Positions 1 to 45,599 of a stretch of DNA of 45,599 nt are shown here, one piece after another. This DNA is from Chloroflexota bacterium (lineage in GTDB: Bacteria > Chloroflexota > Dehalococcoidia > Bin125). The notes beneath the pieces were generated by a model. It saw nothing but the letters and a program-made list of their open reading frames with translations, made no database searches and was not told the origin of the DNA. The translations under genes and the position numbers were made by a program. Location: positions 1-45,599 of the forward strand of contig JAPPJZ010000064.1 of NCBI GenBank assembly GCA_028874365.1, in the 5' to 3' direction. Numbering within the stretch: position 1 is the first letter of the stretch; each line of letters starts with the position of its first letter.

Positions 1-507
1 CGCGTCTGCAAGCCGCGCATCGACATGCACTTCCAGCACGGCCCCATCTCGACCGTCGCCGGGCACTACATCAAGGACATCATCTACCGCAACGCGGGCG
101 TCGGCCCCGAGGACATCCAGTGCACAGGCGCCTACGACGCCTTCACCTTCACCTCGATGCTCCAGCTCGAGGACTACGGCTTCTGCAAGAAGGGCGAGGG
201 CGGCGACTACGTCTCGTCGGGCATCATGCGCCTCGGCGGCGAACGGCCCAACAACACCTCCGGCGGACACCTCTGCGAGGGCTACACGCACGGGATGAAC
301 ATGATTATCGAAAACGTCCGCCAGCTCCGCGGCGAGGTCGATTGCTACTGCCCGTTGGACGACAACGGCAAGCGCATTCACAGCTACAACTACGCCGAGC
401 CCGCCGCGGGCGGCGGCTGCCGACAGGTTCCCGACCTCGAGATCACGCAGAACCTCGGCTGGGCGATGCCCGGTACCGGTTCCTCCCTGATCATGCGCAA
501 GGGCTAG
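1..507 (+). CDS. Thiolase-like (lipid-transfer/SCPx type) protein, C-terminal part
   Basis: The reading frame is open from the first base, so the gene starts outside the window and only the last 168 codons are present. The C-terminal half of the thiolase fold is recognisable. A 'SGGHLCEGYTHGMN' segment occupies the place of the thiolase GGxxxxGHPxG loop and keeps a histidine, and 'MPGTGSS' lies near the C-terminus. The family includes acetyl-CoA acetyltransferases and the Ltp/SCPx-like proteins that work with DUF35 partners. A DUF35 protein follows after 43 bp and an SDR after that, in one operon. Inference: this is the catalytic subunit of a thiolase/aldolase-type complex acting on a CoA ester. 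The nucleophile region is off the window, so thiolase cannot be told from retro-aldolase. A second, complete homologue lies at 27205-28395. Confidence 0.8.
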   Translation, partial: RVCKPRIDMHFQHGPISTVAGHYIKDIIYRNAGVGPEDIQCTGAYDAFTFTSMLQLEDYGFCKKGEGGDYVSSGIMRLGGERPNNTSGGHLCEGYTHGMNMIIENVRQLRGEVDCYCPLDDNGKRIHSYNYAEPAAGGGCRQVPDLEITQNLGWAMPGTGSSLIMRKG

Positions 508-550
508 AGCGGACTAATCCGAAGACTTCGAAACCGAACAGGAGCCGACC

Positions 551-1087
551 ATGCCGCAAGGCGATTACCTGGGAATGACCCTCACGGTCCTTGACCTGGA
601 CAATGAGAACAAGACCTACTTCCAACACTGCGCCGATCACGATTTCCATCTGCAGCAGTGCGCCGACCCAGACTGTGCGCTCATTCGCTACCCGCCGGGC
701 ACCGCGTGCCCTTGGTGCTCGAAGCGCGAGTTCAACTGGGTACCGGTCGACGCGCGAGGCACCGTGCACTCCTACGGCGAGGTCCACCACGCCATCCAGC
801 CCGCCTTCCGCGAGCGCGCCCCCTACATGATCCTGCTCGTCGAACTCGACACCCAGTCAGGCGTCCCCACCGAGCACGAAGCCTTGCGCGTCGCCGGCAA
901 CCTCGTCGACGCCGACGGCAACTTCGCCAAACCCGATCTCGTCAAGCAGGTCGGCATCGGATCGCGGATGCGGATGGTCTTCGCCGACGTCGCCGAGGGC
1001 TTGGCCCTACCCCACTGGACGCTGGATGAAGACGCCGAGCAGCCGGATACCCCCTGGCGATACGCCCAGGAGGTAGACGGCGTCTAG
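551..1087 (+). CDS. Zn-ribbon/OB-fold (DUF35) acyl-CoA-associated protein
   Basis: This 178-residue protein has an N-terminal rubredoxin-like zinc ribbon (C37-x4-C42, C53-x2-C56) and a following OB-fold region with 'GTVHSYGEVHHAI' and 'PYMILLVELD'. That is the normal DUF35 arrangement. The start is supported by AGGAG seven bases upstream. DUF35 proteins bind CoA esters and act as partner subunits of thiolase-like enzymes; in steroid side-chain degradation the DUF35 domain of ChsH2 pairs with the aldolase Ltp2. Its place directly after a thiolase-like gene supports such a heteromeric complex. The C-terminal tail beyond about residue 150 is longer than in minimal family members. The exact substrate cannot be read from sequence. 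Compare the partner at 26788-27192, which has lost its zinc ligands. Confidence 0.82.
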   Translation: MPQGDYLGMTLTVLDLDNENKTYFQHCADHDFHLQQCADPDCALIRYPPGTACPWCSKREFNWVPVDARGTVHSYGEVHHAIQPAFRERAPYMILLVELDTQSGVPTEHEALRVAGNLVDADGNFAKPDLVKQVGIGSRMRMVFADVAEGLALPHWTLDEDAEQPDTPWRYAQEVDGV

Positions 1088-1102
1088 AAACGGATCGTCG
1101 CA

Positions 1103-1930
1103 ATGGCCGATTCAGGATTCGCCCGGTTCCAGGGAAAGGTCGCGCTGGTCACCGGAGGGGCATCCGGGATGGGCGCAGAGGCATCGATCCGTCTCGCTCG
1201 CGAGGGCGCAGCAGTTGCGGTCGTCGGCCTGCCCGACGACCCTCGCGGCGACGATGTCGTCAAGCAGATCGCCGACGCCGGCGGCCATGCGATCTACGTC
1301 GGCGCCGACGTCTCGCGCGAGGCTGATTGCGACGCCGCCGCCCAGGCCGCAGTCGACGAATTCGGCCGCCTCGACCTCTGCATCGCCGCCGCCGGCATCC
1401 TCCACGCCCGCTACGTCTCCGGCGAAGTCTCTGAGGACGATCTCGCGGCCGACCGAACTGCGGGTCACATCATCAACAAGCCGGTCGAGTTCTGGGAGAA
1501 AGTCCTCGCAGTCAACCTCACCGGTGTGATGCTCACCAACCGCGCCGTTGCCAGACGGATGATCGATCAGGGTGAGGGCGGTTCCATCGTCAACATCTCC
1601 TCCGGCGCCGCCAAGGTGCCGATGCCGGGTTCGGCCGAGTACTCCGTCTCCAAGACCGGCGTTTGGATGCTCACCCGTTGCATCGCGCTCGAGCTTGCGC
1701 CGCACAACATCCGCGTCAACACCGTCGCGCCCGGTGTGATTGACACCCCCATGGCCATGGGCCTCTCGCAGAACGAGGAGCGCCGCGCCGCCTTCGAACG
1801 CTTCGTTCCGCTCGGCCGGCTCGGCGAAGCCGAGGACATCGCTGAGGCCTCACTGTTCCTGCTCAGCGACCACGCCAGTTACATCACTGGTCAAATCTTG
1901 CACCCGGACGGCGGCATCTTCACCGGCTAG
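1103..1930 (+). CDS. SDR family NAD(P)-dependent oxidoreductase
   Basis: This 275-residue classical short-chain dehydrogenase has the cofactor motif TGGASGMG at residues 17-24, an 'NISSG' serine at 165-167, catalytic Y180-x3-K184, and a C-terminal 'ITGQILHPDGGIFTG'. It should reduce or oxidise a hydroxy/keto group with NAD(P). It lies 15 bp behind the DUF35 gene, so it probably acts on the same CoA-bound or derived substrate. Unlike common SDRs it carries an extra stretch of about 20 residues around positions 108-127, between 'CIAAAG' and 'EKVLAVNLTGV'. The paralogue at 6899-7738 shares this stretch. The Shine-Dalgarno is weak, so the start rests on fold alignment. Substrate is unknown. Confidence 0.88.
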   Translation: MADSGFARFQGKVALVTGGASGMGAEASIRLAREGAAVAVVGLPDDPRGDDVVKQIADAGGHAIYVGADVSREADCDAAAQAAVDEFGRLDLCIAAAGILHARYVSGEVSEDDLAADRTAGHIINKPVEFWEKVLAVNLTGVMLTNRAVARRMIDQGEGGSIVNISSGAAKVPMPGSAEYSVSKTGVWMLTRCIALELAPHNIRVNTVAPGVIDTPMAMGLSQNEERRAAFERFVPLGRLGEAEDIAEASLFLLSDHASYITGQILHPDGGIFTG

Positions 1931-1948
1931 GTAGAAGCGTCGGTGAGT

Positions 1949-1976
1949 TTGTCTACGGATGACACTGGTCTAACCT
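1949..1976 (+). promoter_or_regulatory. Candidate promoter for the exporter operon
   Basis: TTGTCT (1949-1954) and TAACCT (1971-1976) are separated by 16 bases in the 140-bp gap ahead of the adaptor gene at 2071. The -10 hexamer matches the TAANCT form that recurs upstream of other operons here. Prediction by eye only. Confidence 0.3.
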
Positions 1977-2070
1977 CCGCCTTACCCTCTGCACTTAGGC
2001 TGCGCTCACCCCGATGAAGGTTGCTGTCCGATCTCGGTTGCTGATTCCTTCATGAACGTGTGGAGCAGTC

Positions 2071-4830
2071 GTGAGTACACAAGACGTTGATATTGACGCA
2101 CTGCTCCGAGGTGGCCGCCGACGGCGACGCTGGATCCCTCTTCTGCTGATCGCGGCCGTCGCCGCCATCGCCGTCCTCGCCTGGTACTTCACGCAATCGG
2201 AAGAAGTGGTCGAGGTCTCGGAACCTGAGACGACGCGCGCCTTCCTGGGCCGTCTGACCTCCTCCGTCGAGCTGTCCGGCTCCGCCGCGGCCGCCCAGAC
2301 ATCCGCCCTGAAATTCAACATGGGCGGTGAGGTGGATTCAGTCAATGTCGACGTTGGCGATGAGGTCTCTCGCGGCGATGTCATTGCCCGCTTGGAGGAC
2401 AGCGCCACCAATCGCCAGGTTGAGACCGCCGAAGTCCAGCTAGAGCTCGCTCGCCTGAGGCTCGAAGAACTGCTGGAGAGCCCGGCTGCTTCTCGGATCG
2501 CGGCGTCCGAGCGCGCGTTGGCAACGGCACAGGCTCAGGTCGTCAGCGCACGCCTCGACCTCGAACAGATCGAGGACCTGCCCGACGCCAGCACAATCGA
2601 CGCGGCCGAACAGACGTTGGCCAACGCTCGGACACAACTCTCCAGCGCCGAGCAGGCGTTGGAGGAACTGACGGCCGCAGTCGACCCCGGCGATCTGGCC
2701 AGGGCGCAGCAGAACGTCGCCAACGCTGCGGCGCAGCTCTCGACCGCCGAGGAGGTGCTCAGCGACCTCACCGATCCGCCGACCGCAACAGACCTCGCCT
2801 CCGCCGATCAGGCAGTGGCCAACGCCGCAGCGCAGCTCTCCAGCGCCCAGCAAGCCTTCGAGCACCTCACCGGCGACCCCTCTGCAGCCGAGCTGGCCTC
2901 TGCCGAGCAGGCCCTCGCATCCGCAGCCTCTCAGCTGGTCAGCGCGGAACAGGCGCTCGAGCGCCTCACCGAGGAACCGGCCGTCGCCGACATCGAGACG
3001 GCCCGCTCCGCTGCGGTTCAGGCCCGCAATCCCGTTTCTGACGCCGAGCAAGCCGTCGACAACGCCCAGAACGCGCTGGACAGCGCCCACGAGCGATTCT
3101 GCGACGACATCGTCGTTCTCCCCGAGATCTGCGACGACGATCCACCCCTGCCCGACTCTGAGGTCGAGCTACTGGAGACCAAGACCGACAACAGCGGCGC
3201 GACGCTGGAACGCCGCGCCCGCGATCTGATCAATGCGCAGCGCGCCTGGCAGACTGCCGTCAACTCCCACGAGGCCGCATCGTCGAGTCTGATGGCGGCC
3301 GAAGCGCGCCTGGCCGAACTGACCGACGAACCTGAGCCGGAGGCGGTCAAGCAGGCGAGCGAGACGGTCACCGCCGCCCGGGCAGCGCACGAGGCCGCCC
3401 GGGCCAGGCTTGATGACCTGCTCACCCCGGCAACCGAAGATGACGTGTTCCAGGCCGAGCAGGCAGTCGTCGCCGCCACCGCCGGACTGATCGCGGCCGA
3501 ATCGAAACGCGAGGACCTGCACAAGCCGGCCGACGACAACGATGTCTTCCAGGCCGAGCAGGCGGTCGTCGCTGCGCGAGCCGGCCTGGCTGCCGCCCAG
3601 GCAACCCTCAATGACCTGCTCGGCGAGCTCGACCCCAGCGACCTCTACCAGGCCCAGCAGACCGTCGCAGCGGCAACGGCCAACCGTGACGCAGCCGAGT
3701 CTCGCCTCGCTGAGTTGCTCGCGCCTCCGACCGACGAGGACATCCTCGAAGCCCAGCTGGCGCTCGCCAGCGCAGCGTCCGTGCTCAAGGAAGCGCAGGC
3801 GAATCACGACGAACTCATGGCCGGACCGACCGCCACCACGATCGCGCAGCAGGAGCAAAATGTTCGCCTCGCCGAGATCACGCTCGAGCAGGCGCTGTCG
3901 ACCCTGCGGGATCTCGAAATCGAGGCGCCCTTCGATGGTGTCGTCGAAGAGGTCAACATCGAGCCCGGCGATCTCGTCGGGCCGAGCGATGTCGCCTTCG
4001 TGGTCAACACGCGCGACCAGATCGTGATCGAGCTATCGGTGACTGAGGCTGAGTGGTTCCAACTGCTTGAAGGGCAAGCTGGCGTCGCCACGTTCGATGC
4101 CATTGAAGAGACCCGCTACGCAGTCACGCTCAACACCCTGAGCCGCGTGCCGACCGTTGAGTCTGGAGTGGTCACCTACGCCGTTGAGGCTCGCATCCTG
4201 ACGCCTGAAGAACTGGCCGATGTCGAAGGCGAGCTCGCAGCCATCGGCGGACAGGGTGCAGTCACCGTCGGTGGCGAAGGCGCCAGCGGTGGTGTCTCGA
4301 ATCCCTTCGAGGGGCCGCAGGCGAAAGCACTGCTCGACGCCTTTGAAGCCCAGGTCACGCTGCCGCCCGACCTGACCATCATCGAACTCGTGCGCCTCCT
4401 GGTGTTCGACGAACCCATTCCTGACGGTGTTGTTCTGCCAGATGGATTCGAGTTTCCGGCGCAGTTCAAGGGACAGCTTCGCAATCTCTTCCTCACCTAC
4501 GAGCGGCGTCTCGCAGAATTCGAGGCAACGGGAACGATTGAAGTGCCACTGCCTGCGCCCGGAATGACCGCGAATGTAACCTTCCTCACGGAGATCCGAG
4601 AGCAATCCGTTCAGGTCTTGGTTTCCGCCGTGCGCCAGATTGATGGCGAGTTCTTCGTCGCAGTGCCGAGTGACAATCTCCAGGGCTGGGAACGCGTCGC
4701 CGTGCAGGTCGGCGAATCCGACGGCGAGCGAGTCGAGATTCTGGATGGCCTCGAAGCAGGACAAACGCTGGTCCTCGGGGTGGACGCCGAAGGCATCGCC
4801 TACGCCGCCGTGCTGCTGGGCGCAGGCTGA
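2071..4830 (+). CDS. HlyD/MacA-type efflux adaptor with 33-residue repeat array
   Basis: This 919-residue protein is far longer than usual MacA-type adaptors (about 370-400). An Arg-rich N-terminus and one membrane segment (about residues 20-40) anchor it, with the rest outside. A short lipoyl half follows, with 'VDSVNVDVGDEVSRGDVIARLED'-type spacing around residues 90-110. A very long alpha-helical region (about 113-620) is built from 33-residue repeats. The second lipoyl half is near 630 ('APFDGVVEEVN'), followed by beta-barrel and membrane-proximal domains. A loop near residues 340-370 holds two cysteines that could form a disulfide. The GTG start is chosen because it is the first start ahead of the anchor. 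ATPase and permease genes follow, so this is the periplasmic-type adaptor of a MacB-like exporter. The cargo is unknown. Confidence 0.85.
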   Translation: MSTQDVDIDALLRGGRRRRRWIPLLLIAAVAAIAVLAWYFTQSEEVVEVSEPETTRAFLGRLTSSVELSGSAAAAQTSALKFNMGGEVDSVNVDVGDEVSRGDVIARLEDSATNRQVETAEVQLELARLRLEELLESPAASRIAASERALATAQAQVVSARLDLEQIEDLPDASTIDAAEQTLANARTQLSSAEQALEELTAAVDPGDLARAQQNVANAAAQLSTAEEVLSDLTDPPTATDLASADQAVANAAAQLSSAQQAFEHLTGDPSAAELASAEQALASAASQLVSAEQALERLTEEPAVADIETARSAAVQARNPVSDAEQAVDNAQNALDSAHERFCDDIVVLPEICDDDPPLPDSEVELLETKTDNSGATLERRARDLINAQRAWQTAVNSHEAASSSLMAAEARLAELTDEPEPEAVKQASETVTAARAAHEAARARLDDLLTPATEDDVFQAEQAVVAATAGLIAAESKREDLHKPADDNDVFQAEQAVVAARAGLAAAQATLNDLLGELDPSDLYQAQQTVAAATANRDAAESRLAELLAPPTDEDILEAQLALASAASVLKEAQANHDELMAGPTATTIAQQEQNVRLAEITLEQALSTLRDLEIEAPFDGVVEEVNIEPGDLVGPSDVAFVVNTRDQIVIELSVTEAEWFQLLEGQAGVATFDAIEETRYAVTLNTLSRVPTVESGVVTYAVEARILTPEELADVEGELAAIGGQGAVTVGGEGASGGVSNPFEGPQAKALLDAFEAQVTLPPDLTIIELVRLLVFDEPIPDGVVLPDGFEFPAQFKGQLRNLFLTYERRLAEFEATGTIEVPLPAPGMTANVTFLTEIREQSVQVLVSAVRQIDGEFFVAVPSDNLQGWERVAVQVGESDGERVEILDGLEAGQTLVLGVDAEGIAYAAVLLGAG
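2407..3000 (+). repeat. Six tandem 99-bp (33-residue) coding repeats, block 1
   Basis: Copies begin at 2407, 2506, 2605, 2704, 2803 and 2902, encoding residues 113-310 of the adaptor. Each unit follows the pattern A-E-Q-x-L-A-x-A then Q-L-x-x-A-E-x-x-L-x-x-L, closed by a Pro/Asp turn. Phase is exact with no indels. Identity is clear in protein and moderate in DNA, so the duplication is not recent. Confidence 0.8.
3355..3849 (+). repeat. Five tandem 99-bp (33-residue) coding repeats, block 2
   Basis: Copies begin at 3355, 3454, 3553, 3652 and 3751, encoding residues 429-593 of the same adaptor. Units again follow A-E-Q-A-V-x-A-A with a P-x-x-x-D turn. Block 2 is separated from block 1 by a stretch of about 118 residues holding the two-cysteine loop. 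The units at 3454 and 3553 share the first residues 'AEQAVVAA' and are the most alike. Confidence 0.8.
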
Positions 4831-4844
4831 GGAAGCGATCAATC

Positions 4845-5585
4845 GTGATCCGGCTCGAACAGGTCACCAAGATCTACTCCACCGGCGGCACCGAGTTGCG
4901 CGCGCTTGACGGCGTGAGCCTTGAAATCGAACGTGGCGAATTTCTCGCCATCATGGGCCAGTCCGGATCCGGCAAAAGCACGATGATGAACATCATCGGC
5001 ATGCTCGACCGTCCAACCCGCGGGAGCTATCTGTTCTCAGAGCAGGATGTCTCCCAACTCGACGACCGCGCACGCGCGCGCCTGCGCGGTAGCACGTTCG
5101 GCTTCGTCTTCCAGTCCTACAGCCTCCTCCCCCGCCTGAGCGCGCTTGAGCAGGTCGAACTGCCCTTGATCTACCAGGGCGTCCGCGACCGGCGGCGGCG
5201 AGCCGCTGAGGCGCTGGTACGGGTCGGCCTGGCTCAACGCATCGGTCACCGCCCAACAGAACTCTCCGGTGGAGAGCAACAGCGCGTAGCGATCGCTCGG
5301 TCGCTGGTCGTCGACCCGCTCGTAGTGCTCGCCGATGAACCGACCGGAGCACTCGATACGGCCACCGGTCATGAGGTGATGGAGCTGCTGAGCGATCTCG
5401 TCGATCGTCATGGACTGACCGTGATCCTGGTCACGCACGAACAGGAAGTCGCCGACTACGCTCATCGCACCATCCGAATGCGCGACGGACGCATCACTGA
5501 GGACAGTGGACCCGCCCCGCCACCGGTCACCCCGGAAGACGGCGTCACCGCCTCGATCGATGACACGGAACAGACGACCGCATGA
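4845..5585 (+). CDS. ABC transporter ATP-binding protein (MacB/LolD-like)
   Basis: This 246-residue nucleotide-binding subunit has Walker A GQSGSGKS (residues 38-45), signature LSGGEQQR, Walker B 'VVLADEP' and the H-loop 'VTHEQE'. Its ADEPTGALD form is typical of the MacB/LolD/FtsE branch. The GTG start has GAGGAAG upstream. It starts 14 bp after the adaptor gene and overlaps the permease gene by four bases, so the three form one translationally coupled unit. It energises the FtsX-type permease encoded next. A 25-residue acidic tail after the NBD is not part of the core fold. Confidence 0.93.
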
Positions 5586-6832
5586 GCGTTCTGGATGCGC
5601 TCCGCATTGCGATTCGCGCGATCATCAGTAACCGCCTGCGCAGCGCTCTGACTCTGCTGGGCTTGATCATCGGCGTCAGTTCCGTCATCGCGCTCATCGC
5701 GGTCGGACAGGGTACGCAGAAGGGCATCACCGAGCAGATTCAAGGGTTGGGCCTCAACCTGATATTCGTCGAACCGAGCGTCGGCGCTGCCGCCGGCGGG
5801 GCCGGAGCGCTCAACATCCTCACGTACGGTGACTCGCAAGCCATTCTCGCCAACAACGATCCCGAAATCACCGATGTCGCCGCCCATTTGCAGAGCAACG
5901 CTCAGGCGATCGCGGGAACCAATGACGTCCCTGCCGAGGTCGTCTTCACCTGGTCGAACTACGCCGGGGTGGTTGATGTCGAGGTGGCGAATGGCGTCTT
6001 CATCGCCCCCGCTCACGACGACCAGGCGCAACTCGTCGCCGTGCTCGGCGCAGACATGGCCGAGGCCCTGTTCGACGAGTCCGATCCCATCGGCCAGCAG
6101 ATGCGTATCTCCTTCTTCGGCGGACAGGTCACCATCCCCTTCACCGTGATCGGCGTCATGGAGCACGTCGGTCAGGACGGAGCCAACGTCGTCAACCGCC
6201 AGATCTTCGTCGGCGCCAGCGGCTTGGCCAACCGCTTCCGCCAGTTCTTCTACACGCCCGACGGCGATATCCGCGTCACGGGCATCGTCATCCAGACCGT
6301 CGACAACGCAGACACCGAGCGCATCAAGACCCAGGTCGAGGAGCTGCTGCTGTTGCGCCACGGCGACCCCGAACCGCGCTTCACCGTCGAATCCCAGGAT
6401 GAATTGCTCGAGGCCGCCGGCGATGTCGCTCGCACGCTCTCGATCCTGCTCGGCAGCGTCGCCGGCATCTCGCTGCTCGTCGGCGGCATCGGCGTGATGA
6501 ACATCATGCTCGTCTCCGTCACCGAGCGCACTCGCGAGATCGGCATCCGCCGCGCGGTAGGCGCGACCGCGCGAGACGTCATCCTCCAGTTCGTCACCGA
6601 GGCGCTGGCGCTCAGCGTCATCGGAGGAGTCGCAGGCATCGCAATCGGGGTTGGAGTCTCCCTGCTGGTGGACGGGCAGTCCTTCGGTGAGGAGCAGCTG
6701 ACCACCGTCATCCAGGCGTGGAGCATCTTCGCGGCATTCGGCGTCGCCGCCGGCATTGGCTTCCTCAGTGGCATCTATCCAGCCTGGCGCGCGACCGTCG
6801 TCGACCCCATCGCCGCTCTTCGTAACGAATAG
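5582..6832 (+). CDS. ABC transporter permease (MacB/FtsX family)
   Basis: This 416-residue permease begins with the family's 'RSALTLLGLIIGVSSVIAL' type first membrane helix (about residues 19-40). A large extracytoplasmic domain (about 45-275) follows. Three C-terminal helices come after it, with the conserved 'GGIGVMNIMLVSVTERTREI' segment (split here by helix 2) and the ending 'YPAWRATVVDPIAALRNE'. ATGA overlap with the ATPase gene. MacB is fused to its ATPase in proteobacteria; here ATPase and permease are separate. Together with the 919-residue adaptor it should form a mechanotransmission-type exporter. The substrate is not predictable from sequence. Confidence 0.92.
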   Translation: MSVLDALRIAIRAIISNRLRSALTLLGLIIGVSSVIALIAVGQGTQKGITEQIQGLGLNLIFVEPSVGAAAGGAGALNILTYGDSQAILANNDPEITDVAAHLQSNAQAIAGTNDVPAEVVFTWSNYAGVVDVEVANGVFIAPAHDDQAQLVAVLGADMAEALFDESDPIGQQMRISFFGGQVTIPFTVIGVMEHVGQDGANVVNRQIFVGASGLANRFRQFFYTPDGDIRVTGIVIQTVDNADTERIKTQVEELLLLRHGDPEPRFTVESQDELLEAAGDVARTLSILLGSVAGISLLVGGIGVMNIMLVSVTERTREIGIRRAVGATARDVILQFVTEALALSVIGGVAGIAIGVGVSLLVDGQSFGEEQLTTVIQAWSIFAAFGVAAGIGFLSGIYPAWRATVVDPIAALRNE

Positions 6833-6898
6833 GCCGAACCGGTATCTTGTCCGCGACCCAACTGGTCGGCGAACGAGACGCAATCGAGGAGTCGAACC

Positions 6899-7738
6899 AT
6901 GCCGCTGCCTCCCGAGGAATCCATGAACCGGTTTGCAGGAAAAGTGGCCGTCGTGACCGGCGGAGCCAGCGGCATGGGGCGCGAGTCCTCGATTCGCCTC
7001 GCCCGAGAAGGCGCGTCGGTGATCGTCGCCGGCCTGCCCGATGACGAACGCGGCGCGGAGACCGTCGCTCTGGTCGAGGAAGCAGGAGGACAGGCCGCCT
7101 ACGTCGGCGTCGACGTCACCCGCGAGGCCGACTGCGACGCAATGGCGCAAGCCGCGCTGGACCACTTCGGCCGGCTCGACCTGTGCATCGCGGCCGCCGG
7201 GATCTCGCACGCGGGCTACATCTCGGGCGAGGTCACCGAGGGCGAGCCGCTGCTCGGCGGTTCCCATCGCCACGTGATCCACAAGCCGGTCGAGTACTGG
7301 GAGAAGGTCCTCGCCGTCAACCTCACCGGCGTCATGCTGACCAACCGCGCAGTCGCGAGAGTCATGCTCGAGCAGGATCAGGGCGGCGCCATCGTCAACA
7401 TCTCCTCCGGTGCGGCCAAAGCCCCGATTCGCGGCATGGCCGACTACTGCGTCTCCAAGACCGGCGTCTGGATGTTGACCCGCTGCATCGCCCTCGAGCT
7501 CGCCCCCGCCGGCATCCGCGTGAACACCGTCGCGCCGGGCCTGATCGACACCCCAATGACCCTCGCCGTCACCACGGACGAGGAACGGCGGCAGCGACGA
7601 ATCGAGAGCATCCCACTCAACCGCTTGGGCGAACCCTCCGACATAGCCGAGGCCGCGCTCTTCCTCCTCAGCGACCAGGCCGCCTACATCACCGGCCAGA
7701 TCCTGCATCCCGACGGCGGCGTGTTCGTCGGCAACTAG
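6899..7738 (+). CDS. SDR family oxidoreductase, paralogue of the 1103 gene
   Basis: This 279-residue SDR has TGGASGMG, 'NISSGAAK', Y-x3-K ('YCVSK') and 'QILHPDGG'. It is closely similar to the SDR at 1103-1930 along its whole length and shares the family-atypical stretch between 'SGEV' and 'KPVEYWEKVLAVNL'. Two starts are possible. The one at 6899 has GAGGAG seven bases upstream and is preferred; the one at 6923 has GAGGAA only three bases upstream. The gene stands between two exporter units and is likely transcribed with the first. Duplication followed by separation by the exporter operon is one explanation. The substrate is unknown. Confidence 0.88.
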   Translation: MPLPPEESMNRFAGKVAVVTGGASGMGRESSIRLAREGASVIVAGLPDDERGAETVALVEEAGGQAAYVGVDVTREADCDAMAQAALDHFGRLDLCIAAAGISHAGYISGEVTEGEPLLGGSHRHVIHKPVEYWEKVLAVNLTGVMLTNRAVARVMLEQDQGGAIVNISSGAAKAPIRGMADYCVSKTGVWMLTRCIALELAPAGIRVNTVAPGLIDTPMTLAVTTDEERRQRRIESIPLNRLGEPSDIAEAALFLLSDQAAYITGQILHPDGGVFVGN

Positions 7739-7742
7739 TCAC

Positions 7743-7759
7743 CCGCCGAGTGTCGGCGG
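7743..7759 (+). terminator. Short GC hairpin after the second SDR
   Basis: CCGCCGA and TCGGCGG pair perfectly around a three-base loop, four bases after the SDR stop. No T-run follows, so an intrinsic terminator is only possible, not shown. A TAAGCT hexamer (7776-7781), 21 bases before the permease start, could be the -10 box of the next unit. Confidence 0.35.
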
Positions 7760-7802
7760 TGTGCTGCTTCAACGCTAAGCTCAGTCTTGGCAGGAGACGC
7801 AC

Positions 7803-9014
7803 ATGCTGACGCTGGCGATCCAACAGCTGCTCACCAAGAAGCTCCGATCAGCCCTCACCGTCCTCGGATTCGGCGTCTGCGTCAATCTCTACATCGTCGT
7901 CACCACGGTGATGCGCTTCATCACCGACGACCTCGACCTCCAGGTCCAGCGCTTCACCGGAATCCTCTTCGTCCAGTCGCGCAGCCTCAGCGGTCTCTCC
8001 GGGATCGAGTGGCCGCCCATCTCCTCCACCATCTCGATGGACGAAGCCACCCAGGTGATATCCCGCCCCGCCGTGGACCGTGAGCGCTCGACCATGGTCT
8101 CCTTCGCCGCGCTCGCTCCGCCCCCGTACCCGACCGCGCCGCCTGAGGCGCTGCTGGTCGGTATCGAGGAAGGCAAGGAGGACGTCTTCCTCAATGGAGC
8201 CGCCGCAATCGCCGGACGCTGCAGCTTTCCCGAGCAGAACGGGACCAACCCCGCGCCGCCCGCGATCCTGGGTGTGCTCGCGGCGCGTCACTTTGCACGA
8301 GCCGCTTCGGCGACCACGGAGATTCCAACACCGGTTGGCCCGCTCGCACTTGCCGCCCTTGGCAGCAGGATCTCCGTCCGCGGCACCGAGTTCGAAGTTC
8401 AGGGCATCATCGAGCCGGAGACGAACCAACTGCTGCGCTCCGCCGTGCTCGTCCCGCTTGAGCAGGCCCAGTGCGTGCTCCAATCTCCCGATTCTGTGAC
8501 CGCGTTGTTGGTCTCGCCGAAGCGAGCCTCCGATATCGACCCGCTCCAGCAGACAATCGAGTCCGAGCACGAGGAGCTGATGGTCATCTCCGACCGCCAA
8601 CTCGTTGAGAACGCTCGCAAACTCCTTGATCGCGTCAACCAGCTGTTCGATGTGGTCCGCTGGACATCCGTCTCCGTAGCGGCGCTATTGATCGCCATTG
8701 TCATGTTCGTGTCAGTCCTCGAACGCACACGCGAACTCGGCACACTGCGCGCGATCGGCGCCCCTCGCCGTGCATTGCTGTCGCTCATCCTCTCCGAGTC
8801 GGCGGGGTTTGCGATTGCCGGATCGATGGTCGGCGTTCCGATGTCCCGAGTCGTGATCAGCAAGGCGCTCGGTCCCGACGCTGCCGGATTGCGCTCGCGC
8901 GAGATCGAATACGGCGCTGCCGGAATCCTCAGCCTCTGCTCCATGATCGCCGCGCTGATGCCAGCCTGGCGCGCGGTGCAGGTCGATCCGATCATCGCCC
9001 TGCGCTACGAGTGA
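7803..9014 (+). CDS. ABC transporter permease (FtsX/MacB family)
   Basis: This 403-residue permease starts with 'LLTKKLRSALTVLGFG' and a first membrane helix (about 19-40). It then has an extracytoplasmic domain to about residue 275 and three C-terminal helices with 'VSVLERTRELGTLRAIGAPRR'. It ends in 'MPAWRAVQVDPIIALRYE', the family's usual C-terminus. SD-like CAGGAGA lies upstream. It is followed after 9 bp by its own ATPase gene, giving permease-ATPase order, the reverse of the first exporter. No adaptor gene accompanies it. The periplasmic-type domain is more divergent than in the 5582 paralogue. It may use the long adaptor in trans or act as a LolCDE/FtsX-like machine without one. Confidence 0.9.
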   Translation: MLTLAIQQLLTKKLRSALTVLGFGVCVNLYIVVTTVMRFITDDLDLQVQRFTGILFVQSRSLSGLSGIEWPPISSTISMDEATQVISRPAVDRERSTMVSFAALAPPPYPTAPPEALLVGIEEGKEDVFLNGAAAIAGRCSFPEQNGTNPAPPAILGVLAARHFARAASATTEIPTPVGPLALAALGSRISVRGTEFEVQGIIEPETNQLLRSAVLVPLEQAQCVLQSPDSVTALLVSPKRASDIDPLQQTIESEHEELMVISDRQLVENARKLLDRVNQLFDVVRWTSVSVAALLIAIVMFVSVLERTRELGTLRAIGAPRRALLSLILSESAGFAIAGSMVGVPMSRVVISKALGPDAAGLRSREIEYGAAGILSLCSMIAALMPAWRAVQVDPIIALRYE

Positions 9015-9023
9015 GGCCGCAGC

Positions 9024-9779
<756 letters not shown>

Positions 9780-9836
9780 GCTTAATCTGCGCTCAAGTTC
9801 TCCGCACCCGCGGCGTGCTCGCGTTCTGGAGGCTCC

Positions 9837-10307
9837 GTGGCCCACGAAGAGGACCCGACCGCCGGCGCCGTCCCCGGCGCGCCTGACTTCTGGCCCGAGG
9901 CGCTGGAGGTGATCGCGAGCGCTCCGATCGGCCTGTTGGCGACAACCCAGGGACTGCAGCCGCACGTTCGGCCCGTCGCCCCGGCCTATGTCGGCCTTTA
10001 TGCCTACGTGCTCACCTCGGTCAGAACTCCGAAGCTCGAACAGATCAGAAGCAACGAGCTGGTGGAGATCCTGCACTGGACCGTCGACTTCCGCCATCTC
10101 AACCTGGCCGGGATCGCAGAGGTCACCGAGGATCACGACACGATTGCCGAAGTCGCGCCCCACTTTCCCTATGCCGTCGATGACTTCTTCGGACCTGACC
10201 TGCGAGCTCCGGCCTTGATCAAGATCGCACTCCAGAGAATCTCGATAACCACATTCGACGACATCATCGCCAACAAGCGGCCGCGAATCTGGCGGATATC
10301 CGACTAA
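9837..10307 (+). CDS. Pyridoxamine 5'-phosphate oxidase-like (split-barrel) protein
   Basis: This 156-residue protein has the FMN-binding split-barrel pattern of the PPOX-like/general-stress-26 group: 'IGLLATTQGLQPHVRPV' in the first strands and 'TPKLEQIRSNELVEIL' in the middle. Family members bind FMN, F420 or haem, and many are F420-dependent reductases in organisms that make F420, as this genome appears to (cofC and cofD are in this window). The cofactor cannot be assigned by eye. The GTG start at 9837 follows a 57-bp gap with TAATCT (9783-9788) as a possible -10 box. It may be co-transcribed with the next gene, 43 bp downstream. Confidence 0.75.
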   Translation: MAHEEDPTAGAVPGAPDFWPEALEVIASAPIGLLATTQGLQPHVRPVAPAYVGLYAYVLTSVRTPKLEQIRSNELVEILHWTVDFRHLNLAGIAEVTEDHDTIAEVAPHFPYAVDDFFGPDLRAPALIKIALQRISITTFDDIIANKRPRIWRISD

Positions 10308-10350
10308 TGCGGCACCGCTTCGCCGACGAAAGAGACGAGAGGACTGCAGC

Positions 10351-11295
10351 ATGCGTATCGCGCTGATTGGACAGGCACCCTTCGGGGCAGCGGTCTTCGA
10401 GCGACTGGTCGAAGACGGCCACGAGATCGTGGGCGTCTTCACGCCGCCCGAGCGTGAAGGCGGTCGGCCGGATCCCCTCGCGCAGGCGGCCCGCGACGCC
10501 GGCATTGTGCTCGTGCAACCGCGTCGCTGGCAACGCCGCGGCGTGGTCGACGAAGAGGTCGTCGCGCAGTACGAAGCGACCAATCCCGACCTCAACGTGA
10601 TGGCCTTTGTCACCCAGATCATCCCCACCCGTGTGCTCGACTTCCCTGCGCTGAACACAATCCAGTACCACCCGTCGATCCTGCCCAGGCATCGCGGTCG
10701 TTCGGCGATCAACCATGCCATCGTGCAGGGCGACACGATGACCGGGGTCACGATCTTCTGGGTCGACGAAGGCATCGATACGGGTCCCATCCTGCTCCAG
10801 CGCTCGTGCCCAATCGGACCGGACGCCACGATCAACGAGGTCTACCGCGACCACCTCTTCCCGCTCGGCGTCGAGACCATGTCCGAGGCGGTCAAGCTCG
10901 TCGAGGCCGGCCAGGCGCCCCGCCATCTCCAGAACGAAGAGGACATGACCTACGAAGGGCCGTGGGAGGGTGACATCGCCCGAATCGACTGGTCCCAGGA
11001 CGCCCAGACCGTACACAACTTCATCCGCGGCTCCGACCGCGCGCCCGGGGCCTGGAGTGTCGTCGGAGGCGAGAGTGTCACCCTGCTCGGCTCGACACGC
11101 GCCGACCACAGCGGCGGCGCGGCCGGCGAGGTCGCCTCAATCGACGCCAGCGGCATGACCATCGTCTGCGGAGACGGCGAGTCGCTCAGGGTCAGCACCC
11201 TCGCGGTCGGACGAGACCGCCAACCCGCGCAGGACTGGGCCGCCGCCCACGGAGTCGAAGCCGGAGCCGTATTCGAACCGGCCCCGTCGGACTAA
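10351..11295 (+). CDS. Formyltransferase-fold protein like the 10-formyl-THF dehydrogenase hydrolase domain
   Basis: This 314-residue protein matches the N-terminal hydrolase domain of ALDH1L1 (10-formyltetrahydrofolate dehydrogenase) more than Fmt: 'MRIALIGQAPFG', 'GHEIVGVFT', 'YHPSILPRHRG', 'DEGIDTGPILLQ' and 'IRGSDRAPGAW'. Catalytic H107 and D143 align with His106 and Asp142 of the animal enzyme. The Asn of Fmt/PurN is replaced by Gln105. The aldehyde dehydrogenase and carrier domains of the full enzyme are absent. Family chemistry is transfer or hydrolysis of a formyl group from 10-formyl-THF. A role in formyl-folate balance or formylation of another amine is inferred. AGAGGA upstream supports the start. 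Confidence 0.82.
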   Translation: MRIALIGQAPFGAAVFERLVEDGHEIVGVFTPPEREGGRPDPLAQAARDAGIVLVQPRRWQRRGVVDEEVVAQYEATNPDLNVMAFVTQIIPTRVLDFPALNTIQYHPSILPRHRGRSAINHAIVQGDTMTGVTIFWVDEGIDTGPILLQRSCPIGPDATINEVYRDHLFPLGVETMSEAVKLVEAGQAPRHLQNEEDMTYEGPWEGDIARIDWSQDAQTVHNFIRGSDRAPGAWSVVGGESVTLLGSTRADHSGGAAGEVASIDASGMTIVCGDGESLRVSTLAVGRDRQPAQDWAAAHGVEAGAVFEPAPSD

Positions 11296-11378
11296 GGGCA
11301 ACAGCCCCAAACTCCGCCCCCTCCCCGTCCCCCGACTCGATCGCGGGACAGCCCCTCGTTGATTCCCTCGGATCCCTT

Positions 11379-11439
11379 CTCCCCCCGCGTCAAGCGGGGG
11401 GAGATGTCACGTAGTGACAGAGGGGGGGGCACGCCCCCC
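11379..11439. repeat. Cluster of three GC-rich palindromes
   Basis: Three hairpins follow each other in the 240-bp gap. CTCCCCCCGC pairs with GCGGGGGGAG around five bases (11379-11403). TGTCAC pairs with GTGACA (11405-11419). GGGGGG pairs with CCCCCC around CACG (11424-11439). The first has the same arms as the hairpin at 44063-44087, which marks it as a member of a dispersed intergenic repeat family. Confidence 0.75.
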
Positions 11440-11535
11440 AGTCCGTCTCCCTCCGTCAACCACGACACACCAACACCGAACATCCTTTCGCTATAGTCAA
11501 CAGAACGTGTGTGCCAGATGACGAAGGAGCCAACC

Positions 11536-12240
11536 ATGCCCATCCCGCCCCAACGACGCCGACGCGCCGTCAACGCCCACTTCCTCACCCAGCGCGGATT
11601 CGACCAGGACAAGATCGCGCTCCTCTTTGAGGTCTCCCCCGACACCGTGCGCTCCGACCTGCAACTGGTCGAAACCCACTGGAGCGAGCTCGCCGCCGCC
11701 CTCGCCGACGACCTCCTGCTGCAGTCGCTGCAACTGCTCCAGTCGCGACTCATCCTCGCCCTCAAACACGACCCCGTCACGGACAACGCCGACCGCCTCA
11801 CGCCGGTCGACTACCTGCGCGCCCGCGACGCCCGCGAGACCCAGTTCAGCGCCCTCTCCCGCGAGATTCGCCGCACCGTCCAGGACGTCCACCGCCGAGC
11901 CGAACAGCGCGTCGACCAGCCGGAGCTGTTCGAGGACTTGGCCGACGAAGCGCAGGAACCTGCGGAAACCACCCCCGAATTGAGCAAAACTGACCACCCC
12001 GATTCCACGATCTCCAGCCCAGAGCAGGAAATCGTCCGATCCGAGGCCTCAGAAGAAAAAACTCCGCCCGAAACCGACCAGACCGACCAGGCCGACGAAA
12101 TCGACCCCGTGATCATCGCAGCCGTCCAGCGCTACCGCCAACTCAAGGGCCGACCCCAGGCAGAAATCCTCGAATTCCTCGACCAACTCACCGACCCCAA
12201 CCGACAGGAACCCCCCATCTACGCCGAAACCGCAGCCTAA
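11536..12240 (+). CDS. Uncharacterised helix-turn-helix protein with acidic linker
   Basis: This 234-residue protein is not assigned to a named family. Residues 5-9 are a basic patch (PQRRRR-like). About 15-45 reads as a helix-turn-helix ('FDQDKIALLFEVSPDTVRSD'). About 50-130 is helical and charged. About 130-195 is a low-complexity, Asp/Glu/Thr/Gln-rich linker without structure. A short helical tail ('AVQRYRQLKGRPQAEIL') ends it. The start at 11536 has AAGGAG upstream; an upstream in-frame ATG at 11509 lacks one. The HTH resembles small terminase/transposase-type DNA-binding domains, but no partner gene is nearby. Palindromic repeats lie on both sides (11379-11439 and 12271-12485). A DNA-binding role is inferred. 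Confidence 0.65.
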   Translation: MPIPPQRRRRAVNAHFLTQRGFDQDKIALLFEVSPDTVRSDLQLVETHWSELAAALADDLLLQSLQLLQSRLILALKHDPVTDNADRLTPVDYLRARDARETQFSALSREIRRTVQDVHRRAEQRVDQPELFEDLADEAQEPAETTPELSKTDHPDSTISSPEQEIVRSEASEEKTPPETDQTDQADEIDPVIIAAVQRYRQLKGRPQAEILEFLDQLTDPNRQEPPIYAETAA

Positions 12241-12270
12241 CCCCTCCCAACGCCCCCCTCCCCTTCTGAT

Positions 12271-12485
12271 CCCCTCTCCCTCTGGGAGAGGGTTAGAGCC
12301 TGCCCCCGCGTAGGCGGGGGGTGAGGGTTCCCCGCAGCCGCTTCCGATGCCCCGCACTTGATGCGGGGCCCAGTCCCCTTCCGGTCCCCTCTCCCTCTGA
12401 GAGAGGGCTAGAGCCTGCCCCCGCGAAGGCGGGGGGTGAGGGTTCCCCGCAGCGGCATCCGATGCCCCGCACTTGATGCGGGGCC
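12271..12485. repeat. Two tandem copies of a 100-bp palindromic element
   Basis: Copy 1 (12271-12370) and copy 2 (12386-12485) are direct repeats separated by 15 bp, with about five mismatches. Each copy holds three hairpins: CCCTCTCCC pairing with GGGAGAGGG-type arms, GCCCCCGC pairing with GCGGGGG, and GCCCCGCA pairing with TGCGGGGC. Parts of the same unit recur inverted at 45380-45599. No ORF is apparent. The 12241-12535 gap contains nothing else recognisable. Confidence 0.85.
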
Positions 12486-12535
12486 TAGGTCTCACTCTTC
12501 GAGAGCAGGGAAAGCGTGCAGACGGTGGCTAGCGC

Positions 12536-12832
12536 CTACGTCATGTCCTGAACGCGCTTACCCGAATCGACCAGCGGCGCAAATCGCGTCTTGCTCAGCG
12601 GATCGTTGCGGGCCGCCTTGTCCCAAGCCGCGTCCACCATCTTCGCGTACTTGGGATGCATCTCCCGCATCTTCGTCTTCTCGTCCTTGATGAAAGCCGA
12701 CCGCGCAATCAAACGCTCGACCTGCCCGTCGGATTCGCACTCGTCGCACTCGGGAGCCGGTGCGTCGATCTTGCGCGTGAAGTGCTCCCACTCCTTGCCG
12801 CAGGCTCGACAGGCGTATTCATAGATCGGCAT
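12536..12832 (-). CDS. FmdB-type zinc ribbon protein
   Basis: This 98-residue protein begins 'MPIYEYACRACGKEWE', the hallmark of the FmdB/CxxC_CXXC_SSSS regulatory protein family. It has C-x2-C (residues 8 and 11) and a second C-x2-C ('CDECES'), which together bind one zinc. The C-terminal half is helical and charged and carries no known domain. Family members are small putative regulators first noted next to formamidase/amidase genes, and their function is mostly undetermined. The gene is single, divergent from htpX across a 117-bp gap, and ends next to the tandem palindromic repeats. No amidase neighbour is present. Confidence 0.85.
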   Translation of the reverse strand: MPIYEYACRACGKEWEHFTRKIDAPAPECDECESDGQVERLIARSAFIKDEKTKMREMHPKYAKMVDAAWDKAARNDPLSKTRFAPLVDSGKRVQDMT

Positions 12833-12949
12833 GGCAGGCTCCCGGCAGCGTCCTCGGTCGGTTCGATCCGTCTCTCACGATGGTACGATCTCGACGTAAC
12901 AGCCGCATCCAATCGGCGGTTTTGATTGTCTTTTGGGGGGAGTCGAATC

Positions 12950-13936
12950 GTGTACGGACTCCGCACGATGTTCCTCGTGGTCCTGATGGCCGGCCTGATG
13001 ATGGTCGTCGGCCTCGCGGTGGCCGGCGAGATCGGGCTGATCATCATGGCCGTCATCGCCCTGGGTATCAACCTCTACAGCTACTACAACTCCCACTCGA
13101 TGGTGCCCAAGATGATGGGCGGTCAGCTCGTCACCGCGCAGAAGGCCCCGCAGCTCTACAGCATCGTCGAGCGCGCCGCCTGCCAGGCGAAGATGCCGTT
13201 CAAGCCTGAGTTGCTCTCCCAGTTCACCGTCGAGCACCTCGAGGCGCGCTGCACCGGACACTGCCGCTCCGGCGACTGCCCGCGGCACGTCCCCTCCGTC
13301 TACATCATCGACACACCAATCCCGAACGCCTTCGCGACCGGCCGGCATCCGAAGCACTCCGCCGTCGCAGCGACCACCGGTGTCATGAGCCTGCTCACCC
13401 AGCGCGAACTGGCCGGCGTCATGGCCCACGAATTGGCGCATGTCACCAACCGCGACACGCTGTGGTCGACGATCGTGGCGTCCATGGCGATGGTGATCTC
13501 GGCCATCGCAATGATCGCTCAGTTTGCGCTGTTCATGGGTTTCATGTTTGGAGGCATGGGTGGTCGCGACAACGGTGGCGGGGCCGGTCATCTGGCGGGC
13601 GCACTGATCGTCGCCATCATCGCGCCGATCATTGCCGGAATGATCCAGATGGCGGTCAGCCGTCAACGAGAGCTCAAGGCGGACGACACCGGAGCCCGCC
13701 GCTGCGGAGACCCCGAGGCGCTGGCCTACGCACTGGTCAAGCTGGAGCAGGGAGTCAGGACGCCGGAGTCGCGCTACGCAGCCGAAGAGATGAAAACGGC
13801 CGAGGCCGCCAACCACATGTTCATCGTCAACCCCTTGGCCGGCGGAGCAGGCAAGTTCTTCTCGACCCACCCACCAACGGAACAGCGGGTCGAGCGGCTG
13901 CGCAAGATCGGCGAGGAAATCGGGCGACCGTTCTAG
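12950..13936 (+). CDS. htpX: HtpX-like zinc metalloprotease with a Cys-rich insert
   Basis: This is a 328-residue M48 membrane protease. Two N-terminal membrane helices (about 5-42) are followed by the cytosolic catalytic domain, with HELAH at residues 160-164 and the third ligand in 'RELKADDTGA'. Further hydrophobic helices lie at about 180-230. HtpX degrades misfolded membrane proteins. GTG at 12950 is preferred because GGGGGGAG lies seven bases upstream; a TTG at 12926 is in frame but has no such site. Between 'QAKMP' and 'VYIIDTPIPNAFATG', which are adjacent in ordinary HtpX, sit about 30 extra residues (84-113) with C101-x3-C105-x4-C110, plus H104 and H113. This could bind a metal or sense redox state. 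The stop codon overlaps the convergent channel gene. Confidence 0.88.
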   Translation: MYGLRTMFLVVLMAGLMMVVGLAVAGEIGLIIMAVIALGINLYSYYNSHSMVPKMMGGQLVTAQKAPQLYSIVERAACQAKMPFKPELLSQFTVEHLEARCTGHCRSGDCPRHVPSVYIIDTPIPNAFATGRHPKHSAVAATTGVMSLLTQRELAGVMAHELAHVTNRDTLWSTIVASMAMVISAIAMIAQFALFMGFMFGGMGGRDNGGGAGHLAGALIVAIIAPIIAGMIQMAVSRQRELKADDTGARRCGDPEALAYALVKLEQGVRTPESRYAAEEMKTAEAANHMFIVNPLAGGAGKFFSTHPPTEQRVERLRKIGEEIGRPF

Positions 13937-14694
13937 TCGGTCACGCGATCCCGTCGACCAATCTCCTCACGCAGCGCCTTCAACTCTTCCTGCACGGTCT
14001 TCAGCTCTTCGAGAATCTGCTCCTGCTCCACATCCTGACCCTGCTCGACGAACCAGGCGGCGATCGTCGCGGTGACCATACCGAGCAGGGCGAAGCCGAG
14101 CAGCGTCACGATCGCACCCACGATCCGCCCGAGCACCGTCGTCGCCTCGCGCACGCCGTCGCCGGTCGCCATGGTGTGCAGCGTCCACCACAGCGCCGTG
14201 TCCCAGCTCTGGACCTCGCCGCCTTGCCCATGCTCGGCGCCCCAGATCGCAGCGGTCGCGCCGAACATAACCGCCAGCGCCAGCACCACGGTGCCTCGCA
14301 CCCCGCGACGGTCGAGCAGCGCCCAGATCCGCGCGACGAAGACCACGGCGCGCAGCAGGCGCAGCGGTCGCAGGAAGGGCACGGCGACAATCAGGACGTC
14401 GATCCAGTTGCGCCGCAGGAACAGCTTGCGGTTCTCAGCCAGCCACAGCCGCGCAACGAGATCAAACGCAAAGACGGCCCAGATGCCCCACTCGGCGTAC
14501 GTGAAGGTGCGCTCGACATGCGCTTCCAGATGGGTCAGCAGGGGCAAGACGATCAACGGCAGCATCGCCGCAGCGAGGATCAGCAGCGGGATGTTGGTGC
14601 GCTGCTCCCAGCGTTCCAGAAGCGCGTCGGAGCGTCCGGCCTTGAACTCGGTGAATGTCGAGGCCAGCGTCTCGGCTCGGATCAGCGATGCCAT
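13933..14694 (-). CDS. Voltage-gated ion channel family protein with aberrant filter
   Basis: This 253-residue ion-transport protein has membrane helices at about 35-52, 70-85, 97-118, 135-152 and 188-215. An S4-like segment carries spaced arginines ('FLRPLRLLRAVVFVAR'). A pore loop 'ALWWTLHTM' precedes the last helix. In potassium channels this loop continues TVGYGD; here residues 174-181 read TMATGDGV and the loop is one residue shorter. The last helix ('LGRIVGAIVTLLGFALLGM') and 'AAWFVEQ' look like normal KvAP/MVP-type channels. A C-terminal coiled coil (about 220-250) probably supports tetramer formation. Ion selectivity cannot be assumed. Its stop codon overlaps that of htpX; the acyl-CoA synthetase gene lies 18 bp upstream. 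Confidence 0.8.
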   Translation of the reverse strand: MASLIRAETLASTFTEFKAGRSDALLERWEQRTNIPLLILAAAMLPLIVLPLLTHLEAHVERTFTYAEWGIWAVFAFDLVARLWLAENRKLFLRRNWIDVLIVAVPFLRPLRLLRAVVFVARIWALLDRRGVRGTVVLALAVMFGATAAIWGAEHGQGGEVQSWDTALWWTLHTMATGDGVREATTVLGRIVGAIVTLLGFALLGMVTATIAAWFVEQGQDVEQEQILEELKTVQEELKALREEIGRRDRVTD

Positions 14695-14712
14695 GGCAGA
14701 AGCTCTGAACCT

Positions 14713-16647
14713 CTATCGAATGCTGGCCTTCATCTGTTCCCACGCGGAGCGGGCATCTTCGACGGAACCTTCGTCCTCGATCGTCGAGATGTCGCCGGGG
14801 TCGGTGTCGAGCGTGACCGCCTTGAGCACGCGGCGCATGATCTTGCCGGAGCGCGTCTTGGGCAGCGCGTCGACGAAGTTGAGTTCGCCGTTCACGGCCA
14901 CCGGCCCCAGCTCGCCGCGGATCGTCTGCAGGATCTCGCTCTTGAGATCGTCGCCCGGTTCGAATCCGGCCTTGAGCACGACGAATGCGGAGATGACCTC
15001 GCCGCGCAGCTCGTCCGGGCGGCCCGTCACGCCGGCCTCGGCCGCTCCGGGATGACGGAGAATCGCCGACTCGACCTCGATCGTGCCAATCCGGTGCGCA
15101 GCGATCTTGATGATCTCGTCGGCTCGACCGGAGAACCACACGTAACCGTCCTCGTCGACAGAGGTGGCGTCGCCGGTGAAGTAGACCTGTCGTCCCGGCA
15201 CCTTGCCCCAGTAGTCGGTCTGATAGCGCTCCGGCTCGCCCCAGAGCCGCGCCGTCAACCCCGGGAACGGGCGGGTGATGGCGAAGATGCCCTTGTCGTC
15301 GGCAGCCAATTCGGCTCCGTCCGTGTCGAGCACCGTGCCTTCTATGCCGGGCAACGGAATCCCGGCCGAACCCGGCTTGATCGGCAGCATCTGGATCCCG
15401 TAAGGATTGCCGATGATCGGCCCGCCGGTCTCGGTCTGCCACATGTGATCCAGCACGGGGATCTCGTCGCCGAAGATCTCATGCTGGAACCACTCCCACG
15501 CGGGAGGGTTGAGCACCTCGCCTGCGGAGAACACGCGCGTCAGTGAGGTCATGTCAACGGCTTCGGCCGGCTCGGTGCCGGATCGCATGAGCAGTCGGAT
15601 GGCGGTCGGAGAGGTAAACATGCCGGTGACGCCGTGGTCTTCAATGATCCGGTAGAACGTGCCAACATCAGGATGGTCGAGCGCGCCTTCAAACGCGATC
15701 GTCGTTGCGCCTGCCAGCAGCGGCCCGTAGACGATGTACGAGTGCCCGACGACCCAGCCGATATCGGAGGTCGCCCACCAGACATCTTCGGGCTGGATGT
15801 CAAAGACCCAGTCGGCCATGCTTGCGACCCAGACCGGGTATCCGCCGTGCGTGTGTACGCAGAGCTTGGGCCGCGCCGTCGTCCCGGATGTCGCCAGGAT
15901 GTAGGCGGGATCGTTGGCTTCCATCGCCGTCCAGGATCCGTCGCCGCCCTCGCCGCCGGCGAGGAAGTCCTGCCATCTCATCTCCTTGTCGCCGCCGATG
16001 TTGGGGCTGTCCGGCAGTCGGCGTTCAACGACAACGGTCTCGACAAACTCGTCGGCGCCTTCGTTCTCCAGTGCGCCCCGAACGAAATGGTCGAGTGGCA
16101 CGTTGCGCCCGCGCCGGTAAGTGGAGTCGGTGCAAAAGATCGCCTTGGCCTCGGCCAGCTTGATCCGCTCGGCGATCGCACCGGCGCCGAAGCCGGCGAA
16201 GATGACGAGGTGAACCGCGCCGATTCGCGCGCAGGCGAGCATCAGGGCAATGGCCTCGAAGTTGGTGGGCATGTAGACGGCGACCCGATCGCCGCGCTCA
16301 ATGCCGATCGCCCGCAGCGACGCAGCGATCCGCTCGACCTGCTTGAGTAGCTGGGCGTAGGTGAAGACCCGCTGTACGCCGTTCTCGTCGAGCGCGATCA
16401 GCGCCGCCCGTCCTCCGCTGCCGTTGTCGACCTGCGCGTCGAGGCAGGCGTAGGCGAGATTGGTCTCGCCGCCGATGAACCAGCGGAACGCGGGGATCTC
16501 CTCCGGGGTCCACTCGAAGACTTCGTCCCACTCGCGGAACCAGGGAATGCGCGACGCCGCCTCGGACCAGAACGCGTCCGACTCGTCGAGCGAGCGGCGT
16601 TGAATCTCGCGGACGATTGGCCCGACCAGATCGATGTTCGACGCCAT
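14713..16647 (-). CDS. Acetyl-CoA synthetase-like AMP-forming acyl-CoA ligase
   Basis: This 644-residue ANL-superfamily enzyme resembles acetyl/propionyl-CoA synthetase in length and layout. An N-terminal ACAS-type lead ('FWSEAASRIPWF') is followed by the P-loop 'ATSGTTARPKLCVHTHGGY', then 'VLDHMWQTETGGP', 'YFTGDATSVDEDGYVWFSGRADEIIK' (hinge D and R) and the catalytic lysine in 'KTRSGKIMRR'. The P-loop reads SGTTARPK instead of SGSTGKPK. It activates a short carboxylic acid with ATP and CoA; the acid is not determinable by eye. GGAG stands eight bases before the ATG. It is divergent from the carboxyltransferase gene 88 bp away, suggesting a shared regulatory region and linked acyl-CoA metabolism. 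In the first quoted motif group the segments are separate pieces, not one run. Confidence 0.9.
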   Translation of the reverse strand: MASNIDLVGPIVREIQRRSLDESDAFWSEAASRIPWFREWDEVFEWTPEEIPAFRWFIGGETNLAYACLDAQVDNGSGGRAALIALDENGVQRVFTYAQLLKQVERIAASLRAIGIERGDRVAVYMPTNFEAIALMLACARIGAVHLVIFAGFGAGAIAERIKLAEAKAIFCTDSTYRRGRNVPLDHFVRGALENEGADEFVETVVVERRLPDSPNIGGDKEMRWQDFLAGGEGGDGSWTAMEANDPAYILATSGTTARPKLCVHTHGGYPVWVASMADWVFDIQPEDVWWATSDIGWVVGHSYIVYGPLLAGATTIAFEGALDHPDVGTFYRIIEDHGVTGMFTSPTAIRLLMRSGTEPAEAVDMTSLTRVFSAGEVLNPPAWEWFQHEIFGDEIPVLDHMWQTETGGPIIGNPYGIQMLPIKPGSAGIPLPGIEGTVLDTDGAELAADDKGIFAITRPFPGLTARLWGEPERYQTDYWGKVPGRQVYFTGDATSVDEDGYVWFSGRADEIIKIAAHRIGTIEVESAILRHPGAAEAGVTGRPDELRGEVISAFVVLKAGFEPGDDLKSEILQTIRGELGPVAVNGELNFVDALPKTRSGKIMRRVLKAVTLDTDPGDISTIEDEGSVEDARSAWEQMKASIR

Positions 16648-16735
16648 GTGGAGAACTCCAAATCAGTGCCTGGACTGAGTAGCAAGGGTCACGGGATACC
16701 GTATGCGGAGGGTATCAGCGGAGCGGGGAAGTCCG

Positions 16736-18259
16736 ATGGACGAAGACATCATCCAGGAAGTGATCGACGCACGCGCACGGGCGATGGACGAGGCGCGACC
16801 CGAAGCGACCTCGAGGGTGCGTGCGAAGGACAAGTTCACAGCGCGCGAGCGGATTGCGATGGTGCTGGACGAGGGCAGCTTCGTCGAGTACGGCGTGCTC
16901 GCGATTCCGGCCAACAAATCGATCAGCGGACCGGCGGACGGGCTGGTGCAGGGGTTCGGCAAGGTCGACGGGCATCCGGTTGGCATCGCCTCGTATGATT
17001 ACACGGTCCAGGGCGGCACGCAGACGGCGCTGAATCACGGCAAGTTCGACCGGCTACTCGAGCTGGTTCACGACCGACGCTGGCCATTGATCACCTTCGC
17101 CGACGGCGGCGGCGCGCGGGCGCACGATCTTGCTGGCTCCCAACGCGGCCTGACCGGCCGCTGGGGCACGTTCGACGGCATGGCGGTGCTGTCGGGCTGG
17201 GTCCCGACGGTGTCGGTCGTGTCGGGACGCTCGTTCGCCGGAAACGCGTCGATCGCCGGACTCTCGGACTTCATCGTGGCGACACGAGATTCGGCGATCG
17301 GGATGGGCGGACCGCCGCTGGTCGAGGGCGCGATGGGCCTGAAGCTGACGCCGGACGAGATCGGACCGGCGGAGATGCATGACCGCGTGGGTGGGATCGA
17401 CCTGATGGTCGAGACGGAATCGGAAGCGATCGACGCCGCCGGACGGTATCTGCGCTACTTCCTCTACGACCTGCCCGACGGTGAACCGGACCCGTGGGCT
17501 GAGCGAATTCGCGGGATCGTCCCGTCGAATCGGCGTCGGGCATATGACATGCGCAGAGTGATCCGGGCGGTCATGGATCGCGACAGCGTGTTTGAGCTGC
17601 GGCCGACCTGGGCGCCTCAGTTGATCACGGCGATGGCTCGACTCGGCGGTCGCGCGGTCGGGATCATTGCCAATCAACCGCTTTCGGTGATCGCAGGGGC
17701 GATCGATTCCGACGCCTCAGACAAGATCGCCCGCTTCATCCAACTCTGCGACGCGCACGAGATTGCGATGGTCTCGCTGGTCGACAATCCCGGCTACATG
17801 GTCGGGCGTCCGGCGGAAGAGGCGGGGATCGCTCGGCATCACGCGCGCCCGATCATCGCGCATCAGAATCGGACGGTCCCGCTCTACACGGTGCAGTTGC
17901 GCAAGGCCTATGGCCTGGGACCGGCGGCGATGGGCAACTCCTACGCTCCGCGGGACATTCGGCTCGCCTGGCCGACCGCGGAGTCGGGCGGTATGGGGCT
18001 CGAAGGGGCATCGCTGCTCGTCAACCGGGACGAAATCCGGGAGGTCGAGCATCGGGATCCGGCGGAAGCCAGGCGGATTCGCGATGAGTGGGCGACCGAG
18101 ATGCGGGAGCGCAACTCGGCAATCAATGCCGGTCGTCGCTACGAGTTCGACGACGTGATCCCTCCCGAAGAGACGCGAGACGTGCTGATCTCGATGCTCA
18201 GGATGACGCCGCGGGCTCCGCTATCGCCGGTCAAGAAGCATCCCGTGGATGCCTGGTAA
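16736..18259 (+). CDS. Acyl-CoA carboxylase beta-type carboxyltransferase
   Basis: This 507-residue crotonase-fold carboxyltransferase has two halves. The N-half carries 'VRAKDKFTARERIAMVLDEGSF' (an ACC-beta hallmark) and 'ITFADGGGARAHDL', equivalent to the oxyanion 'DSGGAR' site. The C-half carries 'MVSLVDNPGYMVG', 'LRKAYGLGPAAMG' and 'LAWPTAESGGMG'. Standard enzymes transfer CO2 from biotin to acetyl-, propionyl- or methylcrotonyl-CoA. No biotin carboxylase or carrier gene is nearby, so the partner is elsewhere or the enzyme is a decarboxylase-type relative. The first half is divergent ('SYDYTVQGGTQTALNHGK'). The ATG at 16736 is preferred over 16703 because of GGGGAAG upstream. It ends four bases from the convergent dehydrogenase gene. 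Confidence 0.85.
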   Translation: MDEDIIQEVIDARARAMDEARPEATSRVRAKDKFTARERIAMVLDEGSFVEYGVLAIPANKSISGPADGLVQGFGKVDGHPVGIASYDYTVQGGTQTALNHGKFDRLLELVHDRRWPLITFADGGGARAHDLAGSQRGLTGRWGTFDGMAVLSGWVPTVSVVSGRSFAGNASIAGLSDFIVATRDSAIGMGGPPLVEGAMGLKLTPDEIGPAEMHDRVGGIDLMVETESEAIDAAGRYLRYFLYDLPDGEPDPWAERIRGIVPSNRRRAYDMRRVIRAVMDRDSVFELRPTWAPQLITAMARLGGRAVGIIANQPLSVIAGAIDSDASDKIARFIQLCDAHEIAMVSLVDNPGYMVGRPAEEAGIARHHARPIIAHQNRTVPLYTVQLRKAYGLGPAAMGNSYAPRDIRLAWPTAESGGMGLEGASLLVNRDEIREVEHRDPAEARRIRDEWATEMRERNSAINAGRRYEFDDVIPPEETRDVLISMLRMTPRAPLSPVKKHPVDAW

Positions 18260-18262
18260 CGC

Positions 18263-19183
18263 TCAGTCGTTATCGACCAGTAGAGGTGGGATTTCGATTC
18301 CGGCGGCTGCTTCGAGCACGTCCTGGGCGGAGTAGTGGTGCAGCTCGCCGAATCCTGCGGCCAGCATGGCCAGATAGGTCTGGTGCGTCGCATTGGCGAC
18401 CGGCATCGGGACTTGATGGTCGCGAGCCAGTTCCAGTGCGAGCGCAATGTCTTTCTCGGCGATGAACCCCTCAGATGTGGGGTTCTCCCACTGCTTGGCC
18501 AGCAAGTCATCGACCGTGAACATGTACGGTCGCGCCGTTCCGAGCCGGAGCTTCTCGACCAGATCGCGCATGTCGAGGCCGGCCTTGGCGCCCAGGACGA
18601 GAGCCTCGTGCACAATCATGTGACCGCTCAACACGATCACGTTGTTGACCAGCTTGTAGAGGCAGCCCATGCCGGCCTCGCCGAGGTGGAACACGTTCGT
18701 CCCGATGTGTTCGAGCAACGGGCGAACGAGCTCAAAGGTCTCTGCATCGCCGCTGCCGTAGACGGTCAGCGTTCCTTCGCCGGCGCGCACAACACCGCCG
18801 GTAACGGGAGCGTCGATGTGGACGATGTCGGCATCGGTTTCGAGTTGGACGATTCGTTGCACACCGCTGAGCGAGTTCGTGCTGAGATCGATGTGGATGT
18901 CCCCGGGCGAAGCGCCAGCGAGGATGCCGTCCGGACCGGCGGTGGCCGCCTCGATCTGGGGCGGGCCCGGCAGCGAACTGAAGACGACCGAACAACGCGA
19001 GGCCACCTCGGCAGCGCTGGCGGCCGGTTCGGCCCCGAGTTCGAGCAGGTTCTCCATAACCTCCGGACGCAGGTCGAAGACGACGAGCTGATGCCCGCCT
19101 CGAATCAACTGACGCGCCATCGGATTACCGATGTTGCCGGTGCCGATGAAACCGATGAGTTGGTCGCGGGACGAGTCGGGCAT
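18263..19183 (-). CDS. 3-hydroxyisobutyrate dehydrogenase-like NAD(P)-dependent oxidoreductase
   Basis: This 306-residue beta-hydroxyacid dehydrogenase has a Rossmann motif at 'IGFIGTGNIGNPMA' (about 10-23), the substrate-binding signature 'DAPVTGGVVRAGEGTL', and the catalytic lysine in 'GCLYKLVNN'. A C-terminal helical domain carries 'EKDIALALELA'. The family oxidises 3-hydroxyisobutyrate, tartronate semialdehyde or related acids with NAD(P). It is the last gene of the minus-strand operon, 36 bp after a close paralogue at 19220-20152. The first 24 residues of the two proteins are almost identical. The paralogues may have different substrates or form mixed oligomers. Confidence 0.88.
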   Translation of the reverse strand: MPDSSRDQLIGFIGTGNIGNPMARQLIRGGHQLVVFDLRPEVMENLLELGAEPAASAAEVASRCSVVFSSLPGPPQIEAATAGPDGILAGASPGDIHIDLSTNSLSGVQRIVQLETDADIVHIDAPVTGGVVRAGEGTLTVYGSGDAETFELVRPLLEHIGTNVFHLGEAGMGCLYKLVNNVIVLSGHMIVHEALVLGAKAGLDMRDLVEKLRLGTARPYMFTVDDLLAKQWENPTSEGFIAEKDIALALELARDHQVPMPVANATHQTYLAMLAAGFGELHHYSAQDVLEAAAGIEIPPLLVDND

Positions 19184-19219
19184 GTTGTGAGTCTCTGCTA
19201 GAGCGGGGACTGGGAGCAG

Positions 19220-20152
19220 TCAGAGCGAGGCGCGGCCGCCTTCGATTTGGATGGTAGGGATTTCGGTTCCGGCCGCGGCTTCGAGCGCCTGGAGCGTGGC
19301 GAGGAAGGACTGCTCTCCGAGACCGGCGCTCAGTGCTCTGAGATAGGTCTGGTGCGCCGCATTAGCGACGGGCATCGGCACCTGGTTGGCCCGAGCCGCC
19401 TCGATCGCCAGCGAGACGTCCTTCTCGGCGAGTCGCAGTGTGAACGACGGGTTGTCGAAGCGCTTGCCAAGGAGATACGGCGCCAACCCCATGTAGGGCC
19501 TCGCGGTGCCGAGGCGCAGCTTGTCGACGAGATCTTCAGGATCCAGTCCGGCCTTGGTTCCAAGGACGAGCGCTTCCTGCACAATCTGATTGCCGCAGAG
19601 GATGATGACGTTGTTGAGCAGCTTGAACAGGCAACCCGACCCAGCTTCGCCGAGGTGGAAGATGTTCGATCCGATGTGATCGAGCAATGGGCGGACGCGC
19701 TCGAAGGCGTTGGCGTCGCCGCTGCCGAGCACGGTCAGCGTCCCTGCTTCCGCCCCCGGGACTCCTCCGGTCACCGGCGCGTCGATGTAACTGACGCCGG
19801 CGTCGGCTTCGAGTTGGGCCAGCCGGCGGACAGTTGTGATCGAGTTGCTGCTCAGGTCGACATGGATATCGCCGGGCGAGGCACCGGCCAGGATGCCGTC
19901 GGCGCTAGTGATCGCCGCCTCGATCTCGGGCGGTCCGGGTAGCGAGCTGAAGACGATGGAGCAACGGGAGGCGACCTCTGCGCAGCTCTCGGCGGAGTCA
20001 GCGCCCAGCTCGAGGAGGCTCTCCATGACCTCCGGCCGCAGGTCGTAGACCACAAGCTGACGGCCTGCCTCGATCAGATTGCGGGCCATCGGGTTGCCGA
20101 TGTTGCCAGTGCCGATGAAGCCGATGAGTTGGTCGCGCGACGAATCGGGCAT
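19220..20152 (-). CDS. 3-hydroxyisobutyrate dehydrogenase-like oxidoreductase, paralogue
   Basis: This 310-residue protein shares the whole fold with its downstream neighbour: 'GFIGTGNIGNPMA', 'DAPVTGGVPGAEAGTL', and the catalytic lysine in 'GCLFKLLNN'. The start at 20152 is preferred over the in-frame one at 20206 because AAGGAG lies about eight bases upstream and it matches the paralogue's N-terminus. It begins 11 bp after the AlkA stop, inside the operon. Differences from the neighbour cluster in the C-terminal domain ('KRFDNPSFTLRLAEKDVSLAIEA' region) that shapes the substrate pocket, which suggests altered specificity. Confidence 0.88.
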   Translation of the reverse strand: MPDSSRDQLIGFIGTGNIGNPMARNLIEAGRQLVVYDLRPEVMESLLELGADSAESCAEVASRCSIVFSSLPGPPEIEAAITSADGILAGASPGDIHVDLSSNSITTVRRLAQLEADAGVSYIDAPVTGGVPGAEAGTLTVLGSGDANAFERVRPLLDHIGSNIFHLGEAGSGCLFKLLNNVIILCGNQIVQEALVLGTKAGLDPEDLVDKLRLGTARPYMGLAPYLLGKRFDNPSFTLRLAEKDVSLAIEAARANQVPMPVANAAHQTYLRALSAGLGEQSFLATLQALEAAAGTEIPTIQIEGGRASL

Positions 20153-20163
20153 GTCCGAGCTCC

Positions 20164-20811
<648 letters not shown>

Positions 20812-20820
20812 GGTCGGCGG

Positions 20821-21447
20821 TTAGTCGTTCCAGCCGTTCCGGTGGAGGAAGTCCTCCAGCGGCTGGCGGGTGACCGGGCCGAAGTTCGCGTCGGGGTGTC
20901 CCATTGGGATCATCGCAACCGGTGTCGCGTTCTCGGGGATATTGAGCTCGGCTCGGAGCTCGTCCATGATCCCGTCCTGCGGAGTCGTGAGGACGGTGCC
21001 CAGGCCCTCGGCGCGGGCAGCCAGCATCATGTTCTGGATGCTGGGATAGATGCTGCTCCCGGCCAGCAATCCCTCGGGCGCGGGCGACTGGACGCGAACG
21101 AGACAGGGAATGATCCAGACCGGCGCGGCGGCGAAGTTGTCGAACAGATTGAACGCGCCGCGCATCATTCGGCGGGTTGTGGGATCGTCGATGTCGTCGG
21201 GATTGGGCATGTCGCCGCTGAATCGCGCGCTGAACATATCTCGGATCGCGGCGGCGAGGCGTTCGCGGATACCGTCGTCGGTGACGACGAGGAAGCCCCA
21301 GGGCTGCGAGTTGCTGCCGCTGGGCGCCCAGCAGCCGGCCTGGATGATCTTTTCGATTGTCTCGCGGTCGACCGGCTCGTCAGTCCAGCGGCGGATCGCC
21401 CGTTGGGTTCGCATGACTTCGTAGATGTCGGTGGTCTGGTTGCTCAT
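20821..21447 (-). CDS. Nitroreductase family FMN oxidoreductase
   Basis: This 208-residue nitroreductase-fold protein has the N-terminal FMN phosphate motif 'RTQRAIRRW', then 'WAPSGSNSQPWGF', the central 'SIQNMMLAARAEGLGT' helix and 'MGHPDANFGP' near the end. Members reduce nitro groups, quinones, flavins or enoyl-type substrates using NAD(P)H, and some act as dehydrogenases. It overlaps the preceding acyl-CoA synthetase-like gene by four bases (ATGA), which indicates translational coupling. No F420-specific feature can be identified by eye. The natural substrate is unknown. Confidence 0.88.
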   Translation of the reverse strand: MSNQTTDIYEVMRTQRAIRRWTDEPVDRETIEKIIQAGCWAPSGSNSQPWGFLVVTDDGIRERLAAAIRDMFSARFSGDMPNPDDIDDPTTRRMMRGAFNLFDNFAAAPVWIIPCLVRVQSPAPEGLLAGSSIYPSIQNMMLAARAEGLGTVLTTPQDGIMDELRAELNIPENATPVAMIPMGHPDANFGPVTRQPLEDFLHRNGWND

Positions 21448-22886
21448 GGCTGTGCTCTTTCGACTCGGCGAGTTTCCCAGGTCAGGAGCCGCCGCATGGC
21501 GCGGGCGGCGTCGCGAATGTTGTAGTACAGCGGGAGTCCGGCGTCGGAGATCATGCGCGCCAGCCTGGCGTTGGACTCGCCGTGGCGGTGATCAATGCTG
21601 ATCGGCACGACCATGGCGATGGCGATGCCATGTCGTTCGCGAGCTTCCGCGATCTCGGCGATCATGTTCTGTCTCGTGTCGAGCTCCTCGTTGCCGAAGA
21701 ATCCGACGCCCCAGTTCATCCCGACCTGAACGATGATCGCGTCGATGCTCGGGTCTTCGGCTACTGCGTCCACTGTCGGGCGGATCCGTTCGCCGTCCCA
21801 GAGTGACATCGTGTCGACCGGGTTGCGAATGCCCGTGCCTGCGACTGGCGTGACCTCGGCGAGACGCCTGAGCGTGTGATCGCTTAGCGCGGGCAGCTGG
21901 AGGCCTTCGCGTTCGACATCGTCGGCGCCCTGCACGGAGATGCCGCCTCCGCCGACTACGAGTCCGATGCGCGGACCAGACGGAACCGCGCGGAAGCGCC
22001 AACCGACCAGTACGTCGACCATCTCTTGCATGTTGTGCACCAGCACCGCATTCGTCTGTCGCGCAGCGGCGGCCCAGAGTTCGCCGGACCCAGCCAGCGA
22101 AGCCGTGTGCGACTGTGTCGCCCGCCCGCCCGACGGAAGCAGCCCACCCTTCAGGATGGCGATCGGCTTGCTTCGGGCGGCGCTGCGCAAGGAGCGGTAG
22201 AAGTCTCGAGCGTCGTGCATGCCCTCGATGTAGGCGCCGATGATCTCGGTGTTTGTATCTTGCTCGGCGTAGTTGACCAATTCAGCGGCGGACACGTCGA
22301 TGGCGTTGCCAAACGAGACAACTTTCGAGAATCGAAGGCCGCGCAATGCGCCGTTGTAGGTGGCGTCACTCGCGTTCGTGCCGGACTGCGAGAAGAAGGC
22401 GACCGGACCGGAGTCGGTCGGCAGTTGTTGCGAGAACGACACCTTGCCGTCGGGTACGTAGAGGCCCATGCAGTTGGGACCGATGAGTCGAATTCCCAGT
22501 TCATCGGCGCGGGCTTTGAGTTGATGCTGTAGCTGAAGGCGGTCGGCGAGACCGGTCTCGGCGAAGCCTGCCGTGAACAAGTGGATTGAGCGGACACCCT
22601 TCGTCGAAGCGTCTTCCAGCATGTCGAGCACGTATGCCGCGGGTATCGCGCTGATCACGTGATCGACCGGTCCGGGAATGTCGGTCAGGCTGGCGTAAGC
22701 GGGGAGCCCCTCGATCTCGTCAGCGTTCGGATTGACCGGGTAGATGTTGGGCTGTCCAGCGTCCTTGAGCGATAGCAACCAGCCTCCGGGCCCTCGATTA
22801 CCGCTGCTGCCTCGCGAGGCGCCGACGACGGCGACGCCGCGCGGACAGAAGATGGGATCAAGTGGATGTGTGGTCGAATTGGACAC
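21444..22886 (-). CDS. NDP-forming acyl-CoA synthetase alpha-type (CoA-binding/ligase) protein
   Basis: This 480-residue protein has an N-terminal CoA-binding Rossmann domain ('PRGVAVVGASRGSSGNRG', about 15-35), a succinyl-CoA-synthetase-like ligase domain ('LIGPNCMG' and 'AFFSQSGTNASDA'), and a third flavodoxin-like domain. H260 in 'QSHTASLAGS' fits the phosphohistidine position of ADP-forming acetyl-CoA synthetase. No ATP-grasp (beta) domain is present and none is encoded nearby, so a partner must come from elsewhere or the protein is a CoA-binding regulator. It is the first gene of the five-gene minus operon. No Shine-Dalgarno precedes the ATG; a -10-like TAGACT lies seven bases upstream, which suggests a leaderless transcript. 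Confidence 0.83.
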   Translation of the reverse strand: MSNSTTHPLDPIFCPRGVAVVGASRGSSGNRGPGGWLLSLKDAGQPNIYPVNPNADEIEGLPAYASLTDIPGPVDHVISAIPAAYVLDMLEDASTKGVRSIHLFTAGFAETGLADRLQLQHQLKARADELGIRLIGPNCMGLYVPDGKVSFSQQLPTDSGPVAFFSQSGTNASDATYNGALRGLRFSKVVSFGNAIDVSAAELVNYAEQDTNTEIIGAYIEGMHDARDFYRSLRSAARSKPIAILKGGLLPSGGRATQSHTASLAGSGELWAAAARQTNAVLVHNMQEMVDVLVGWRFRAVPSGPRIGLVVGGGGISVQGADDVEREGLQLPALSDHTLRRLAEVTPVAGTGIRNPVDTMSLWDGERIRPTVDAVAEDPSIDAIIVQVGMNWGVGFFGNEELDTRQNMIAEIAEARERHGIAIAMVVPISIDHRHGESNARLARMISDAGLPLYYNIRDAARAMRRLLTWETRRVERAQP

Positions 22887-22893
22887 GCTTGAG

Positions 22894-22899
22894 AGTCTA
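22894..22899 (-). promoter_or_regulatory. -10 element for a leaderless transcript
   Basis: TAGACT on the minus strand ends exactly seven bases before the A of the start codon at 22886. The start would coincide with the first transcribed base, and no Shine-Dalgarno sequence is present. The -35 region is weak (TTAGCG, 17 bases upstream). Confidence 0.4.
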
Positions 22900-22918
22900 A
22901 GCGCAGATTGCTAGAGCG

Positions 22919-23485
22919 CTAACGCGCGGTGGCGCAGCCGCCGGCTCTGAGCGGCTCGGGCGCTTCGTCGTGGAATTCGTCAAAGAACTGCTCGATCAGG
23001 TCCACATTCAGTTCCTCGAGCGGCAGCCGCACGCCCCATGCGACGAGCATGATCGGCGAGTCGAGGCCGCCGTACGGTGCCTGGATCACGTAGTCGTTGC
23101 CATTCAGGTGGTCGGCGGCAATCTCTGTCAGCGTGTCGAGGTCGTCCCGATCGAGGCGCGATGGGGTGTACCAGATCGCCACGGCACCGTGCTCCATGGC
23201 GTGGACGACCATCTCGAACGTTGGGGTGGCGCTGTAGATGCCGCAGGCGAGCGGTCTCGGCGAGTGTTCTTCTCCGTACGGCGGGAGGACGGTGTAGTCG
23301 GCCGTCTGGTTGCCGACAAGGTGAACCTGCTCCGCCGTGGTGTGCTCGTTGTCGTAGAGCTCGAGCTTGGGATGGTCGTAGATATCGCCAGTGACCGCAA
23401 TGTCACCGGAACCACCGCCACCGCACGCCGATAGTCCGAGTGCAAGAATCAGCAGCGCAATGAGGGCGGCGAGGAAGCGCGTCAT
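22919..23485 (-). CDS. DUF3105 lipoprotein
   Basis: This 188-residue protein begins with a signal peptide and lipobox ('LALGLSACGGGG', Cys about 21), so it is a lipid-anchored surface protein. The DUF3105 pattern follows: 'DYTVLPPYGEEHSPRPLACGIY', split by the family's conserved His, then 'HAMEHGAVAIWYTP' and a final 'VRLPLEELN'. The function of DUF3105 is not established; the conserved His/Glu residues could bind a metal. It overlaps the next DUF3105 gene by four bases and is the last gene of the thiolase/CoA-transferase operon. Two more cysteines ('LACGIY' and near the C-terminus) may form a disulfide. Confidence 0.8.
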   Translation of the reverse strand: MTRFLAALIALLILALGLSACGGGGSGDIAVTGDIYDHPKLELYDNEHTTAEQVHLVGNQTADYTVLPPYGEEHSPRPLACGIYSATPTFEMVVHAMEHGAVAIWYTPSRLDRDDLDTLTEIAADHLNGNDYVIQAPYGGLDSPIMLVAWGVRLPLEELNVDLIEQFFDEFHDEAPEPLRAGGCATAR

Positions 23486-24276
23486 TCAGAGCTCCCGGCG
23501 GAGACGGTGGTGTCGCCGCGTTCGAGGCGATAGCGATCGTAGTAGCCCTCGGGTGCGTTCTGAAGGAAGGCGGCGAGCTGTTTGTCGCCCTCGGCGTCCC
23601 AGTGGGCGATTCTCAGCAGCGTTCTCCAGGCAGCAGCGACGATGGTCACGCCTTCGTGCTCGGCGCCCAGCCCCTCGAGCGGCACGACGGCGAGTCGCTC
23701 GCGGAACTGCCGCAGGCTTTGCATCGCGCCGAGCAGACCGCTGGGATCGTCGGCGCTGTCGTAGACATTGGGGTCGTAGTAGACGACGACGCCTCCCCGT
23801 TCGAGGAGCGGCAGCATCTCGGCTGGCCGCGGGATGTACTCATCGTCCGGCAGGTAGACGTCGGCCTCAGCGCCTTCGGCGTGCTGGGGTCCTGACGTGG
23901 GCGGGAACGAGTTGTAGGCGTCGAAGGTCTCGTCCTCGGCGAGGTGGCGGCGTCCCTGGTCGGGGAAGCTCTGCACACCTTCGACCTCGACGACATCGTC
24001 AGGTGGGAAGATGAGCTGCATCGCGAAGACGGCGACCATGGCGACAAGCAGGCCGCCGAGCAAGGCCACCGTCATGCGCGGCATGCCGAAAATGGTGCTG
24101 CGCCGTTGTGGCTGCTCGGCCTGTGATCCGGAGCGGCGTCCGCCGCCTCGTCCGCGTTCTGTCGAGTCGGAGCTGCTCTCCTGATCCGAACGGCGGCCGA
24201 CCTCAGACTCGCCCGATGTTCCCGTTGGTCGTCTTGGTCGTCGGCGACGGCGTCGGCGCGCGGGTTGGTTACTCAT
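23482..24276 (-). CDS. DUF3105 membrane protein with basic N-terminus
   Basis: This 264-residue protein starts with an Arg-rich, low-complexity cytoplasmic segment of about 70 residues, then one membrane helix ('MTVALLGGLLVAMVAVFAM', about 74-95). The extracytoplasmic DUF3105 domain follows, with 'YNSFPPTSGPQHAEGA', 'LLERGGVVVYYDP' and 'IVAAAWRTL'. It matches the DUF3105 family better than its neighbour because it keeps the SGPQH motif. It overlaps both the CoA-transferase gene before it and the DUF3105 lipoprotein gene after it by four bases each. Translational coupling of two surface DUF3105 proteins to CoA-transferases is unexpected. Function is unknown. Confidence 0.78.
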   Translation of the reverse strand: MSNQPARRRRRRRPRRPTGTSGESEVGRRSDQESSSDSTERGRGGGRRSGSQAEQPQRRSTIFGMPRMTVALLGGLLVAMVAVFAMQLIFPPDDVVEVEGVQSFPDQGRRHLAEDETFDAYNSFPPTSGPQHAEGAEADVYLPDDEYIPRPAEMLPLLERGGVVVYYDPNVYDSADDPSGLLGAMQSLRQFRERLAVVPLEGLGAEHEGVTIVAAAWRTLLRIAHWDAEGDKQLAAFLQNAPEGYYDRYRLERGDTTVSAGSSE

Positions 24277-25514
24277 TGCGCGACTCCTGCGGCGATCAGT
24301 GCGCCAAGCTCTTGGTCGCTCAGGCCGAGTTCTCCGCAGAGGACTTCAGTCGTGTGTTCGCCGAGCAGCGGCGCGCGACGACCGTGGGTCCACGGCGTCT
24401 CGCTGAGGATGTATGGGGCGCCGGGAAAGGTCACGGTCCTGTTGCGCTCCTCATGCTCGACATCGACGAAGAACCCGCGCTTGTGCCAGTGTTCGTCGGC
24501 CAGGCACTCGTCAGGAGTGCGGATCGTGCTCCAGGCAGCGCCGGCGGCCTGTGCGCCAGCGTATATCTCCTCGGCATCGTTTGCCGCGATGAACTCGGCA
24601 ATATCGTCGAGCATCACGGCGACGGACCGCTGTTGCAGGCCCAGTTGTCGCTTGCGGCCGTCCAGCAGCTCGAAGTCGGACAGATTCTCACCCATGCCGC
24701 GTTCCTGGATGAAGGCGACCAACGCCAGCCAACTCGCCTCGGAGCGGGGCATACCGAAGATGTTGATCAAGCGCCCGTCGGCAGTCGGATATTGCCAGGG
24801 CTCCGTTGGCTGCGGGCCGGCGTGGCGTCCGGCCTGGCGGATCAACGGATGCTGCTCGTAGAGCGCCCAGGGCGCGGAAGACTCAATCGTGAAGCCCATG
24901 CACTCGTGCATAGAGATATCGATGTGCTGCCCGAGACCGCTCGCCTGGCGCTCGTAGAGCGCGGAGCAGGCGGCGGTCGCGGCGAAGTAACCAGCGATAT
25001 GACTGGCGTGATGTTCGGTCGGCCTGATCGGCGGAGTGCCTGGGAGGTTGTCATACCCACAGCTGCTCATCGGACCGCCGAGAGCGAGACCGACGGCGTC
25101 GGACCAGGCGTAATCGCGCCAGGGACCGGTCTGTCCGAACGGCGTAAGGCTGATCACGACCAGCTCCCGATGGTGGTCGGAAAGAGCAACCGGATCAAAC
25201 GGGTGGTCGCGGCCGGGTTGCCATGTCTCGAGCACGATGTCTGATTCAGCGGCCAGTTCGAGGAACAGCTCAATCCCGTCGGAGGTTTGGAGATCGAGTA
25301 CCACCGAGCGCTTGCCGGCGGCGTAGTGCCACCAGTAGAGGCTGCGTTCCGGCCCGGGTTGGTCGTCGAGAAACGGACCGTATGTACGTCCGACGTCCCC
25401 GCCTGGCGCTTCGATCTTGATGACGTCGGCGCCAAGGCCGGCGAGCAGTTTGCCGGCGAAATGTCCCTTCGGATCGGAGCAATCGAGTACGCGGACACCG
25501 TCGAGCGCTCCCAT
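24273..25514 (-). CDS. Class III CoA-transferase (CaiB/BaiF) lacking the catalytic Asp
   Basis: This 413-residue CaiB-fold protein has the N-terminal 'GALDGVRVLDCSDP', 'LGADVIKIEAPGGD', 'GKRSVVLDL' and 'GQHIDISMHE'. In active family members an aspartate precedes the 'xxxG' helix and forms the acyl-anhydride; the aligned position here is S171 ('HHASHIAGY'). The start at 25514 is chosen over a longer in-frame ORF because it begins with the conserved first strand and lies two bases after the stop of the upstream CoA-transferase gene. It probably pairs with that neighbour as a non-catalytic or modified subunit, as heteromeric class III CoA-transferases are known. Alternatively it uses another residue. 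Confidence 0.85.
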   Translation of the reverse strand: MGALDGVRVLDCSDPKGHFAGKLLAGLGADVIKIEAPGGDVGRTYGPFLDDQPGPERSLYWWHYAAGKRSVVLDLQTSDGIELFLELAAESDIVLETWQPGRDHPFDPVALSDHHRELVVISLTPFGQTGPWRDYAWSDAVGLALGGPMSSCGYDNLPGTPPIRPTEHHASHIAGYFAATAACSALYERQASGLGQHIDISMHECMGFTIESSAPWALYEQHPLIRQAGRHAGPQPTEPWQYPTADGRLINIFGMPRSEASWLALVAFIQERGMGENLSDFELLDGRKRQLGLQQRSVAVMLDDIAEFIAANDAEEIYAGAQAAGAAWSTIRTPDECLADEHWHKRGFFVDVEHEERNRTVTFPGAPYILSETPWTHGRRAPLLGEHTTEVLCGELGLSDQELGALIAAGVAQ

Positions 25515-25516
25515 GG

Positions 25517-26773
25517 CTAGCCCATCGCGCCGTTCACCTGAAGCTCGGCGATACGTCGGTCGCTCAGCCCCAACAGCTCGGCGAAGACGTATTGATTGGC
25601 CTCGCCGAGCCGGGGACCCGGCAAGTCGCGATGCGCCGGTGTTCGCGCAAAATGGATCTGCAGGCCATCGGTCAGATGCTCTCCGACCACCGGGTGGTCG
25701 CGCGTGACGGTCCACTCTCGGGCTCTCATCTGCGGATCGTCGACGACCAGGTCAACACCGTTCTGGACGACGCCGGCGGGGACATCGGCGGCCTGTAGGC
25801 GCTGCATCAGCGCCCGGCCGTCCTGTCCGGCGGTCCAGGATCCGATTTGTTCGTCGAGTTCGTCCTCGTGGCGCAGACGGGCCGGCAGAGTGGCGAACCG
25901 GCGGTCGGTGCGCCAGTGGGGGTGGTCGCTAACCTCGCAGAAGGCCTCCCACTCGGCGTCTGAGGTACAGGTGATCATGATCCAGTTGTCGTCGCCGGCG
26001 GTCGGGTATGTATTGTGCGGAGCGGCCTGCGGCCAGACCGAACGATTGCCGGGCGGATTGCCGGTGTCCCTGTAGCGGCGCCCGTTGACGGTGAAGTCGA
26101 GCGTGGCCGGACCGGTCAGGGCCATGCCCGTTTCGACCTGAGACAGGTCGATCCACTGTCCCGTGCCGGTTTCGCGTCGATGCTTCAGCGCAGCGGTGAT
26201 TGCTGCTGCTGCCGTGAAGCCGGCCATGTGATCGAGGTACGAATAGCCCCAGCCGGCCGGTTCCGGCGCTTCGGGCAAACCAGACATCGCCGTCAAACCG
26301 CTCAATGCTTGTGCGGTCGGTCCCCAGGTCGAGTAGTCACGCTGTGGTCCAGAGTGACCGAAGCCCGAGAGTGAGACGTAGATGATCTCGGGATTCTCCG
26401 CCCGTTGCTCCTCGTAACTGAGGCCCCAGTTCTCAAGGATGCGGGATGAGTAGTTTTCGACGACGACATCCGAGACGCGGATCAGGCGCTTGATCAGGTC
26501 GAGTCCGTCGGGGTGCCGGGCGTTGACGGTGATTGAGCGCTTGTTACGGTCGAGCCAGTTGAACATGGCGCTCGAGTCGGGCGGGTCGAAGCCGTTTGGG
26601 TGGGGGCGCCCGAAACGAATCGAGTCGAGGGTCTGCTCATTCTCGACGCGGATCACTTCCGCGCCGAGGTCGCCGAGCAGCCGGGTGCAGGTGGGTCCAG
26701 CGACGATCCACGTGAAGTCGACAACGCGGACGCCATCGAGCGGTGGACGCGTGTTGGGCTTGGTACCGGTCAT
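25517..26773 (-). CDS. Class III CoA-transferase (CaiB/BaiF family)
   Basis: This 418-residue protein has the family start 'LDGVRVVDFTWIVAGP', 'LGAEVIRVENE', 'KRSITVNARHPDG' and 'GTGQWIDLSQVE'. The catalytic aspartate is present as D181 in 'YLDHMAG'. These enzymes move CoA between carboxylic acids, for example carnitine, formate, succinate or bile-acid-like substrates. It lies between the DUF35 gene (14-bp gap) and the second CoA-transferase gene (2-bp gap). Its likely job is to activate or recycle the acid handled by the thiolase-like/DUF35 pair. Substrate cannot be read from sequence. Confidence 0.9.
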   Translation of the reverse strand: MTGTKPNTRPPLDGVRVVDFTWIVAGPTCTRLLGDLGAEVIRVENEQTLDSIRFGRPHPNGFDPPDSSAMFNWLDRNKRSITVNARHPDGLDLIKRLIRVSDVVVENYSSRILENWGLSYEEQRAENPEIIYVSLSGFGHSGPQRDYSTWGPTAQALSGLTAMSGLPEAPEPAGWGYSYLDHMAGFTAAAAITAALKHRRETGTGQWIDLSQVETGMALTGPATLDFTVNGRRYRDTGNPPGNRSVWPQAAPHNTYPTAGDDNWIMITCTSDAEWEAFCEVSDHPHWRTDRRFATLPARLRHEDELDEQIGSWTAGQDGRALMQRLQAADVPAGVVQNGVDLVVDDPQMRAREWTVTRDHPVVGEHLTDGLQIHFARTPAHRDLPGPRLGEANQYVFAELLGLSDRRIAELQVNGAMG

Positions 26774-26787
26774 CTACGGGGGTGCGC

Positions 26788-27192
26788 TCAGACAGGCTCG
26801 AACTTCGGCAAGGTGAATTCGTCGGTCACATCGTCAAAGACGACCTTCACCCGCAGACCGACACGAACGTCCTCGAGAGGCACATTGACCAGGTTCGTGT
26901 GCATCCTCGGACCTTCGTCGAGTTGCACGACGGCGAGGGTGTAGGGAATCTCGGCCTTCCAGGACGGGTGGTAGAGCTGGTGCATGCGCACCCAAGTGTA
27001 GACCTCACCATTGCCGGCGGACTCGCGCCACTCCCAGTCAGTAGACCAGTCCTTGTAGCAGCGGTCGCTGTAGGGGTACTGGTAGTGGTCGGCCGAGGGG
27101 AAGTACTGAAGCAGCAGCTTGTGCTCCTTGAGGCCGTCGAAGAACGGCTGCGTGTTCTCGTCGGGATTGGGAAGCGGCTTTTCGTAGGCCAT
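26788..27192 (-). CDS. DUF35-type OB-fold protein with lost zinc ribbon
   Basis: This 134-residue protein has the DUF35 order: an N-terminal helix ('PNPDENTQPFFDGLKEHK'), a ribbon region, then the OB-fold with 'GEVYTWVRMHQLYHPSW' and 'PYTLAVVQLDEGPRM' and a C-terminal 'VGLRVKVVFDD'. In the ribbon region only one cysteine remains ('YPYSDRCYKDW'), so the usual four-Cys zinc site is absent. The complete ribbon in the homologue at 551-1087 makes the loss stand out. It follows the thiolase-like gene after 12 bp and should form a complex with it, in the way DUF35 partners bind Ltp-type proteins. Confidence 0.8.
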   Translation of the reverse strand: MAYEKPLPNPDENTQPFFDGLKEHKLLLQYFPSADHYQYPYSDRCYKDWSTDWEWRESAGNGEVYTWVRMHQLYHPSWKAEIPYTLAVVQLDEGPRMHTNLVNVPLEDVRVGLRVKVVFDDVTDEFTLPKFEPV

Positions 27193-27204
27193 TTGCTTGA
27201 CGTC

Positions 27205-28395
27205 CTAGTTCGCGTTGGGCGAGAGGATGAGCGTGCCGTGCGTGTCGAGCGTGCCGCCGTTGCCCGAGCAGAGCACGATGTCGTTCTTCTCGATCTGGCG
27301 ATCTCCGCCCGAGCCGCGAGCCTGGATCACGCCCTCGGAGATCGGCGTCATACCCCACATGTAGTAGGACGACAGTTGTCCGCCGCCGGTGTTGATGGTT
27401 GGAAGTTCGGACTCCGGATCTGAAGGATCCTCAGGGTAGAGGCCGATCGCCTCGCCCGGCTTGGCCAGGCCGTAGTCCTCGATCGTGCGCAGGACGGTGT
27501 ACGTGTAACAGTCGTAGAACTCGCAGATGTCGACATCTTCCGGACCCACGCCGGCCATTTTGTAGGCGGTTTCGCCAGCGATTGTTGCGCCGGATGTGGT
27601 GCCGACCTCGACTTCGGCGTGGGGGAAGTTGCCGGGGTGTCCCTGGCCCATACCCCAGACGTAGGCGGGCGACGACTTGAGGTCGCGCGCTCGCTCGGCG
27701 GTGGTGACGATGGTGCAGACCGCGCCATTGGAGACGAGGCAGCAGTCAAGCAGGTGGAACGGTTCAACGATCCAGCGCGAGTTGTGATAGTCCTCCAGCG
27801 TAAGCGGCTGGCGCATGGTCGCGTGCGGGTTGTCGACGGCGTAGCGACGCTGGGTGACGGAGACGCGGCCGAGGTCGTTGTTGGTGATCCCGTATCGCTC
27901 CATGTAGCGGCGAGCGGCGAGCGCGTAGGATGTGTTCGCGCCGTAGAAGCCGAAGGCGGGCATGAGCGAGGCCATGCCGCTCGGTCCGCGACGCCCGGCT
28001 CCGCCGTATGCGGCTCCCGCCGAGCCGCCCTGTTGCAAGGGAGCGTCGGCGAAGATGCAGGCGATGTAGTTGGCCATTCCGTGGTGCACAGCGAAGGCGG
28101 CGTACTGGACCATGGCGGAGGCGGTTGCGCCGTAAGAGTTCATGTGATTGAGAAGGCGCAGATTGCGTAGGCCGAGGTATCCCTGCAACGGGATGCTGAT
28201 GCCGGTGCCCATCATTCCTGTGATTCCAGGGTTGACGAGCAATCCGTCGATGTCGTCCTTCTGCAGGCCGGCGTCTTCGACGGCCAGACGAACCGACTCG
28301 CCGGCGAACCAGGATGCGTCGTGTCCGTAGACCTTGCCCATCTCGGTAATCCCGAGTCCGCAAATCGCCGTTTGTCCCCTGATCGGATCGCTCAT
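27205..28395 (-). CDS. Thiolase-like (Ltp/SCPx type) protein, probable aldolase subunit
   Basis: This 396-residue thiolase-fold protein lacks the standard catalytic set. The N-terminal nucleophile loop reads 'NHMNSYGATASAMV' (about 84-96) with no cysteine. The C-terminal GHPxG histidine loop reads 'GGGQLSSYYMWGMT'. The fold itself is clear ('AICGLGITEMG', 'EDVDICEFYDCYTY', 'NDIVLCSGNGG'). Lack of these residues is a feature of Ltp2-like proteins, which cleave beta-hydroxyacyl-CoA side chains by retro-aldol chemistry together with a DUF35 partner. GAGGAG supports the ATG, and TAAACT at 28427-28422 could be its -10 box. It is the first gene of the six-gene minus operon. Confidence 0.84.
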   Translation of the reverse strand: MSDPIRGQTAICGLGITEMGKVYGHDASWFAGESVRLAVEDAGLQKDDIDGLLVNPGITGMMGTGISIPLQGYLGLRNLRLLNHMNSYGATASAMVQYAAFAVHHGMANYIACIFADAPLQQGGSAGAAYGGAGRRGPSGMASLMPAFGFYGANTSYALAARRYMERYGITNNDLGRVSVTQRRYAVDNPHATMRQPLTLEDYHNSRWIVEPFHLLDCCLVSNGAVCTIVTTAERARDLKSSPAYVWGMGQGHPGNFPHAEVEVGTTSGATIAGETAYKMAGVGPEDVDICEFYDCYTYTVLRTIEDYGLAKPGEAIGLYPEDPSDPESELPTINTGGGQLSSYYMWGMTPISEGVIQARGSGGDRQIEKNDIVLCSGNGGTLDTHGTLILSPNAN

Positions 28396-28421
28396 GTGAA
28401 ACTCCTCGCAAACTCGCGGTC

Positions 28422-28427
28422 AGTTTA
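28422..28427 (-). promoter_or_regulatory. -10-like TAAACT ahead of the thiolase-like operon
   Basis: TAAACT on the minus strand lies 27 bases before the start codon at 28395, and GAGGAG follows it. The flanking bases (GCTAAACTG) are the same as those upstream of the LysM/M23 gene at 31691-31699. No good -35 box was found. Confidence 0.35.
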
Positions 28428-28445
28428 GCAGCGGGTCGGTTGCGC

Positions 28446-29258
28446 CTAGAGCACGGTGATGTCTTCGCCGCCGTCGACGTTGATGGTGTTTCCGGTGACC
28501 CAGTTGGAGTCGTCGAGGCTGAGGGCGATGATCGCCCTGGCGATGTCGCCGGGCTCGGTCACACGCCCTGATGGGTTGTGATTCTGGGCGAAGTCGAGCA
28601 GTTGCATACCGGCTGGAATCTTCTCGAGCGCCGGCGTGTGCGTGATTCCTGCTTTGATTGCATTGGCCGCGATGCCCTGGGGCGCGAGCTCGACGGCGAG
28701 CTGTCTCAGATGCGCGGCCAGCGCCGCCTTGGCCGCCGATACTGCGCCGTATTGCGGGATCACACGGAGGTCGCCGCCGGAGGTCATGCCGTAGATCTTG
28801 CTTCCGGCGGCGAGCAGGCCTCTGCCGACCATGTCCTGGGTCCAATAGACGACGGAGTTGGCCATCACGTCGAGGGTCATTTCCATCTGCCGTTGGGTGA
28901 TCGGGCGGTCCTCCTTCGCTCCGATGTACGGACCGAGCGTGCCAAAGGCGAGTGAGTGGAGGAGGACGCGCACCGAACGCGGTCCACCATCGGCTTCGAG
29001 CTGCTCGCGCAGGGCGTCCAGCATGTCGCCTCGCTTAGCTTCGTCGGCGGCGTTCATGTTGTGAAAGACCGCTCGCCGGCCGTGTGACTCGATCTCTGCC
29101 ACGATTTGCTCGACGTTGGCCATGGTTGAGCGGCGGTCGAGGTGAACGCCGGCGATGTTCATGCCGGCCTCGGCGAGCGCCACTGCAGTCGTGCCGCCGA
29201 ACCCCGAGGATGCACCGAGGATGAGTGCCCACTGGCCGTCGAGTTGTGGATGTCGCAC
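28446..29258 (-). CDS. Enoyl-reductase-like SDR (FabI/FabL type)
   Basis: This 270-residue divergent SDR has the N-terminal 'ALILGASSGFGG' and 'HSLAFGTLGPY' (the FabI 'HSxxF' position), and a catalytic Y-x6-K ('YGAVSAAK') instead of the Y-x3-K of classical SDRs. It ends 'VTGNTINVDGGEDI'. Y-x6-K is typical of FabI/FabL enoyl-ACP reductases, so reduction of an enoyl thioester is the best guess. It lies behind the M20 peptidase gene on the same strand (49-bp gap) and ahead of the thiolase-like operon (50-bp gap). The substrate may be an enoyl-CoA from the neighbouring pathway rather than a fatty-acid intermediate. Confidence 0.8.
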   Translation of the reverse strand: MRHPQLDGQWALILGASSGFGGTTAVALAEAGMNIAGVHLDRRSTMANVEQIVAEIESHGRRAVFHNMNAADEAKRGDMLDALREQLEADGGPRSVRVLLHSLAFGTLGPYIGAKEDRPITQRQMEMTLDVMANSVVYWTQDMVGRGLLAAGSKIYGMTSGGDLRVIPQYGAVSAAKAALAAHLRQLAVELAPQGIAANAIKAGITHTPALEKIPAGMQLLDFAQNHNPSGRVTEPGDIARAIIALSLDDSNWVTGNTINVDGGEDITVL

Positions 29259-29307
29259 GGTTGGCCTCCCTGCTGCTAGCTGTCGGCGAGGTTGTCCAAT
29301 GCCGGAA

Positions 29308-30633
29308 TCAGAGACGCTGGGCGTTGGTGAAGCGCCGGACGACCTCGAAGAGGATCTGAATGCCGGTGTTCAGGCCTTCGATCGGCGTTCGCTCGTTGTG
29401 TCCGTGGACACCGGCGGCGAGGGAGGCGTCCATCAAGGTGGGGACGAATCCGTACGAGTGGACGCCATGACGTCGCAGGACGCGGGAGTCGGTGAATCCG
29501 ACGCAGGTTGATGGGATGACCAGCGCGCCCTCGACCTGCTCTCGCACCACGTCTTCGATCACGCTGACCATTTCGGTCTCGAAGTTGCTTGACGGTCCCA
29601 TGCTGCCGAAAACGACCTCGACGTTTACCTTGTCGTCGTCGATCACGTCACGCATGGACTTGATGAAGTCGTCGTAGGATTCGCCGGGCAACAGGCGGCA
29701 ATCGAGCGTAGCTTCAGCATCGGCGGGGATCACATTGTGCTTGATCCCGCTGGTGGCGCCGGTGTTGGAGATGGTGTCCCGGGTGACTGCTGCAAATGCC
29801 GGGTAGGTCTGGCAGAGCTTGCTGAAGCTCGGCGACGCGCCGCCCCAGGCGTTCGCGTCTCGCATACGCTGGATTGCTTCGGCGGTGTGCGGTTGTACCG
29901 TGACCGCGCGATCCCAGTTCTGGACGGCGAAGAGCGCTCGAACGAGGCGCTCGACCGCGTTGTCGCCGTGTGGTGTCGAGCCGTGGCCCGGCTGACCTTC
30001 GGCTCGGAGCTTGAGCCAGAGCGGCGACTTCTCGGAGGGCGAACAGGCGAACACCGGCCGATTGGAGCCGAGCAGGTTTAGCGCGCCCATGCCGCCCTCG
30101 TTGAGTGCGAACTCGGGCTCCGTGATCCAATCCGGCTCGTTCTGGTCGAGCCACTCCATCCCGAACGACGAACCTGCCTCCTCGTCCGCGACGGCGAGGA
30201 AGACGATGTCGCGATTGGGGGTGAGATTGAGACGCTTGAACAGCAACATAACGAGCAGTTCGAGCGTGCCCATGCCCTTCATATCGAGCGCGCCACGACC
30301 CCAGAGCATGCCATCCCGCTCTACCGCTGCGAACGGGTCCACGTCCCAGAATTCCTCCTGGACCGGCACAACGTCGGTGTGGTTGAGGAGCATCAGGGGG
30401 CGTTGTTCACCCGTGCCCTTCAGGCGGGTTCGCATCGAAACGCGTCCGGGGCCGGCCTGCACGTATTCGCATTCGTAGCCTTCGGCCTCGAGAATCGGCG
30501 CGAGGAACTCGGCTGCGGCCTGTTCATTGCCGGGCGGGTTGGACGTGTTGATACGCAGATAGTCGCGCAAAACGGACGTGATTTCGGCCGTCACATCGTC
30601 CCAGTTGATGCCGAGTTGGGGTGTGGTGGTCAT
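29308..30633 (-). CDS. M20 family metallopeptidase/deacylase
   Basis: This 441-residue M20 (ArgE/DapE/ACY1/CPG2) enzyme has zinc motifs 'LLNHTDVVP' and 'GRGALDMKG', the catalytic 'ADEEAGS', and a dimerisation domain in the middle ('KLRAEGQPGHGSTPHGDNA', with the conserved His). It hydrolyses amide bonds of small N-acyl amino acids or dipeptides in the cytosol. No signal peptide. It is of usual length and complete. Neighbours are the sirtuin gene upstream (30-bp gap) and an SDR gene downstream. The specific substrate is not determinable. Confidence 0.9.
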   Translation of the reverse strand: MTTTPQLGINWDDVTAEITSVLRDYLRINTSNPPGNEQAAAEFLAPILEAEGYECEYVQAGPGRVSMRTRLKGTGEQRPLMLLNHTDVVPVQEEFWDVDPFAAVERDGMLWGRGALDMKGMGTLELLVMLLFKRLNLTPNRDIVFLAVADEEAGSSFGMEWLDQNEPDWITEPEFALNEGGMGALNLLGSNRPVFACSPSEKSPLWLKLRAEGQPGHGSTPHGDNAVERLVRALFAVQNWDRAVTVQPHTAEAIQRMRDANAWGGASPSFSKLCQTYPAFAAVTRDTISNTGATSGIKHNVIPADAEATLDCRLLPGESYDDFIKSMRDVIDDDKVNVEVVFGSMGPSSNFETEMVSVIEDVVREQVEGALVIPSTCVGFTDSRVLRRHGVHSYGFVPTLMDASLAAGVHGHNERTPIEGLNTGIQILFEVVRRFTNAQRL

Positions 30634-30663
30634 GCTGCGAGTATACGTACCGGGTGGTTGTAC

Positions 30664-31470
30664 TCAGGTCGATTCGTCGGCTTGAATGCGCTTCACTTCA
30701 GCAACGATGCGAGACATCAACTCGCCCGCTTTGTCGTGGATCGCTACCGCGCAGTACTGGCTGATGATCGTGGGATCGAGATTCACTTCGATCATCGGAT
30801 GGCCGCGCTGACCAACGGCGAAGGCGAAGTCCGCTGCGGGGGAGACCACAGCTGTCGTGCCGACGAGGATCACGCAGTCGGCCCTGGATGACTCCTGGTA
30901 GCAGCGCTGCAGGCAGTCGGGCGGAATCGGCTCGCCGAACATGACGGTGTCGGTCTTGACGATGCCGCCGCAGTGATCACAACGCGGAGGGAAGATCTCG
31001 GGGATTTCGTCGAACGGGGAGCGGGAATTGCAGGCGATGCAGCGGAGCAGCGTCGAACAGCCGTGGATCTCGGTCAGGCTGGCCGCGCCGGCGGCTCGAT
31101 GTAGGCCGTCCACGTTCTGCGTGATGATGTGCTTCAGCACGCCGATGCGCTCGAGCTCGGCCATCGCGTAGTGCGCGTCGTTAGGTTCGGCCTGGGCGAT
31201 CGTCGCGGTGAGTTCGTCTGGGTTGCGCCGACGCTCGGCGACGCTCTTCCACCACTCGGCGGGATCGGCGGAGAACTGTTCGTACTGATTCAGGGGCGGC
31301 TCGCCGTGTTTGGTCCAGAGACCATCCTTGCCTCGAAAGGTGGGAATTCCTGACTCGGCGGAGATCCCGGCACCGGTGAGCGCGATGCAGTACCGAGACT
31401 GCGCGAGTAGCTCGGCCGCTCGCGTGATCGAGTCCTGATGCTGATCTCGAGGATCCGGCTGGCTGGACAT
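30664..31470 (-). CDS. Sir2-family NAD-dependent protein deacylase
   Basis: This 268-residue sirtuin has 'ALTGAGISAESGIPTFRG', 'TQNVDGLH', the catalytic histidine in 'EIHGC', and a four-Cys zinc site ('LRCIACNS' and 'PRCDHCGG'). It ends the fold with 'ILVGTTAVVSPAADF' and 'IEVNLDPT'. It removes acyl groups from lysine using NAD; in a genome rich in acyl-CoA enzymes, an acyl-CoA synthetase is a plausible target (inference). There is no strong Shine-Dalgarno. A short ORF with a very good one and two hairpins lie just upstream (31496-31605). Confidence 0.92.
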   Translation of the reverse strand: MSSQPDPRDQHQDSITRAAELLAQSRYCIALTGAGISAESGIPTFRGKDGLWTKHGEPPLNQYEQFSADPAEWWKSVAERRRNPDELTATIAQAEPNDAHYAMAELERIGVLKHIITQNVDGLHRAAGAASLTEIHGCSTLLRCIACNSRSPFDEIPEIFPPRCDHCGGIVKTDTVMFGEPIPPDCLQRCYQESSRADCVILVGTTAVVSPAADFAFAVGQRGHPMIEVNLDPTIISQYCAVAIHDKAGELMSRIVAEVKRIQADEST

Positions 31471-31539
31471 GCGTGGCAGTCTCTCAGATATGACAACGCC
31501 CCCTGCCGGGGGCGCATCATCCTGTGTGCTTCAGGCTCC

Positions 31540-31605
31540 CTAACGGGAGCCAAGACGATCGACTTGAAGTACTCCGTAAACGAGGTGAATGTTCAGCTTG
31601 CGCAT
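31540..31605 (-). CDS. Possible 21-residue leader peptide upstream of the sirtuin gene
   Basis: An ATG at 31605 follows GAGAGGAGG four bases upstream, the strongest ribosome-binding site in this region. It opens a 21-codon frame (MRKLNIHLVYGVLQVDRLGS plus Arg). Its stop codon lies in the loop of a hairpin, GGCTCCC pairing with GGGAGCC (31533-31550). A second hairpin, CGCCCCC pairing with GGGGGCG (31497-31514), stands between it and the sirtuin start. The layout is like an attenuator or a tiny stand-alone gene. No match to a known leader is recognised. Confidence 0.4.
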   Translation of the reverse strand: MRKLNIHLVYGVLQVDRLGSR

Positions 31606-31750
31606 CGATTCCTCCTCTCCGTTCCCAACCGCTGTCATGGTAACTGATCCGATCGGGGTTGTCACGCGCCACCACCCCCCACTGTCCTCGGCTAAACTGC
31701 CGACGTAACGGAGCCGCTGCGCAGCTGCACACGGTCCCTGGGAGTAGTCG

Positions 31751-33067
31751 ATGTCGAGGATCGCCCAGCCATTGGCCAACAGTCGACTTGGCGGTTGGGC
31801 GCTGGTGGAGAGTCCGCAGCGGCAGCTGGCGGACGGCGGGCAGCAATGGTCGCTAATCATCGTCGCCGCGGCGGCGTTGGTTGCGATGGCGGCCGTGGTG
31901 TTCGATATCCGTATCTCTCCCGGACGGGACACCGCGATCGTGCTTCCGTCCGCCGCGACCATCAGCTCGACGGATGCAGCCAGCGTTACGCAACGTACCG
32001 TTGCGCCGCCGAGCAGTGAGCCAACCGACGCCGTTGTCGCTGCACGTGATTCCGGCGTGTCGACGACGGTCGACTCTGCGGCTCCATCAGGCCGGGAGTC
32101 GGTGTCGCCCGCAGATACGCCAACGACAGTTGCGCCACCGGCCGCCGCGACTGGGAGCAATGCGGCCGAATCAACAGTTGCAGCCGCGCTCGCCAGCGAA
32201 GAGGCGGCGCCCGCCACCGCCGAACCGGAGATCGCCGCTTCGGCTGCCGCGGATGACCCGGCGTCGCGCATCCGCAAGTACCTCGGGCTCCACGCAGGCG
32301 CCCAGCTTCCCGTGTCATTCAGCTACGAGGTACAGCCCGGAGACACCGCAACCAGCATTGCGGAGCGATTCGGCCTCGAGGAAGCGACCGTTCTGTTCAA
32401 CAACTGGGACATCTACAACCCACACCTCTTGACTCCGGGCCAGGTACTGCAGTTGCCGCCGGTCAACGGCTTGGTGTACACCGTGCAGCCCGGCGACACG
32501 CTCGATGTGCTGATGGACAGATATCTGGCGGACCGCGACGCCACCCTGAGCTACCCGGCCAACGAGATCACGAGTCCTCAGCAAATCTTCGTCGGGCAGC
32601 GGCTGTTGCTGGTCCATGGTTCAGCCTCGGTCGCGACGCCAGTCACATCGACGGCCAGCCACAGCCAAGCGACCGCAACGTGGACAGAACCAGACTTCGT
32701 GCTCTATCTCCGGTACGACAAGATCAGCGATTACTTCGGCACCGCTCGTGCGAACTCGGTCGGCTACCACACCGGCGTGGACTACGTTGCGCCGGTGGGC
32801 GAGCTTGTCGGTGCGGCCGCCGCCGGGGTGGTCTCGGTGGCGACCTGGGACCCGTCGTACGGCAACTGGGTGGAGATTGACCATGGCGGCGGCTATCGGT
32901 CGCGCTATGCCCACCTGGACATCATCAACGTGCGCGAGGGTCAGTGGATCGAAGCGGGCAACTACGTGGGGACTGTGGGCAACACGGGGAACTCGTCAGG
33001 CGCGCATCTACACTTTGAGATCATCGTCAACGGCGAAGCGGTCAACCCGCTGGCCTGGCTGAACTAG
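31751..33067 (+). CDS. LysM-domain M23 peptidase (membrane-anchored)
   Basis: This 438-residue cell-wall hydrolase has one membrane segment (about residues 34-54) and a Ser/Thr/Ala/Pro-rich linker (about 60-175). Two LysM repeats follow ('YEVQPGDTATSIAERFG' and 'YTVQPGDTLDVLMDRY', about 194-290), then a C-terminal M23 endopeptidase domain. The domain has zinc ligands in 'GYHTGVDYVAP' and 'GAHLHFEI', plus 'RYAHLD'. Its layout is normal for a murein endopeptidase or a septal LytM factor, so a catalytically active enzyme is likely. GGGAG stands before the ATG; TAAACT (31693-31698) could be its -10 box. It is followed by two hydrolase genes on the same strand. Confidence 0.92.
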   Translation: MSRIAQPLANSRLGGWALVESPQRQLADGGQQWSLIIVAAAALVAMAAVVFDIRISPGRDTAIVLPSAATISSTDAASVTQRTVAPPSSEPTDAVVAARDSGVSTTVDSAAPSGRESVSPADTPTTVAPPAAATGSNAAESTVAAALASEEAAPATAEPEIAASAAADDPASRIRKYLGLHAGAQLPVSFSYEVQPGDTATSIAERFGLEEATVLFNNWDIYNPHLLTPGQVLQLPPVNGLVYTVQPGDTLDVLMDRYLADRDATLSYPANEITSPQQIFVGQRLLLVHGSASVATPVTSTASHSQATATWTEPDFVLYLRYDKISDYFGTARANSVGYHTGVDYVAPVGELVGAAAAGVVSVATWDPSYGNWVEIDHGGGYRSRYAHLDIINVREGQWIEAGNYVGTVGNTGNSSGAHLHFEIIVNGEAVNPLAWLN

Positions 33068-33117
33068 CTGTCATCCTCGAGTAGCGCGCTGTGGCCGCTT
33101 GAGGCGGAGGTGTTTTC

Positions 33118-34014
33118 ATGAGCGCTGCGGAAGCCGGTTTCGATCCGGCCGGATGGACGCACGACTACGCCAATACGAACGGCGTGCGATTGCACTATGT
33201 GTCGCAGGGCGAGGGCCCACTGGTGCTGTTGCTGCACGGCTTTCCCGAGCACTGGTACTCGTGGCGATTCCAAATCGGCCCACTGGCTGAGGCTGGTTTT
33301 CGCGTTGCCGCGCCCGACCTGAGGGGTTACAACCTCTCGGATAAACCGCGCGGCGGATATGACATCAAGAATCTGACCAAGGACGTTCGCGGGCTGATTC
33401 GCGCCCTGGGCGAGCAATCGGCCACGGTGGTCGGCCATGACTGGGGCGGGGTCATCGCCCTGCAGTTCCCGATCGACTACCCGGCGGCGTGCGACCGTCT
33501 CGTGGTGATGAACGCGCCGCTGATTCGGTCTTGGTACTGGGGCCGGCGCAACTACCCGAACAACGTGTACGCACTGCTGATGCAGGTTCCGGGTCTGGCC
33601 GAACGTCGAAACTGGGCGGACATCGACGCAACCACCAGGCAGGTCTTCGCCGGCGTCGCGGCCGGCAACGACGCATTCACGGACGAGGACATCGTGACGT
33701 TCGCCGAGGCGCTCAAGCAACCGAAGGCGCTGTCCTCCGCGATGAAGTACTACCGATCGATTTACTGGCCCGACTGGTTCCTGACCTGGCCCGATCGCAA
33801 CGAACGGATTACCTGTCCGACCCAGTTCATCTGGGGCAAAGAGGATCCTGCGGTTCGATTGCCGTTCATGGAGGAGGCGGCCGAACGGGTCGACGATTTG
33901 CGGATAACGCTGGTCGACAACGCCGGTCACTGGGTGCAGCAAGAGCGACCGGTTGAAGTCACCGCGGCGATGCTCGATTTCCTGGCTCCGCAGGCAGCTG
34001 GAGCATCCTCGTAA
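33118..34014 (+). CDS. Alpha/beta hydrolase, epoxide hydrolase-like
   Basis: This 298-residue alpha/beta hydrolase has the oxyanion motif 'LLLHGFPEHWYSWR' and the nucleophile Asp in 'VVGHDWGG'. The acid lies in 'IWGKEDPAV' and the histidine in 'DNAGHWVQQERP'. HGFPE plus Asp nucleophile is the epoxide hydrolase/haloalkane dehalogenase pattern, and 'PDLRGYNLSDKP' is typical of epoxide hydrolases. It probably opens epoxides to diols. GGAGGT upstream fixes the start. Its stop overlaps the start of the next hydrolase gene (TAATG), so the two are translationally coupled. Confidence 0.9.
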   Translation: MSAAEAGFDPAGWTHDYANTNGVRLHYVSQGEGPLVLLLHGFPEHWYSWRFQIGPLAEAGFRVAAPDLRGYNLSDKPRGGYDIKNLTKDVRGLIRALGEQSATVVGHDWGGVIALQFPIDYPAACDRLVVMNAPLIRSWYWGRRNYPNNVYALLMQVPGLAERRNWADIDATTRQVFAGVAAGNDAFTDEDIVTFAEALKQPKALSSAMKYYRSIYWPDWFLTWPDRNERITCPTQFIWGKEDPAVRLPFMEEAAERVDDLRITLVDNAGHWVQQERPVEVTAAMLDFLAPQAAGASS

Positions 34015-35024
34015 TGAGCGACCCGTCAACCGATTCAGAACCGCCGGGCGCGTGGACTCACGGCTTCGCCGACGGGGCAGAAGGTGTCAGGCTGCACTAC
34101 GCCGAAATGCGGCCTGAGGGTGCGCTCGACGCCGCACCGCTGATCATCCTGCTGCACGGGTTTCCGGAGTTCTGGTGGTCGTGGCGGCTGCAGATGCCGG
34201 CATTGGCTGCGGCGGGATACTGGGTGATCGCCCCCGACTTGCGTGGCTACAACCTCTCCGACGCCCCGAAGCAGATCGACGACTATCGAATGGACCTGCT
34301 GACCGCAGACGTGCAGCAGTTGATTTCGCACTGCGGGCGAGAACGCGCGATCGTGGTTGGCAATGACTGGGGCGGAGCGGTCGCCTGGCAATTCTCCATG
34401 GAGTATGCCTCGTCCGTCGAGCGGCTGATCGTGATGAACGCTCCGCACCCCGAGCGAATGGCCGATGCCTTCGGGGGGACTCCGAATTTTCGCCAGATTG
34501 GGCGCTCCTGGTACATGTTCGTGTTCCAGATCCCGATGCTGCCGGAGCGCTGGCTGGCGACCAACAACTACGAGCGTGTCGGCTGGGTGTTCCGTGACAC
34601 AGCGGCTCATCCCGAGGCGTTTCCGGCGGAGGTCATGCAAGAGTATCGGCGCGCCGCGGCCCGCAACGGGCTGAGCGGACCACTGAACTTCTATCGCTCG
34701 GCGGTTCGTGCCGGAGTCACGGAATCACGCGCCCGCTTGAGCGCCCAGTTCCCTGCGTTCGCACAGGTGCTAGACGGCGTCCTCGGACCCGCAGCCGCAG
34801 CGGCTTCCGAGTTTCCGAAGATTGCCGCCCCAACTCTGCTGATCTGGGGGGAACGGGACACCGCCCTGGGCAAAGAACTCACCGAAGACATGGACGGTCT
34901 GTTTGCCGGTCCGTTCGAGCTGATGTACCTGCCCGATTGCGGTCACTGGGTCCAGCAGGAGGGCGCCGAGGACGTCAACCGGCTGATACTTGAGTTCCTG
35001 GAGCGTTACAGCTCGAGCGACTGA
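34014..35024 (+). CDS. Alpha/beta hydrolase, epoxide hydrolase-like, paralogue
   Basis: This 336-residue paralogue of the preceding protein has 'ILLHGFPEFWWSWR', 'VVGNDWGG' (Asp nucleophile), 'IWGERDTALG' and 'DCGHWVQQEGAE'. It shares 'PDLRGYNLSDAPK' with its neighbour. The cap domain is longer. The two coupled genes could give a mixed enzyme set for different epoxides or esters. It ends 12 bp from the stop of the convergent core-MetE-like gene. No terminator is obvious between them. Confidence 0.9.
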   Translation: MSDPSTDSEPPGAWTHGFADGAEGVRLHYAEMRPEGALDAAPLIILLHGFPEFWWSWRLQMPALAAAGYWVIAPDLRGYNLSDAPKQIDDYRMDLLTADVQQLISHCGRERAIVVGNDWGGAVAWQFSMEYASSVERLIVMNAPHPERMADAFGGTPNFRQIGRSWYMFVFQIPMLPERWLATNNYERVGWVFRDTAAHPEAFPAEVMQEYRRAAARNGLSGPLNFYRSAVRAGVTESRARLSAQFPAFAQVLDGVLGPAAAAASEFPKIAAPTLLIWGERDTALGKELTEDMDGLFAGPFELMYLPDCGHWVQQEGAEDVNRLILEFLERYSSSD

Positions 35025-35036
35025 CCGAGCCATCCG

Positions 35037-36098
35037 TCAGGTGAGTGGCGCGTCCGGATCTACGTCGGTGGTCGCTGCAATCCAGTAGCGATGGCGAATG
35101 CCCATCGACACTTCTTCGAGGTCGCGCGCCACCTGTCGTTCGGCCGTCTCATCGAGGCCGGCGCCACCGCATACCCCAGTAAGCATCGAGCGCTTGAAGA
35201 TCAGCCCAACGGACGCGTCGACGAACGAGAGATCGCGTGCCTTGTGGGCCAGGAAGTACTGCATATCCTTCGCGTCGAACGGCATGGGCCCCATGCCGTC
35301 GGTGGGCCACAGGCCCCAGCCCAGATAGCCGCCGCGGGCGACGTGCTCGCGAACCGCGCGGTGATGCTCGATCACGTCGTCGACATGACCTTCGCGCGCG
35401 TCGAAATGGATAAGGTTGGGACGCGCGTCGAGGATCCGGGTCCAGTTGGGCGAGGCGCAGCAGTGGATGCCGGCCAGCGCGCCGACACGTTGAACCGGTT
35501 CTATGGCGGCTCGCAGGACGGGCACCACTTCTCGCCAGGGCAGCGGAATCGTCGGCTCGCCGACTGAGGCCAACTCGGGTTCGTCGAAGAGGATGATGGC
35601 CTTATAGCCGAGGCGCTGGAAGGCCTGTGCTTGCTGCGCGGCGGCCGCGCCCAGCCAGGCACCGAGCCGCTGCAGTGATTCCGGATCCTCGTGCGGTGCG
35701 CGACCATTGCGGTCGCGTGACCATCGTGCGAGCGTGATTGGCCCGATGATCTGTCCCTTCACCACGTTCGACTTGCGCTCGTCGGGAACGTTGGGCAGTC
35801 GCTCAAGTAACTCGTACAGGCCGGCTGCTCGATCTCTCGGTGGAAGGTCGGCGTTGGCGAGATCCGTATCGGAGATTTCACCCGACCATGCGAGTGTCTC
35901 CCCATCCCAGGACGCTCCCGGCAGCGAGAGCCCGGTCTGGGGGATCATCTGTTCTTCGGGGATGCGATTCGGGAGTTGGGGCCAGAAGGGGAGGCGCCAG
36001 TAGTCCTCGAGCACCTCGGTCACGGCTGGGGCTGCGTCGGTATGTCGAGTCGAGCCGATGCCGCAGGGCAGGAGGGGCAGGTGAATCGGAGCGTCCAC
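35037..36098 (-). CDS. Core MetE/UROD-like barrel protein, possible folate-independent methionine synthase
   Basis: This 353-residue TIM-barrel protein resembles the C-terminal (catalytic) half of MetE only. It starts 'LPCGIGSTRHTD' and has 'RLPFWPQLPNRIPEEQMI', 'GQIIGPITLA', 'ILFDEPELASVG' and the zinc-ligand pattern 'GIHCCAS' (His and Cys), with a later Cys in 'TGVCGGAGLDE'. The folate-binding N-terminal half of MetE is absent. Core-MetE families (MesA-MesD type) take methyl groups from methylcorrinoid proteins rather than from methylfolate. Chloroflexota relatives are known to have such proteins, so methionine synthesis is a good but unproven guess. GTG start at 36098. It is divergent from the B12-dependent nrdJ. 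Confidence 0.78.
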   Translation of the reverse strand: MDAPIHLPLLPCGIGSTRHTDAAPAVTEVLEDYWRLPFWPQLPNRIPEEQMIPQTGLSLPGASWDGETLAWSGEISDTDLANADLPPRDRAAGLYELLERLPNVPDERKSNVVKGQIIGPITLARWSRDRNGRAPHEDPESLQRLGAWLGAAAAQQAQAFQRLGYKAIILFDEPELASVGEPTIPLPWREVVPVLRAAIEPVQRVGALAGIHCCASPNWTRILDARPNLIHFDAREGHVDDVIEHHRAVREHVARGGYLGWGLWPTDGMGPMPFDAKDMQYFLAHKARDLSFVDASVGLIFKRSMLTGVCGGAGLDETAERQVARDLEEVSMGIRHRYWIAATTDVDPDAPLT

Positions 36099-36198
36099 GA
36101 AGTCAACGCTTTCTGTGGAGATGTTGGCAGGAGGCCGTGTCAGGTCGCCCTGCGAGGACTAGCTTACTTGTAGGCGATGTTGAGGCATCGGACCCGGC
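36099..36198. other. Intergenic segment between the metE-like gene and nrdJ, upstream part
   Basis: This is the first 100 bases of a 377-bp divergent gap. It should hold the promoter of the minus-strand MetE-like gene. No convincing -10/-35 pair, small ORF or palindrome was seen here. The rest of the gap is described in the two following entries. Confidence 0.4.
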
Positions 36199-36315
36199 GT
36201 GTTCCCGCGGGAGAGCTGGCATTGACCCGTCTGAGGTCCGGACTCACCTCGCTGGAGGTGTGAACGTGCGGGTCGTGGGCGACCACAAGGGGGACCCTTA
36301 CGAGGATCCGGGAAC
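36199..36315 (+). ncRNA. Potential structured RNA domain upstream of nrdJ
   Basis: Outer arms GTTCCCG and CGGGAAC pair perfectly over about 115 bases. Inside, GACCCG (36224-36229) pairs with CGGGTC (36269-36274). Within that, CACCTC and GAGGTG form a tetraloop hairpin (36245-36260), and TGAG with CTCA form a small stem. AAGGG and CCCTT form another stem (36288-36300). A competing stem GGTCG/CGACC overlaps CGGGTC. This could be the first domain of the nrdJ leader or a separate small RNA. No known RNA family is recognised. Hand folding only. Confidence 0.35.
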
Positions 36316-36356
36316 TGGATAATCGCTCACGAGCTTGATCAGTTGACTCAATTTGG

Positions 36357-36449
36357 AGTACTCTTGCTTCCCGCTGCGGAGCAGCGGGGCGAACATAACC
36401 GAACTCGGTTCCGGCACCCCCTCCGGCCATGCGTCGGAACAGGAGTACT
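36357..36449 (+). promoter_or_regulatory. nrdJ leader fold that can sequester a Shine-Dalgarno sequence
   Basis: A closing stem of ten pairs joins 36357-36366 (AGTACTCTTG) and 36440-36449 (CAGGAGTACT). It encloses a perfect hairpin (CCCGCTGC with GCAGCGGG, 36370-36388) and a stem TTCCG/CGGAA (36409-36413 with 36435-36439). ACCG/CGGT (36398-36409) is a mutually exclusive alternative to the latter. The 3' arm contains AGGAG (36441-36445), which serves the mini-ORF at 36456. This is a riboswitch-like translational control layout ahead of a B12-dependent enzyme gene, but no canonical cobalamin box was found. Confidence 0.5.
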
Positions 36450-36455
36450 AATCTG

Positions 36456-36479
36456 ATGAATGAAGGGTACACGACATGA
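36456..36479 (+). CDS. Seven-residue upstream ORF coupled to nrdJ
   Basis: ATG at 36456, ten bases after AGGAG, opens the frame MNEGYTT. Its TGA overlaps the nrdJ start as ATGA, the same coupling used by many gene pairs in this window. nrdJ also has its own weaker GAAGG at 36463-36467. Coupling through this ORF would put nrdJ translation under control of the leader stem. Not shown to be translated. Confidence 0.4.
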   Translation: MNEGYTT

Positions 36480-39370
36480 CTCGCGCCGACGATCAATCTG
36501 ACGTTGCCGACGACGCGGCCGCTGCCATCTCGACTGAGACCGGCGCCGAGGAGCATGCCGCCCTACCCCCTGCCGCTCGCGTCGTACGCGAGCCGTTGAT
36601 TCGCAGGCATTTCACCCAGCCGGGTGAGGATGTCTACGCGCAGATTGAGTGGACCTATCGCACGGCCGCGATCACCTCGGACACCGGTGACACGATTTTC
36701 GAGCAGACCGATATTGAGACTCCCTCGTTCTGGTCGCAGACGGCCACGAACATCGTCGCCTCGAAGTACTTCTGGGGCGAGGCGGGCACTTCTCAGCGCG
36801 AGTCTTCTATGAAGACGCTGGTTGACCGGGTTGTCGAGACGATCACGCGCTGGGGTCGCGAGGGTGGATACTTCAGCGACGGCGCGGCGGCTTCGGCCTT
36901 CTCGCAGGAGCTGCGCTACCTGCTGATCAACCAGTACGCGGCGTTTAACTCGCCGGTCTGGTTCAACGTGGGGATCGAAGAAACGCCGCAATGCTCGGCC
37001 TGCTTCATCAACTCCGTCGAGGACACGATGGAGTCGATTATGGACCTGGCCAAGCGTGAGGCGCTGCTGTTCAAGTGGGGGAGCGGCACGGGCTCCAACC
37101 TCTCGACGCTGCGTTCCAGCAAGGAATCGTTGACCGGCGGCGGCAAGGCGTCCGGGCCCGTCTCGTTCATGCGCGGCTACGACGCGTTCGCCAACGTGAT
37201 CAAGTCGGGTGGCAAGACGCGCCGCGCGGCCAAGATGATCATTCTCGACGCCGATCACCCCGATGTGCTGGAGTTCATCGACTGTAAGGCCGATGAGGAG
37301 CGCAAGGCCTGGGCGCTGATTGACGCCGGCTACGACGGCTCGCTCAACGGCGACGCGTACTCGTCGGTTTCGTTCCAGAACGCGAACCACTCGGTCCGTG
37401 TCGCTGACGAGTTCATGCAGGCCGTGGAGGCGAACGGCACGTGGGCGACGCGCGAAGTCGTGACCGGCGAGGTTGTGGAACAGATCCCGGCTCGCGAGAT
37501 CCTGCGCGCGATCTCGGCGGCGACATACCAGTGCGGCGACCCGGGGATGCAGTTCGACACGGTGATCAATGACTGGCACACCTGCTCGAACACGGACCGG
37601 ATCTACGCTTCGAACCCGTGCTCGGAGTACATGTTCCTGGACGACACGGCGTGCAACCTGGCTTCACTCAACCTGCTCAAGTTCTACGACCTGGAGACGC
37701 ACGAGTTCGATGTCGAGTCGTACCGTCACGCTTGTCGCGTGATGATTACGGCGCAGGAGATCCTGGTCTCCAATGCGTCCTATCCGTCCCCGCTGATCGG
37801 GGACAACTCCGAGAAGTATCGTCCGCTCGGCCTTGGCTACACGAACCTCGGCGCGCTGCTGATGGCTCGCGGATTGCCGTATGACTCGGTGCCCGGTCGC
37901 GCGTTGGCCGCCGCTGTGACGGCGCTGATGACCGGCGAGGCATATCTACAGTCGGCGCGGATGGCGGAGAGGATTGGCCCGTTCAGTGGCTACGCTCCCA
38001 ACCGCGAGCCGTTCTTGCGCGTGATGCGCAAGCACCAGGCGGCCGTTGGCCGGATCGACGGTCTTGAGAGCGTTCCCGCCGTCGTACGAGCCGCAGCAGA
38101 GGATGCCTGGCGTCAAGCAGTCAAGCTCGGCGAGGCGCATGGCTACCGCAACGCGCAGGCGACGGTGCTGGCCCCGACCGGGACAATCGCGTTCATGATG
38201 GACTGCGACACGACCGGCGTGGAACCGGACATCTCGCTGGTCAAGTTCAAGAACCTTTCGGGCGGTGGTTACTTCAAGATCGTGAACCGCACGGTTCCCG
38301 CCGCGTTACGGCGCCTGGGCTACTCGGATGACGCCGTCGAACGAATCGGTTCGCACATCGACGAGACCGGCACGATCGAGGGCGCGGCGGAGCTCAACAC
38401 TGAACACCTGGCGATCTTCGACTGCGCCTTCAAGGCGCAGAACGGGCAGCGCAGCATCGCGCCGCTTGGTCACATCCGCATGCTGGGCGCGGTCCAGCCG
38501 TTCCTCTCGGGGGCGGTCTCAAAGACGGTCAACGTGCCTGAGCACACCAACGTCGAAGAGATCATGCAGACCTACATCGACGCGTGGAAACTGGGCGTCA
38601 AGGCCGTCGCGATCTACCGCGACAACTCGAAGCGCATTCAGCCGCTCGAAACGGGCGAGCGCAGCGGCCAGACCGACGTTGCTGAGCCGGTCGAGCCCGG
38701 ACCTTCATTGCCGAGCGATGCGCCCGTCGTGATCGAGAGCGCGCAGTCGCCTCCGGCGTATCGGCGGCATCGGCTGCCCGACGAGCGCAAGGCGCTGACG
38801 CACAAGTTCACCATCGGCGACCACGAGGGTTACATGACGATCGGCGAGTTCGCCGACGGTAAGCCGGGCGAGGTCTTCGTTCATATCTCGAAGGAAGGCT
38901 CGGCCGTCTCGGGCTTGATGGACGCGGTGGGCACGTTGACCTCGGTCGCTCTGCAATCGGGCGTACCCCTGGCGACCTTGGTGAAGAAGTTCAGCCATAT
39001 GCGCTTCGAGCCCAGCGGCTGGACGCGGAGCAAAGACGTGCCGCACGCAGATTCGATCCTGGATTACGTCTTCCGTTGGATGGGCAACCGCTATCTGGAT
39101 CAGGGATCCTCCGATACCGTCGCAGCGCAAGCTCGGATGCCGATCGCGGAGGAAGTGAAACTGGCCGATGAAGACGCTGGTCCGGCGCCCGTGACCCCAC
39201 CGACGAGCAGTGTGCTCCACGTGGCCGAGCCACAGGCCTCATACAGCTCGGATACCGGCTTCCAGAATCAGCTCGACGCGCCGCCCTGTGCGGAGTGCGG
39301 CTCGATCATGGTGCGCTCGGGCTCTTGCTTCCGCTGCATGAACTGCGGCGCGACATCGGGCTGCTCGTAG
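36476..39370 (+). CDS. nrdJ: Vitamin B12-dependent (class II) ribonucleotide reductase
   Basis: This 964-residue class II ribonucleotide reductase makes deoxyribonucleotides with adenosylcobalamin as radical source. Recognisable parts are 'FNSPVWFNVGIEE' and 'CSACFINSVEDTMESI' (about 158-190), 'GSGTGSNLSTLRSS', the active-site 'NPCSEYMFLDDTACNLASL' (about 380) and 'APTGTIAFMMDCDTTGVEPD' (about 566), and a C-terminal domain. The domain ends in a zinc-ribbon/redox tail, 'CAECGSIMVRSG' and 'CMNCGATSGCS' (about 938-964). Length is usual for NrdJ. It is monocistronic; a zinc-ribbon RDD gene converges on it three bases after the stop. Its leader is described separately. Confidence 0.96.
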   Translation: MTRADDQSDVADDAAAAISTETGAEEHAALPPAARVVREPLIRRHFTQPGEDVYAQIEWTYRTAAITSDTGDTIFEQTDIETPSFWSQTATNIVASKYFWGEAGTSQRESSMKTLVDRVVETITRWGREGGYFSDGAAASAFSQELRYLLINQYAAFNSPVWFNVGIEETPQCSACFINSVEDTMESIMDLAKREALLFKWGSGTGSNLSTLRSSKESLTGGGKASGPVSFMRGYDAFANVIKSGGKTRRAAKMIILDADHPDVLEFIDCKADEERKAWALIDAGYDGSLNGDAYSSVSFQNANHSVRVADEFMQAVEANGTWATREVVTGEVVEQIPAREILRAISAATYQCGDPGMQFDTVINDWHTCSNTDRIYASNPCSEYMFLDDTACNLASLNLLKFYDLETHEFDVESYRHACRVMITAQEILVSNASYPSPLIGDNSEKYRPLGLGYTNLGALLMARGLPYDSVPGRALAAAVTALMTGEAYLQSARMAERIGPFSGYAPNREPFLRVMRKHQAAVGRIDGLESVPAVVRAAAEDAWRQAVKLGEAHGYRNAQATVLAPTGTIAFMMDCDTTGVEPDISLVKFKNLSGGGYFKIVNRTVPAALRRLGYSDDAVERIGSHIDETGTIEGAAELNTEHLAIFDCAFKAQNGQRSIAPLGHIRMLGAVQPFLSGAVSKTVNVPEHTNVEEIMQTYIDAWKLGVKAVAIYRDNSKRIQPLETGERSGQTDVAEPVEPGPSLPSDAPVVIESAQSPPAYRRHRLPDERKALTHKFTIGDHEGYMTIGEFADGKPGEVFVHISKEGSAVSGLMDAVGTLTSVALQSGVPLATLVKKFSHMRFEPSGWTRSKDVPHADSILDYVFRWMGNRYLDQGSSDTVAAQARMPIAEEVKLADEDAGPAPVTPPTSSVLHVAEPQASYSSDTGFQNQLDAPPCAECGSIMVRSGSCFRCMNCGATSGCS

Positions 39371-39373
39371 GCG

Positions 39374-40117
39374 TCAGGACGAGTCCTCGAGCTGCCGGAT
39401 GAGCGTCCGTCGGCGACGCTCATACTCGGTCTGAGACAGCGTCGGCTTGGCGCGCTCCAACGCTTCGAGCTCCGGTGAGGTAGGCGCAGCGCTGACCGGC
39501 TGAGCCGGTTGAGGCTGTTCAACGTTCGCTGTCGGCGCCGGCACCGAAGCTGGCGACGGTGGCTTCACCCGCGGCCCTCGTGGCGCGGGGGGCGGCATCG
39601 CGATGTCGCCAATATCTTGCTGGCGTCGCGACGCGGCCAGCTGGGGAGCCTCACGACGAATCACGACGAGCGTTCCCACCATGCGGTCGTGGATGCACTG
39701 ACGATCCGGATTCAGCAGGATCCAGCCAGCGTTGACGAGCGGACCAAGCAGGCTTATGGCGTAACCGACCAAGCCGAGCGCGAGGCGCTTGATGAGCAGT
39801 TCGCGAACCCACATCCGTCGGGGTGTGATCGGTTGTCCCGACTCATGGATGACGTACATCGCGAGCAGCGACTTGGCTGGGGACTGGCCGTCGCGGGCTG
39901 TGAACCACATCCAGTACAGCCAGATCGGCAGCAACAGGAAGATCAGGAGATCGAGTAGCTCGCAGCCAAGGCGGCGCAGATAGGGTGCGGCATAGTCGCC
40001 GGAAGTCGGGTGCGAGGTGAGCACGCCGCAGGCGCTGCAAAATGCGCCGACTCCGGGGTACTCCTCGCAGATTGGGCAGTGCTCGGCGCGTAGTGCGCTC
40101 GTTCTTGGCGGCGACAT
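39374..40117 (-). CDS. Zinc-ribbon RDD membrane protein with SHOCT-like tail
   Basis: This 247-residue protein starts with a C-x2-C...C-x2-C ribbon ('HCPICEE' and 'CSACGV', about 14-30). An RDD membrane domain follows, with two or three helices ('RRLGCELLDLLIFLLLPIW' at the start), 'GQSPAKSLLAM' and 'NPDRQCIHDRMVGTLVV' before the end of the domain. It then has a Pro-rich linker (about 170-215) and a C-terminal SHOCT-like helix pair ('LEALERAKPTLSQTEYE'). RDD proteins are of mostly unknown function; some are ion antiporters. It is the last of three tandem RDD genes and the only one with the C-terminal extension. Convergent with nrdJ. Confidence 0.82.
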   Translation of the reverse strand: MSPPRTSALRAEHCPICEEYPGVGAFCSACGVLTSHPTSGDYAAPYLRRLGCELLDLLIFLLLPIWLYWMWFTARDGQSPAKSLLAMYVIHESGQPITPRRMWVRELLIKRLALGLVGYAISLLGPLVNAGWILLNPDRQCIHDRMVGTLVVIRREAPQLAASRRQQDIGDIAMPPPAPRGPRVKPPSPASVPAPTANVEQPQPAQPVSAAPTSPELEALERAKPTLSQTEYERRRRTLIRQLEDSS

Positions 40118-40154
40118 GATTGCCTTCCGCCACGAGGTTAGGACAGGCGGCGGC

Positions 40155-40709
40155 TCAGCGAGGTTGTTTCGCCAGTTCTACGACCAGCGTGCCGAGGACC
40201 TTGTCGTGCAACGTCTGCCTGTCCCGATTCCAGAGGAGCCAGGCGGCATCGAGGAAGGAGAACGCCCAGAAGGCGAACGTGAGCCAGAACCAGAGCAGCA
40301 ACAGTTCGGCGACGGAACTGGCGACAGCGCCGAGCAGGACGAGGAGACCGACGGAGACGACGCCGATCGCTGCGTCCCAGCCGAACTCTCGCAGCCAGAC
40401 GTACCGAGCGGAGGCGGAACGTGCATCGGCGCGGACGATGTGCAGTCCCAGTAGTGATTTGCCGGGTGATTGTCCGCGAGGAGCCACGATCGCAAGCCAG
40501 ATCAACCAACCGATTCCAGCCGTGAGCCAGATGATCAGATAATCCAATGTGAATGCGCCGAGCCTCGACCAACGGGTGGCCGCGTACGCCCGATGTTCGG
40601 AGTCGACGCTGAGGACATCGCAACTGGCGCAGAAGAAGGCGCCCGGTCCTGACGGTCGATGGCAGACGTCGCACTCGAGGACGAACGTGCGCGGCGTCAC
40701 CCGGGTCAT
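40155..40709 (-). CDS. Zinc-ribbon RDD family membrane protein
   Basis: This 184-residue protein has an N-terminal ribbon ('LECDVCHR' and 'CASCDVL', about 12-32) and an RDD domain, 'WSRLGAFTLDYLIIWLTAG', 'PRGQSPGKSLLGLHIVRA' and the end motif 'WNRDRQTLHDKVLGTLVV'. About four membrane helices are visible. The start at 40709 is chosen because it gives the ribbon at the N-terminus, as in its neighbours, and overlaps the upstream RDD gene's stop by four bases (ATGA). A longer open frame upstream has no family similarity. It is closest in layout to the 40706 gene. Confidence 0.83.
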   Translation of the reverse strand: MTRVTPRTFVLECDVCHRPSGPGAFFCASCDVLSVDSEHRAYAATRWSRLGAFTLDYLIIWLTAGIGWLIWLAIVAPRGQSPGKSLLGLHIVRADARSASARYVWLREFGWDAAIGVVSVGLLVLLGAVASSVAELLLLWFWLTFAFWAFSFLDAAWLLWNRDRQTLHDKVLGTLVVELAKQPR

Positions 40710-41356
40710 AGGGCTCGAAGCTCGGCGCTGGTCTGGGGAACGGCGCGGATGTTGATGACGAGCGTTCCGAAGACGCGGTCGTGCAGTGTCTGTCTGTCGG
40801 GATTGAAGAAGATGGCCACGCCATCGGCAACCACGATCACGCCGATGGCCAGGACGATGAGGTTGCTGGCGATGGAGTCCGGGTAGAGGGAGCTGAGAAT
40901 GAGAATCGGCGCGTTGATGACGACGCGATAGCCGACCTCTCTGGCCCACATCCGCGCACGTGTGGCCGACGAGCCATCGGTGCGAATCACCTGGGTCGAG
41001 ACGAGTTGCTTGCCCGGGGTCTGCCCGCGCCGGGCGAGGAAGGCGAACCAGATGAGCCAGATCACCGAGCCGAGCCACAGCTCGAGTTCCAGCACGCCGC
41101 CCAGACTGGCCAGTCCGAGCGCCAGACCGATCACGCTGGGGATGAGGCCGTCCGCTAACGCACCCATGAAGCGGCTGAGTCTCGTCGCTGCGTATCGGGG
41201 CGAGTGTCCGTACTCGGCGTCGGAGCGGAGCACGTTGCAGGCGGTACAGAACTTGACGCCTAATCTCGTGTCCTGGCGACAGGCAGCGCAAATGGCGCCG
41301 AACAAATCGGACGGTTGTCGGTAGGGATCGGTTGGGAGCGGCTCGAATCGGCCCAC
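40706..41356 (-). CDS. Zinc-ribbon RDD family membrane protein
   Basis: This 216-residue protein has a ribbon at about 23-45 ('ICAACRQ' and 'CTACNVL') and an RDD domain, 'LSRFMGALADGLIPSVIGLALG', 'RRGQTPGKQLVSTQVIR' and 'NPDRQTLHDRVFGTLVI'. It is the first of three tandem paralogues. A TAAGCT (41382-41377, minus) inside the end of the PHP gene could be its -10 box, and CGAGGAG lies near the start. The recurring cytosolic ribbon plus RDD layout suggests a common partner or metal-dependent regulation, but no function is established. Confidence 0.83.
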   Translation of the reverse strand: MGRFEPLPTDPYRQPSDLFGAICAACRQDTRLGVKFCTACNVLRSDAEYGHSPRYAATRLSRFMGALADGLIPSVIGLALGLASLGGVLELELWLGSVIWLIWFAFLARRGQTPGKQLVSTQVIRTDGSSATRARMWAREVGYRVVINAPILILSSLYPDSIASNLIVLAIGVIVVADGVAIFFNPDRQTLHDRVFGTLVINIRAVPQTSAELRAL

Positions 41357-41379
41357 GCAAGTTGCTCCTCGCCCTGAGC

Positions 41380-41994
41380 TTAGTAGGGCAGGGCAGTCGG
41401 TCGGTAGTCGCCGCTGCGCAGGGCGGCCATCAAGTCGTCGAGCGTTTCGATGTCGACGGCGAACTCCGTGGCGGCGGTGGCAACCTCGTGCAGGGCGTGA
41501 GAATCACTGCCGCCGATCGGCGGGAGCGGCCTGGTCCGTCCACGCGACGATGCGCTCTGATTTTGGAGTGGTCCGTCACAGCCGTTCAATCCCTCGACGC
41601 CGTCGAACAGTTCCATGGCTGCGCGCGGCACCCTCAGTCCAGGGTCTCGGGCGGGGTGGGCGAGGTACATCAGGGCTTGCTGTTCGTCGCAGAGGGCGCG
41701 CAACCTCTTCGAGTCGGTGATGCGGGGTATCAGCTCTTTCAGGCCGTAGACGAGGATGTGGCCGAGCTCAGTAGTGACCTCGACGCCGGGGAGTACGAGG
41801 ATGCCGACCTGTTCGGACAGCCGCGCTGCGCGCTCAGCGGGCCAGACGACGTCGTGCTCGGTCAGGATCACGCCGTCAAGACCCCGCTCGGCCGCGCGGG
41901 CGAGCGCCTCGTGCGGCAACAGATTGCTGTCGGTTGAGTAGACCGAGGTGTGCGTGTGCATGTCGATCAGCATGTCTGTGAAGCGTCCCGCCAT
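41380..41994 (-). CDS. PHP-domain metal-dependent phosphoesterase
   Basis: This 204-residue PHP protein has the metal-ligand motifs 'DMHTHTSVYS', 'TEHDVV', 'PGVEVTTELGH', 'YLAHPARD' and 'GGSDSHALHE' in order, the complete PHP set. It should be a small phosphoesterase (histidinol phosphatase-like or nucleotide/oligonucleotide type). An internal ATG at 41973 is an alternative start, and neither has a good Shine-Dalgarno. It lies 23 bp upstream of the three RDD genes and is divergent from the cofD operon. The substrate is unknown. Confidence 0.88.
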   Translation of the reverse strand: MAGRFTDMLIDMHTHTSVYSTDSNLLPHEALARAAERGLDGVILTEHDVVWPAERAARLSEQVGILVLPGVEVTTELGHILVYGLKELIPRITDSKRLRALCDEQQALMYLAHPARDPGLRVPRAAMELFDGVEGLNGCDGPLQNQSASSRGRTRPLPPIGGSDSHALHEVATAATEFAVDIETLDDLMAALRSGDYRPTALPY

Positions 41995-42012
41995 CGAGCG
42001 CGTGGGTCAATG

Positions 42013-42040
42013 TCTGACTATCCAGTGTCGGTAGTACGCT
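42013..42040 (+). promoter_or_regulatory. Candidate promoter for the cofD/cofC operon
   Basis: TCTGAC (42013-42018) and TACGCT (42035-42040) are 16 bases apart. The GTG of the first gene follows six bases after the -10 box, so the transcript would be nearly leaderless, and no Shine-Dalgarno is present there. Confidence 0.35.
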
Positions 42041-42046
42041 CCCTGT

Positions 42047-42382
42047 GTGAGACGGATTGCAATGGTCACCACCGTCGTGGATGACGAACGACAACTCGAC
42101 GGCAGCCGCCACCTCGAGATTGTTGGGGACGATGAGCATGCAGACGCCGCGCTGCGATTGGTGATCAGCAGAGACGGCACGCTGCAGGAGGCTGAGCTGA
42201 GCCTCGAGCTCGACGGAGAGTACACGGTGATCGGATTTGAGCCGGACGCGAACGTCGTACTGGACGAGGTGTTGGAGGTAGATCTGGTAGCCGACGACGG
42301 ACGCGCGGAGATTCAACAGCGAGACGACGGTGACCTCGATCTGACCCTGACCCTCGGCGGCGATCGGGAGCGCGAGGAGTGA
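42047..42382 (+). CDS. Uncharacterised 111-residue acidic protein coupled to cofD
   Basis: This small protein is not recognised. It is very acidic, has no cysteine, no signal peptide and no membrane helix. It alternates hydrophobic and charged residues in beta-strand-like runs ('AALRLVISRDG', 'EAELSLELDGEY', 'DLTLTLGGD'), which suggests a small beta-sandwich or barrel. It starts at a GTG (alternative ATG at 42062). Its stop codon overlaps the cofD start by four bases, a strong sign of co-expression with F420 biosynthesis. It could be an accessory or unrelated passenger. Codon use is like its neighbours, so it looks like a real gene. Confidence 0.65.
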   Translation: MRRIAMVTTVVDDERQLDGSRHLEIVGDDEHADAALRLVISRDGTLQEAELSLELDGEYTVIGFEPDANVVLDEVLEVDLVADDGRAEIQQRDDGDLDLTLTLGGDREREE

Positions 42383-43320
42383 CCCGGGTCGCGGTGCTGG
42401 CCGGGGGCGTCGGGGCGGCCCGCTTCCTCGATGGACTGGTGCGAGTGCTGGCGCCGCAGGACGTGACGGCGATCGTCAACGTCGGCGACGACATGGAGTG
42501 GGCCGGACTGCACATCTCGCCCGACCTCGACACGGTCACGTACACGCTCGCCGACCTGGTCAACCCGGAGACGGGATGGGGATTGCGCGGCGAGACTCGA
42601 CGCGCGCTGGACCGGCTGTCGGAGCTCGGCGGTCCGGACTGGTTCATGATCGGCGACCTCGACCTGGCGACCCATTTGTACCGGACCCATCGCCTGACGG
42701 AGGGCGATTCACTGTCCGAGATCACTCGTGACCTGACCCAGCGACTTGGGCTGGACTGTGTGATCACTCCGGTCACGGATGACCGACTTCGCACCGTCGT
42801 GGGTACCGACGCCGGTGAGCTCCCGTTCCAGGATTACTTTGTCCGTCGCCGGGCGTCGGACGTCGTGCATTCGCTGCGCTTCGATGGATCGGATTCTGCA
42901 GCGCCTGCGCCGTTGGTGCTGGATGCCATACGCGAGGCGGAGGTGATCGTCATCGCGCCGTCCAACCCGTTCCTGAGTATCGATCCGCTGCTCAGTGTGG
43001 TCGGCGTACGCGAGGCGCTGGATGAGAGCGCGGCGCCGGTGGCAGCGGTCAGTCCGATCATCGGCGGCGAGGCGGTCAAGGGTCCGGCTGCGGACATCCT
43101 GCGGTCGCTGGGACACGACGTCTCGGCGCTAGGCGTGGCGCGGATCTATGCGGGCCTGGCCGATGTCTTCATCCTTGACGAAGCAGATGCGACATTGGCT
43201 TCGGAGATTGAGTCTGAAACGGAGATGCGGGTGGTGGTGATGCCGACGCTGATGACGGATGTCGAGGCGAAGATGTCGCTCGCGTCGGGAACGGTGAGGG
43301 CGGCGCTCGATGCCGTCTAG
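42379..43320 (+). CDS. cofD: 2-phospho-L-lactate transferase
   Basis: This 313-residue CofD-family enzyme transfers the phospholactyl (or phosphoenolpyruvyl) group to Fo to make F420-0. Visible family features are the N-terminal 'VLAGGVGAARFLDGL', 'NVGDDMEWAGLHISPDLDT' (Asp pair for metal/substrate), 'GLRGETRRALDR', 'WFMIGDLDLATH', 'VIAPSNPFLSIDPLL' and 'SPIIGGEAVKGPA'. Length is usual. The GTG start overlaps the upstream small gene and its 3' end overlaps cofC by 11 bp, so the three genes are tightly coupled. The cofE and Fo synthase genes are not in the window. Confidence 0.95.
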   Translation: MTRVAVLAGGVGAARFLDGLVRVLAPQDVTAIVNVGDDMEWAGLHISPDLDTVTYTLADLVNPETGWGLRGETRRALDRLSELGGPDWFMIGDLDLATHLYRTHRLTEGDSLSEITRDLTQRLGLDCVITPVTDDRLRTVVGTDAGELPFQDYFVRRRASDVVHSLRFDGSDSAAPAPLVLDAIREAEVIVIAPSNPFLSIDPLLSVVGVREALDESAAPVAAVSPIIGGEAVKGPAADILRSLGHDVSALGVARIYAGLADVFILDEADATLASEIESETEMRVVVMPTLMTDVEAKMSLASGTVRAALDAV

Positions 43321-44011
43321 ATCGACTGAGCTGGTTGCGGTCGTGCCGGTGCGAGGGTTGCCGGCGGGGAAGCGGCGGCTGGCGGCTCTGCTGGACACGG
43401 AGGAGCGCAACAGCCTGGTGAGGGCGATGCTTGACGATGTCGTGGCTTCGCTGCTGGAGGCCGAATCGGTCGATCGAGTGGTGATTGCGTCTCGCGATGC
43501 TGCGGCTCGCGATGAAGCGGCGCGGCTCGATGTCGAGTTCCTCGACCAGACGAACCTGCGACTGGGATACAACCGCGCGGTGGCGTTTGCCCAGAACGCG
43601 TTCCGGGATGCCGGGGCGCTGTTGATCGTGCCTGCGGACGTGCCGCTGATTACGCCCGACGCGGTCGATTTGATGGTGGCGACAGCGCCGGACGGACCAG
43701 CTGTCGTGGTTGCGCCCGCGCACGACGGAGGCACCAATGGCCTGCTACTGCGGCCGCCAGATGTGATTGCGCCGTTGTTCGGACCTTCGTCGGCACGGGC
43801 TCACGAGCAATCGGCGGCGTCGGCGGGTGAAGCGGGTGTTCCGTTTCGGACGGCATCAATCGACGTCTGGGCGTTTGACCTGGACACTCCGGCGGATCTG
43901 CGTTGGCTGCAGGAGACGTTGCCGCAGTTGCCGGAGGGGATTGCACCGAACTCGAGGCGGTGGCTGGTCGAGCACGAGCCGCATATGCGGGCGCTGCGTG
44001 AGGGTGTGTAG
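43310..44011 (+). CDS. cofC: 2-phospho-L-lactate guanylyltransferase
   Basis: This 233-residue GT-A-type nucleotidyltransferase of the CofC family has 'VVPVRGLPAGKRRLAALLD' (nucleotide-binding start with Lys), 'LLIVPADVPLITPDAVD' (metal-binding Asp) and 'PAHDGGTNGLLLRPPD', ending with 'AFDLDTPADLRWL'. It activates 2-phospholactate or phosphoenolpyruvate with GTP for the CofD reaction. It overlaps cofD by 11 bp. In the second half the GGTNGL motif is well kept, so the enzyme should be active. A hairpin pair after the stop (44038-44087) may end the transcript. Confidence 0.93.
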   Translation: MPSRSTELVAVVPVRGLPAGKRRLAALLDTEERNSLVRAMLDDVVASLLEAESVDRVVIASRDAAARDEAARLDVEFLDQTNLRLGYNRAVAFAQNAFRDAGALLIVPADVPLITPDAVDLMVATAPDGPAVVVAPAHDGGTNGLLLRPPDVIAPLFGPSSARAHEQSAASAGEAGVPFRTASIDVWAFDLDTPADLRWLQETLPQLPEGIAPNSRRWLVEHEPHMRALREGV

Positions 44012-44037
44012 AGCGCGCCTTGGGGGCTCGGATTTAG

Positions 44038-44087
44038 GAGATGCCCCCCTCTGCCTTCGGCATCTCCCCCCGCTTCGCGGGGGGAGA
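44038..44087. repeat. Palindromic element between cofC and the acyl-CoA dehydrogenase gene
   Basis: GAGATGCC (44038-44045) pairs with GGCATCTC (44059-44066), and TCTCCCCCCGC (44063-44073) pairs with GCGGGGGGAGA (44077-44087). The two stems overlap by four bases. The second hairpin has the same arms as the one at 11379-11403. It is followed by AAAAGAATTTT, so it could also end transcription of both convergent genes. Confidence 0.65.
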
Positions 44088-44123
44088 AAAGAATTTTGAC
44101 CGCGAAGAGAAGGGCGGTGCGTC

Positions 44124-45290
44124 TCAGGCTCGGGGGAGGCCGAAGCCTCGTTGGGCGATGATGTTTCGCTGGAGCTCGTTGCCGCCGGCGCCGAAGGTGG
44201 GCATGACGGCGGCGAGGTATCCGTTCTCGGCGGAGCCGTCGATGGGGGCGCGTTCGTCGTTGCTGTTGAGCTGACCGTAGAGGCCCATGGCGTGCAGCGA
44301 GAAGTTTTGCAGGCGCTGCATCATCTCGGTGGAGAAGATCTTGACCTGGCTGGCCTCGTAGTTGGGTGATTCTTCGCGCTTGAGCATGTCGAGGATGCGA
44401 TAGCTCATGTGCTGCAGCACTTCGAGCTGAATCTTGAAGTCGGCGAAGGTTCCCTTGATGCCGGCGTCGTCGATTGGCCGACCCATCGGGGTGTCGGAAC
44501 AGGCCCAGTCCATCAGCCGGTCGTAGACCGCGCGCACGGATGACACGGTGAAAATCGAGATTCGTTCGCGGTCGAGGGCGTGGGCGGCGTAGTACCAGCC
44601 GCGATTTTCCTCGCCGACGAGGACGCTGGTCGGGACGCGGACGTCCTCGAAATAGACCTCGTTGGTTCGGTAGCCGGCCATGGTCCAGAGCGGCTTGACC
44701 GTGATGCCGGGCGACTGCATGTCGACGAGCATCATGGAGACACCGCGGTGTTTCGGGGCGTTGGGGTCGGTGCGGGTGGCGAGCCAGACGTACTCGCTGC
44801 GGTGCGCGCCCGAGGTGAAGCGCTTGGTGCCGTTGAGGACGTAGTCGTCGCCGTCCTTGACGGCTTTGAGCTGCAACGAGGCCAGGTCGGAGCCGGCGTC
44901 GGGCTCGGTGTAGCCGAGCGCGAACTCGACTTCGCCGCGGGCGATCGGTGGGAGGAAGCGCTCCTGCTGCTCCTCGGTGCCGAAGCGCATCAGGGTCGGG
45001 CCGACTTGCTGCGTGGCGACGGTCGCCTGCGGCGCACCGACGTAGTTCATGGCCTCCCAGAAGAGGTACTGCTCCTCGAGCGAGCGTTCCTGTCCGCCAT
45101 ACTCGGCCGGCCAAGACATGGTCAACCAACCGCGATCGGCCAGCAGCCGGCGAAAGCCTCGCTCTTCGGTCATGGTGTCGGTCGTGGGGTCGCCGATGGT
45201 GGCTCTGAGTTCCGGCGTCCATTCCTGGTCGAGGAACTCATTGACCTCGGACTCGAAGGCGAGGGCTTTGTCGCTAAATCGGTATTCCAT
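44124..45290 (-). CDS. Acyl-CoA dehydrogenase
   Basis: This 388-residue flavoprotein of the acyl-CoA dehydrogenase family has the N-terminal helical domain ('ALAFESEVNEFLDQEW'), 'WLTMSWPAEYGG', the FAD-binding beta domain ('FALGYTEPDAGSDLASL', 'VLNGTKRFTSGAH', 'KPLWTMAGYRTNEVYFEDVRVP' in separate parts) and the C-terminal helices ('AAVMPTFGAGGNELQRN'). It makes a double bond in an acyl-CoA. The ATG at 45290 is chosen over a longer frame because GGGAG lies eight bases upstream and it gives a normal N-terminus. The catalytic base could not be placed with confidence. Convergent with cofC. Confidence 0.88.
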   Translation of the reverse strand: MEYRFSDKALAFESEVNEFLDQEWTPELRATIGDPTTDTMTEERGFRRLLADRGWLTMSWPAEYGGQERSLEEQYLFWEAMNYVGAPQATVATQQVGPTLMRFGTEEQQERFLPPIARGEVEFALGYTEPDAGSDLASLQLKAVKDGDDYVLNGTKRFTSGAHRSEYVWLATRTDPNAPKHRGVSMMLVDMQSPGITVKPLWTMAGYRTNEVYFEDVRVPTSVLVGEENRGWYYAAHALDRERISIFTVSSVRAVYDRLMDWACSDTPMGRPIDDAGIKGTFADFKIQLEVLQHMSYRILDMLKREESPNYEASQVKIFSTEMMQRLQNFSLHAMGLYGQLNSNDERAPIDGSAENGYLAAVMPTFGAGGNELQRNIIAQRGFGLPRA

Positions 45291-45379
45291 GATGGGCACT
45301 CCCGGAGATACAGAGGGCGGGCAGTCAGAGTGGGATCGGTTGAATGCTATCGCAGGGGGAGTCGTGTGCCGCGTTTGCA

Positions 45380-45599
45380 GGGCCCTCACCCCAACCCTCT
45401 CCCTCGGGGAGAGGGGGCCGGAAGGAGTCGGGCTGGCGCTTGCGTTAGCTGGCGGCGTTGGTCTGGGCCCCGCATCGAGTGCGGGGCATCGGAGGGGGTG
45501 GGGCCTCGCCCCAACCGTCTCCCTCGGGGAGAGGGGACCGGAAGGGAACCCTCACCCCCCGCCTTCGCGGGGGCAGGCTCTAGCCCTCTCCCAGAGGGA
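45380..45599. repeat. Inverted, rearranged copy of the 100-bp palindromic repeat, cut by the window end
   Basis: Read on the minus strand, this stretch contains the modules of the 12271-12485 repeats. The GATGCCCCGCAC...GTGCGGGGC-type hairpin (45466-45492) differs from the 12.4-kb copies by one base. The GCCCCCGCGAAGGCGGGGG hairpin, the CTCTCCC/GGGAGAG stems and the 'GTGAGGG' link are also present. A unique spacer of about 45 bases lies between modules. The 89 bases from 45291 to 45379 hold only the upstream region of the acyl-CoA dehydrogenase gene. Confidence 0.8.

Follow-up and report, generated by a model that had tools for sequence, protein, structure and literature searches.

A structured, fast-evolving and probably cis-regulatory leader upstream of nrdJ in a genus of Dehalococcoidia

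The nrdJ locus and its relatives

The stretch of DNA considered in this study (the window) comprises 45,599 nt of a Chloroflexota genome that is assembled in 82 contigs and 96% complete. On its forward strand, at 36476-39370, lies nrdJ, which encodes a class II (B12-dependent) ribonucleotide reductase (RNR) of 964 amino acids (NCBIfam NF005122, E=0; Pfam PF02867, PF08471 and PF12637). The gene is preceded by the Shine-Dalgarno sequence (SD) AAGGG at 36463-36467, and a purine-rich SD (AAGGG, AGGAG, GGAGG or similar) is kept in all 15 species of the genus. Divergent from nrdJ, on the reverse strand at 35037-36098, is an open reading frame (ORF) of 353 amino acids that has no sequence match in Pfam, NCBIfam or PDB and that looks by eye like cobalamin-independent methionine synthase or UROD-type proteins. 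After nrdJ, also on the reverse strand (39374-41356), come successive ORFs that by eye resemble one another, the first of them an RDD-family match, which points to a small cluster of paralogs. All features of the leader described below are on the forward strand, except where a DNA site without orientation is meant.

The region upstream of nrdJ was compared in 20 genomes: 15 species of the genus (14 plus the window's own) and five genomes from sister genera. Neither NrdB nor NrdD, representing class I and class III RNRs, was found in the 15 genomes of the genus, which apparently have nrdJ as their sole RNR gene. The regulator gene nrdR, sought with TIGR00244, was found in none of the same 15 genomes. 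Three of the sister-genus genomes have a second class II-like RNR, and in two of these nrdR lies beside it.

Most congeners share 90-96% identity over the first 308 residues of NrdJ, as against a mean of only 48% over the 140 nt 5' of the nrdJ ATG. With the leader so divergent despite the similarity of the protein, its conserved features stand out: the hexamer ACATAA, a block GGAACAnGnGTRCTA about 40 to 20 nt before the ATG, the SD, and promoter-like boxes farther up. In one congener (L004), at about 200 nt upstream of nrdJ, CTGTGGACAA and GTGTGGATAAG occur as repeats that bring DnaA boxes to mind. Covariation was assessed on nine alignable, related sequences, and the P values given below are nominal and uncorrected. 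A second measure, the own-versus-cross test, does not depend on alignment columns: it compares the pairing energy of a species' own two strands with that of strands mixed between species.

The closing stem, the short ORF and the promoter-like boxes

The original prediction held that a ten-pair stem closing the leader hides the ribosome site AGGAG of a seven-codon ORF and so shuts off nrdJ through translational coupling. The pieces of this arrangement are all present in the window letter for letter, among them the ten closing pairs (36357-36366 with 36440-36449) and an eight-pair internal hairpin, CCCGCTGC/GCAGCGGG (36370-36377 with 36381-36388). AGGAG is found at 36441-36445, and the mini-ORF, MNEGYTT, runs from the ATG at 36456 to the TGA at 36479, overlapping the nrdJ ATG at 36476 as ATGA.

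The closing stem does not, however, behave as a conserved helix. Covariation among related nrdJ leaders, set beforehand as the test of the stem, is absent: a species' own strands and mixed strands pair equally well (P 0.58, or 0.53 and 0.60 when the cuts are varied), and the covariation score in the alignment was matched by 144 of 500 shuffles. The stem is not part of the minimum-energy fold of 127 nt, where the 5' arm is paired to AAGGGTAC, the SD of nrdJ, and not to AGGAGTACT, and the stem's probability ranges from 0.05 to 0.98 depending on the stretch folded. The 3' arm coevolves with a different partner, 36414-36421; changes to this arm in L010, L011 and L013 break closing-stem pairs and are largely matched in the counterpart of 36414-36421. 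Two further pairings that involve the SD were rejected for want of coevolution, that between the 5' arm and AAGGGTAC seen in the minimum-energy fold and a hairpin of 36445-36449 with the SD (P 0.56).

Coupling through the mini-ORF fares no better. The counterpart of AGGAG in relatives reads GGGCG, AAGCG, AGGCG or AGAGG, and no other species of the genus has a start codon with an SD at the position of the mini-ORF, which is confined to this species; L002, L003, L009, L010 and L014 lack any ORF in its frame. All 15 species, by contrast, have an SD belonging to nrdJ itself. A striking stem and an overlapping ORF in one genome can thus fail comparison with relatives.

The 5' arm of the closing stem, GGAGTACTC, is nonetheless fixed within the group. 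It contains TACTCT, and the simplest reason for its conservation is that TACTCT serves as a -10 box. The hexamer would complete a moderate candidate promoter at 36335-36364, in which TTGATC (36335-36340) is followed after 18 nt by TACTCT (36359-36364). The combination of TTGATC with TACTCT or TAGCCT at a spacing of 17 or 18 nt occurs in six species (about 0.04 are expected per species by shuffling), and most of the others have a distal promoter of the type TTGCnA-17-TAGACT. Transcription from the candidate in the window would start near 36371, leaving most of the closing stem's 5' arm outside the transcript. A start downstream of 36366, which the original prediction had itself named as a finding that would speak against it, is on the strength of this promoter a live possibility.

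Another -10-like hexamer, TAATCT at 36449-36454, lies 21 nt before the ATG. Hexamers of the form TANNNT occupy a fixed position, 19-22 nt before the ATG, in 12 of the 15 species, but no conserved -35 element accompanies them in the leaders of the 15 species. Farther up, the aligned leaders place the counterpart of a near-palindrome, CAANTGNTCAAC..GTTGANCANTTG, at 36324-36345; in relatives it lies just downstream of the distal -10 box, and it may be an operator. The idea that it marks membership in a regulon was rejected, since a search of 15 genomes returned scattered matches, with no clear excess over the control. Between one set of leaders (L002, L003, L008 and L011) and another (L004, L005, L009, L012 and L014), the spacing of the near-palindrome from the distal TAGACT-type -10 box shifts by about 12 bp, or roughly one helical turn, as though an operator had stayed on one side of the helix with respect to the promoter.

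The ACATAA box and the helices around it

The invariant hexamer ACATAA (GAACATAAC; 36393-36398) is found 62-85 nt before the ATG in 12 of the 15 species of the genus and in three of the five sister-genus genomes (L017-L019). It is absent from L004, L008 and L012, even though their NrdJ proteins are 90-95% identical, and of about 80 other nrdJ upstream regions just one contains ACATAA[C/G]. A role as a -10 box was rejected by inspection, there being no -35 box at the right distance. In L017, L018 and L019, which represent two sister genera, AACATAA forms the apical loop of a hairpin of 6-7 bp, whose stems differ in sequence yet still pair (TGTTAG/CTAACA, CCGATAG/CTAGCGG); this hairpin is possibly the core of a family-wide element. 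The same three genomes have promoters of the TTGACA or TTGACG type upstream of ACATAA, and the box is therefore probably transcribed.

Folded as a whole, the 127 nt of the window's leader surpass chance by a modest margin, with a z score of -2.1 against shuffled sequences, 10 of 200 of which fold as well. When 45-nt segments were slid along the leaders of 11 species, the mean z score reached -1.70 (s.e.m. 0.37) exactly 5' of ACATAA, with a second optimum of -1.33 for segments ending 60 nt past the start of ACATAA (15-60 nt after it), and stayed near 0 farther upstream. RNAalifold, applied to nine leaders, found almost no consensus structure or energy.

The first of the two optima corresponds to hairpin P2, CCCGCTGC gga GCAGCGGG (36370-36388), and relatives back it: most have a hairpin just 5' of ACATAA, its sequence varying from species to species. 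The eight-pair hairpin of the original prediction survives in this form, as a hairpin that ends just before ACATAA. The own-versus-cross test gives P 0.001 for P2 (P 0.03 with other cuts); column counts on the MAFFT alignment are not significant. ACATAA then stands unpaired between P2 and a 3' domain in which two helices lay claim to the same bases.

One of these, P4 (36414-36427 with 36433-36448), consists of a core and an extension. The core hairpin, CCGGC catgc GTCGG at 36423-36437, emerges from the folding segments, from covariation and from the own-versus-cross test. For P4 the latter test gives P 0.003, and the covariation score was reached by 9 of 500 shuffles in a set of few sequences (nine leaders). 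In the extension, GCACCCCC (36414-36421) coevolves with AGGAGTAC (36441-36448; P 0.016), the latter being the same bases that were assigned to the closing stem and to the SD of the mini-ORF. The extension is weak in the window's species, with five of eight pairs, and strong in L009, L010, L011 and L013.

The other helix, P5 (36432-36458), pairs CGTCGGA (36432-36438) with TCTGATG (36452-36458) around a loop that holds 36439-36451. Its covariation score is 0.302, a value equaled in 1 of 500 shuffles and higher than that of every slid version of the helix; both sides have changed at four pairs, and the own-versus-cross test gives P 0.009. P5 was found post hoc, as the top pair in a scan that ranked all 1485 pairs of 10-column windows. 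P2, the P4 core and the P4 extension fall within the best 0.13-0.6% of the same pairs.

GUCGG (36433-36437) is required by the P4 core as well as by P5, and the two helices are therefore mutually exclusive. The presence of competing helices, part of the original prediction, is supported. The P4 extension and P5 together would form an H-type pseudoknot. Relative to shuffled upstream sequence, the leader leaves the SD equally open or more so in most alignable species, which counts against strong occlusion by default. No terminator was seen in the leader, where no hairpin has a T run behind it.

A covariance model (R1) built from nine leaders of the genus detects a single copy in each genome, invariably at nrdJ, across the nine species of the model and, weakly, in L007 (9-10 of 15 species). 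Run over 294 genomes of the class, it finds only the genus plus three borderline matches (E 0.02-0.09). The element is thus restricted to close relatives, with no convincing occurrence elsewhere in those 294 genomes.

Known RNA families and the reading of the leader

A search of the window at Rfam's own thresholds gave no match, and a permissive search around the leader gave none except a chance miRNA. The suggestion that the leader might belong to the nrdJ RNA family (RF03034; membership above 40.3 bits) was not upheld: the family's model gave no match to the window, to the leaders of the 15 species (E<=5) or to the nrdJ loci of the 20 genomes, while it scores 82.8 bits in a Streptomyces nrdJ leader, the positive control. 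The position is shared with RF03034, the element lying directly upstream of nrdJ in all relatives with the leader ending at the ATG. The Streptomyces RNA also shows the same order of a hairpin, an ACA-containing linker, a second hairpin and the SD, and its match spans a stretch between about 105 and 23 nt upstream of the ATG, where the P4 domain here ends about 27 nt before it. However, the conserved sequences are AGACAG..ACACC there and GAACATAAC here, the lineages differ, and the models match in neither direction, R1 failing to detect the Streptomyces leader. The likeness in layout may be convergence.

Cobalamin riboswitches (RF00174) occur in RNR gene leaders of other bacteria. In Propionibacterium acnes the nrdAB and nrdDG operons for RNRs carry them and nrdRJ does not (PMC3848588); here canonical examples (above 31.5 bits) lie elsewhere in 17 of the 20 genomes, and none was found at nrdJ in the 20, in agreement with the original prediction, which saw no canonical cobalamin box in the leader. 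In the window's own genome one of them (L122, G000:C9 100994-101198) lies upstream of an ORF that by inspection resembles a FecCD/BtuC-like permease.

The reading that fits best after comparison of the 15 species is a structured, fast-evolving leader before nrdJ that is probably cis-regulatory. The conservation of ACAUAA, the preference for hairpins at two places, the coevolution of P2, P4 and P5, and the single copy at nrdJ only are directly supported. In the particular account toward which I lean, with somewhat less than even confidence, nrdJ is transcribed with this region as its 5' leader, which affects expression of the gene in cis through P2, ACAUAA and the P4/P5 domain. It must be weighed against a less likely but serious alternative, a promoter region in DNA with no regulatory RNA at all, TACTCT (36359) and TAATCT (36449) being -10 boxes, the near-palindrome an operator, and the leaders short and unstructured. 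The fixed position of TANNNT, the paired boxes in six species with distal promoters in most others, and a closing-stem 5' arm conserved without coevolution, as expected of a promoter box, all speak for it. It is hard to reconcile with the missing -35 of the proximal hexamer, with the good promoters that lie upstream of ACATAA in sister genera, and with the enrichment of hairpins, the coevolving helices and the ACATAA loop on changing stems, which are signatures of RNA. Also unlikely is a leader that is transcribed but passive, its 5' stem-loop stabilizing the mRNA with no switching in response to a signal. A transcript from the proximal candidate promoter would start at the foot of P2, and the open SD and rapid evolution of the sequence (mean identity 0.48) fit such a leader, but neither an ACATAA kept invariant nor a pair of coevolving helices that exclude each other would be needed for it.

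Two further explanations I regard as very improbable. Gating of nrdJ by the closing stem, through AGGAG and the seven-codon ORF, has all its pieces in the window, but the stem does not coevolve, its 5' arm may lie outside the transcript, AGGAG and the ORF are found in no relative, and nrdJ has a conserved SD of its own. A divergent member of RF03034 or of the cobalamin riboswitches would account for the placement and layout shared with Streptomyces, and can hardly be squared with the silence of RF03034 at these leaders, the failure of R1 on the Streptomyces leader, and the location of RF00174 matches elsewhere in the genomes.

If the transcribed cis-acting leader is the correct account, its layout would be the 5' hairpin P2, an unpaired ACAUAA and a 3' domain whose GUCGG pairs either upstream (P4) or downstream (P5). 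The P4 fold, with its extension (36414-36421 with 36441-36448), would leave the stretch by the nrdJ SD open and translation on. P5 ends 4 nt before the SD and would set a stem against it, turning translation down, whether or not 36414-36421 joins in a pseudoknot. A protein or small molecule that recognizes the ACAUAA junction could shift the balance between the two. Such switching is possible; I infer the transcription start, the direction of control and the signal.

RNR genes are usually controlled in response to nucleotides by NrdR, acting through NrdR boxes (PMC9110341). NrdR is a protein repressor, unlike the RNA leader here, and went undetected in the 15 genomes of the genus. With nrdJ apparently the only RNR, its shut-off by B12 would presumably bring DNA synthesis to a halt, and B12 is unlikely as an off-signal; since, moreover, NrdR is undetected, feedback by a nucleotide or by the state of the RNR is a better guess than repression by B12. 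There is a precedent for nucleotide feedback through RNA in the 2'-deoxyguanosine riboswitch of Mesoplasma florum, which is a small cis-acting RNA and precedes a gene for ribonucleotide reductase (PMC12268651). That riboswitch acts by transcription termination, whereas the leader here has no visible terminator and matches no Rfam family; the shared trait is an RNA before an RNR gene. It would be a long shot that the leader represents a new, genus-restricted riboswitch class, with the H-type pseudoknot (36414-36421 with 36441-36448, plus P5) by the SD and a nucleotide or corrinoid read through the ACAUAA junction, in replacement of NrdR feedback. In these bacteria a B12-dependent enzyme is apparently the sole route to deoxynucleotides, and the leader is a concrete candidate for the control of dNTP supply.
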